Below are positions 1 to 39,990 of a stretch of DNA of 39,990 bases, piece by piece. Position 1 is the stretch's first letter, and each line of letters opens with the position of its first letter. The stretch is taken from NCBI GenBank assembly GCA_903899885.1, contig CAIULK010000064.1, positions 1 to 39,990 of the forward strand. The letters run 5' to 3'. Made by a program: the position numbers and the translations under genes. The DNA comes from an uncultured Rhodospirillaceae bacterium. Its GTDB lineage: Bacteria; Pseudomonadota; Alphaproteobacteria; Rhodospirillales; Magnetospirillaceae. The notes under the pieces are model-generated. The model was not told where the DNA came from and made no database searches. It saw only the letters and a program-made list of their open reading frames with translations.

Positions 1-1
1 G

Positions 2-418
2 GCCTCCGCCCCGGATTTGGTTCCGGCGGCGGTGCGCGCGGCCCTGATGCTGCACCGCCTGGACAAGCCGCGCCAAGCGGGCGAGGTGATCGTGAACTGC
101 TGGCGCCGGACCCCGCACCCGGATCTGGTGACGGCGTGGCTGGCCTTGGCCCCGGCGGAATTGCCGGCACAGCGGATCAAACGGATGGAAACCCTGGTCC
201 GCGCCAATCCGAACGCCGCCCTTGGGCATGCGGCGCTGGCCGAGGCGGCGCTGGCCGCCCGCCTGTGGGGCATGGCGCGCACGCATCTTGATACCGCGCG
301 CCGTCTTGGCCCCAGCCCGCTGGTGTATGGCCTGCTGGCACGGCTTGAGCGCGAGGAGAACGGCGACGAAACCGCCGCGCAAGGCTGGCTGGCGATGGCC
401 GTCGAAAATCATTCCTGA
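2..418 (+). CDS. HemY-like TPR protein, C-terminal part
   Basis: The window opens inside this gene, so only the last 138 residues are present. They are alanine- and arginine-rich helical repeats of TPR type, including a segment reading APAELPAQRIKRMETLVRAN and another around LWGMARTHLD. This pattern is typical of the C-terminal half of alphaproteobacterial HemY, an inner-membrane protein encoded near heme genes whose role is not fully settled. The N-terminal membrane helices would lie upstream and cannot be checked. The stop lies 23 bases before pfp on the same strand, so cotranscription is plausible. Another TPR protein cannot be excluded without the missing N-terminus. Confidence 0.65.
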   Translation, partial: ASAPDLVPAAVRAALMLHRLDKPRQAGEVIVNCWRRTPHPDLVTAWLALAPAELPAQRIKRMETLVRANPNAALGHAALAEAALAARLWGMARTHLDTARRLGPSPLVYGLLARLEREENGDETAAQGWLAMAVENHS

Positions 419-441
419 ATTCACGAAAAGGAGAGTCCCCG

Positions 442-1653
442 ATGTCGTCAGGCAAGGTTCTGGTCGCCCAGGGCGGTGGTCCCACCGCGGTCATCAATCA
501 GTCGGTGGCTGGCGTGGTGCTGGAGGCGCGTAAGTTCCGCAATGTCGAACTGGTCTATGGCGCCTATCACGGCGTCAGCGGCATCGTGAACGAGGATTTC
601 CTCGATCTGACGCAAGAGACCAGCCACAATTTGGAGATGGTGGCGGGCACGCCCTCGTCGGCGCTGGGTTCGACCCGCGACAAGCCGGACTTGAAATACT
701 GCCAAGAGATCTTCAAGGTCCTCAAGGCGCACGAGATCGCCTATTTCTTTTATGTCGGCGGCAACGATTCCTCGGACACCGTGCGCATCGTCAGCGAGGA
801 GGCGCGGCGCGGCGGCTACCCGTTGCGCTGCATCCACATCCCCAAGACGATCGACAACGATCTGGTCCTGAACGACCATACGCCGGGCTTCCCCTCGGCG
901 GCGCGTTTCGTGGCGCAGGCCTTCATGGGGGCCAATCTCGACAACGCGGCGCTTCCCGGCGTGTATCTGGCGGTGGTGATGGGCCGCCATGCCGGGTTCC
1001 TGACCGCCGCTTCGGCCTTGGGCAAGAAGTTCCCCGACGACGGTCCGCATCTGATCTACATCCCGGAACGCACCTTCGTGGTCGACAGGTTCCTGGCCGA
1101 TGTGAAGGCGACGTATGAAAAGCACGGCCGCTGCGTGATCGCGGTGTCGGAAGGCATTCACGACGAGGCCGGGGTGCCGATCATCACCAAGCTGGCCAAC
1201 GAAATCGAAAAGGACGCCCACGGCAATGTGCAATTGTCGGGCACCGGCGCCCTGGCCGATCTTTTGTGCCAAGAGATCAAGGCGAAGCTGGGCATCAAGC
1301 GGGTCCGTGGCGACACCTTCGGCTATCTGCAACGTTCGTTCATCGGCTGCGTCTCCGACGTCGATCAACGCGAAGCCCGCGAGGTCGGCGAGAAGGCGGT
1401 GCAGTTCGCGATGTGGGGCGACCGCGACGGCTCGGTGACCATCAAGCGGACCGGATTCTACTCGGTCGATTATCAACTGGCGCCGCTCGAAGCGGTGGCG
1501 GGCAAGACCCGGGTGATGGAAGACGAATTCATCTCCGCGAACGGCACCGACGTGACCGACGCCTTCCGCATGTATCTGCGCCCGCTGCTGGGCTCGGGCA
1601 TGCCCGATGCCTATCGGTTGCGCTTGAACCGGGTTGGCAAGATTCTGGCGTAA
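442..1653 (+). CDS. pfp: 6-phosphofructokinase, probably pyrophosphate-dependent
   Basis: This is a 403-residue phosphofructokinase that phosphorylates fructose 6-phosphate to fructose 1,6-bisphosphate in glycolysis. The N-terminal phosphate-binding glycines are GGGPTAVIN (11-19), the substrate loop is PKTIDND (134-140), and the donor-site loop is GGNDS (106-110). In the family, a lysine in PKTIDND and an aspartate in place of the second glycine of GGDGS mark enzymes that use PPi, so PPi use is inferred. The reaction would then be reversible and serve gluconeogenesis too. The start follows an AAGGAGAG ribosome site. The asparagine in GGNDS departs from the usual GGDDS of PPi enzymes. Confidence 0.88.
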   Translation: MSSGKVLVAQGGGPTAVINQSVAGVVLEARKFRNVELVYGAYHGVSGIVNEDFLDLTQETSHNLEMVAGTPSSALGSTRDKPDLKYCQEIFKVLKAHEIAYFFYVGGNDSSDTVRIVSEEARRGGYPLRCIHIPKTIDNDLVLNDHTPGFPSAARFVAQAFMGANLDNAALPGVYLAVVMGRHAGFLTAASALGKKFPDDGPHLIYIPERTFVVDRFLADVKATYEKHGRCVIAVSEGIHDEAGVPIITKLANEIEKDAHGNVQLSGTGALADLLCQEIKAKLGIKRVRGDTFGYLQRSFIGCVSDVDQREAREVGEKAVQFAMWGDRDGSVTIKRTGFYSVDYQLAPLEAVAGKTRVMEDEFISANGTDVTDAFRMYLRPLLGSGMPDAYRLRLNRVGKILA

Positions 1654-1702
1654 CCGGTTGCATTGGAACCATCGGGGGCCGGGACGAGGTATAGTTCCGG
1701 CC

Positions 1703-1805
1703 TCTAATATTCGAACATTATAATATTATTGATTAACAATATTAGATGCAACTAATGTGTGTGTTAGGCGATTCTAATAATTGACTCCCAAATTAATAAG
1801 TGACT
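1703..1805 (+). promoter_or_regulatory. AT-rich control region with inverted and direct repeats
   Basis: The 210-base gap between pfp and the DsrE-family gene contains a strikingly AT-rich block in a GC-rich genome. It holds a perfect 9-base inverted repeat, TCTAATATT at 1703-1711 and AATATTAGA at 1738-1746. It also holds a 12-base direct repeat with one mismatch, TAATAATTGACT at 1775-1786 and TAATAAGTGACT at 1794-1805, with a 19-base period. I infer operator or activator sites controlling the downstream gene. The regulator is unknown. Confidence 0.5.
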
Positions 1806-1863
1806 ACCATTAGCTCGCGTTCATATAACGCCCATCTAAATCACGAAATGAATGGGAGGAGCT

Positions 1864-2283
1864 ATGTCCAAGGCAAAAAAAATCGCCATCTGCATCAACA
1901 GCTCGGCGCTCGATCAAGTGTATTCCGGTCTGATCATGGCCGCGACCGCGGTGACGATGGCCGACCATGTCGATCTGTGCGTGGCGATGGGCGGCATCAA
2001 CGCCTTCGTCAAGGGTCGGATGGAAAAGCTCGACATCGCCAGCGAACTGACCGCGATGGATGGCGACTTCAAGAAGCGCGTTGCCGACACCAATTATGTC
2101 AAGCCGCATGATCTGGTGAAAAGCATGAAGGAATCCGGCAACTGCAAGATTCACGTCTGCCAGCCGGCGATCGATCTGTTCGGCTATACCCGCGCCGACC
2201 TGATCGCGGAAGTCGATGACGTGCTGGGTGCCGCCGCGGCCCTGGATATTTCGCTCAGCGCCGATCTGGTGCTGGTCTACTAA
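1864..2283 (+). CDS. DsrE/DsrF-like family protein
   Basis: This 139-residue soluble protein has the alternating strands and helices of the DsrE fold. It begins with a beta strand (KKIAICINSS), continues with an LIMAATAVTMA helix, and has a KIHVCQPAIDLFGY segment near residue 100. That cysteine position matches the conserved site of DsrE2-type proteins, which are linked to sulfur transfer or redox chemistry; the actual substrate here is unknown. An in-frame ATG lies at 1852, but GGGAGGA at 1854-1860 places the start at 1864. It is monocistronic: an elaborate AT-rich region precedes it and a strong terminator follows. It may be a highly expressed, conditionally regulated small protein. Confidence 0.75.
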   Translation: MSKAKKIAICINSSALDQVYSGLIMAATAVTMADHVDLCVAMGGINAFVKGRMEKLDIASELTAMDGDFKKRVADTNYVKPHDLVKSMKESGNCKIHVCQPAIDLFGYTRADLIAEVDDVLGAAAALDISLSADLVLVY

Positions 2284-2313
2284 GACAAGGGCGGTTTCCC
2301 GTCCGGCCAAAGG

Positions 2314-2356
2314 CCCGGCGCCGCATGCCGTTGCGGCGCCGGGTTTTTCTTTTTTC
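2314..2356 (+). terminator. Rho-independent terminator
   Basis: A perfect 12-base stem, CCCGGCGCCGCA at 2314-2325 and TGCGGCGCCGGG at 2332-2343, encloses a 6-base loop. It is followed directly by TTTTTCTTTTTT. It lies 30 bases past the DsrE-family stop codon and should isolate that transcript from the antiporter gene. Confidence 0.93.
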
Positions 2357-2424
2357 GCCCGCCCCTGGACATCCGGCCCCTCAATCCCTAAACCCAAGAC
2401 AGGGTTTGGCCGAATGGGTGCGCC

Positions 2425-4203
2425 GTGATCGAGGGTATGAACCTTGCCGTGTTGGTCCTTTCCGGGCTGGTCGCGGCGAGCGTCTTTTCCAGTCTGTTGA
2501 GTTTCCGGATCGGCGCGCCGCTGCTGCTGGTGTTCCTGGGCGTCGGTTTGGCGGCGGGGGCCGAGGGGTTGGGGCTGGGGCCGATGGACGGCCGCATGGT
2601 CTATTTGCTGGGCAGCGCCGCGCTGGCGGTGGTTCTGTTCGATTCCGGCTTTCACACCCCGGTCAAGGCGTTCCGGCTGGCGGCCGCCCCGGCCTTGTCG
2701 CTGGCCACCGTTGGTGTCGTGCTGACGGCCGCGGTGGTGGCGGTTCCGGCGCATCTGTTGCTGGGCCTCGATTGGCCGCATGCGGGCTTGCTCGGGTCGA
2801 TCCTGGCCTCGACCGATGCGGCGGCGGTGTTTTTCCTGCTCAGGGTCGGCGGCATCACGGTCCGCGACCGCACCCGCTCGCTGCTGGAGGTCGAATCGGG
2901 CTGCAACGACCCGGTGGCGATTTTTCTGACCATGGCCCTGGCGGCGATCCTGGCCGGTCAGCCGCACACCGGGTGGGCGCTGGCGGGCGATCTGGCGCGG
3001 CAGTTCCTGTATGGCGGTTTGGGCGGGCTGGCGGGCGGCATGGTTATCGTGCAGGCGGTCAACCGGTTGGGGATCGAGCGCTCGCTGCTGCCGATTCTGG
3101 CGTTGGCGTTGGCGTTGATGCTGTTCTCGGCGGTGGGTCTGCTGGGGGGATCGGGCTTTCTGGCGGTCTATATCGCGGGACTGGTGGCGGGTAACGCGCG
3201 CCTGAGCGCGCCGCAAACCCTGAAACGCTTCCAAGACGGGATTTCCTGGCTGGCGCAGATCGGCATGTTCGTGTCGCTGGGGCTGTTGGCCCGGCCGTCC
3301 GAGTTCGGGGCGGTGGCGTTGCCGGCCATGGGGGTGGCGGTGGTCCTTACCCTCGTCGCCCGCCCGCTGGCGGTGTTTCTGGCCCTGTTGCCGTTTCGCA
3401 TCACCGCCAACGAAACCTTTTTCGTTTCATGGGTGGGCTTGCGCGGCGCGGTGTCGATCCTGATGGCGATCCTGCCGATGATCCTGGGGGTGGCGGGCGG
3501 TTCGGTCTATTTCAATGTCGCCTTTCTGGTGGTGGTGGCCTCGCTGGCGGTGCAGGGCTGGACGATCGGACCGGTGGCCCGCTGGATGGGGCAGATCGTG
3601 CCGCGCCGGACCGGGCCGGTCGAACGCGTCGATCTGGAATTGCCGGGCGCGCATCACGCCTTGGTCGCCTATCGGATCGTGCCGGATTCGCTGGTGGCGC
3701 GGGGCCATCGCTTGCCGCGCTGGGCGATGCCGTCTCTGGTGGTGCGCGACGGTGGTTCGATGCTGGCCCATATTGCCGGGCCGTTGGTAGCGGGCGACAT
3801 GGTGTGGCTGTTCGCGCGCCCCGACCGGGTCGGCCATCTCGATCATCTGTTCGCCCGCCCGGCCGAGGCGGCCGAGGCCGACCGCCGCTTCTTCGGCGAT
3901 TTCCCGATCGAGCCAACGGTCAGCATGGGGCAGTTGGCGCTGTCCTACGGCCTGCCGGTTAACGAGGATGGTTTGGATAGGACGGTCGCCGACTATCTCG
4001 CGGACCGTTTCGGCGGGCGGCCGGGGATCGGCGACCGGGTACTGTTGGGCGATATCGAATTGATCGTCCGCGCGCTGGACGAGGCGGGCGGGGTAGCCGA
4101 AGTGGGATTCGCCGCCGAACCAACCCGGCTCGACGCGCCGCGCTTGGCAATGTTCGAGCCGGGCGAGCGGCTGAAGGCTTGGGTCAGTCGCCTCGGCGGT
4201 TAA
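2425..4203 (+). CDS. CvrA/NhaP2-type potassium (sodium)/proton antiporter
   Basis: This inner-membrane cation:proton antiporter of the CPA1 family has 592 residues, close to the roughly 580 of E. coli CvrA/NhaP2. About 12-13 hydrophobic helices fill residues 5-390, including the conserved STDAAAVFFLL and ESGCNDPVAIFL segments that hold the ion-binding aspartates. The hydrophilic C-terminus (about 400-592) has a TrkA-C-like portion and a further regulatory portion, as in CvrA. The role is likely K+ or Na+ efflux and cell volume or pH control. A GTG start at 2425 is listed; an ATG at 2437 just after GAGGG is an alternative. The 3' end overlaps the convergent response regulator by 20 bases. Confidence 0.88.
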   Translation: MIEGMNLAVLVLSGLVAASVFSSLLSFRIGAPLLLVFLGVGLAAGAEGLGLGPMDGRMVYLLGSAALAVVLFDSGFHTPVKAFRLAAAPALSLATVGVVLTAAVVAVPAHLLLGLDWPHAGLLGSILASTDAAAVFFLLRVGGITVRDRTRSLLEVESGCNDPVAIFLTMALAAILAGQPHTGWALAGDLARQFLYGGLGGLAGGMVIVQAVNRLGIERSLLPILALALALMLFSAVGLLGGSGFLAVYIAGLVAGNARLSAPQTLKRFQDGISWLAQIGMFVSLGLLARPSEFGAVALPAMGVAVVLTLVARPLAVFLALLPFRITANETFFVSWVGLRGAVSILMAILPMILGVAGGSVYFNVAFLVVVASLAVQGWTIGPVARWMGQIVPRRTGPVERVDLELPGAHHALVAYRIVPDSLVARGHRLPRWAMPSLVVRDGGSMLAHIAGPLVAGDMVWLFARPDRVGHLDHLFARPAEAAEADRRFFGDFPIEPTVSMGQLALSYGLPVNEDGLDRTVADYLADRFGGRPGIGDRVLLGDIELIVRALDEAGGVAEVGFAAEPTRLDAPRLAMFEPGERLKAWVSRLGG

Positions 4204-4612
4204 GCGCCACCGACATCCGCGCCTTCAACACGCGGTCGACCTGTTTGCGCAGCGATTCCGGCGTGACGGGTTTGACCAGGAAGGCATCGACGTCCAGTTC
4301 CATGGCGCGGCGCACCGTCGAGGCATCGGGGTTCGAGGTCATCAGGATCACCGGCTGCGGCGATTTGACATCGTGTTCGGCCTCGAACGTCCGCAACGCT
4401 TTCAAAAAGGCCAAGCCGTCCATCGGCGTCATGCGGATATCGCATAAAACGATGGCCGGGCGATGGCCCGCCATCGCCTTCAAGGCGCTGGTGCCGTCGC
4501 CGACCGTCACCACTTCGGAAAAGCCAAGCGCCTCCATCATCGTCGCCACCGCGCCGCGGATAAACGAATGATCGTCGGCAACCAGGGCCATCAATCCATT
4601 GTAGTCTGTCAT
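4184..4612 (-). CDS. Single-domain response regulator
   Basis: This 142-residue protein is a stand-alone CheY-like receiver. Acidic residues D13-D14 (VADDH), the phosphoacceptor D58 (VLCDIRM), the switch threonine in LMTSNPD and the lysine in FLVKPVT are all present. No output domain follows, so it would act by protein contact or as a phosphorelay intermediate. Met at 4612 is chosen because residues upstream of it in the longer frame do not resemble a receiver. The gene is divergent from the glycosyltransferase (88 bases apart), and no histidine kinase is adjacent. The cognate kinase cannot be named. Confidence 0.88.
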   Translation of the reverse strand: MTDYNGLMALVADDHSFIRGAVATMMEALGFSEVVTVGDGTSALKAMAGHRPAIVLCDIRMTPMDGLAFLKALRTFEAEHDVKSPQPVILMTSNPDASTVRRAMELDVDAFLVKPVTPESLRKQVDRVLKARMSVALNRRGD

Positions 4613-4699
4613 GTTTCTAGTTTGCCTGAATTTCGGGATAGGGGGAATTACCCGAATGGGGTAAGGCACAAGAAACTCGTCTGCGCTATAGTCGGGATC

Positions 4700-6367
4700 A
4701 TGCGATCACGTTCTCTTTTCCAGCGGGCGGTGGCCGATCACCAGGGCGGCCGGGTCAAGGCCGCCAAGCGGGCCTACCTTCAATGTCTGGCGCAAGATCC
4801 CGGTCATCCCGACGTGATGGCGCGCCTCGCCGTCGCCCATTATCAGCTCGACGAATTCAGCGAGGCGATCCGCCTTTTGGAACGGTTGCCGCCGGACCCG
4901 GGCACCTTGCTCAATCTCGGCAATTGCCGTCAGGCGATCGGCGATCCGGCCGGGGCCGAGGCCTGTTTCCGCCAAGCGCTGGCCAAAGCGCCCGATTTCG
5001 CGGGGGCCTGGGTTAATCTGGGCAACGCGCTGTGTGCCCAGGCGCGCGGGGACGAGGCGATCCAAGCCTATCGCACGGCGTTGATCCATGCTCCGAGGCA
5101 TCCCTCGGCGGGGCGGCGTCTGGCCGTGACGCTGCTGGACGAAGGCATTCTGGGCCAAGACCCGGCGATGATCGCCGAGGCCAACGCCCGTCTGACCGGG
5201 TTGGCGGACGATCCGGTGGTAATCCCGGCGCGCCGCCGCGCCGCGTGGCAGATGGCGCTGTATGCGCGCACGCCCGCCCCGGCGCGGGCCGCCTTCGCCC
5301 GCCTGGACGCAAGCGAGCAAACCGTTGCCCGTCTGGATTTGGCGCGGATCGAGCTTGATGCCGGGCATGATGCGGAGGCGGTGGCGCTGTGTGCCGCCGC
5401 CGATGCGGTTCCCGACGGTTGGCGGATCGACGCGGCCGAAACCGTGCCGTCGGCCTGGACTCCCGACCGGCCGCAGACCGCCGTTATTGAACGCAATGCG
5501 GTGGTGCTGACCGGCGGGCGTGACTGGCTGGTCGAATGCGCCGATGGCCGAGTGATGTTGGAAAACGTCACCAACGCCAATCCCGAGGCCGGGCGGTATG
5601 TCCGCCTGGTGATCCCCGGCGGGCGGCTGGTGCGGGTGCGGCCCCAAGCGGAAACCGCCCTCGACGAGCGCGTGGGCCTGCTGGGCGGGCTAGCCAATTA
5701 CTATCATTGGCTGCTCGATTATCTGCCCCGGCTGCGCCTGTTGCCCGATGACGTGCCGTTGCTGATCAACGACGATCAGGCCGGCTTCCAGCGCGAAACC
5801 TTGGACCTTTTGGGCATCGCGGCCGACCGGCTGCGGCCGGTGGCGGGCGGCCAAGCCTTGCGCTGCCGCGAGCTGATCGTCCCGGAGGTCGGCGCCCGCT
5901 TTCAGGACCCGCATCCCCAGGCGATGGCATGGATCCGCCAAACCCTGGGCCGCCCTGCCGCCGGTCCCGCCCGCCTGTGGCTGTCGCGCAAGGATGCCCG
6001 TCAACGCCGCGTGTTGAACGAGGACGAGGTGATGGCCGCGCTGTCCAAGCGGGGCTTCGCGCTGTTCGCGCCCGGCGATGCCGGGGTCGTGGAACAAGCG
6101 GCGGCGTTCGCCGCGGCGGATGTCGTGGTCGGGCCGCATGGTGCGGCCTTCACCAATCTGCTGTTCTCGCCGCCCTCGGCGCGGGTGGTCGAGCTGATGC
6201 CCGGCCGCCATCGGCAATTGGGCTTCTTTCCCCCGTTGTCGCGGGCGCGCGGGCTGGTCCACCGCCGTCTCGCCGTGCCCTCGACCGATCCGAACGACCA
6301 GAATGCCGACCTTAGGGTCGATGTCCGGGCGCTGGCCGAGCTGTTGGATGAGATGGGAATCGGTTAG
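4700..6367 (+). CDS. TPR repeat plus GT61-family glycosyltransferase
   Basis: This is a 555-residue two-part protein. Residues 1-130 are TPR-like repeats (LLNLGNCRQAIGDPAGAEAC and WVNLGNALCAQARGDEAIQA). The C-terminal half looks like a GT61/DUF563 glycosyltransferase: NYYHWLLDYLPRL, LWLSRKDARQRR, then VVGPHGAAFTNLLFSPP and VVELMPG, the typical acceptor and nucleotide-sugar loops. It probably transfers a sugar in surface polysaccharide or glycoprotein assembly; the substrate is unknown. The frame is open further upstream, but that part is the antisense of the response regulator, so ATG 4700 is chosen. The ribosome site is weak. The 3' end overlaps the nuclease gene by 4 bases. Confidence 0.82.
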   Translation: MRSRSLFQRAVADHQGGRVKAAKRAYLQCLAQDPGHPDVMARLAVAHYQLDEFSEAIRLLERLPPDPGTLLNLGNCRQAIGDPAGAEACFRQALAKAPDFAGAWVNLGNALCAQARGDEAIQAYRTALIHAPRHPSAGRRLAVTLLDEGILGQDPAMIAEANARLTGLADDPVVIPARRRAAWQMALYARTPAPARAAFARLDASEQTVARLDLARIELDAGHDAEAVALCAAADAVPDGWRIDAAETVPSAWTPDRPQTAVIERNAVVLTGGRDWLVECADGRVMLENVTNANPEAGRYVRLVIPGGRLVRVRPQAETALDERVGLLGGLANYYHWLLDYLPRLRLLPDDVPLLINDDQAGFQRETLDLLGIAADRLRPVAGGQALRCRELIVPEVGARFQDPHPQAMAWIRQTLGRPAAGPARLWLSRKDARQRRVLNEDEVMAALSKRGFALFAPGDAGVVEQAAAFAAADVVVGPHGAAFTNLLFSPPSARVVELMPGRHRQLGFFPPLSRARGLVHRRLAVPSTDPNDQNADLRVDVRALAELLDEMGIG

Positions 6368-6822
6368 CGCTCTGAATCGTCGGGCGGATCGCCACTGCAC
6401 CAGCCTTCCTTGCGCCCGCCGTCATAGGCGTGAACCAGCCCGGCCGCCATCAGTTGATCCGACAGATCCTGGCCCTCGGCGGTGATGATGCGCGCCACCA
6501 CCCGGCGGCCGTATTTGTCGTAGGTGATGTCGGCCAAGGACAGCGCGGGATCGGCCAATTTGGCCTCGACGAAGGCTTTCGCCTCCAGCGCCAGGGCGCG
6601 TTCGGAGTCGCAGCGGGCGTGCATTTCGGCGGCATCGACCCCGGCCAGTCGCACGGCGGTATCGATATATTGCCCCAGCCAGATATGGGCGTGAACCACG
6701 ACGGTGTCGCCGTCGATCACCCGCACCAGCTGGGCGGGCACCGGCCCTGGCACCCGTTCATCCGCGAAGGCGGCGATAGGCAGCAGAACTAGGAACGATA
6801 CGAGCCTTTTTAAGGTGCGCAC
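6364..6822 (-). CDS. Exported thermonuclease-like (SNase) protein
   Basis: This is a 152-residue protein with an N-terminal signal peptide (MRTLKRLVSFLVLLPIAAFA) followed by a staphylococcal nuclease-like domain. Visible motifs are VIDGDTVVV, VRLAGVDAAE (the catalytic Arg and Glu region) and YDKYGRRVV (the second Arg). These match Ca2+-dependent SNases that cleave DNA or RNA, so a periplasmic or secreted nuclease is likely. The start is GTG, with GGCGAGGA upstream. Two cysteines (ARCDSE, GWCSG) could form a disulfide outside the cytoplasm. It is divergent from an EF-hand-like gene. Family membership is confident; activity is inferred. Confidence 0.85.
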   Translation of the reverse strand: MRTLKRLVSFLVLLPIAAFADERVPGPVPAQLVRVIDGDTVVVHAHIWLGQYIDTAVRLAGVDAAEMHARCDSERALALEAKAFVEAKLADPALSLADITYDKYGRRVVARIITAEGQDLSDQLMAAGLVHAYDGGRKEGWCSGDPPDDSER

Positions 6823-6880
6823 ACCAACACATCCTCGCCTATTAACCGCGTTCAGTATCGTCCGTCTGGCAAGTCCGTCA

Positions 6881-6896
6881 AGAACAAAAGGTGAAA
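6881..6896 (+). promoter_or_regulatory. Candidate SOS-type box shared with the recA promoter
   Basis: AGAACAAAAGGTGAAA differs by one base from AGAACGAAAGGTGAAA in the recA upstream region at 18254. Both fit GAAC-N7-GAA(A), one base away from the alphaproteobacterial LexA consensus GAAC-N7-GAAC. It lies between the divergent nuclease and EF-hand-like genes. LexA binding is inferred only from this resemblance. Confidence 0.3.
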
Positions 6897-6995
6897 CTGG
6901 GCGGTTGGCGAAATCGCTTATAACGTCAGGAACCGGTCAGCCGGGGGGCTCACCCTTTGGGCGAATGGGGACAATCAAAAAAGGTGGGCCGTATC

Positions 6996-7367
6996 ATGAG
7001 CATGGCAATTTCAGGAAGCGGCGGCGCGGCGGCGATGACCGCGATGTCGGGCGCCAGTACGCGGATGGCGCCGCAGCAAAAAATGTCGGCGCTTTACAAC
7101 AACATCGATACCAGTGGAGTGGGCTCGGTGTCGCAAGCCCAATTCAATCAGGCGTTCCAGACCCTGAACCCGCCCGCGCCCTTCAAGGCGGCGGGGGCGC
7201 AGGCCGTTTGGGGGGCGCTCGACCCCAGCGGTTCGGGGCAGGTGTCCCAGAGTGACTTCGTCAACGGGATGAAGAATTTGATGGTCCAATTGCGACAAGG
7301 CGACAGCGCCGGGGCCGCTCAAACCGCTGCCGCCGGGACGCAGGCGCTCAGGTCGCTGACGAGTTGA
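6996..7367 (+). CDS. Small EF-hand-like protein
   Basis: This 123-residue protein has a low-complexity Gly/Ala/Met N-terminus and two EF-hand-like loops. One begins at DTSGVGSVSQAQ, which is imperfect because position 5 is Val. The other begins at DPSGSGQVSQSD, a better match. Each is followed by a Phe-containing helix. Calcium binding is plausible for the second loop but not certain for the first. There is no clear signal peptide. The start at 6996 follows AAGGTGGG; an upstream in-frame ATG at 6957 lacks such a site. It is divergent from the nuclease gene and overlaps convergent apbE by 20 bases. Its function is unknown. Confidence 0.68.
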   Translation: MSMAISGSGGAAAMTAMSGASTRMAPQQKMSALYNNIDTSGVGSVSQAQFNQAFQTLNPPAPFKAAGAQAVWGALDPSGSGQVSQSDFVNGMKNLMVQLRQGDSAGAAQTAAAGTQALRSLTS

Positions 7368-8295
7368 TAAGCGCCGTTCCGCCCCGCCGCCCGTTGTCAT
7401 CGACCCAAAAATGCGGCAATCCGAGGCGGTCGAGCCAAGCGATGCCCTCGCGGCCCTTCAACATGGCGATGGTGGCGGCGCTACCGGCGACCATGCAACG
7501 AGGGGCGAGAACGGTAACCGACGTTAATCCCCGCACCGGCCATCCGGTGCGGGGATCCAGGATATGACCGTAACGGTCGCTGCCGCTTTCGATACAGCGG
7601 GCGTAATCTCCGCTAGTCGCCAACGCGCCCCCTGATAGGGTGATTTCACCCATTGCGGTTCCGGCCCGGCTCGGGTCACGCAGGCCGATCCGCCAGGGCT
7701 GCCCGCCGGGAGCCGGTCCCAGGGCAACGAGATCTCCCCCGAAATCGATCAGCCCATGCGCGATGCCCGCGTCCGTCAACAAGGTGGCGACGCGATCGGC
7801 CGCATATTCCTTGCCGATGCCGCCAAGATCCAGTTCCATCCCAGGCTGCGCGAAGCGCAAGACGGGCGGTTGCCAATACAATTTGTCCATGCCGATCAGC
7901 GGCAACAACGCGGTGACGACCCCCGTCGAGGGCGCTGTTCCCGATGAGAAGTCCCACGCCCGCCGCAAGACCCCCGCCGTAATGTCGAACAGGCTCCCGC
8001 TTTTGGCGTGGCAGGCAAAGGCATAGTCCAGCAGCGCCGCTGTTTCCTCGTCGACGGATACCGCGTCCGCGTTTGCGGCTTGCCGGTTCAGAACCGACAA
8101 GTCGCTGGATGGTGCATAACGCGAGAATTTTCCCTCGATCCGTTCGACCTCGGCCGCCGCCATCGCGGCGGCCATGGCGCCCTGTTCGGGCGTGTCCGCG
8201 AACAGCAGCAAACGGCACGCCGTTCCCATCGCCGAGAAGGAATAGGAAAAGGGATCGAGATGCCCGTGAACCGGATCGTGGCCGTTCATGGGCAT
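7348..8295 (-). CDS. apbE: ApbE-family FAD:protein FMN transferase
   Basis: ApbE uses FAD to attach FMN to a threonine of target proteins such as RnfG/NqrC-type subunits. The 315 residues show the family landmarks in order: [73 protein letters not shown] and [10 protein letters not shown]. Most bacterial ApbE proteins are exported lipoproteins, but this N-terminus ([15 protein letters not shown]) has no signal peptide or lipobox, which suggests a cytoplasmic form or a mis-set start. It starts 15 bases after the purH stop on the same strand. A second in-frame ATG lies at 8289. The flavinylation target is not in this window. Confidence 0.9.
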
Positions 8296-8310
8296 CTCGC
8301 CATCACCGGA

Positions 8311-9891
8311 TCAATGCCGGAAGTGGCGCATCCCCGTGAACACCATCGCCAGACCCTTTTCGTCGGCCGCCGCGATAACGTCGGCGTCGCGCATCGAGCC
8401 GCCCGGCTGGATCACCGCGGTGGCCCCGGCGGCGGCGGCGGCCAGCAGGCCGTCGGCGAACGGGAAGAAGGCGTCCGAGGCGACCACCGAGCCGATGGTT
8501 CCCGCATCGGCGACCCCGGCGGCGTCGGCGGCTTCCTTCGACTTCCACGCGGCGATGCGCGAGGAATCGACCCGGCTCATCTGACCGGCGCCGATGCCCA
8601 CCGTCACCCCGTTCTTGGCATAGACGATGGCGTTCGATTTGACATGCTTGCAGATGCGGAAGGCGAACAGCAGGTCGTCGAGTTCCTGGGCCGTGGGGGC
8701 GCGCTTGGTCACCACCTTCAGGCTGTCCTTGGTCACCCGGCCATCGTCGCGGGTTTGGAACAGATAGCCGCCCGACACCGTTTTCAAGGTCATTCCCGCT
8801 TGCGCCGGGTCGGGCATGCCGCCGGTCACCAGCAGGCGCAAATTCTTCTTGGCGGCGAAGGCGGCGATCGCCGCGTCGTCGGCAGAAGGCGCGATCACCA
8901 CTTCGGTGAACAGTTTGCAGATTTCCTCGGCGGTGGCGCCGTCGAGCCGGCGGTTGATCGCCACGATGCCGCCGAAGGCCGACACCGGGTCGCAGGCCAA
9001 GGCGCTTTTATAGGCCGAGATCACGTCGGCGCCGGTCGCCACGCCGCACGGATTGGCGTGCTTGATGATCGCCACGGTTGGTGCCTCGAATTCGGCGGCC
9101 AGTTCGAACGCCGCGTCGGTGTCGCCCAAATTGTTGTAGGACAGTTCCTTGCCCTGGAGCTGGCGCGCCGTGGCGATGCCCGGCCGGTGCTGGCCGGTCA
9201 CGTAGAAGGCGGCCTTCTGGTGCGGGTTTTCGCCGTAACGCAGGGTCTGGCGCAGTTCGCCCGCCGCCACCACCCGGCGGGGGAAGGTCTCGCCCAATTG
9301 CCCGGCGAACCAAGCCGAAATCGCCGCGTCATAGGCGCCGGTCCGCGCATAGGCCGCCGCCGCCAGTTTCTTGCGCAAGCCCAGCGAGGTCGCCCCGCCG
9401 TGGATCGCCATCTCTTCCATCACGGCGGCGTAATCCTCGACATCGACCACCACGGTGACGCTGTCATGGTTCTTCGAGGCGGCGCGGATCATCGCCGGGC
9501 CGCCGATGTCGATGTTCTCGACGCAGGTGTCGAAGTCGGCGCCCTTGGCGACGGTTTCCTCGAACGGATAGAGGTTGACCACCAAAAGGTCGATTTCGGA
9601 AATCCCGTGCTCGGCCATCGCCGCTTCGTGATCGGTGTTCCCGCGAATGCCCAACAGGCCGCCATGCACCTTGGGGTGCAGGGTCTTGACGCGGCCGTCC
9701 AGCATTTCGGGGAAGCCGGTGTAATCGGCCACCTCGATGACCTCCAAGCCCGCCTCGCGCATCGCCTTGGCGGTGCCGCCGGTCGACAGAATCTCGACCG
9801 TATGGTCGCGCAGGAAACGAGCGAACTCGATCAAGCCGGTCTTGTCGGAAACGCTGATCAAAGCGCGGCGAACGGAACGAAGATCGGACAT
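8311..9891 (-). CDS. purH: Bifunctional AICAR formyltransferase/IMP cyclohydrolase
   Basis: PurH catalyses the last two steps of de novo purine synthesis: formylation of AICAR with 10-formyl-THF, then ring closure to IMP. The 526 residues match the usual 520-530. The N-terminal MGS-like cyclohydrolase domain reads [28 protein letters not shown] and [15 protein letters not shown]. The formyltransferase domain includes [27 protein letters not shown] and KHANPCGVA, and ends with GMRHFRH. The start at MSDLRS is chosen because the 16 residues upstream do not resemble PurH. It lies 80 bases after the oxoprolinase gene, with apbE immediately downstream. Confidence 0.97.
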
Positions 9892-9971
9892 CGGCGTGAC
9901 TTTCGAGGCTGGAATGAAACAGGAAAACCGCAATACCACACTCGTCTAATTTGTTCCAGGGCTGGTGCGGG

Positions 9972-12900
9972 TTAATCCCCGTATCCGCCGCCGCCGGGGG
10001 TTTCTATGACCAGGCAGTCGCCTTTGTTCACCGAGATTTCGGCGGTGCCGGGAAGGTCCTCGACCTGTCCGCTTGCGCGTTCGACGCGGTTGAGTCCGGG
10101 CTTGCCGTTGTCGCCGCCGTTCAGGCCGAAGGGTGCCACGCGGCGGCGGTTGGACAGAATGGCGGCGGTCATTGGTGCCAGGAAACGCAGGCGGCGGAGC
10201 AATCCGTCGCCGCCGCGCCATCGGCCCTTGCCGCCCGAGCCGGGGCGCAGCGAAAATTGCTCGACCCGCACCGGGTGGCGCAGTTCCAAAATCTCGGGGT
10301 CGGTGATCCGCGAGTTGGTCATGTGGGTTTGCACGCCCGAGGCGCCGTCGAAACCCGGTCCGCCCCCGGCGCCGCCGCCGATGGTTTCGTAATATTGGTG
10401 GGTGTGGTCGCCGAAGGTCAGGTTGTTCATCGTGCCTTGCGACGCGGCCATCGCCCCCAGGGCGCCCAGCAGCGCATCGACCACCGCTTGCGAGGTTTCG
10501 ACATTGCCCGCCGCGACCGCCGCCCCCGGTTCGGGGTTGAGCAGCGAGCCTTTGGGCACCTGCAGCGTCACCGGGGCGAGGCAGCCCTCGTTCAACGGAA
10601 TCGCCTTGTCGATCAGCAGCCGCAGCACATACAGCACGGCTGCCTTGGTCACCGCCAAGGGGGCGTTGGCATTGTTCGGGCGTTGCGGTGAGCTGCCGGT
10701 GAAATCGATGATCGCCCGGCGGGCGTGGCGGTCGATGGTGACCGCCACCCGGATCACCGCGCCGTCGTCCATGGCCACCGAGAAGGTTCCGTCGGCCAAG
10801 GTGGCGAGGCGCTGGCGCACGCAGGCCTCGGCGTTGGCGCGGACATGGCCCATGTAAGCGAGAACCGTCTCGGAACCGTAACGATCGACGAGGTCGAGCA
10901 GCTCCCCGGCGCCCCTGGTATTGGCCGCCAACTGCGCTTGAAGATCGCCGATATTCTGATCGATCGCCCGGGCGGGTTCGGGCGGTGATGCCAGCAACGC
11001 CCGTATCGCGGCCACGTGAAAAACGCCGTCCTCGACCAACAGCTGGGGTTCGATCACCACGCCCTCTTGGTCCAAGCGGGTCGAACCGGGGGGCATCGAG
11101 CCCGGCGTGATGCCGCCGATATCGGCGTGGTGACCGCGCGCCGCCACCCAAAACAACGGCGCCGCAGGGTTCGAGGCGAAAACCGGGCTGACCACCGTGA
11201 TGTCGGGCAGGTGGGTGCCGCCGGCGAAGGGGGAATTCAGCACGAAGCTTTGGCCTGGCCGCAGGGTGCCCCGGTAAGCGGCCAAAACCGCGCGCACCGC
11301 TTCGCCCATCGAGCCCAGATGGACCGGAATATGCGGCGCGTTGGCGATCAAGGCGCCGTCGGCGTCGAACACCGCGCAGGAAAAATCCAACCGTTCCTTG
11401 ATGTTGACCGACTGGGCGCTGTTGGCGAGCGCCACGCCCATCCGTTCCGCCACCGACATGAACAGCGCGTTGAACACCTCCAGCAACACCGGATCGACCG
11501 AGGTTCCGGCCGCAACCCGTTTCGGCGCGGCAACGACCCGGCGCAAAATCATCGCCCCGCCGAGGGTCCGTTCGGCCCGCCAGCCCGGCGGCACTACGAT
11601 GGTAGATGCCTGATCGGCGAGGATGCACACGCCGTCAACATACCCGCCGGGGGGCACGCCGTTCTCGCCGATCAACGGGGCGTCGTGCCAAGCGCCCTCG
11701 ATGAAGACGCGGGTCCGCCGGGGTGGCGGCGGCTGTCCGGTTACGGCGGGCACCATCGGCGCCGGGGCTCCGCCGATCGCCTCGACCACCAAGGCGGCGA
11801 CAATCAAGCGCCGCTCCAGGGTAAAGCCGAAGCGGGCACGGTGGGTGTTTGCGAAATCTTGCGCCACGGCGGCGGCGGGGCCAGCGGTGACCTCGATGGT
11901 CCCGTCCGATCCGTCGTAACGCAGGCGGAGGCGGCGGATCACGTCCCGCACCGCGACATTCTGGCGGGCCAGTTCGCCCACGGCTTCGGCGGCCAGATCC
12001 TCGAGCCCGTCGGGCACGGCGTCGCCCAGCGGGGTTTCGACGGCCCGCTCGCGCAACACCCGGAAATCGGCCAACCCAATCCCGTAAGCCGACAGCAGTC
12101 CGGCCAAGCGGTGCAGGAACACCGTGCCGATGCCCAGCGCGTCGGCCACCGCCGCCGCGTGCTGTCCGCCCGCGCCGCCGAAACAGACCAAGGTCGCGCC
12201 CGCCGGATCGTGGCCCCGCTGGCTGCTGATGGTTTTGATCGCCTCGGCCATGGTTTGCACGGCGACCGCCAAGAATCCCTCGGCCACCTGTTCGGGGGTG
12301 CGGCCGGTTTTTTTCGCCAAACGCTCGAAGCCGAGGCGCGCCGCGTCGCGGTCCAGCCCGAGATCGCCGTTCGGGCCGAACACCGCCGGAAAGGCGCTGG
12401 GATCCAGTCGGCCCAAAATCAGGTTGGCGTCGGTAATGGTCAAGGGGCCGCCCTTGCGGTAACATGCGGGACCGGGATCCGCCCCGGCGGAAGCGGGACC
12501 GGCGCGAAAGCGGGCACCGTCGAACGACAGCACCGAGCCGCCGCCCGCCGCCACCGTGTGGATGCGCATCATCGGCACCGACAGGCGGATGCCGCCGACC
12601 GTGGTTTCCAGATCGCGCTCGAATTCGCCCCGCCAGTGCCAGACATCGGTCGAGGTGCCGCCCATGTCGAAGCCGATCAGGTGCGGGAACCCGGCCTCAA
12701 GCGCGGAGCGAACCCCGCCGATAACGCCGCCCGCCGGTCCCGACAGCACCGCGTCCTTGCCGTGAAAGCCCGCGCCATCGACCAGTCCGCCCGACGACTG
12801 CATGAACAGGCAGCGTACGCCGGGAAAGGCGCGTTCAAGCCGCCCGGCATGACGGCGCAGAACCGGCGACAGCGCCGCGTCGGCGACGGCGGTGTCACCG

Positions 12901-13478
12901 CGCGCCACCGCCTTGATACGGGGGCAGGCTTGGTGTGACAGCGTGACCTGGGTAAAGCCGATTTGCCGCGCCAGCAGGCCCACCTGAATTTCGTGCGCCG
13001 GTTCCCGCCACGAATGCAGCAGCACCACGGCGACCGCGCGGGCACCTTGGGCGTAAGCCTCCTCCAGCCGTTGACGAGTTGCTTCCTTATCCAGCGGCCG
13101 GATCACGTGGCCGTCGGCGGCGCGGCGTTCCGGGATCTCGATCACGCGGTTGTACAAGGGTGGTGGCTTGTGGATGGCGCGAGCAAACAAATCGGGGCGG
13201 TTTCCGGTCCCGATCGCCAGCAGATCGGCGAATCCTTGGGTCACAGCCAAAAGGGTGGGCTCGCCGGTCCGCTCCAGCAACGCGTTGGTGGCGACCGTGG
13301 TGCCCATGCGGATTTCGGTGATGGGACCGGGCGCAAGGCTTTGCAAATGACGGATGCCGGCTTCCGCCGCGAAATCGGACGATAGCCGTTTGTGGGTGAC
13401 AAGGCGTCCATCGGGGGTTTGCGCGACGATATCGGTGAAGGTGCCGCCTTGATCAATCCAAAAACGCCAGCCCGTCAT
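9972..13478 (-). CDS. Fused hydantoinase A/B, 5-oxoprolinase-type
   Basis: This 1168-residue protein carries HyuA- and HyuB-type halves in one chain, as in 5-oxoprolinases, which open 5-oxoproline to glutamate using ATP. The N-terminus has the [14 protein letters not shown] phosphate-binding strand, then [14 protein letters not shown] and [19 protein letters not shown] of the ASKHA fold. The B half begins near residue 690 ([32 protein letters not shown]) and ends with the glycine-rich GGGGYGD tail. Hydantoin or another cyclic amide is an alternative substrate. The longer frame begins at 13571, but ATG 13478 overlaps the kinase stop as ATGA, so translation is probably coupled to the upstream sensor kinase. 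Confidence 0.9.
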
Positions 13479-15175
13479 GATTTCGGCAGGCGAAACCAAA
13501 AGGTGGTGCCAGTGCCCGGCGTCGATTCGGCCCAAATCCGGCCCTTGTGATGCTGGGCGATTTTCTTGCACACCGCCAACCCGATCCCGGTCCCGGCCGG
13601 GCCGTTCGCGTTCGCGGCGCGCTGGAACATCCCGAACACCCGGTCCAGATCCTCGAAGGCGATGCCGATGCCGTTATCGGCGATTCCAATCCGCCAGAAG
13701 GACGCCTCCTCGACGGCGGTCAGTGAAATCGCCGCCCGGCGGTCGGGCGAGCGATAGGCCAGTGCGTTGGCCAACAGGTTCTGCAGAAGGCGGGTTAGCA
13801 GGGCGCGGTCGCCCGGCAGCACCGGCAGATCGGGGGCGATGGTGATCGCCGCGTCCGCCTCTTGAATCGCGGCGGCGAGATTGAGCATCGCCTCGGCAGC
13901 CACGTCGGACAGGGCGACCGGGGCAAACACCGGTTCGCCCCGGCCGATCCGCGAATAGTCCAAAATGTCGAGGATCATGCGGTCCATACGCTGGGCGCCG
14001 TCCTGCGCGAAATCGAAGAAACCGCCGATTTCGCCGCCGGTCACCTCGGGCAGGCGGCGGCGGATCAGGCCGAGATAGCTGTTGATCATCCGCAGCGGCT
14101 GACGCAAATCGTGCGACACCACATAGGCGAATTGTTCCAGCTCGGTGTTGCTACGCTTCAGTTCCCCTTCGCTTTGGGCCAATTGCGCGGTGTATTGGAT
14201 GGCGGCGGTCACCTGCTGGTGCCAGTGGCGGTGAATCTGGAATGCGGCCCCGGTGGTCACCAGCACGAACAGGGCGGCCATGAGCGCGCCGATTTCAACC
14301 TCGCGCCGCCAGGGGGCCAGCACATCGTCGTCGGCCAGACCGACCAGGACATACAAGGGATAGCCGGAAATCCGGCGGTAGGCGAAGGTTCGCGGGATGC
14401 CATCGACCGCGCTGACGCTGCGCACGGTCGCGGCGGTTTGGTCTTGCTGCCACGCCATCAGAAAGGCTGTCGTGCCAATCGTCCGACCGACGGTGCTGCC
14501 GACCCCTTCGGGCTCCGGGTAGCGGACGACGATCTTGCGGTTGCCGTCGAACAGATCGGCGACGCCGTTCTTGCCTAAATCCAGCGAAGTGAAGGTGTCC
14601 AAGATTTGCTTCAGCGCGATGTTGACGTAAACCGCGCCGCCGAACGCCCCATCCGCCCCGATCAACGGACGCGCCAGCGGCATCACCCATTGGCGCGACA
14701 GGCGGGCGAGAACCGGCTGGCCGATGACGAGGCCGCCCCCCTCGCGCGAGCGCAGGAAATAGTCGCGGTCGGATACATCGACCGTCGGCGCGCCGATCAC
14801 CCCAGCCCCATAACGGATGATGCCGCGCTCGTCGGTGGCGCGCAGGCTGGTCACGTCGGGCAACAATTGTTGCTGGGTTTCCAGATAGCGGGTGAAGGCC
14901 GCGTGGTTGGCGCCTTCGCGTTGAAACTCGTTGGCCGCCATGGCGAGGCTCACATCGGCCCCGTGGATCGCCTCGAAGAGATAGCGTTCCAAGATCAGAT
15001 CCAAATTGCCGGCCCTGGCCTCGGCCTCATGCAGCCGCAGGGTGCGGTCGTGCCACAGCCCGGCGCCGATCAATCCCGGCACGATCAACGTCAATATCGC
15101 GATCAACGCGATCAGCGCGGTCGATTTCACGGGCAGGGACGGCGCTTGGACTTCCGAAATATCGTCGCCAGTCAT
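13475..15175 (-). CDS. Membrane sensor histidine kinase with Cache-like sensor
   Basis: This 566-residue protein has two membrane helices (about 17-40 and 294-312) that bracket a periplasmic region of about 250 residues with Cache-like features (DVSDRDYFLRSREGG, GGAVYVNIALKQI). Next come a coiled segment, a HisKA domain with VVSHDLRQPLR (phosphoacceptor H355), and a HATPase with LLQNLLANALAY, IGIADNGIGI and GTGIGLAVCKKIAQHHKGRIW. The DLRQPL dimerization box and FAYVVSH are typical of the kinases often called phytochrome-type or two-component hybrids without a receiver. The ligand may be a small organic acid or amino acid. No response regulator is adjacent. Its stop overlaps the hydantoinase start. 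Confidence 0.9.
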   Translation of the reverse strand: MTGDDISEVQAPSLPVKSTALIALIAILTLIVPGLIGAGLWHDRTLRLHEAEARAGNLDLILERYLFEAIHGADVSLAMAANEFQREGANHAAFTRYLETQQQLLPDVTSLRATDERGIIRYGAGVIGAPTVDVSDRDYFLRSREGGGLVIGQPVLARLSRQWVMPLARPLIGADGAFGGAVYVNIALKQILDTFTSLDLGKNGVADLFDGNRKIVVRYPEPEGVGSTVGRTIGTTAFLMAWQQDQTAATVRSVSAVDGIPRTFAYRRISGYPLYVLVGLADDDVLAPWRREVEIGALMAALFVLVTTGAAFQIHRHWHQQVTAAIQYTAQLAQSEGELKRSNTELEQFAYVVSHDLRQPLRMINSYLGLIRRRLPEVTGGEIGGFFDFAQDGAQRMDRMILDILDYSRIGRGEPVFAPVALSDVAAEAMLNLAAAIQEADAAITIAPDLPVLPGDRALLTRLLQNLLANALAYRSPDRRAAISLTAVEEASFWRIGIADNGIGIAFEDLDRVFGMFQRAANANGPAGTGIGLAVCKKIAQHHKGRIWAESTPGTGTTFWFRLPKS

Positions 15176-15255
15176 GGCCCCCTCGAAAAACCCAACCGTA
15201 ATACCTTAGTGCAGAAAGCCCGGTTACGGAAGGTCGTGTCGCGGTATAAGAGCGG

Positions 15256-16128
15256 ATGAGTAGCTCCCGCCCCATGTCACCCATGGACCGCGCCGCCGCG
15301 TTGACGGTGGTCGCGCTGTGGGGCCTGAATTTCATCGCAGCCAAGCTGTCGCTGGCCGACATGCCGCCGTTTCTGGTGACCGCCTTCCGCTTTATCGGCG
15401 TCGCGGTTTTGCTGGTGCCGTTCTGCCGCCCGCGCCGCGATCAGCTGCCGGGCCTGTTCGGGGTGGCCCTGGTGCTGGGGATCGGCCATTTCGGATTGCT
15501 GTATGCCGGGATGAGCGGGGTTGATGCCGGGACCAGCGCGGTGCTGATCCAACTGGGGGTGCCGTTCAGCGTGCTGTTGTCGTGGGCGGTGTTCAAGGAT
15601 CGCCCCGATGCAAGAACCTGGGCGGGGGTCGGGCTGGCGTTCGGCGGTGTCGTGCTTCTGGCGGGCGGGGCGGCGTCGGGAAGTGCGGTGTCGTTCGCCT
15701 TGATCGCGGCGGCGATGCTGATGTGGGCGACCGCCAATATCCTGATTAAGCGCCTGGGGGCGATTTCCGCCTTCGTGTTGAACGGCTGGATGGCGTTGAT
15801 GTCGGCGCCGATGATGATTTTATTGTCGGCCGTGACCGAAACCGGCCAATGGGCGGCGATGCGGGCGGCTGGTCCCGCTGCCTGGGGTGGGGTGGCCTTT
15901 ACGGTTGTCGGTTCGTCGGTGGTTGCATATACGCTGTGGCTGGGGTTGCTGCGCCGTCATCCGGTCAGCCGCGTGGTGCCGTTCACGCTGTTGGGGCCGG
16001 TGATCGGCTTCGTCGCCGGGGTGCTGGTGCTGGGCGAGGCGGTGACCACCATCAAGGTGATCGGGGGGTTGCTGACCACGGCCGGGGTGGCGGTGGTCGA
16101 GTTGCGCCGAAGGGTTCCCGAAGGATGA
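15256..16128 (+). CDS. EamA-family (DMT superfamily) transporter
   Basis: This 290-residue protein has ten predicted membrane helices arranged as two EamA repeats. Repeat one starts at TVVALWGLNFIAAKLSLADM and repeat two at SFALIAAAMLMWATANILIK. Both show the family pattern of a W-G-x-N/T motif in the first helix and a conserved PxxxxLLS or GPVIGFVAGVLVLGE segment at the end. Such proteins commonly export amino acids or metabolites; the substrate cannot be predicted from sequence alone. The gene is divergent from the histidine kinase, with 80 bases between starts. Its TGA overlaps the downstream amidase ATG, so the two are translationally coupled. Confidence 0.88.
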   Translation: MSSSRPMSPMDRAAALTVVALWGLNFIAAKLSLADMPPFLVTAFRFIGVAVLLVPFCRPRRDQLPGLFGVALVLGIGHFGLLYAGMSGVDAGTSAVLIQLGVPFSVLLSWAVFKDRPDARTWAGVGLAFGGVVLLAGGAASGSAVSFALIAAAMLMWATANILIKRLGAISAFVLNGWMALMSAPMMILLSAVTETGQWAAMRAAGPAAWGGVAFTVVGSSVVAYTLWLGLLRRHPVSRVVPFTLLGPVIGFVAGVLVLGEAVTTIKVIGGLLTTAGVAVVELRRRVPEG

Positions 16129-16781
16129 GTCTCATCGAAACACCGTCGCCCAATTTCGGTCCCCGCCGGGGCGCCGTGATCGACATGCTGGTGCTGCATT
16201 ACACTGGAATGCCGACCGGGGCCGAGGCGCTGGCTCGCCTGGTCGATCCGGCGGCGGCGGTCTCGGCCCATTATCTGATCGACGAGGACGGCACCGTTCA
16301 CGCCCTGGTGGATGAGGGCCTGCGCGCTTGGCATGCCGGGTTGTCGTGGTGGCGCGGAGTCGCCGACGTCAACTCCCACTCGATTGGCATCGAATTGGTC
16401 AATCCGGGGCATGAATTCGGTTATCGCCCGTTTCCGCGAGCACAGATCGATGCGTTGACCGCGCTGTCGTTGCGGATTTTGGCGCGCCACCCGATTCCGC
16501 CCCGCAACGTGCTGGCGCATTCCGACGTGGCGCCGACCAGGAAGACCGATCCGGGCGAATTGTTCCCGTGGCAAGAGATGGCGGCGAAGGGGATTGGCTT
16601 GTGGCCGGAACCACGGCCCGAAACGCCGCCCGAAACGGCCTTGGCCGAGTGGGGCTACGATATCCAAGATCCGTTCGCGGCAACCGCCGCGTTTCAGCGG
16701 CGCTATCGCCCCGCCCGCATCGACGGTCGCTGGGACCAGGAAACGGCGGGGCGGCTGGCCGACCTGTTGGCCAAGCTCTAG
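16125..16781 (+). CDS. amiD: N-acetylmuramoyl-L-alanine amidase, AmiD-type
   Basis: This 218-residue zinc amidase cleaves the muramoyl-alanine bond in peptidoglycan or its fragments. The Amidase_2 domain carries ligands H25 (VLHYTGMP), H132 (VLAHSDVAP) and D142 (TDPGELFPW), plus E90 in IGIELVNPG. A short C-terminal peptidoglycan-binding-type repeat follows (FAATAAFQRRYRPARIDGRW). No signal peptide is evident from this start, so a cytoplasmic AmpD-like recycling role is possible, whereas E. coli AmiD is a lipoprotein. The start is set by AAGGATGA at the end of the EamA gene. The stop codon lies inside the first of several hairpins downstream. Confidence 0.88.
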   Translation: MSLIETPSPNFGPRRGAVIDMLVLHYTGMPTGAEALARLVDPAAAVSAHYLIDEDGTVHALVDEGLRAWHAGLSWWRGVADVNSHSIGIELVNPGHEFGYRPFPRAQIDALTALSLRILARHPIPPRNVLAHSDVAPTRKTDPGELFPWQEMAAKGIGLWPEPRPETPPETALAEWGYDIQDPFAATAAFQRRYRPARIDGRWDQETAGRLADLLAKL

Positions 16782-16814
16782 ATCGTGATGCAACGATGTT
16801 GCACCACGATCTAG
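16778..16814. repeat. Long hairpin after amiD
   Basis: CTAGATCGTGATGCAA at 16778-16793 pairs with TTGCACCACGATCTAG at 16799-16814 with one mismatch in 16 around a 5-base loop. It overlaps the amiD stop codon. No T-tract follows on either strand, so it is not an ordinary intrinsic terminator. It could be an mRNA-stabilising hairpin or a dispersed palindromic repeat. Confidence 0.6.
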
Positions 16815-16840
16815 CTGTCTTATGTGTCCCTCGCCGGGCT

Positions 16841-16915
16841 CAAACCTTCGGTTTGTTTGGCCGCGACCTCAGTGGTCGCTGGAGCAAAGTGATTCAAGCG
16901 GAAATCACTTTGCTC
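16841..16915. repeat. Cluster of three further palindromes
   Basis: Three inverted repeats follow one another: CAAACC/GGTTTG (16841-16846 and 16850-16855), GCGACC/GGTCGC (16863-16868 and 16874-16879), and a perfect 13-base pair GAGCAAAGTGATT/AATCACTTTGCTC (16882-16894 and 16903-16915). They sit between the convergent amiD and tusA genes. The arrangement looks like a composite REP/BIME-like element, though copies elsewhere cannot be checked here. Confidence 0.6.
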
Positions 16916-16937
16916 TAAGCCGCCCGCCGAAGCAAAC

Positions 16938-17162
16938 TTACTTGCGGATGATCTCGAAATGGAATTCCCCGCCCTTGTCGGTGGAGGAAACCAGCTCGTT
17001 GCCGGTCTGCTTGCAGAAGGCTTCCATGTCCTTGACCGAGCCGGGATCGGTGGCGATCACCTCGAGCTTGTCACCGACGGCGATGTCCTTGATCGCCTTC
17101 TTGGTGCGCAGGATGGGCAGGGGGCAGTTAAGCCCTTTGACGTCCAGAACGGTAACCGACAT
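16938..17162 (-). CDS. tusA: TusA-family sulfurtransferase
   Basis: This 74-residue protein contains the hallmark CPxP motif at residues 13-16 (LDVKGLNCPLPILRTKKAI), where the cysteine carries persulfide sulfur. The rest follows the two-layer TusA/SirA fold, with VGDKLEVIATDPGSVKDM and a C-terminal FHFEIIRK strand. Family members pass sulfur to tRNA thiolation, molybdenum cofactor assembly or Dsr-type pathways; the partner here is unknown. Met at 17162 is chosen because GGGAG lies 9 bases upstream and the preceding residues are not TusA-like. It lies 150 bases downstream of ubiA on the same strand, so a separate promoter is possible. Confidence 0.92.
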   Translation of the reverse strand: MSVTVLDVKGLNCPLPILRTKKAIKDIAVGDKLEVIATDPGSVKDMEAFCKQTGNELVSSTDKGGEFHFEIIRK

Positions 17163-17312
17163 AGCTGCAGACTCCCATGGGATAGGTGAATTCCGGGCGG
17201 CGATCGGGCCGCCGACCACTCTTCTATTGATTGCACACATCGCGCCGGATCACCAGAACGAATGAGGCGAAGCGAATATACAGATGCCGGTCAACACCGC
17301 CAAGCACGACTT

Positions 17313-18227
17313 TCACCCCAGGTGCCCGGCGACGATCGCCACCAGAACGCCCAGTCCGAACCAGCGGTTCGATTTGAAAATGCCCAGGCACCCGGCGGAA
17401 TCGTCGATATCAACGCGGATCACCTGCCACCCCAATTGCCCGGCCGCCACGGCCAGCACGCCATAAAAGGGCAAGCCCAGCCCGGCCGCCCAGCCGGCGG
17501 CGGCGATCAGCGCCACGGCCAGGCCATAGAACAGCACCAGCCAGCGCCGGGTGCCGCGCCCAAGCGCCAGCGCGGTCGATTTCACGCCGATCAAAACGTC
17601 GTCTTCCTTGTCTTGGTGGGCATAGATGGTGTCGTAGCCCAGCGTCCAGAACAGCCCGGCGGCGTACAGCAACAAAGGGGCCGCCGACAATTCGCCGCGC
17701 ACGGCGGCCCAACCCAGCAAGGCCCCCCAGTTGAAGGTTAGGCCCAGCCACGCCTGCGGCCAGTAGGTGATCCGCTTCATCAGCGGATAGGGAAAAACCA
17801 GGGCCAGCGAGGCGGCGCCAACCCCCACCGCGAAGGGCGGCAGCGTCAGCAAAATCGCCAATCCGGTCAGCAGCAGGAAAAACAAGAAAACCGCCGCTTG
17901 CCGCACGGAGACCGCGCCCGAGGGGATCGGGCGCCCGCGCGTGCGTTCCACCTGTGCATCGAACTTATGATCGGCGATGTCGTTGACCGTGCAACCGGCG
18001 CCGCGCATCACTATCGAGCCTGCCGCGAACAAGGCCATCAGCGGCACCGACGGCGCCCCATCGGCGGCCAGCGCCAAGCCCCACCAGCAGGGAAACAAAA
18101 GCAGCCACGTGCCGATCGGCCGGTCCAGGCGCATCAGCCGCAAATAGGGGCGCGCGGCTGGCGGCACGAAACGGTCGATCCAGTTGCCGACCGGGATATC
18201 GCCGAGCAGGGAGGGTGAGGTCCGCAT
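17313..18227 (-). CDS. ubiA: 4-hydroxybenzoate polyprenyltransferase
   Basis: UbiA prenylates 4-hydroxybenzoate in the inner membrane, an early step of ubiquinone synthesis. The 304 residues contain about eight to nine membrane helices and both aspartate-rich sites: NDIADHKFDAQVERTRGRP (first, binds Mg-diphosphate) and YDTIYAHQDKEDDVLIGVKS (second). The N-terminal LMRLDRPIGTWLLLFPCWWG segment is typical of alphaproteobacterial UbiA. The gene is divergent from recA, with 131 bases between starts, and that gap also holds the SOS-like sites. Family assignment is firm; the number of isoprene units attached is not predictable. Confidence 0.95.
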   Translation of the reverse strand: MRTSPSLLGDIPVGNWIDRFVPPAARPYLRLMRLDRPIGTWLLLFPCWWGLALAADGAPSVPLMALFAAGSIVMRGAGCTVNDIADHKFDAQVERTRGRPIPSGAVSVRQAAVFLFFLLLTGLAILLTLPPFAVGVGAASLALVFPYPLMKRITYWPQAWLGLTFNWGALLGWAAVRGELSAAPLLLYAAGLFWTLGYDTIYAHQDKEDDVLIGVKSTALALGRGTRRWLVLFYGLAVALIAAAGWAAGLGLPFYGVLAVAAGQLGWQVIRVDIDDSAGCLGIFKSNRWFGLGVLVAIVAGHLG

Positions 18228-18253
18228 GCCCCTTGCTTACCCGAAAATTCGAT

Positions 18254-18302
18254 AGAACGAAAGGTGAAAATAGCCGCTTGCACACAAGAACAAACCGTGT
18301 AC
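18254..18302 (+). promoter_or_regulatory. Candidate SOS boxes upstream of recA
   Basis: Two imperfect GAAC-N7-GAAC-like sites lie between ubiA and recA: GAAC-N7-GAAA at 18255-18269 and GAAC-N7-GTAC at 18288-18302. Alphaproteobacterial LexA recognises GTTC-N7-GTTC, equivalent to GAAC-N7-GAAC, so each is one base short of consensus. recA is a classical LexA target, which makes a site here likely; which of the two is real cannot be decided. Confidence 0.45.
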
Positions 18303-18358
18303 TGTAGCGATGGGTTGCGTGACGGCCCAGGATCGGGTTCAGTGAGGGAGGCCAAGCA

Positions 18359-19435
18359 ATGTCGCAGGCTACGTTGCGTCTCGTGGATAAGGACACCATG
18401 GATAGGCAGAAGGCACTGGAAGCCGCCGTCGGTCAAATTGAACGGGCGTTCGGCAAGGGTTCGATCATGCGGATGGGCAGCCGCGAGGTTGTCGATGTCG
18501 AGGTGGTCTCGACCGGGTCGTTGGGCCTGGATCTGGCGCTGGGAATCGGCGGTCTGCCCAGGGGCCGGATCATCGAGATCTACGGCCCGGAAAGCTCGGG
18601 CAAAACCACCTTGGCCCTGCATGTGATCGCCGAGGCGCAAAAGAAGGGCGGCACCTGCGCCTTCATCGACGCCGAACACGCGCTGGACCCCGGATATGCC
18701 CGCAAATTGGGGGTCAATCTCAACGATCTGTTGATCAGCCAACCCGACGCCGGTGAACAGGCCCTGGAAATCTGCGATACCCTGGTGCGGTCGGGCGCGG
18801 TCGATGTGCTGGTGGTCGATTCGGTGGCCGCCCTGGTGCCGCGCGCCGAATTGGAAGGCGAGATGGGCGACAGCCATGTCGGCCTGCACGCCCGGCTGAT
18901 GAGCCAGGCGCTGCGCAAACTGACCGGCTCGGTGTCGCGCTCGAAGACCATCGTCATCTTCATCAATCAGATCCGCATGAAGATCGGCGTGATGTTCGGC
19001 AATCCCGAAACCACCACCGGCGGCAACGCCTTGAAATTCTATGCCTCGGTCCGCCTGGAAATCCGCCGCATCGGCGCGGTCAAGGAAAAGGACGAGGTGG
19101 TCGGCAATCAGACCCGGGTCAAGGTGGTCAAGAACAAGCTGGCGCCGCCCTTCAAGGTGGTCGAGTTCGACGTGATGTACGGCGAGGGCGTGTCGAAAAC
19201 CGGTGAATTGATTGATCTCGGCGTCAAGGGCGGGATCATCGAAAAGTCGGGGGCGTGGTTCTCGTACAATTCGACGCGGATCGGCCAGGGCCGTGAAAAC
19301 GCCAAGACCTATATGCGCGAGCATCCCGACACCGCGGCGGAAATCGAGGCGACCATCCGGGCCGCCGCCGCCCAGATCGCCGACGCGCTGGCCGGTGGCC
19401 CGGGCGATCTCGACGGCGCCCCGGTCGAGGAATAA
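18359..19435 (+). CDS. recA: Recombinase RecA
   Basis: RecA forms filaments on single-stranded DNA, drives homologous strand exchange and triggers LexA self-cleavage. The 358 residues are full length. Walker A is [13 protein letters not shown], Walker B is [21 protein letters not shown], and the L1/L2 DNA-binding loops surround [19 protein letters not shown] and [21 protein letters not shown]. The C-terminal domain ends in an acidic tail (DLDGAPVEE). ATG 18359 follows a strong GAGGGAGG site. The gene is monocistronic, is preceded by SOS-like sites, and converges on the ArsC-like gene 23 bases beyond its stop. Confidence 0.99.
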
Positions 19436-19451
19436 GACCGAACCGTCGGCG

Positions 19452-19468
19452 CGGGGAGTTATTCCCCG
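19452..19468. terminator. Weak hairpin between recA and the ArsC-like gene
   Basis: CGGGGA at 19452-19457 pairs with TCCCCG at 19463-19468 around a 5-base loop that covers the ArsC-like stop codon. No T-tract follows, so any termination would be weak. It is the only terminator-like structure in this 23-base convergent gap. Confidence 0.3.
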
Positions 19469-19944
19469 TGCCCGATGGTGTCGAGGCGGTTCTTCAGCGC
19501 CAGCCGGTCTAGGCCGTCCATCCGCAAGCAGGTGAACAGGCCGATCCAGGTGTCGAGGACGCGGAAAATCTCGGCCCGTTTGGCCGCCTTTTCGGCCGGC
19601 GTGCCGGTCGTGGCCGCCGGATCGGGGATGCCCCAATGGGCGGTCATCGGCTGGCCCGGCCAGTTGGGGCATTTTTCACCGGCGATCTCGTCGCACAGGG
19701 TGAAGATGAAATCCATGTGCGGCGCGTCGGGATTGGCGAACTCGTCCCACGATTTGGTGCGCAGCGCCGCGGTGCTGTAATTCAACCGCGACAGCAGCGC
19801 CACGGATTCGGGGTGAAGGGCATCGGCGGGGCGGCTGCCTGCGCTGTAGGCTTGAAACCGGCCCTTGGCGGCGCGATTAAGAATGCACTCGGCCATTTGG
19901 CTGCGGGCCGAATTATCGCTGCAAAGAAACAGCACGTTGTACAT
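19459..19944 (-). CDS. ArsC-type arsenate reductase / low-MW phosphatase family
   Basis: This 161-residue protein has the CX5R phosphate-binding loop near the N-terminus: C8-SDNSA-R14 in VLFLCSDNSARSQMAE. A second cysteine pair, C84 and C92, lies in FTLCDEIAGEKCPNWPG, and HWGIPDP follows with the general-acid aspartate. This layout matches thioredoxin-coupled arsenate reductases, which reduce arsenate through a cysteine relay, and some low-molecular-weight phosphatases. No ArsR, ArsB or Acr3 gene is adjacent, so arsenic resistance is uncertain. ATG 19944 sits 5 bases after GGAGG and is preferred over the GTG at 19950. Confidence 0.82.
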   Translation of the reverse strand: MYNVLFLCSDNSARSQMAECILNRAAKGRFQAYSAGSRPADALHPESVALLSRLNYSTAALRTKSWDEFANPDAPHMDFIFTLCDEIAGEKCPNWPGQPMTAHWGIPDPAATTGTPAEKAAKRAEIFRVLDTWIGLFTCLRMDGLDRLALKNRLDTIGHGE

Positions 19945-20144
19945 CCCCACCTCCGCCTTTGGGAAAATCGTCCCCGCCGAATTGTCGGCGTCGAGGCTGT
20001 TTTGAACACCATCGTTCGCCGCCTCTCAACAAGAACCCGCACGCGTCACGAAACGATCACGCCGTAACGCGATACCCAGCCCTGCATGACCGGCATGTCA
20101 CGGGTCTTGAAGTCGCCGACGAAAGCCGCTAGGGTGAGAATGCA

Positions 20145-20163
20145 ATTGCGAACCAATCGCAAT
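20145..20163 (+). promoter_or_regulatory. Fur-like operator upstream of feoAB
   Basis: ATTGCGA-ACCAA-TCGCAAT is a perfect 7-base inverted repeat with a 5-base spacer, 30 bases before feoA. An overlapping 8-base palindrome GCAATTGC lies at 20142-20149. The TTGCGAA...TCGCAA form resembles iron-responsive Fur or Irr-type sites in alphaproteobacteria, and the position before ferrous-iron uptake genes supports iron control. The regulator's identity is inferred. Confidence 0.6.
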
Positions 20164-20193
20164 AAAACAGTCTTACGGGAAGCGCACGATCGC

Positions 20194-20505
20194 ATGAGTC
20201 ACTCCTGTCCGGATAATTCAGCCGCCCTCCATGGGGTTCCCCTGGGCGGCTTAACGCGGGGCGACAAGGCCCGGATCATCGCCCTTGATGAGGCCGCCGT
20301 GATCACCAGCTTGGCCCCGGGCGAACTCGAACGGCGATTGATCGAAATGGGTCTGATCGAGGGGGCCTGGATCGAGGTTTTGCACGAGGGGTTCCCGCGC
20401 CGCGACCCGATCGCCGTGCGGGTTGACGACCATACCGTGGCGTTGCGCCGGGCCGAGGCCAACGCGGTGATCGTAACGCTAGAGCCGGGCGGGATTCACG
20501 AATGA
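20194..20505 (+). CDS. feoA: Ferrous iron transport protein A
   Basis: FeoA is a small SH3-like partner of FeoB needed for ferrous iron uptake. The 103 residues contain the conserved core ITSLAPGELERRLIEMGLIEGAWIEVLHEG and RRDPIAVRVDDHTVALRRAEANAVIV, after a 25-residue lead with little similarity. The start at 20194 (MSHSCPD) is chosen because the frame further upstream covers the Fur-like operator. Its TGA overlaps the feoB ATG, so the two are coupled. No feoC is present downstream. Confidence 0.92.
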   Translation: MSHSCPDNSAALHGVPLGGLTRGDKARIIALDEAAVITSLAPGELERRLIEMGLIEGAWIEVLHEGFPRRDPIAVRVDDHTVALRRAEANAVIVTLEPGGIHE

Positions 20506-22379
20506 GCAAGGAAAAAGCGCCGCGGGTCGCCCTGGTCGGCAACCCCAACAGCGGCAAGACCGCGGTTTTCAACGCGTTGACCGGCGCGCGGCAAAAGGTC
20601 GCCAACTATGCGGGGGTGACCGTCGAGAAAAAGGAAGGCACCTTCGTCAGCCCGGCCGGAACCCGTGTTCAGGTCATCGATCTTCCCGGCACCTATTCGC
20701 TGCGGGCGCGGTCGCCCGACGAAGCGGTTACCCGCGACGTCGTGTTGGGGCGGCAAGAGGGCGAGGATATCCCCGATGCCATCGTTTTCGTCGCCGACGC
20801 CACCAATCTGCGGCAGAACTTGCGCCTAGCGTTGGAACTGAAAAGCCTGGGGCGTCCGATCATCCTGGCGCTCAACATGATGGATGCGGCCGAGAAGCAG
20901 GGCATGGCGGTCGATGGCACGGAACTGTCGGCCGAACTGGGCATGCCGGTGGTGCCCACGATCGCCATCCAAAAAGGCGGAGTCGAGAAATTACTGGCGC
21001 AGATCGACCGCACCATTCAGGTGGCGCAGAGCGAGGGTTGGGCGCCGATGCAGGCCGAATGCGGCTGGAGCGAGCCCTCGTCGCGGCAATTGCGCGATTT
21101 TAGCCGCGAGGTCGAGCGGGTGCTGGCGCGCGCCGTCTATGCCCCGGCCCGCCCGCACAAGGCCACCCGTCAGATGGACCGGGTGCTGCTGCACCCCATC
21201 ACCGGGCTGACCATCTTGATGACCGTCCTGTTCTTGATGTTCCAGGCGGTGTTTACCTGGGCGCGCTTGCCGATGGAATTGATCGATGCGGGCATCAGCG
21301 GCCTCGGCACCTGGTTGACGGCGGTGATGGCGGCGGGGCCGCTGCGCAGTTTACTGGTCGATGGGGTCTTGGCCGGGGTTGGCAGCGTCGTGATGTTTCT
21401 GCCGCAAATCCTGGTCCTGTTCTTCTTCATCCAGTTGCTGGAGGATTCGGGCTATATGGCGCGGGCGGCGTTCTTGCTGGATCGCCTGATGGGCGGGGTC
21501 GGGCTGCACGGGCGCGCTTTTATTCCGCTGTTGTCCAGTTTCGCCTGCGCCGTGCCGGGGATCATGGCGGCACGCACCATCGAAAACCGCGCCGACCGCA
21601 TCGCGACCATCATGATCGCGCCGTTGATGACCTGCTCGGCCCGCCTGCCGGTCTATACCCTGATCATCGCGGCCTTCGTGCCGGATACGAAATATCTTGG
21701 TGGCTGGGTCGGTTTGCCGGGTTTGGTGATGTTCGGGCTGTATGCGGCGGGAATCGTTTCGGGCCTGCTGGTGGCGCTCGGAATGAAGCACACACTGTTG
21801 CGCGGCGCTCGTGAACCGCTGTTGATGGAACTTCCCGCCTATCGCCTGCCGCGCGCGCGCAATATTGCGCTGGCGCTGTATGACCGGGCCAAGGCCTTTC
21901 TGGTCCGCGCGGGCACGATCATCTTTTGGATGATGGTTTTGGTCTGGCTGCTGGGCAGTTACCCGTTGCCGCCCGATGGCGCCACCGAACCGGCGATCCG
22001 CTATTCGATCGCGGGGGCGATCGGCCGGGCGCTGGAACCCTTGTTGGCGCCGATCGGATTCAACTGGCAGATCGCGGTGGCGCTGGTGCCGGGCATGGCG
22101 GCGCGCGAGGTGGCGGTGGGCGTGCTGGGCACGATCTACTCACTGTCGGACAGCGGTGAGGCGCTGCGCACCTCGCTGGCCGGGGTGCTGGCCCATTCCT
22201 GGAGCCTGCCGACCGCGCTGTCGCTGTTGGCGTGGTACGTGTTCTCGCCGCAGTGCCTGGCCACGCTGGGCGTGGTGCGGCGCGAGCTGAACTCGCGCTT
22301 TTGGCCAGCGGTGATGTTCGTGTCGCTGTTGGCCTTGGCCTATGGCGCCGCCTTCATCACCTACCGGCTGGCGCTGTGG

Positions 22380-22391
<12 letters not shown>
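20502..22391 (+). CDS. feoB: Ferrous iron transport protein B
   Basis: FeoB imports Fe2+ across the inner membrane using an N-terminal GTPase. The 629 residues comprise a G domain with GNPNSGKT (about 13-20), DLPGTYSL and LALNMMD (NxxD), then a membrane region from about residue 230. Two gating segments are visible, [21 protein letters not shown] and [16 protein letters not shown], with [18 protein letters not shown] near the end. It is shorter than the 773 residues of E. coli FeoB, as in many alphaproteobacteria. A Fur-like site precedes feoA. The last 12 bases overlap the convergent ettA. Confidence 0.97.
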
Positions 22392-24059
<1,668 letters not shown>

Positions 24060-24087
24060 GCGTTCGGACTCCTGAATCGCTGCCGGG

Positions 24088-24903
24088 TTAGTAGTCCCGC
24101 CCGTCCTCGTCGTCAAGCGCCCCCACGGGGGCGGTGTCAAGCGCGCCCGCATGGGCGGTCAGAAAGCGGCAGTCCGTACCCTCCAGAGCCAGCGCCGTTA
24201 GGCGCCCCGAGCGGTAGGCGCCGGTATCGATGCCGATCCGGTTTCGCCGGATCACCGGGGTGGGGGTGACCGAATGGCCGTGCACGACCACCGGGCCGAA
24301 ATCCTCGGACGAGCGCAGGAACGGCTCGCGAATCCACATCAGATCCTCGGGCCGCTGGTCGGTCAGCGCGATGCCGGGGCGCAGGCCCGCATGGACGAAC
24401 AAGTAATCGCCCTCGCGGTGGGTCAGGGCCAGGGATTCCAGGAAGCGGCGGTGCGCCTTGGGCAAGGCGCGCTCGAAGGGCAGGCGCAACGCCTCGCTGT
24501 CCAACGGGGGGAGGTCTCCCAGATACGACCGAAGGGTATCCAGACCGCCATTGGCCCGCCACACCCGCCCCTTGTCGGCTTGGTCGAGAAAGGCCAGCAG
24601 CAAATCCTCGTGATTGCCGCGCAAGGCGATCCATCCGGCGCCGGCCAAAGGTCCGGTGGCTGGCGCGCCCAAGGCCAGCCGTTCGATCACCGCCTTCGAA
24701 TCCGGGCCGCGATCGACGTAATCACCCAGGAACACCAACACCGGGCGCGCATGGGGGCGCAATGCCGCATCGCATTCAATGCCGGTCAGCAGTGCACGCA
24801 AGAGATCCGCGCGGCCATGCACGTCACCGATGGCGTAAACCACCACGCCGTCGGGCGTCCTTGGGGACGCGCCGTCGCTCTGGCTGGAATTGCTGGAACC
24901 CAT
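24088..24903 (-). CDS. PPP-family metallophosphatase
   Basis: This 271-residue protein shows the two-metal phosphoesterase signature in order: GDVHG (26-30), GDYVDRG (about 60-66), GNHE (about 95), then FVHAGLRPG and VVHGHS with metal-binding histidines. This is the pattern of bacterial serine/threonine phosphatases and related Ap4A hydrolases; members act on phosphoproteins or dinucleotide polyphosphates. The N-terminus is serine-rich and hydrophilic with no signal peptide, so it is cytosolic. It lies upstream of ettA and is divergent from the degenerate GGDEF/EAL-like operon with 96 bases between starts. Confidence 0.88.
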
Positions 24904-24912
24904 TTTTACCCT

Positions 24913-24926
24913 AGGAGGTGAAAGTG
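24913..24926 (+). other. Strong Shine-Dalgarno with GTG, possible leader
   Basis: AGGAGG at 24913-24918 lies five bases before GTG at 24924, which opens a frame running to 25142 across the start of the downstream gene in another frame. The first codons (VPIVYPILTISEH) are unusually AT-rich. It may be a leader peptide or chance; the encoded product resembles nothing I recognise. Confidence 0.2.
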
Positions 24927-24999
24927 CCGATCGTATATCCTATTTTAACAATATCTGAACATAGTCAGGGTCTGGAACAAGGGCCCAGCGGGTGGAAAA

Positions 25000-26335
25000 A
25001 TGAACGCAAACGCGTTCGGGGACCGGGCACAGGAAGTCGTCACGCCGGAGAAGCTTCTGTTCGATGCGGCCGAGCGTGTCGGCCGCGTGCGGGAAGGACG
25101 GGTGGCGCTGCACCTGCATTTGTCGCGCCTATTGCCACATAATCGGCGGGAAGCGATGATCCGTATTGCCTTCCGGTTGTTCGAATCGATGGTCGATTTG
25201 TATCGCGGCCAAATGTTCCTGCTGACCAATTCCGACATCGTCCTAATCTGCAAGGACGCGCGGACCAGCGACCTCGACGCGGTGACCACCCGGATGCGGG
25301 CGCTGTTCTCGAAGGACCCCTTGACCTTCACCGAGGACGACCACGGCCAAGACCCGTTCGCGACCGCTTACGAACTCGAATATGATTACGACGCCTTCTT
25401 CCACGTCTGCCATCGGCTGGTCGAGGACGCCCGCAAGCTGGCCATCGAGAATCGGGGCGCGCCGGTTATCCACGAATTGGATTCGCGCAGCCTGACCCAG
25501 GTTCTGGGGCGCATTTCGGGCACCGACATCGCGGGCATCGTGCGCCGCCAGCCCTGCGTGACCATTCAAAGCCGTGGCAGCGCCGAGGTGTTGTTTCAGG
25601 AATTCTATGTCTCGATCGGTGATTTGCAAAAGGCGCTGGCCCCCGACGTCGATCTGTTGTCGAACCGTTGGCTGTTCCAGCATTTGTCGCAGGTTCTCGA
25701 TCTTCGCGTCCTGGCGGCGCTGGAAAACGCCGGGTTGCGCAAGCAGCCGGCCGCCTATTCATTGAATTTGAACCGAGCCACCGTCGATTCGCCCTTGTTC
25801 CAAACCTTCATGGACGGCCCGGGATCAAAGGCCGGGGTTTTCGTCGAATTCCAGCTGGTCGATATCGTCAGCGATCTCGACGCCTTTTTCGCCACCCCGC
25901 GATCGTCTGCGCACCCGGGGCTGCCGCACCATCTTGGACGGCGTCAACATGATCGTGATGCAGATGGTCGATGTCGAAACCTACGGCACCGATTACGTCA
26001 AGGTCACCTGGAGCCCGGACATGGCGGGCGACACCCAAACCGCCCAAATCGCCAAGGCGCTGACCCCGCTGGGCTTCGACCGGGTGATCTTGTCGCGTTG
26101 CGATTCGGAAAGCGCCATCACCTGGGGGGTCAAGCTGGGCATCCACAATTTCCAGGGCCGGTTCCTGGACGCGATGACGGCGGCGGTCACCATGGCTCAA
26201 TGCCCCAAGGCGGCGGCCTGCACCTTGCCGCAATGCAATCGCCGCCACGGCGTGATCGCCGGCAATCCGCGCGCCGAATGCGGCGACAACGACATGCTCG
26301 ATCTGTTTCCGTCCTTGAAGGCGATCCGGTTATGA
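25000..26335 (+). pseudogene. Frameshifted GGDEF/EAL-like protein, first paralog
   Basis: A protein of about 445 residues is read in one frame to about 25895 and then in the +1 frame to 26335. The switch lies in a C4 tract (25895-25898); removing one C restores ATRDRLRTRGCRTILDG, which aligns with the second paralog. The N-terminal part looks like a degenerate GGDEF fold (LFESMVDLYRGQMFLLTNSD where GGDEF would sit). The C-terminal part looks like a degenerate EAL domain (QEFYVSI, YSLNLNRAT, VEFQLVDI, YVKVTW, FQGRF). A cysteine cluster C-x5-C-x4-C-x14-C closes the protein. Without correction, the first frame reads on into the second paralog as an 863-codon fusion. This may be a true mutation, programmed shift or sequencing error. 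Confidence 0.7.
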
Positions 26336-27591
26336 CCCCGCCTCCGCCTTCCCCCGCGGCGCCGGTCGGGGCGACGGTCCTGCCCGGCGCGGCCGAAACC
26401 CAGCTGGTCGATTATTTGACCCGGTTGGACCGCCACCGCACCGACCGGCGCGCCGTGCTGATCCAGTTGTCGGGGTTGCAGCCGATCAACCGGCGCGAAC
26501 ATCATCTGCGCGCCGCCAGCAGCCCCTTCGCGCCGCTGGTCAACGTGCAGAATGCACAAGCTTTTAACCTGACCAACGCCGATTTGATGGTGGTCTACAA
26601 GGCGGCCGTCCAAGACGCGGTCGAGGCGGCGATCGTCAAGCTGCGCTTCATGTTCTCGGACGATCCGATGATCTTGAAGGAGGAAACCTCGACGCTCAGC
26701 TTCTGCACTTGGTATTCCTTGATCGAGGATTATACCGAGGTGATGGATCTGGCGCGGGGCCGCCTTGACGAGATCATGGAACTGCAGCGCCGGGCCAAGG
26801 TGCGTGCCGAGCCGGCGGCGCCCGATAAACGCTCGCGCGGGGTGCCGCTCACCCCCGATCTGTTGACCAAGGCCGAGGCGGCGCTTGACCAAGCCGATCT
26901 GGCCAATCTGATGCGGCGCCAAGCGGTGTGCGCCTTGGTTGGACAATCCTCGCCGCAGCCGGTGTTCAACGAGCTGTTCATCTCGATCTTGGAATTGCGC
27001 CAAGCGTTGATGCCGCAGGTCAATGTGGCGTCCAGCCCGTGGCTGTTCCAGCAATTGACCGAAACCCTGGACCGCCGGGTGCTGTCCTTGTTGAACAAGC
27101 ACGACGACCGCACGCTGGAAAGCGACATTTCGATCAATCTGAATGTCTCGACCATCCTGTCGCCGGAATTTCAGAAGTTCGACGACAATGTGCGCCCCGG
27201 CACGCGCGGCACCATCGTGCTGGAACTGCAAAAGATCGATATCTTCGCCGATCTGGGCGCCTATCTGTTCGCCCGCGATTTCGCCCGCGACCGTGGCTAC
27301 CGGATCTGCATCGACGGCTTGACCTATGCGATGCTGCCCTATGTCGATCGCGAACGGCTGGGCGCCGATTTGATCAAGCTGGTTTGGGAGCCCTCGCTGG
27401 CCGACGAGGCGGGCGGGCAATCCCAGGCGATCCGCCGGATCGGTCCTAGCCGGATCGTGCTGTGCCGCTGCGACAGCCCGGCCGCCGTCGATTACGGCCA
27501 GTCGGTGGGCCTTAGCCTGTTCCAGGGCCGCCATGTCGAGATGCTGCTGCAAACCGATCTCCGGCGGCGTGGAAAAGCACGGCCGCGATGA
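26332..27591 (+). CDS. Degenerate GGDEF/EAL-like protein, second paralog
   Basis: This 419-residue soluble protein is paralogous to the preceding frameshifted gene over its whole length. A Pro/Ala-rich lead (1-25) is followed by a GGDEF-like part with NLTNADLMVV. An acidic/basic linker (about 140-180) leads to an EAL-like part: NELFISILELRQAL for EAL, ISINLNVSTILSP for the NxS motif, IVLELQKIDI, ICIDGL where DDFG is expected, LIKLVW and FQGRHVE. Several metal-site residues seem kept, but the second Asp and the EGVE glutamate are not, so c-di-GMP hydrolysis is doubtful and nucleotide sensing more plausible. ATGA overlaps couple it to both neighbours. Family placement is by eye. Confidence 0.75.
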   Translation: MTPPPPSPAAPVGATVLPGAAETQLVDYLTRLDRHRTDRRAVLIQLSGLQPINRREHHLRAASSPFAPLVNVQNAQAFNLTNADLMVVYKAAVQDAVEAAIVKLRFMFSDDPMILKEETSTLSFCTWYSLIEDYTEVMDLARGRLDEIMELQRRAKVRAEPAAPDKRSRGVPLTPDLLTKAEAALDQADLANLMRRQAVCALVGQSSPQPVFNELFISILELRQALMPQVNVASSPWLFQQLTETLDRRVLSLLNKHDDRTLESDISINLNVSTILSPEFQKFDDNVRPGTRGTIVLELQKIDIFADLGAYLFARDFARDRGYRICIDGLTYAMLPYVDRERLGADLIKLVWEPSLADEAGGQSQAIRRIGPSRIVLCRCDSPAAVDYGQSVGLSLFQGRHVEMLLQTDLRRRGKARPR

Positions 27592-28328
27592 TCGAGTCCG
27601 CCATTGAGGCCACCCGTCTGTGCAAGAATTTCGGCGGCGTGTGTGCGGTCGATGATGTGTCGTTCTCGGTCGAGACTGGATCGATCACCGCGCTGCTGGG
27701 CGGCAACGGGGCGGGCAAGACCACCACCTTGTCGATGCTGTTGGGCGTGCTTCTGCCGTGTTCCGGCCAAGTCCGGGTGTTGGGCGAGGATATGATCGCC
27801 CACCGTTACCGGGTTCTGCCCCGGATGAATTTTTCGAGCCCCTATGTCGATCTGCCCCATCGTCTCACGGTGCGCGAGAACCTCACCGTCTATGGCCGCC
27901 TGTACGCCGTCGAACACCTGAAAACGCGCATCGCCGCCTTGGCCGATCAGCTCGATATCAAGGGCTTTCTCGACAAGCCGGTCGGGCGCTTGTCGGCCGG
28001 GCAGAAGACCCGGGTCGCCTTGGCCAAGGCGCTGCTCAACAAGCCCGCCTTGCTGCTGCTCGACGAGCCGACCGCCTCGCTTGATCCCGACACCGCCGAC
28101 TGGGTGCGGACGTGGTTGAACGATTACCGCCGTGAGAGCGGCGCCACGATCTTGCTGGCCTCGCACAACATGGCCGAGGTCGAGCGGATCTGCGATCAGG
28201 TGATGATCATGAAGGCCGGCAGGATCGTCGACCAGGGTCCGCCCGTCGACCTCATCGCCCGTTTTGGCCGCGCCACGCTGGAGGAAGTGTTTCTCGACAT
28301 CGCCCGAGGGAAGGACCGCGAGACATGA
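27588..28328 (+). CDS. ABC transporter ATP-binding protein
   Basis: This 246-residue nucleotide-binding subunit has Walker A LLGGNGAGKTTTLS, a signature RLSAGQKTRVALAKAL, Walker [15 protein letters not shown] and an H-loop ASHNMAEVERICD. The ending VDLIARFGRATLEEVFLDIARG is typical of ABC-2 exporters of the DrrA/NatA/YadG kind. It would pair with the permease encoded next to it; both are linked by ATGA overlaps, as is the upstream GGDEF/EAL-like gene. Substrate unknown: polysaccharide, lipid, drug or peptide export are all possible. The signature is LSAGQ rather than LSGGQ. Confidence 0.93.
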   Translation: MIESAIEATRLCKNFGGVCAVDDVSFSVETGSITALLGGNGAGKTTTLSMLLGVLLPCSGQVRVLGEDMIAHRYRVLPRMNFSSPYVDLPHRLTVRENLTVYGRLYAVEHLKTRIAALADQLDIKGFLDKPVGRLSAGQKTRVALAKALLNKPALLLLDEPTASLDPDTADWVRTWLNDYRRESGATILLASHNMAEVERICDQVMIMKAGRIVDQGPPVDLIARFGRATLEEVFLDIARGKDRET

Positions 28329-29122
28329 TTCCATCCCTGAGGCGGATCGGCGCGATGATCCTGCGCCACTTGTACATCTTGCGGGGCTCGTGGCCGCGCT
28401 TGGTCGAGATGGCCTATTGGCCGGTGGTCAACATGGTGGTGTGGGGCTTCACCAGCCAGTTCTTCGCCAGCCATTCCGACTGGGTATCGAAGGCCGCCGG
28501 GGTGCTGATCGGCGCGGTGCTGCTGTGGGACGTGATGTTTCGCGGCAATCTGGGGGTGTCGCTGTCGTTTTTGGAAGAGATGTGGTCGCGCAATCTGGGG
28601 CATTTGGCGGTCAGCCCGCTCCGGCCCTGGGAGCTGGTGGCCGCGATGCTGTCGATGAGCTTGATCCGCACGGTGATCGGCGTGTTGCCGGCCACGCTGC
28701 TGGCGATCCCGATGTATCACTTTTCGTTGTTCGCCCTGGGGCCGCCGCTGTTGCTGTTCTGGGTCAGTCTGATGGCGACCGGCTGGGCGATCGGGCTGGG
28801 GGTGGCGGCCTTGGTGCTGCGCTTCGGCTTGGGCGCTGAAAGTCTGGCCTGGGTGCTGGTGTTCGCCTTGGCCCCGGTGGCGGGGATCTATTATCCGGTG
28901 TCGGTTTTGCCCGGCTGGTTGCAGGCGGTGGCCTGGGCGTTTCCGCCCGCTCATGTGTTCGAGGGCATGCGTGCCCTGATGTTTGGTCAGCCCTTTCCGA
29001 TCGACCGCCTGATGCATGCGGTGGCATTGAACGTGCTTTATCTGGGCATCACGGGCGCGGTGTTCCTGCGGACCTTCCACATCGCGCGGCGGCGCGGATT
29101 GCTGATGGGTTCCGGGGAATAG
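28325..29122 (+). CDS. ABC-2 type transporter permease
   Basis: This 265-residue inner-membrane protein has six predicted helices of ABC-2 type. Recognisable parts are the N-terminal amphipathic stretch RRIGAMILRHLYILRGSWPRL, the central LEEMWSRNLGHLAVSPLRPWELV (typical of exporters that follow the RNLGNLLVSP-like pattern) and YYPVSVLPGWLQAVAWAFPPAH near the end. It is the membrane partner of the preceding ATPase, whose TGA overlaps this ATG. The stop lies two bases before the MgtC gene start. The transported molecule is unknown. Confidence 0.9.
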   Translation: MIPSLRRIGAMILRHLYILRGSWPRLVEMAYWPVVNMVVWGFTSQFFASHSDWVSKAAGVLIGAVLLWDVMFRGNLGVSLSFLEEMWSRNLGHLAVSPLRPWELVAAMLSMSLIRTVIGVLPATLLAIPMYHFSLFALGPPLLLFWVSLMATGWAIGLGVAALVLRFGLGAESLAWVLVFALAPVAGIYYPVSVLPGWLQAVAWAFPPAHVFEGMRALMFGQPFPIDRLMHAVALNVLYLGITGAVFLRTFHIARRRGLLMGSGE

Positions 29123-29124
29123 CG

Positions 29125-29874
29125 ATGACCCTTCTGGCCCCCGAATTTCTCAAGACCTATTGGTCGGTGCCCGAGATCGCGGTCAACATCGTCGTTTTCA
29201 TGAACATTCTGGGCGCCTTGGCGCTGGGTTTGGTGGTCGGCTACGAGCGCACCTTTCACGGCCGCGCCGCCGGGATGCGCACCTATGGGCTAGTCTGCAT
29301 GGCCTCGGCCGCGTTGACGGTGATCGCCGGCTATCCCGATTACTGGTTCGCCGGGCACGAGGCGCACGGCGGCGGCGGCGATCCCACCCGGATCATCCAA
29401 GGCATCGTCACCGGCATCGGTTTCCTGGGCGCCGGGGTGATCATGAAGGAAGGGCTGAACATTAGCGGCCTGACCACGGCGGCCTCGATCTGGGCGGCGT
29501 CGGCGATCGGTGTTCTGGTTGGCGTCGGATTCTACGCGGCCGCCATCTTGCTGACCCTGTTGTCGGCGGCGTGCATGATGTGGATCGCGCGGGTCGAGAA
29601 ATGGCTGCCGTCGCACCCGGCGATCGCCATGACCCTGCAATTCCGCCGTGACTTTCACCCAGAGGAACAGGTGCTGCGCCGGGTGGCCCTGGAGCGCGGC
29701 TACGACATCGCGGGCGACACCCTGACCATCCGCTTCGTCGAGGGGCGCGCCGAATGGCGGTTCGTCGCCATCGCGCTGGACCACGTCAAGGGCGCGCCCC
29801 TGTCCGAATTGGCGCGGGAACTGAGCGTGTTCGAGGGGGTGGAGGGCTTCCAGATGCAGCACGCGCGGAATTGA
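29125..29874 (+). CDS. MgtC/SapB-family membrane protein
   Basis: This 249-residue protein has five or so N-terminal membrane helices with the family motifs GLVVGYERTFHGRAAGMRTY and RIIQGIVTGIGFLGAGVIMKEG, then SGLTTAASIWAASAIG. A soluble C-terminal domain of about 90 residues follows, of ACT-like size. MgtC proteins modulate ATP synthase, K+ or Mg2+ homeostasis, and some affect cellulose or c-di-GMP levels in enteric bacteria. Here it closes an operon with the ABC exporter and two GGDEF/EAL-like proteins, only two bases after the permease. The start follows directly. The convergent dioxygenase gene ends 9 bases away. Confidence 0.88.
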   Translation: MTLLAPEFLKTYWSVPEIAVNIVVFMNILGALALGLVVGYERTFHGRAAGMRTYGLVCMASAALTVIAGYPDYWFAGHEAHGGGGDPTRIIQGIVTGIGFLGAGVIMKEGLNISGLTTAASIWAASAIGVLVGVGFYAAAILLTLLSAACMMWIARVEKWLPSHPAIAMTLQFRRDFHPEEQVLRRVALERGYDIAGDTLTIRFVEGRAEWRFVAIALDHVKGAPLSELARELSVFEGVEGFQMQHARN

Positions 29875-29883
29875 TGGACGGGG

Positions 29884-30840
29884 TCAGGCCGCGACTGGAG
29901 CCTCGCCGCACAGGGTGATTTGGTTGAAATGGCGGACCTCGTTTTTCGGGAACGGATAGCCGCGGTGAACCAGGCGGCAGTTGTCCCACATCACCAGATC
30001 GTGGTCGCGCCAGGGGTGGCGATAGGTGAAGCGGGGGTCCTCGATGGCCTGGAAAAGGGCCTGAAGCAGCGTTTGCGCCGCCGCATCCCCCATTCCCTCG
30101 ATCCCGATGGTGAAGCGGGGCGAGATGAACAGAATCGGGCGCCCGGTATCGGGGTGGCGCCGCACCAGGGGATGATGCATCACCGGCACGACGGCGGCGA
30201 TCCGGTCGCCCTCGGCGCGGACGGCGGGGTCCAGCGCATCGGCGAAGAGGGCGTTTTTCGACTTGCTCCAGTGATGGATGCCGACCCGCCCGTTCAGTTG
30301 CTTCCGCAGATCGCCGGACAGCGATTCGTACAGCAGCGTCAGGTCGCTGAACTCGGTCTCGCCGCCACAGGACGGGCCGACGACGTTGCTCAGAAACGTC
30401 ATTTTATTGGGCGTGGATTTGTGCTGCGCATCGACATGCCAGACCCGGGCATTGTCTTGAATGCCCATCAGCGGCATGTCGCGGCGCAATTCATTGACCA
30501 TCAATTGCACCCTGGAATCGTCCGGGTGGTAATAGACATGGAAGTTCGAGGCGGTCCGGCCGTTTAGCTCGGGAAGGCTGGGGGTATCGGCCCGGCTGAC
30601 CGGTGCGCCGGGATCGGGCAGCGGCGGCGGCTCGCCGAAACTTTCCAGTTCACCGAATTCCGCCGTGAAGGCGGCGAATTGCCGCGCCGTCAGCGGTTGA
30701 TCGCGGAAGACCAGCACCGGATGATCGCGGAAGGCAAGCCGAAGCCGGGCCACGACCTCGCGGGCAAGCGGTTGCGAACAATCCAGCCCCACGACTTCCG
30801 CCGCGCCGGACGGTGATAGTCGGTTGACGGTCAGGGGCAT
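29884..30840 (-). CDS. TauD/TfdA-family 2-oxoglutarate dioxygenase
   Basis: This 318-residue non-heme iron enzyme of the TauD/TfdA family uses 2-oxoglutarate and O2 to hydroxylate its substrate, often to release sulfite or a phenol. The facial triad is visible as H135-x-D137 (RVWHVDAQHKSTPN) and H292 (NCRLVHRGYPF), with the 2-oxoglutarate-binding arginine likely in EVRHFNQITL. GIEGM and ISPRFTIG also match the family. The substrate cannot be inferred: taurine, alkyl sulfates and herbicide-like ethers are possible, and no sulfonate transporter is adjacent. AGGAAG precedes the start at 8 bases. Confidence 0.9.
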   Translation of the reverse strand: MPLTVNRLSPSGAAEVVGLDCSQPLAREVVARLRLAFRDHPVLVFRDQPLTARQFAAFTAEFGELESFGEPPPLPDPGAPVSRADTPSLPELNGRTASNFHVYYHPDDSRVQLMVNELRRDMPLMGIQDNARVWHVDAQHKSTPNKMTFLSNVVGPSCGGETEFSDLTLLYESLSGDLRKQLNGRVGIHHWSKSKNALFADALDPAVRAEGDRIAAVVPVMHHPLVRRHPDTGRPILFISPRFTIGIEGMGDAAAQTLLQALFQAIEDPRFTYRHPWRDHDLVMWDNCRLVHRGYPFPKNEVRHFNQITLCGEAPVAA

Positions 30841-30941
30841 GGTTGTCTCTTCCTGTGTTGATCAAGGAACGCACGAGGTTCTTGTATCTTGTCTTCATTT
30901 CGGGTGTCTATCGCCCGGGTAACGATCTGTCGCGCGGGGCC

Positions 30942-31382
30942 TCACCGCTTGTCTTGAAAGAACGCCCGCAGCATCTGGGCGGCCTCCGATTCGCGCAAGC
31001 CCCCGATCACCTCGGGGACATGGTGGCAGGTTGGGTGATCGAATACCTTGGCGCCGTGTTCGACACCGCCGCCCTTGGGGTCATAGGCCGCGAAATACAG
31101 GCGCCGGATGCGGGCCAGCGAGATCGCCGCCGCACACATCGGGCAGGGTTCCAGCGTCACATACAGATCGGCCCCGGTCAGGCGGGGGTCACCGGTCGCG
31201 GCGCAGGCGGCGCGCAGCGCCAGAATCTCGGCATGCGCGGTGGGGTCGCGGGTTTCCTCGACCCGGTTGCCGCTGGCGGCCACAACGCGGCCGTCTTGCA
31301 CCACCACGGCGCCGACCGGCACTTCGCCCCGGCCGAAAGCGGCCCGCGCCTCGGCGAACGCCCTCTCCATCGCATCCATCAT
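30942..31382 (-). CDS. tadA: tRNA-specific adenosine deaminase
   Basis: TadA converts adenosine 34 to inosine in the tRNA-Arg(ACG) wobble position, an essential step in most bacteria. The 146 residues contain the zinc deaminase signature H50-A-E52 (DPTAHAEILALR) and P-C80-x2-C83 (LEPCPMCAAAISLARI), with the family ending around EVIGGLRESEAAQMLRAFF. The start at MMDAMER is the first Met; the second or fourth Met are alternatives. It is divergent from the amidotransferase gene, with 44 bases between starts. Confidence 0.95.
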   Translation of the reverse strand: MMDAMERAFAEARAAFGRGEVPVGAVVVQDGRVVAASGNRVEETRDPTAHAEILALRAACAATGDPRLTGADLYVTLEPCPMCAAAISLARIRRLYFAAYDPKGGGVEHGAKVFDHPTCHHVPEVIGGLRESEAAQMLRAFFQDKR

Positions 31383-31426
31383 CCATGACCCTTAACATAA
31401 GGGCGCCGCTGCCGTATATCTGTGCG

Positions 31427-32143
31427 ATGAACACACGTCCCGTCATTGGCCTTCCACTCGACAGCGAGGAGGGGGGCGGCTATTCCAAGCTGCCCTGGTA
31501 CGCGCTGCGCAAGAATTACTCCGAATCCGTCGCGCGGTCGGGCGGGGTGCCCATCCATTTGCCGCACGAACCGGACTTGGTCGAGGCTTATCTCGAACGG
31601 ATCGATGGGCTGTTGATCGCGGGCGGCGCCTTCGATGTCGATCCGGCCTTGTACCACGGCGGCGCGGCGCACCAGACGGTGGTGCTGAAATCGAAGCGGA
31701 CCGAATTCGAATTGGCGATCGTGAACGGCGCCTTGGCGCGCGGTCTGCCGATTTTGGGCATCTGCGGTGGCGAGCAGTTGTTGAACGTGGCGCTGGGCGG
31801 CAGCCTGATCCAGCACATTCCCGACGCGGTGCCGAACGCCTTGGCGCATGAACAGCCCAACCCGCGCACCGAACCGGGGCACGAGGTGGCGGTGGCGGCG
31901 GGCTCGATCCTGGCCGGCATCGTGCGGTTGCCGCGCATTCCGGTCAACAGCGCCCATCATCAGGCGGTGGCGGCGGTCGCGCCGGGCTGCATCGCCAATG
32001 CCCATGCCGACGACGGCGTGATCGAAGGGATCGAGAAAATCGGCGCGCGTTTTTGCCTGGGCGTGCAGTGGCACCCCGAATACGAAATCAGCCCGGCCGA
32101 CCGGCTGTTGTTCGACGCGTTCGTCAAAGCGTGCCGCCGATGA
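31427..32143 (+). CDS. Class I glutamine amidotransferase-like (PuuD family)
   Basis: This 238-residue peptidase C26 protein has nucleophile C113 (LGICGGEQLLN) and H216/E218 (VQWHPEYE), completing the glutamine amidotransferase triad. The fold resembles PuuD gamma-glutamyl-GABA hydrolase, which splits gamma-glutamyl bonds in putrescine breakdown. No other polyamine genes are adjacent, so the substrate is open. ATG 31427 is chosen; the frame is open further upstream but that part overlaps antisense tadA. Its TGA overlaps the next start, coupling it to the pseudouridine synthase gene. Confidence 0.88.
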   Translation: MNTRPVIGLPLDSEEGGGYSKLPWYALRKNYSESVARSGGVPIHLPHEPDLVEAYLERIDGLLIAGGAFDVDPALYHGGAAHQTVVLKSKRTEFELAIVNGALARGLPILGICGGEQLLNVALGGSLIQHIPDAVPNALAHEQPNPRTEPGHEVAVAAGSILAGIVRLPRIPVNSAHHQAVAAVAPGCIANAHADDGVIEGIEKIGARFCLGVQWHPEYEISPADRLLFDAFVKACRR

Positions 32144-32919
32144 ACGCGCCGCCCAAAACCGATGCGCCCGAAAAGGACGGCGAGCGGATCGCCAAGCGCC
32201 TGGCCCGCGCGGGCCTGTGTTCCCGGCGCGACGCCGAACGCTGGATCAGCCTGGGCCGGGTGTCGCTGAACGGCGAGGTTTTGAATAGCCCGGCGGTCAA
32301 TGTCAGCGAGGCCGACGTGATCTTGGTCGACGGCAAGCCGTTGCCCGAGGCCGACCGCGCCCGGCTGTGGCGCCTGCACAAGCGGGCCGGGCTGGTCACC
32401 ACCCACCGCGATCCGCAGGGGCGACCGACGGTGTTCGAGCGCCTGCCCGAAACCATGCCCCGGGTGGTTTCGGTCGGACGGCTGGATCTGAATTCCGAGG
32501 GGCTGCTGCTGCTGACCAACGACGGCGAATTGGCGCGGCGCTTGGAATTGCCCTCCATGGGCTGGGTGCGGCGCTACCGCGTGCGCGTGCACGGCGATGT
32601 CACCGAGGCGGATCTTGAAAAACTGGAAGACGGCGTCACGATCGACGGCGTGCGCTATGGCTCGATCCGCGCCACGCTGGACCGCAAGCAAGGCAGCAAC
32701 GCCTGGCTGATGGTCGCCCTGACCGAGGGCAAGAACCGTGAAATCCGCCGGGTGATGGAGCATCTGGGATGGAGCGTCACCCGCCTGATCCGGGTGGCCT
32801 ATGGCCCGTTCCAATTGGGCCGCCTGCCGGAAGGCGAGGTCGAGGAGGTGCCAGTCAAGGTGGTGCGCGACCAGTTGGGTCTGACGGTCAAGCATGAGAC
32901 TCATCGCCGGACGCCATAA
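32140..32919 (+). CDS. RsuA/RluB-family pseudouridine synthase
   Basis: This 259-residue enzyme isomerises uridine to pseudouridine in ribosomal RNA. An S4 RNA-binding domain (ERIAKRLARAGLCSRRDAER) leads to the catalytic domain with GRLDLNSEGLLLLTNDG, whose D116 is the catalytic aspartate. GKNREIRRVMEHLGWSVTRL closes it as in RluB. Whether the target is 23S (RluB/RluE) or 16S (RsuA) is uncertain, with RluB likeliest from the length and S4 domain. Its start overlaps the amidotransferase stop and its 3' end overlaps rsmD by 26 bases. Confidence 0.92.
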   Translation: MNAPPKTDAPEKDGERIAKRLARAGLCSRRDAERWISLGRVSLNGEVLNSPAVNVSEADVILVDGKPLPEADRARLWRLHKRAGLVTTHRDPQGRPTVFERLPETMPRVVSVGRLDLNSEGLLLLTNDGELARRLELPSMGWVRRYRVRVHGDVTEADLEKLEDGVTIDGVRYGSIRATLDRKQGSNAWLMVALTEGKNREIRRVMEHLGWSVTRLIRVAYGPFQLGRLPEGEVEEVPVKVVRDQLGLTVKHETHRRTP

Positions 32920-33490
32920 GGGCCGCCGCCTCGCCGCACCCGAGGGGCGGGGCGCGCGCCCGACCTCGGACCGCGCGCGCGAGGCGGTGTTCTCGATCCT
33001 GTCCAGCCGCGATGTGTTGGCCGGCGCCGTCGTGCTTGATGCCTTTGCCGGAACCGGGGCGTTGGGGCTGGAGGCGCTGTCGCGCGGGGCCGACAAAGCG
33101 GTGTTCCTGGAAAATCACCGGGCCAGTTTGGCCGCGTTGAAACACAATATCGAAACACTGGGCGAGGCCGGGCGCGCGGTGATCCTTGCCGCCGATGCCA
33201 CCCGCCCGCCGCCGGCCGGCGGTCACGCCCCCTGCACCTTGGCGTTCCTCGATCCGCCCTACCGCATGGGATTGGCGGCGCCATGCCTGGAGGCGTTGGC
33301 GGCGAAAGGCTGGCTGGCCGAGGACGCGGTCGTGGTCGTCGAGATCGCGGCGGATGAAGCCTTGATCCCGCCGCCGGGATGGGCGCTCTCGGACGAGCGG
33401 GTTTACGGCGCGGCGCGGATGATGTTTTTGGTCAAGAACAGCGAAGCTGTCACAAGGACTTGCCTTGACCCGGAGAATTGCACAGCCTAA
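32894..33490 (+). CDS. rsmD: 16S rRNA m2G966 methyltransferase
   Basis: RsmD methylates G966 of 16S rRNA with SAM. The 198 residues begin with the typical MRLIAGRHKGRRLAAPEG and PTSDRAREAVFSIL. Next come the SAM-binding LDAFAGTGALGLEALSRGA and the catalytic DPPY motif at 120-123. The C-terminus is about ten residues longer than usual (NSEAVTRTCLDPENCTA), which may come from a displaced stop codon. The gene overlaps the pseudouridine synthase gene by 26 bases, placing two rRNA-modification genes in one operon. Confidence 0.95.
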   Translation: MRLIAGRHKGRRLAAPEGRGARPTSDRAREAVFSILSSRDVLAGAVVLDAFAGTGALGLEALSRGADKAVFLENHRASLAALKHNIETLGEAGRAVILAADATRPPPAGGHAPCTLAFLDPPYRMGLAAPCLEALAAKGWLAEDAVVVVEIAADEALIPPPGWALSDERVYGAARMMFLVKNSEAVTRTCLDPENCTA

Positions 33491-33527
33491 TCCATCCGCG
33501 GAAGCGGTAACCAGATGGGATACCCAA

Positions 33528-34217
33528 ATGAGCCATACGCCCCTCGGCACGCCTTTTTCCAGCGACGACGTCGTGGTCATCGCCGACGATGAAACCTTCT
33601 CGCGCTTCATGGTCGCCGAGATGCTGGAACGGCTGGGGGTGCCGCGAACCAAGGTGGCCCGCGACGGCAATGAAACCATCGCGCTGTTGAATGGCGATCT
33701 GGCGCCGGCGATTCGGCTGATTTTGCTGGATTTCAACATGCCGGGACGCAACGGCCTGGAACTGCTGCGCGATATCCGCCGCGGCGCCTTGCGGGTGTCG
33801 CCCGCCGTCCCGGTGATGATGGTGACCGGGGTCGAGGTTTTCGGGCTGGTGGCCGCCGCGATCGCGCTGGATGTCGATGCCTTTTTGACCAAGCCGATGA
33901 CGCTGGACGATCTTCGCGCCAATCTGGACGCGGTCGCCACGGCCGAGCGCGATATCGCCAGTCCGGCGGACTATGCCGCGGTCGATCTAAGCGGATTGGA
34001 GGGGCGGCATGTTCCCCCCCCCGCCCGGGACGGCGAGCCGGTTCCGGTCACCGGTCTGGCCGAGGGCATGGTCGTCGCCCAAGATTTGATCGATCCCAAC
34101 GGCAACCTGCTTTTGGCCCAAGGAACGGTGGTGACCGCCCGCGTCGCCCGCCTGTTCCGTGGCTTGGCCGCGGCGGGGTTGCCGCTTGACGGGCTGCGGG
34201 TCATCAAGTCCGATTAA
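33528..34217 (+). CDS. Response regulator with short C-terminal domain
   Basis: This 229-residue protein has an N-terminal receiver with acidic residues D20-D21 (VIADDETFSRF), phosphoacceptor D68 (LILLDFNMPG), a threonine in VMMVTGVEV and lysine in FLTKPMTLDD. A 50-residue C-terminal segment reads VTGLAEGMVVAQDLIDPNGN and LLLAQGTVVTARVARLF. That pattern is often found before or beside HD-GYP/HDOD domains, but no catalytic HD motif follows, so the output function is unclear. Met 33528 is preferred over the upstream TTG frame, which overlaps rsmD. It lies 31 bases before glgP; a link to glycogen control is only suggested. Confidence 0.85.
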   Translation: MSHTPLGTPFSSDDVVVIADDETFSRFMVAEMLERLGVPRTKVARDGNETIALLNGDLAPAIRLILLDFNMPGRNGLELLRDIRRGALRVSPAVPVMMVTGVEVFGLVAAAIALDVDAFLTKPMTLDDLRANLDAVATAERDIASPADYAAVDLSGLEGRHVPPPARDGEPVPVTGLAEGMVVAQDLIDPNGNLLLAQGTVVTARVARLFRGLAAAGLPLDGLRVIKSD

Positions 34218-34248
34218 ATGTAACCAAAACCGGGGGACGGGAAAAGTC

Positions 34249-36699
34249 ATGCGCGAGACCCAAGTGCCGACGCTATCCGCGGAGGAATTCCGCGACCGTA
34301 TCCTCGATCACGTCTGCAAAACGATCGGCAAGAACCAGCAGACCATGACGGCCGACGATTGGCAGCAGGCGACCGCTTACGCCTGCCGCGATCTGATGGC
34401 CCCGGCATGGCTGGCCAGCCACGAGGCCAATTACCGCACCAACCCCAAGGTGGTCTGCTATTTGTCGATGGAGTTTTTGATCGGCCGGTCGCTGTCGGGC
34501 AACTTGGTCAAGCTGGGCCTCTATGAAACCTGCCGCAAGGCCTATGAACTGCTGGGGCTCGACTGGAAGAATATCGCCTTCTCGGAACCCGAGGCGGGAT
34601 TGGGCAACGGCGGCCTCGGCCGTTTGGCGGCCTGCCTGATGGACTCGTTGGCCACCATCGGCGTGCCGGGCTGGGGCTATGGCATCCGCTATGACTACGG
34701 CATGTTCCGCCAGCGCCTGGTGGGCGGCGAGCAGATCGAGGAGCCCGACGATTGGGCCCGCAACGGCAGCCCGTGGGAATTCAAGCGCGAGAAAAGCGTG
34801 TTCGAGGTGCAGTTCGGCGGCCGGGTGATTCATTTCACCGACGCGCAAGGGCGGCTGCGCCACGAATGGGTCGATGGCGAGCGGGTGGTGGCGGTCGGCC
34901 GCGATCAGGCGATCACCGGATTCCTGTCGCAGACGGTCAACACCTTGCGTCTTTGGCGGGCCGACGCGCTCAACACCTTCGATCTCAGCCGTTTCAATAC
35001 CGGCGATTATGTCGATGCCGTGCGTGGTGGCATCGAATCGCAGAATCTGTCGCGTATCCTCTATCCCGACGATTCCACCCATTCGGGCAAGGAATTGCGC
35101 TTCAAACAGGAATATTTCTTCGTCGCCGCCTCGTTGCAGGACATCCTGCGCCGCTTTTCCAAGCTCAATCCCGACCTCAAGGCGCTGCCCGACAAGATCG
35201 CCATCCAGCTTAACGACACCCACCCGGCGATCGCCATCCCCGAATTGATGCGCCTGCTGCTGGATCTCCACGGCATGGGCTGGGAGGAGGCGTGGGACAT
35301 CTGCGTGCGCACCTTCGCCTACACCAATCACACGGTGATGCCCGAGGCGCTGGAAACTTGGCCGGTCGATATGTTCAGCCGCCTTTTGCCGCGCCACTAT
35401 CAGATTGTTTGCGAAATCAACCACCGCTTCCTCGAGCATGTTCAGCACATTCGCCCGGGCGATTTCGATCTGTATCGCCGCATCTCGATCATCGACGAGG
35501 AAGGCGGACGCCGCGTGCGCATGGCCCATCTGGCCTTCGTCGGGTCGCACAAGGTCAACGGGGTGGCGGCGGTTCACACCGATTTGATTCGCCGTGGTTT
35601 GTTTCACGACCTCGACGTCGTGCTGCCGGGGCGTATCGTCAACGTCACCAACGGGGTGACGCCGCGCCGCTGGCTGATGCTGTCGAACCGCCAATTGAGC
35701 GAGCTGATTTCATCGCATATCGGCGGCACGTGGCCGCGCCACCTCGACCAGCTCAAGACTCTGGAACCCTTCGCCGAGGATGCCGACTTCCTGGGGAAAC
35801 TGGACGCGGTCAAGGCCCACAACAAGCGCCGCTTGGCGGCGCTGATCGCCGAAACCACCGGCGTTCATGTCAACCCGGCCTCGTTGTTCGACATTCAGGT
35901 CAAGCGCATCCACGAATACAAGCGTCAGCTTCTCAACCTTCTGCACGTGGTCACCTTGTACAACCGCATCCGCGCCGGGGCGACCCAGGGAATGGTGCCG
36001 CGCACGGTAATCCTGGGGGGCAAGGCCGCCCCCGCCTATCACATGGCCAAGCGGATCATCCGGCTGGCCAGCGACATCGCGCAGCTCGTCAACCACGACC
36101 CGGCGATCAACGGCTGGCTGCGGCTGGTGTTCATCCCCAACTACAACGTCTCGCAGGCGCAGATCATCATTCCCGGCGCCGATCTGTCCGAGCAGATCTC
36201 GACCGCCGGCACCGAGGCCTCGGGCACCGGCAACATGAAGTTCGCGCTGAACGGCGCGCTTACCATCGGCACGCTGGACGGCGCCAATATCGAGATCAAG
36301 GACGAGGTCGGCGAGGACAACATCTTCATCTTCGGCCTCGACGCCGATCAGGCCAACGATCTGCGAAGCACCCGCCGACAGGCCACCTGGGACCTGTACC
36401 ACGCCGATCCGGAATTGCGCCAAGCCCTGGATGTGATCGCGAACGGCTGGTTCTCGCCCGAGGACTGCAATCGCCACCGCCCGATCGTCGATGCCCTGAT
36501 GACCCACGACGAGTTCCTGGTGCTGACCGACTACCGCGCCTATATCGACTGTCAAGCCCGGGTGGCGGCGCTGTTCGGCGACCATCGGCAGTGGAACCAA
36601 AGGGCCTTGCTCAACATCGCCCGCATGGGCCGGTTCTCGATCGACCGCACCGCCCACGATTACGCGCGTCAGATTTGGAACGTCGAACCGGCCGGGTGA
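34249..36699 (+). CDS. glgP: Glycogen/starch alpha-glucan phosphorylase
   Basis: GlgP releases glucose 1-phosphate from glycogen or maltodextrin using pyridoxal phosphate. The 816 residues match the roughly 815 of E. coli GlgP. PLP is bound by K664 in TEASGTGNMKFALNGALTIG; GNGGLGRLAACLMDS and LNDTHPAIAIPELMRLL flank the active site, and VKRIHEYKRQLLNLLHVV is a second landmark. The start is MRETQVP, preceded by a GGGGGACGGG site. No other glg genes are present in the window; the response regulator lies just upstream. Together with pfp at the left end it supports a fermentable-carbon store. Confidence 0.97.
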   Translation: MRETQVPTLSAEEFRDRILDHVCKTIGKNQQTMTADDWQQATAYACRDLMAPAWLASHEANYRTNPKVVCYLSMEFLIGRSLSGNLVKLGLYETCRKAYELLGLDWKNIAFSEPEAGLGNGGLGRLAACLMDSLATIGVPGWGYGIRYDYGMFRQRLVGGEQIEEPDDWARNGSPWEFKREKSVFEVQFGGRVIHFTDAQGRLRHEWVDGERVVAVGRDQAITGFLSQTVNTLRLWRADALNTFDLSRFNTGDYVDAVRGGIESQNLSRILYPDDSTHSGKELRFKQEYFFVAASLQDILRRFSKLNPDLKALPDKIAIQLNDTHPAIAIPELMRLLLDLHGMGWEEAWDICVRTFAYTNHTVMPEALETWPVDMFSRLLPRHYQIVCEINHRFLEHVQHIRPGDFDLYRRISIIDEEGGRRVRMAHLAFVGSHKVNGVAAVHTDLIRRGLFHDLDVVLPGRIVNVTNGVTPRRWLMLSNRQLSELISSHIGGTWPRHLDQLKTLEPFAEDADFLGKLDAVKAHNKRRLAALIAETTGVHVNPASLFDIQVKRIHEYKRQLLNLLHVVTLYNRIRAGATQGMVPRTVILGGKAAPAYHMAKRIIRLASDIAQLVNHDPAINGWLRLVFIPNYNVSQAQIIIPGADLSEQISTAGTEASGTGNMKFALNGALTIGTLDGANIEIKDEVGEDNIFIFGLDADQANDLRSTRRQATWDLYHADPELRQALDVIANGWFSPEDCNRHRPIVDALMTHDEFLVLTDYRAYIDCQARVAALFGDHRQWNQRALLNIARMGRFSIDRTAHDYARQIWNVEPAG

Positions 36700-36849
36700 G
36701 CCAGCCTATGCCTTAAGTGTGCGGTCGGGGTTGGAATGCCCCCACCCATAAGAGTTTCACCCTACCTCCAAGCGGGTGTTTCAAATTCATCCGGTAAATC
36801 TCATCTTGCGGGCTCCGACGACAAGGCCCACGAAGACGGAGAGACGTGG

Positions 36850-37578
36850 ATGAAAAGTGCTAAGGCCGAAGCCCATGGACAGACGCCGGCCGGACACGAG
36901 CCTCAGCCGCGCATGGTGACCGTCCTCATCATGGGCAAGCGTCACACGGTGCCCGAGCATGCGACGATCATGCGGGCCATCGAATATGCCGGTCATCAGA
37001 TCATTCGCGGCGCCGGTTGCCGCGAAGGTTTCTGCGGCGCCTGCGGGACCATCTACCGCTTGCCCGGCGATTATAAGATTCATACCGGTCTGGCCTGCAC
37101 GACGCTGGTCAAGGAAGGCATGTCGCTGACCCAGGTTCCCGCCGTTCCGATGGAAAAGGCGATCTACGATCTGGAAAAGCTGACGCCCGACGTCACCACC
37201 ATTCAGCAGCTTTACCCGGTGGTCTTCCGCTGCGTGGCCTGCAACACCTGCTCGAAGGCGTGCCCGCAGGGTCTGAAGACCATGGATTATATCCAAGCGG
37301 CGATGCGTGGCGATATCGCCATGATCATGGACCTGTCCTTCGACTGTGTCGCTTGTGGCCTGTGCGCGCTGCGCTGCCCGGCCGAAATCGTCCAGCACAA
37401 GGTGGGCATTCTGGGCCGCCGCTTGTATGGCCGTTACCTCAGCAAGCACAGCCAGCATCTCGACGATCGCATCGACGAAATGCACGCCGGCAAGTTCGAT
37501 GCCGAATACGCGACCCTGATGTCGATGGCCAAGGACGAGCTGAGCAAGCTCTACTACGCTCGCGATATCGAGGCGTGA
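36850..37578 (+). CDS. Iron-sulfur subunit of fumarate reductase-like complex
   Basis: This 242-residue ferredoxin-like protein carries three iron-sulfur clusters. A [2Fe-2S] site uses C57, C62, C65 and C83 (GCREGFCGACG, LACTTL). Two [4Fe-4S] sites follow: C128/C131/C134/C138 (CVACNTCSKACP) and C166/C169/C172/C176 (CVACGLCALRCP). Classical SdhB/FrdB ends with a [3Fe-4S] site, but here the last cluster has the full four-cysteine pattern, as in TfrB-like or HdrC-linked proteins. It probably passes electrons between the flavoprotein and the Hdr subunits. GGAGAG six bases before ATG 36850 sets the start; the frame extends further upstream without homology. Confidence 0.85.
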   Translation: MKSAKAEAHGQTPAGHEPQPRMVTVLIMGKRHTVPEHATIMRAIEYAGHQIIRGAGCREGFCGACGTIYRLPGDYKIHTGLACTTLVKEGMSLTQVPAVPMEKAIYDLEKLTPDVTTIQQLYPVVFRCVACNTCSKACPQGLKTMDYIQAAMRGDIAMIMDLSFDCVACGLCALRCPAEIVQHKVGILGRRLYGRYLSKHSQHLDDRIDEMHAGKFDAEYATLMSMAKDELSKLYYARDIEA

Positions 37579-37639
37579 CCCGCCGCCGCCCTTTCGCGCG
37601 GCACCTTAAAGCAACGAACGGATTTCCGGGGGTATAGAG

Positions 37640-39355
37640 ATGTATCCAGAGTATATGGCGGGTTCACTGAAGGCGGTTGAGGCGACCCGGGCGAAGCGCC
37701 TGGAATTGGCCAAGTCGGGCCAGCCCGTCTTCACGCCGATGACGGCCGAGGAACGCCAAGACGTCCTGAACAAGTTCCACCCCGACTACGCCCCGGGCGC
37801 CTTGCGCACCGTGCGGATCGGTCCGAACAAGGGCGAGGAACTGACCACCGAGGTCACCGAGATCCTCGAAGCCCATTCGATGGTCGAGCCCAAGCTGATG
37901 GACATCCATCTGACCAAGCCCGACTACGAAACCGATCTGCTGATCATCGGCGGCGGCGGTGCCGGGTGCTGGGCGGCGATCGAGGCGGCGCGCAACGGCG
38001 TCAAGTCGATGATCGCCACCAAGCTGCGCATGGGCGACGCCAACACGATGATGTCGGAAGGCGGCATGCAGGCCGCGGTGGCCCCGGCCGACTCGCCGAC
38101 CCGGCATTACCTGGACGCCATCGGCGGCGGCCACTTCGAGAACAAGCCCGAACTGGTCAAGATTCTGACCGAGGACGGCCCGGAAGTGGTGCGCGAGCTG
38201 GAAAAGCTGGGCGTCATCTGGGACAAGATGGACGACGGCTCGATGCAGGTGCTGCACGGCGGCGGGACCTCGCGCAAGCGGATGGTGTCGTGCCGCGACT
38301 ATATCGGCGCCATCATCATGCGCACCCTGATGGACGAGGTGAAGAACCACCCCGACATGATCACGGTCCGCGAGTTCGAGCCGGCCGTCGAATTGCTGCT
38401 CGACGAGAAGGGCCATTGCTGCGGCGCCGTGCTGTACAGCCTGGACACCGAGCAGTTCCTGACCGTGCGCGCCAAGTCGACGATCATCACCTCGGGCGGC
38501 TTCGGGCGTCTGCACATCCGCGGCTTTGCGACCACCAACCACTATGGTGCGACCGGCGACGGTCTGGTGATGGCTTACCGTGCCGGTGCCAAGCTGAAGT
38601 TCATGGACTCGGTGCAATACCACCCGACCGGTGCGGTGTTCCCCGAGCAGATCGCGGGCTTCCTGATCACGGAAAAGATCCGTGGCGCGGGCGGTCAGCC
38701 GGTCAACAAGAACGGCGAGCTGTTCGTCTTCCCGCGTGAACCGCGCGACGTTTCCAGCGCCGCGATCATCCGCGAATGCACCGAACGGGGCATGGGCATC
38801 GACACCGGGGCGTCCCGCACCGGCATCTGGCTGGACAGCCCGATCATCGACATGCTGCATGGCGAGGGCTACACCCGTCATCACTTCCCGGCGATGGTGC
38901 GCCAGTTCGGCCAGTTCGGCATCGATATCGTCAAGGATCCGATGTTGATCTTCCCGTCGCTGCACTATCAGAACGGCGGCGTCGAGATCGACGGCCAGTG
39001 CCAGACCAACATCCCCGGCCTGTTCGTGGCGGGCGAGGCGTCGGGCGGCGTGCATGGCCGCAACCGCCTGATGGGCAACTCGGTTCTCGATTACAACGTC
39101 TTCGGCCGCCGCGCGGGCAAGATCGCGTCGGAATTTTCGAAGACCTCGAAGATCGGCAAGCCGAACCTGGATCACGTGGTGCGCTATGCCAAGGAAATGT
39201 CCGACGCGGGCGTCGAAAGCGATCTGGTCGCTCCGGTGATCCTGCCGTCCTACACGCCCGAGGACGTCAAGCTGCAACAGCTGGCGCGTCTGGGCAACAC
39301 CCCGGCCCGCCACTCGATGCTGCGCAGCCGCATCAGCCGCGGCGACCACAAGTGA
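37640..39355 (+). CDS. Fumarate reductase/succinate dehydrogenase-type flavoprotein
   Basis: This 571-residue flavoprotein resembles FrdA/SdhA. The FAD-binding strand is LLIIGGGGAGCWAAIEAARNG (100-120). Active-site residues appear kept: H328 (QYHPTGAVF), R369 (EPRDVSSAAI), H442 (LHYQNGG) and R476 (HGRNRLMGNSVLD). The histidine that normally links FAD covalently (SHTVAAQGG in SdhA) is replaced: the matching segment reads DANTMMSEGG, with N135. So FAD is probably noncovalent, as in TfrA-type enzymes. An N-terminal extension of about 95 residues precedes the Rossmann fold, much longer than in SdhA. The neighbours suggest fumarate reduction linked to Hdr subunits rather than an SdhCD anchor. Confidence 0.88.
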   Translation: MYPEYMAGSLKAVEATRAKRLELAKSGQPVFTPMTAEERQDVLNKFHPDYAPGALRTVRIGPNKGEELTTEVTEILEAHSMVEPKLMDIHLTKPDYETDLLIIGGGGAGCWAAIEAARNGVKSMIATKLRMGDANTMMSEGGMQAAVAPADSPTRHYLDAIGGGHFENKPELVKILTEDGPEVVRELEKLGVIWDKMDDGSMQVLHGGGTSRKRMVSCRDYIGAIIMRTLMDEVKNHPDMITVREFEPAVELLLDEKGHCCGAVLYSLDTEQFLTVRAKSTIITSGGFGRLHIRGFATTNHYGATGDGLVMAYRAGAKLKFMDSVQYHPTGAVFPEQIAGFLITEKIRGAGGQPVNKNGELFVFPREPRDVSSAAIIRECTERGMGIDTGASRTGIWLDSPIIDMLHGEGYTRHHFPAMVRQFGQFGIDIVKDPMLIFPSLHYQNGGVEIDGQCQTNIPGLFVAGEASGGVHGRNRLMGNSVLDYNVFGRRAGKIASEFSKTSKIGKPNLDHVVRYAKEMSDAGVESDLVAPVILPSYTPEDVKLQQLARLGNTPARHSMLRSRISRGDHK

Positions 39356-39368
39356 TAGGCGGAGCGCC

Positions 39369-39776
39369 ATGACGGTACGCATCACGCGCCAAAGCGTCGC
39401 CAACGCCTTCGTCACCAAGGTCGAGCGGCTGGCGGACCAGGATCTGCTGAAGTGTTATCAGTGCGGCAAATGTTCGGCCGGCTGCCCGATGGCGGCCTAT
39501 ATGGACATCCTGCCCAACCAGATCATCCGCTTCGCCCAGTTGGGGATGGAAGAGGAGTTGCTGAAAAGCGGCGCGATCTGGATGTGCGTGTCGTGCCTGA
39601 CCTGCAATTCGCGCTGCCCCAAGGGTGTGCGGATCGCCGAAACCATCGAGTCGCTGCGCCAGTTCCACCTGCGCGAACGCAACGACTATCTGGTGCTCGA
39701 GAAGATCCCCAACGAGGTTCGCACCTCGGTGCCGCCGATCGCTCTGATCGGCGCCATGCGCAAGTTCACCAGTTGA
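39369..39776 (+). CDS. HdrC-like iron-sulfur protein
   Basis: This 135-residue protein has two [4Fe-4S] cysteine sets: C29/C32/C35/C39 (CYQCGKCSAGCPM) and C73/C76/C79/C83 (CVSCLTCNSRCPKG). The intervening helix and short ends match heterodisulfide reductase subunit C, the electron wire to an HdrB-type subunit. No membrane helices are visible. It lies 13 bases after the flavoprotein gene and 10 bases before the HdrB-like gene, so all four form one operon. In this context it would link fumarate/succinate chemistry to thiol or quinone redox. Confidence 0.9.
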   Translation: MTVRITRQSVANAFVTKVERLADQDLLKCYQCGKCSAGCPMAAYMDILPNQIIRFAQLGMEEELLKSGAIWMCVSCLTCNSRCPKGVRIAETIESLRQFHLRERNDYLVLEKIPNEVRTSVPPIALIGAMRKFTS

Positions 39777-39786
39777 GGGACGTCCG

Positions 39787-39990
39787 ATGAAGCTCAGCTA
39801 TTACCCCGGGTGCACCCTCAAGAACCAAGCGCTGAATTTCGATGATTCGACGCTGTTCGCCCTGAAGCACCTGAATGTCGAGTTCGAGGAGTTGCAGCGC
39901 TGGAATTGCTGCGGCACCGTCTATTCGCTGACCTCGGACGACATGATGCGTCAGCTGGCCCCGGTGCGGAACTTGATCCGCACCAAGGAA
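39787..39990 (+). CDS. HdrB-like protein, N-terminal part
   Basis: The window ends inside this gene; 68 residues are visible. They begin MKLSYYPGCTLKNQA, with C9, and reach the first CCG-type motif at C41-C42 (RWNCCGTVYSLT). These are the first two landmarks of HdrB-type CCG domains, which hold a noncubane [4Fe-4S] pair in heterodisulfide reductases and a related unit in SdhE/MfrE-type quinone reductases. The second CCG repeat lies beyond the edge. It completes a flavoprotein-FeS-HdrC-HdrB module. Whether it acts on thiols, quinones or another carrier cannot be decided. Confidence 0.88.
   Translation, partial: MKLSYYPGCTLKNQALNFDDSTLFALKHLNVEFEELQRWNCCGTVYSLTSDDMMRQLAPVRNLIRTKE

Follow-up and report, generated by a model that had tools for sequence, protein, structure and literature searches.

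Four genes at the end of the window, the 39990-base stretch of DNA analysed here, open a reverse-TCA (rTCA) operon found in one alphaproteobacterial order. We consider it probable (about 0.62) that the TfrAB proteins encoded by the first two are a soluble fumarate reductase, serving as the high-potential arm of a bifurcating HdrABC-Flx complex within this operon. In the scheme that we infer, including direct transfer from HdrBC to TfrB, flavin bifurcation, direction and substrates, FlxA would accept electrons from NADH and FlxBCD would hand them on to HdrA, at whose flavin the electron pair would be split. One branch would pass through HdrC and HdrB to TfrB and TfrA, where fumarate would be reduced to succinate, and the other would reduce ferredoxin, which KorDABC could then use to fix CO2, with AclBA closing the rTCA cycle. 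The scheme draws on the observed genes and motifs, on how the genes are ordered in relatives, on the predicted fold and the clade, and on co-occurrence.

Gene content and operon organization

The sequence-only reading had described a flavoprotein encoded with an iron-sulfur protein and with HdrC- and HdrB-like proteins, and this arrangement is real, with four open reading frames (ORFs) on the forward strand. The TfrB-like iron-sulfur protein lies at 36850..37578 (242 aa from the likely start, ATG 36850; the longest ORF spans 36736-37578, 280 aa). It is followed by the TfrA-like flavoprotein at 37640..39355 (571 aa, with an FAD_binding_2 domain at residues 99-482), the HdrC-like protein at 39369..39776 (135 aa, two [4Fe-4S]-type motifs) and the first 68 residues of the HdrB-like protein at 39787..39990. 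HdrC and HdrB, encoded in two distinct ORFs, are separate subunits as had been stated. HdrB is truncated because the contig stops at base 39990, the window being the whole of contig C64; the continuation that had been proposed for inspection was found, with 223 further HdrB residues opening contig C245 of the same genome (locus L042:3-674), and in the translations the first CCG motif begins within the window, with the remainder on C245.

The TfrB-like protein carries one [2Fe-2S]-type motif and two CxxCxxCxxxC ([4Fe-4S]) motifs, in agreement with the earlier description of a three-cluster protein whose last cluster has four cysteines. Relatives were sought with two scan patterns, and the flavoprotein module occurs far beyond chance, with at least 583 confirmed relatives, of which the best 80 were kept. 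Of the 84 TfrB-like neighbours, 83 have both CxxCxxCxxxC motifs, and the other one is a fragment of 81 residues.

The order tfrB-tfrA-hdrC-hdrB-korDABC-hdrA-flxDCBA-aclBA is contiguous in five relatives (L029-L033) and broken into two pieces in a sixth, G008. In this genome the operon is spread over contigs C64, C245 and C170, whose join into a single operon is suggested by synteny. The gene set tfrAB-hdrABC-flxABCD-korABCD-aclAB is thus found clustered, with the kor genes standing between hdrA and hdrBC both here and in the relatives. A single hdrBC set, common to tfr and hdrA, was detected per cluster, and hdrBC most likely form part of a complete HdrABC-FlxABCD set whose other genes follow later in the operon, where an FlpD/MvhD protein is also encoded. 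KorDABC passes the general 2-oxoacid oxidoreductase model (553.5 bits against 411) and misses the 2-oxoglutarate-specific KorA model (393.6 against 579); it is a 2-oxoacid:ferredoxin oxidoreductase, most likely with 2-oxoglutarate as substrate. HdrA also scores below the cut-off of its HdrA2 model (787.4 bits against 1100), and both shortfalls count against the bifurcating complex.

The flavoprotein and its family

Asn135 of the flavoprotein aligns with the His of E. coli FrdA that links FAD, and also with the His of Mycobacterium Sdh1; the genome's own SdhA has His at this position as well. Translation and alignment therefore uphold the earlier claim of an Asn in place of the FAD-linking His, and the accompanying suggestion that the FAD is bound non-covalently is probably right. 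Since one of the two patterns includes Asn135, its conservation among the scanned relatives is to some extent a product of the search itself; seven paralogs found by protein search serve as an independent check, and all of them have Asn here. His328, Arg348, His442 and Arg476 align with the known fumarate-site residues of FrdA and are invariant in all relatives whose sequences cover them, so that the fumarate/succinate active site is kept, as first described. The FAD-domain matches start at residue 96-99, which leaves about 95 additional N-terminal residues (1-95), again as described, and this extension is conserved. In VIA-align and Foldseek comparisons of the predicted model, the catalytic part (approximately residues 75-534) matches flavocytochrome c3, FrdA and SdhA, and the extension is barely covered.

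A tree whose comparison set was a haloarchaeal sequence, three archaeal TfrA-like sequences, E. coli FrdA and the SdhA and NadB of this genome, and in which some branches are long, places the TfrA-like flavoproteins in a separate group of 37 at 100/100 support. Bona fide TfrA was sought for this tree, with matches over the TfrA cut-off in 0 of 7 genomes and in 1 of 14 control genomes. The C240 paralog has TfrBA-like proteins paired with a NuoF-like protein.

No membrane anchor gene is visible in the window, as the sequence-only reading had noted, and no SdhC/D-like anchor stands beside the flavoprotein in the 31 well-flanked loci of relatives; the ordinary sdhCDAB of this genome is on contig C244. 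Since the longest-ORF filter of the anchor scan could hide small genes, the scan was repeated without it. It then returned a long ORF read as antisense (L044), upstream ORFs (183 and 510 aa, in L060 and L080) that contain two hydrophobic stretches, and a 1489-aa HdrA-type ORF (L084). Locus L084 also gave a four-helix protein of 325 aa, encoded about 2 kb downstream beyond two other genes. None of these hits resembles an adjacent SdhC/D anchor. The flavoprotein thus shows neither of the two features named beforehand as evidence against the first interpretation, namely a place among ordinary SdhA proteins and an adjoining SdhCD anchor. Identity with an ordinary SQR/QFR (SdhABCD, FrdABCD) was rejected on the Asn135, the separate clade and the missing anchor genes. 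The same loci bear on a quinone-linked fumarate reductase of the MfrABE/SdhABE kind, in which HdrB would be the membrane-binding subunit. The HdrB fragment does match the MFR anchor model (138.8 bits; its score for HdrB is 151.3), but the flavoprotein reaches only 197.2 of the 1100 bits of the MFR flavoprotein model, on which MfrABE/SdhABE identity was rejected, no anchor-like gene adjoins it, and an hdrA-flx set is encoded downstream, so that this arrangement is extremely improbable.

Methanogen TfrAB is soluble, oxidizes the thiols CoM-SH and CoB-SH with fumarate, and has a TfrB fused with an HdrB-like CCG half. TfrA is the best NCBIfam match of the flavoprotein, but at 345.9 bits it lies below the cut-off of 718, the TfrB-like protein scores 24.7 against 385, its 280-aa ORF contains no CCG match and the N-terminal extension is an addition; identity with methanogen TfrAB was rejected on the two scores and the absent CCG half. 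The resemblance to TfrAB or MfrABE first proposed therefore holds in the best family match, the soluble character and the Hdr-type context, but not at the level of the TfrA, TfrB and MFR cut-offs, and the module is truly related to two systems discussed below, the rTCA cluster of tfr, hdr, flx, kor and acl genes and the succinate operon of Pseudoclostridium.

Route of the electrons

Both CCG motifs are intact in 58 of 63 HdrB neighbours (58 of 60 among those of at least 255 aa), as expected for a disulfide reductase, which counts against direct bifurcation to TfrAB. They would suit a thiol-linked route, in which a disulfide carrier (DsrC or a small thiol) is reduced by Hdr-Flx at HdrB and then re-oxidized with fumarate by TfrAB, acting by itself or together with HdrBC, leaving no direct path. 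DsrC is present in six of the seven genomes of the order that carry the flavoprotein, and dsrAB adjoin its gene in this genome; an interaction of Desulfovibrio DsrC with FlxABCD-HdrABC is cited in the available text of PMC10504309, and that of PMC11636981 names a DsrC-like route among the options. However, carrier G008, with a completeness estimate of 100%, has the component genes tested and no DsrC match, which argues against an obligate DsrC shuttle, although a small-molecule disulfide is possible as carrier. The TfrB-like protein also lacks the HdrB half of its methanogen counterpart, and only the single HdrBC set was detected per cluster, and we regard the thiol-linked route as doubtful.

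Hydrogenobacter has a soluble fumarate reductase that depends on NADH, and the C240 pairing is a simpler NADH-linked design. TfrAB could be a non-bifurcating fumarate reductase dependent on NADH or ferredoxin, with Hdr-Flx a mere wire or the two enzymes independent and co-expressed. The HdrA of HdrA2 kind, albeit under its cut-off, the FlpD/MvhD protein and the ferredoxin oxidoreductase within the operon speak against this, and we judge it unlikely.

Bifurcation to fumarate is estimated at about -33 kJ/mol for 2 NADH, fumarate and Fd at -500 mV, from redox potentials. SdhA/FrdA relatives can run both ways, and the complex might confurcate electrons of succinate and reduced ferredoxin to NAD+; this would be about 33 kJ/mol uphill under standard conditions by the same potentials, ATP-citrate lyase is also in the operon, and the ordinary SDH is available for succinate oxidation. 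Such a reversal is therefore very unlikely.

Distribution, origin and known clusters

Among 199 genomes of the order, with a flavoprotein match threshold of 1e-60, AclB is found in 7/7 carriers and in 15 genomes overall, HdrA in 7/7 carriers as opposed to one of eight AclB-positive non-carriers, and a RuBisCO-large match in 7/7 carriers; these counts are not independent, because one genus accounts for four of the seven carriers. Genome G122 (83% complete), which has hdrB-kor-hdrA and no flavoprotein match at 1e-60, counts against the bifurcating complex. The source organism is a relative of magnetic bacteria, and rTCA in magnetotactic Azospirillaceae is already in print (PMC11773610, in the text available). 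Contamination of the genome bin was checked by weak tests. Identity of the neighbouring glycogen phosphorylase is 83% with that of a single same-family genome and about 55% with those of the others that matched; no flavoprotein match at 1e-60 was obtained among the 22 other same-family genomes listed, and the G+C content of the cluster is 0.62-0.63 versus 0.65 for positions 1-33000 of the window. Horizontal transfer of the cluster is possible.

The cluster type and the Hdr-Flx idea are already published, and alphaproteobacterial carriers are added here; no description of the cluster in Alphaproteobacteria appeared among the literature matches listed. Tubeworm symbionts and Thioflavicoccus mobilis have an rTCA cluster of aclAB, korABCD and tfrAB with flxABCD-hdrABC, for which Hdr-Flx feeding Tfr and 2-oxoglutarate synthase (OGOR) was proposed (Rubin-Blum 2019, PMC6315080; Mitchell 2024, PMC11636981). 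As far as the available text goes, gene set, position of korABCD between hdrA and hdrBC and RuBisCO genes in the genome are shared; this likeness concerns the set and order of the acl, kor, tfr, flx and hdr genes. In Endoriftia, the expression of tfrAB differed from that of the remaining cluster genes (PMC11636981, in part), which counts against the bifurcating complex. A search with phrases for a bifurcating fumarate reductase found no paper that uses them.

The module takes the form hdrBCA-flxDCBA-tfrBA in Ilyobacter and in one MAG each of Clostridium and Acidaminococcaceae, where the sequence stretch examined contains neither kor nor acl; that of Ilyobacter comes after an aspartase gene, which could provide fumarate. 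The 'succinate operon' of Pseudoclostridium thermosuccinogenes, likened by locus tags, has seven Flx-Hdr and two fumarate reductase genes (PMC7282089), the gene count of L026, L116 and L122, but serves fermentation, includes a fumarase gene and, in the text available, has no kor or acl named. In one Cloacimonadota and one Fermentibacteraceae locus, the core is instead followed by hydrogenase genes of MvhG and MvhA type, and electron-input modules (Flx or Mvh hydrogenase) swap around HdrABC-TfrAB. The Cloacimonadota locus L077 resembles the cluster of Celaenobacter with TFR, OGOR, Mvh and Hdr (PMC8542988, in part), which likewise joins Tfr, Hdr and OGOR but takes its input from H2 instead of NADH. 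HdrA/B/C were not detected nearby in 7 of the 31 well-flanked loci, so that part of the family may work otherwise; Flx hits (L053, L099) and an MvhD hit (L064) occur in such loci. AclA hits at 28-30% (L104, L108) and AclB hits at 23-26% (L084, L100, L113) were not taken as ATP-citrate lyase.

Implications

It is a tentative possibility that HdrABC-TfrAB is a portable fumarate-driven bifurcating core across several phyla, with interchangeable inputs (Flx/NADH, MvhAG/H2), that forms one particle with 2-oxoglutarate synthase in rTCA autotrophs and uses no DsrC or thiol carrier; fumarate reduction would then directly pay for the CO2-fixing step. If an Hdr bifurcating complex can use fumarate as its high-potential acceptor, rTCA carbon fixation would be cheaper and estimates of succinate fermentation yield would change. 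The carrier without DsrC narrows the choice of electron carrier, and carriers that are not animal symbionts, all seven of which have a RuBisCO-large match in addition to the rTCA genes, are new subjects in which fumarate bifurcation can be tested.

Operon structure and the flavoprotein

The window ends in four closely spaced forward-strand genes that, from their open reading frames, encode a TfrB-like iron-sulfur protein (36850-37578, the longest frame starting at 36736), a TfrA-like flavoprotein of 571 residues (37640-39355), an HdrC-like protein (39369-39776) and the initial 68 residues of an HdrB-like protein (39787-39990); the HdrC- and HdrB-like neighbors named in the sequence-only reading are thus in place. 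The window spans contig C64 from end to end (39990 bases), so the HdrB truncation is an assembly end. The rest of HdrB, which that reading had expected beyond 39990, opens another contig of the same genome (C245, locus L042, 10588 bases), where it aligns with a relative's HdrB over residues 71-292. Behind it follow KorD, KorA, KorB and KorC (2-oxoacid:ferredoxin oxidoreductase), HdrA, FlxD/MvhD, FlxC, FlxB, FlxA, AclB and the start of AclA (ATP-citrate lyase), the remainder of which is on contig C170. No end sequence shared by C64 and C245 was found, and we infer from synteny that they abut within hdrB.

Family searches support most of the putative labels on C245, with matches to POR_N, TPP_enzyme_C and POR for Kor, to HdrA2 for HdrA (787.4 bits against a cut-off of 1100), and to FlpD, Fer4_22, NAD_binding_1 and the ATP-citrate lyase citrate-binding domain for other products. 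FlxC matched no NCBIfam family at 1e-20, and its label rests on position and similarity. Since KorA passes the general 2-oxoacid:acceptor model (553.5 vs 411 bits) and misses the 2-oxoglutarate model (393.6 vs 579 bits), its substrate assignment leans on the published cluster.

Alignment confirmed that Asn135 of the flavoprotein stands where Escherichia coli FrdA (at its FAD-linking position) and Mycobacterium Sdh1 have a histidine, and that the active-site residues are kept, His328, Arg348, His442 and Arg476 aligning with fumarate-site residues of FrdA. As originally read, some 95 residues lie ahead of the FAD domain; in a structure model based on 39 sequences (mean pLDDT 85.8) this extension is well predicted and mainly helical, and the rest matches flavocytochrome c3 fumarate reductase (Z ~40), FrdA (Z 38) and SdhA. 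An ordinary SdhA with an adjoining membrane anchor is contradicted by both phylogeny and gene neighborhood. In a 44-protein tree, which includes some long outgroup branches and lacks true TfrA and MfrA, family members and paralogs cluster together (37 proteins, 100/100 support), separate from the genome's own SdhA and NadB, E. coli FrdA, a haloarchaeal protein and three archaeal TfrA-like proteins. No anchor-like gene adjoined the flavoprotein in any of 31 well-flanked loci (flanks of 5 kb or more on either side, from the best 80 relatives), some scan hits having been set aside.

The same genome encodes a paralog outside the window (contig C240, L012:685-4146; 45% identical) that shares the asparagine and the N-terminal extension and lies with genes for a TfrB-like iron-sulfur protein and a NuoF-like protein. 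Its relatives occur in Paraburkholderia and on a Pseudoroseomonas plasmid, the latter also with a NuoF-like gene, and it appears to be a soluble fumarate reductase-like enzyme linked to NADH. Just upstream of the operon, a gene read as glycogen phosphorylase-like (34249-36699) encodes a protein 83% identical to that of one same-family genome and ~55% to those of the other 15 matching genomes, a weak test of contamination of the bin.

Distribution within the Rhodospirillales

At 1e-60 the flavoprotein was matched by 9 of 199 genomes of the order, seven of them operon carriers (our genome and six others, 70-81% identity) and two falling in a 44% paralog group. The order tfrB-tfrA-hdrC-hdrB-korDABC-hdrA-flxDCBA-aclBA is contiguous in five of the six other carriers; in the sixth, G008, tfrBA-hdrC lies ~44 kb from the remaining genes on the same contig. 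A betaproteobacterial MAG (L044, L141) has the same genes, but with tfrBA-hdrC downstream of aclBA. Carriers G003 and G075 were taken as Rhodospirillaceae bacterium LM-1 and bin WMHbin7, respectively, the latter placed in the Rhodospirillales as sister to Magnetospirillum in a passage of a magnetotactic bacteria study (PMC5955933).

AclB is present in 15 of the 199 genomes, including all seven carriers. HdrA was matched at 1e-100 in 9 of 18 genomes searched, namely all seven carriers, one of eight AclB-positive non-carriers (G122), neither paralog-only genome, and the betaproteobacterial MAG (7/7 vs 1/8, one-sided Fisher 0.0012, with four carriers from one genus). Among these genomes, the occurrence of the flavoprotein follows that of Hdr-Flx-type HdrA more closely than that of ATP-citrate lyase. 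AclB occurs without a flavoprotein match in G010, G045, G053, G059, G062, G122, G143 and G155, and seven of these eight also lack Hdr-Flx-type HdrA.

Carbon and sulfur genes of the carriers

Each of the seven carriers encodes a protein that matches the RuBisCO large-subunit domain strongly and over the full length; the protein of our genome, the one checked against NCBIfam, passes the ribulose-bisphosphate carboxylase cut-off (813.4 vs 489 bits). Together with the rTCA genes, it probably adds a further example of the uncommon co-occurrence of CBB and rTCA genes that PMC6315080 discusses. The RuBisCO and dsr loci of our genome lie on contigs C143 and C102 (L142, L143), with dsrA, dsrB and dsrC near one another on C102, and the organism is possibly a sulfur oxidizer. 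DsrC was found in six of seven carriers; G008, with an estimated completeness of 100%, gave no DsrC match although the remaining tested components are present, and this argues against an obligate role of DsrC in carrying electrons from HdrB to TfrAB.

The wider family and its modular inputs

A scan of named genomes confirmed at least 583 relatives, and the counts that follow concern the best 80, whose titles include Aminicenantes, Gallionellales, Cloacimonadota, Chloroflexi, Deltaproteobacteria, Clostridia and Bathyarchaeota. In an 88-sequence alignment (the 80 loci, six order relatives, Ilyobacter and the window), Asn135, His328, Glu345 and His442 are kept in 87/87 sequences covering them, Arg348 and Arg476 in 86/86, and the N-terminal extension in 87/88. 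Conservation of Asn135 is partly built into the scan pattern; the residue is also present in 7/7 paralogs found by other means. Of 84 TfrB neighbors, 83 have two [4Fe-4S] motifs; of 63 HdrB neighbors, 58 carry two CCG motifs.

Among the 31 well-flanked loci, TfrB lies directly upstream of the flavoprotein in 29, and HdrA, HdrB or HdrC within ~10 kb in 24; HdrA is present in 20 of the 31, FlxA in 11 and KorA in 11. No HdrA, HdrB or HdrC was found at that distance in seven loci (L053, L060, L064, L099, L104, L108, L113), so some family members differ from the HdrABC-TfrAB arrangement. In L113 the flavoprotein gene adjoins one for a lyase whose C-terminal domain is of the argininosuccinate-lyase type, possibly another fumarate-producing enzyme.

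HdrA, HdrB and FlxA occur together near the flavoprotein in 12 of the 80 loci, ten of which also have Kor-like genes. The remaining two, from a Clostridium MAG and an Acidaminococcaceae MAG, share the module hdrB-hdrC-hdrA-flxDCBA-tfrBA with Ilyobacter polytropus, with no Kor or Acl gene in the stretch examined around the three; in Ilyobacter an aspartase gene precedes it, which fits fumarate as substrate. Two further loci, L077 (Cloacimonadota) and L098 (Fermentibacteraceae), read hdrC-hdrB-hdrA-mvhD-tfrB-tfrA, with hydrogenase genes of the MvhG and MvhA types next in line. HdrABC with TfrAB is what these modules have in common, and their input differs.

The gene set itself is already published for tubeworm symbionts and Thioflavicoccus, where the interspersed Kor, Tfr and Flx-Hdr proteins were suggested to possibly form a complex (Rubin-Blum, 2019; PMC6315080, in part), and the cluster was described as co-expressed, tfrAB excepted, in a section of Mitchell (2024; PMC11636981). 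Excerpts of other papers describe a Pseudoclostridium operon that combines fumarase with Flx-Hdr and fumarate reductase, where a 2019 preprint is cited for a fumarate reductase that may take part in bifurcation (PMC7282089), and clustered Tfr, OGOR, Mvh and Hdr genes in Cloacimonadota (PMC8542988). The apparent additions here are carriers from the Alphaproteobacteria, the exchange of inputs within one family, the DsrC-less carrier and the closure of the window's open end. In line with the published proposal, Hdr-Flx would feed fumarate reduction by TfrAB and supply ferredoxin for Kor in the rTCA cycle; fumarate reductase activity, complex formation and direction are predictions from the genes, and the energetics, about -33 kJ/mol for 2 NADH + fumarate + Fd at -500 mV, are an estimate.
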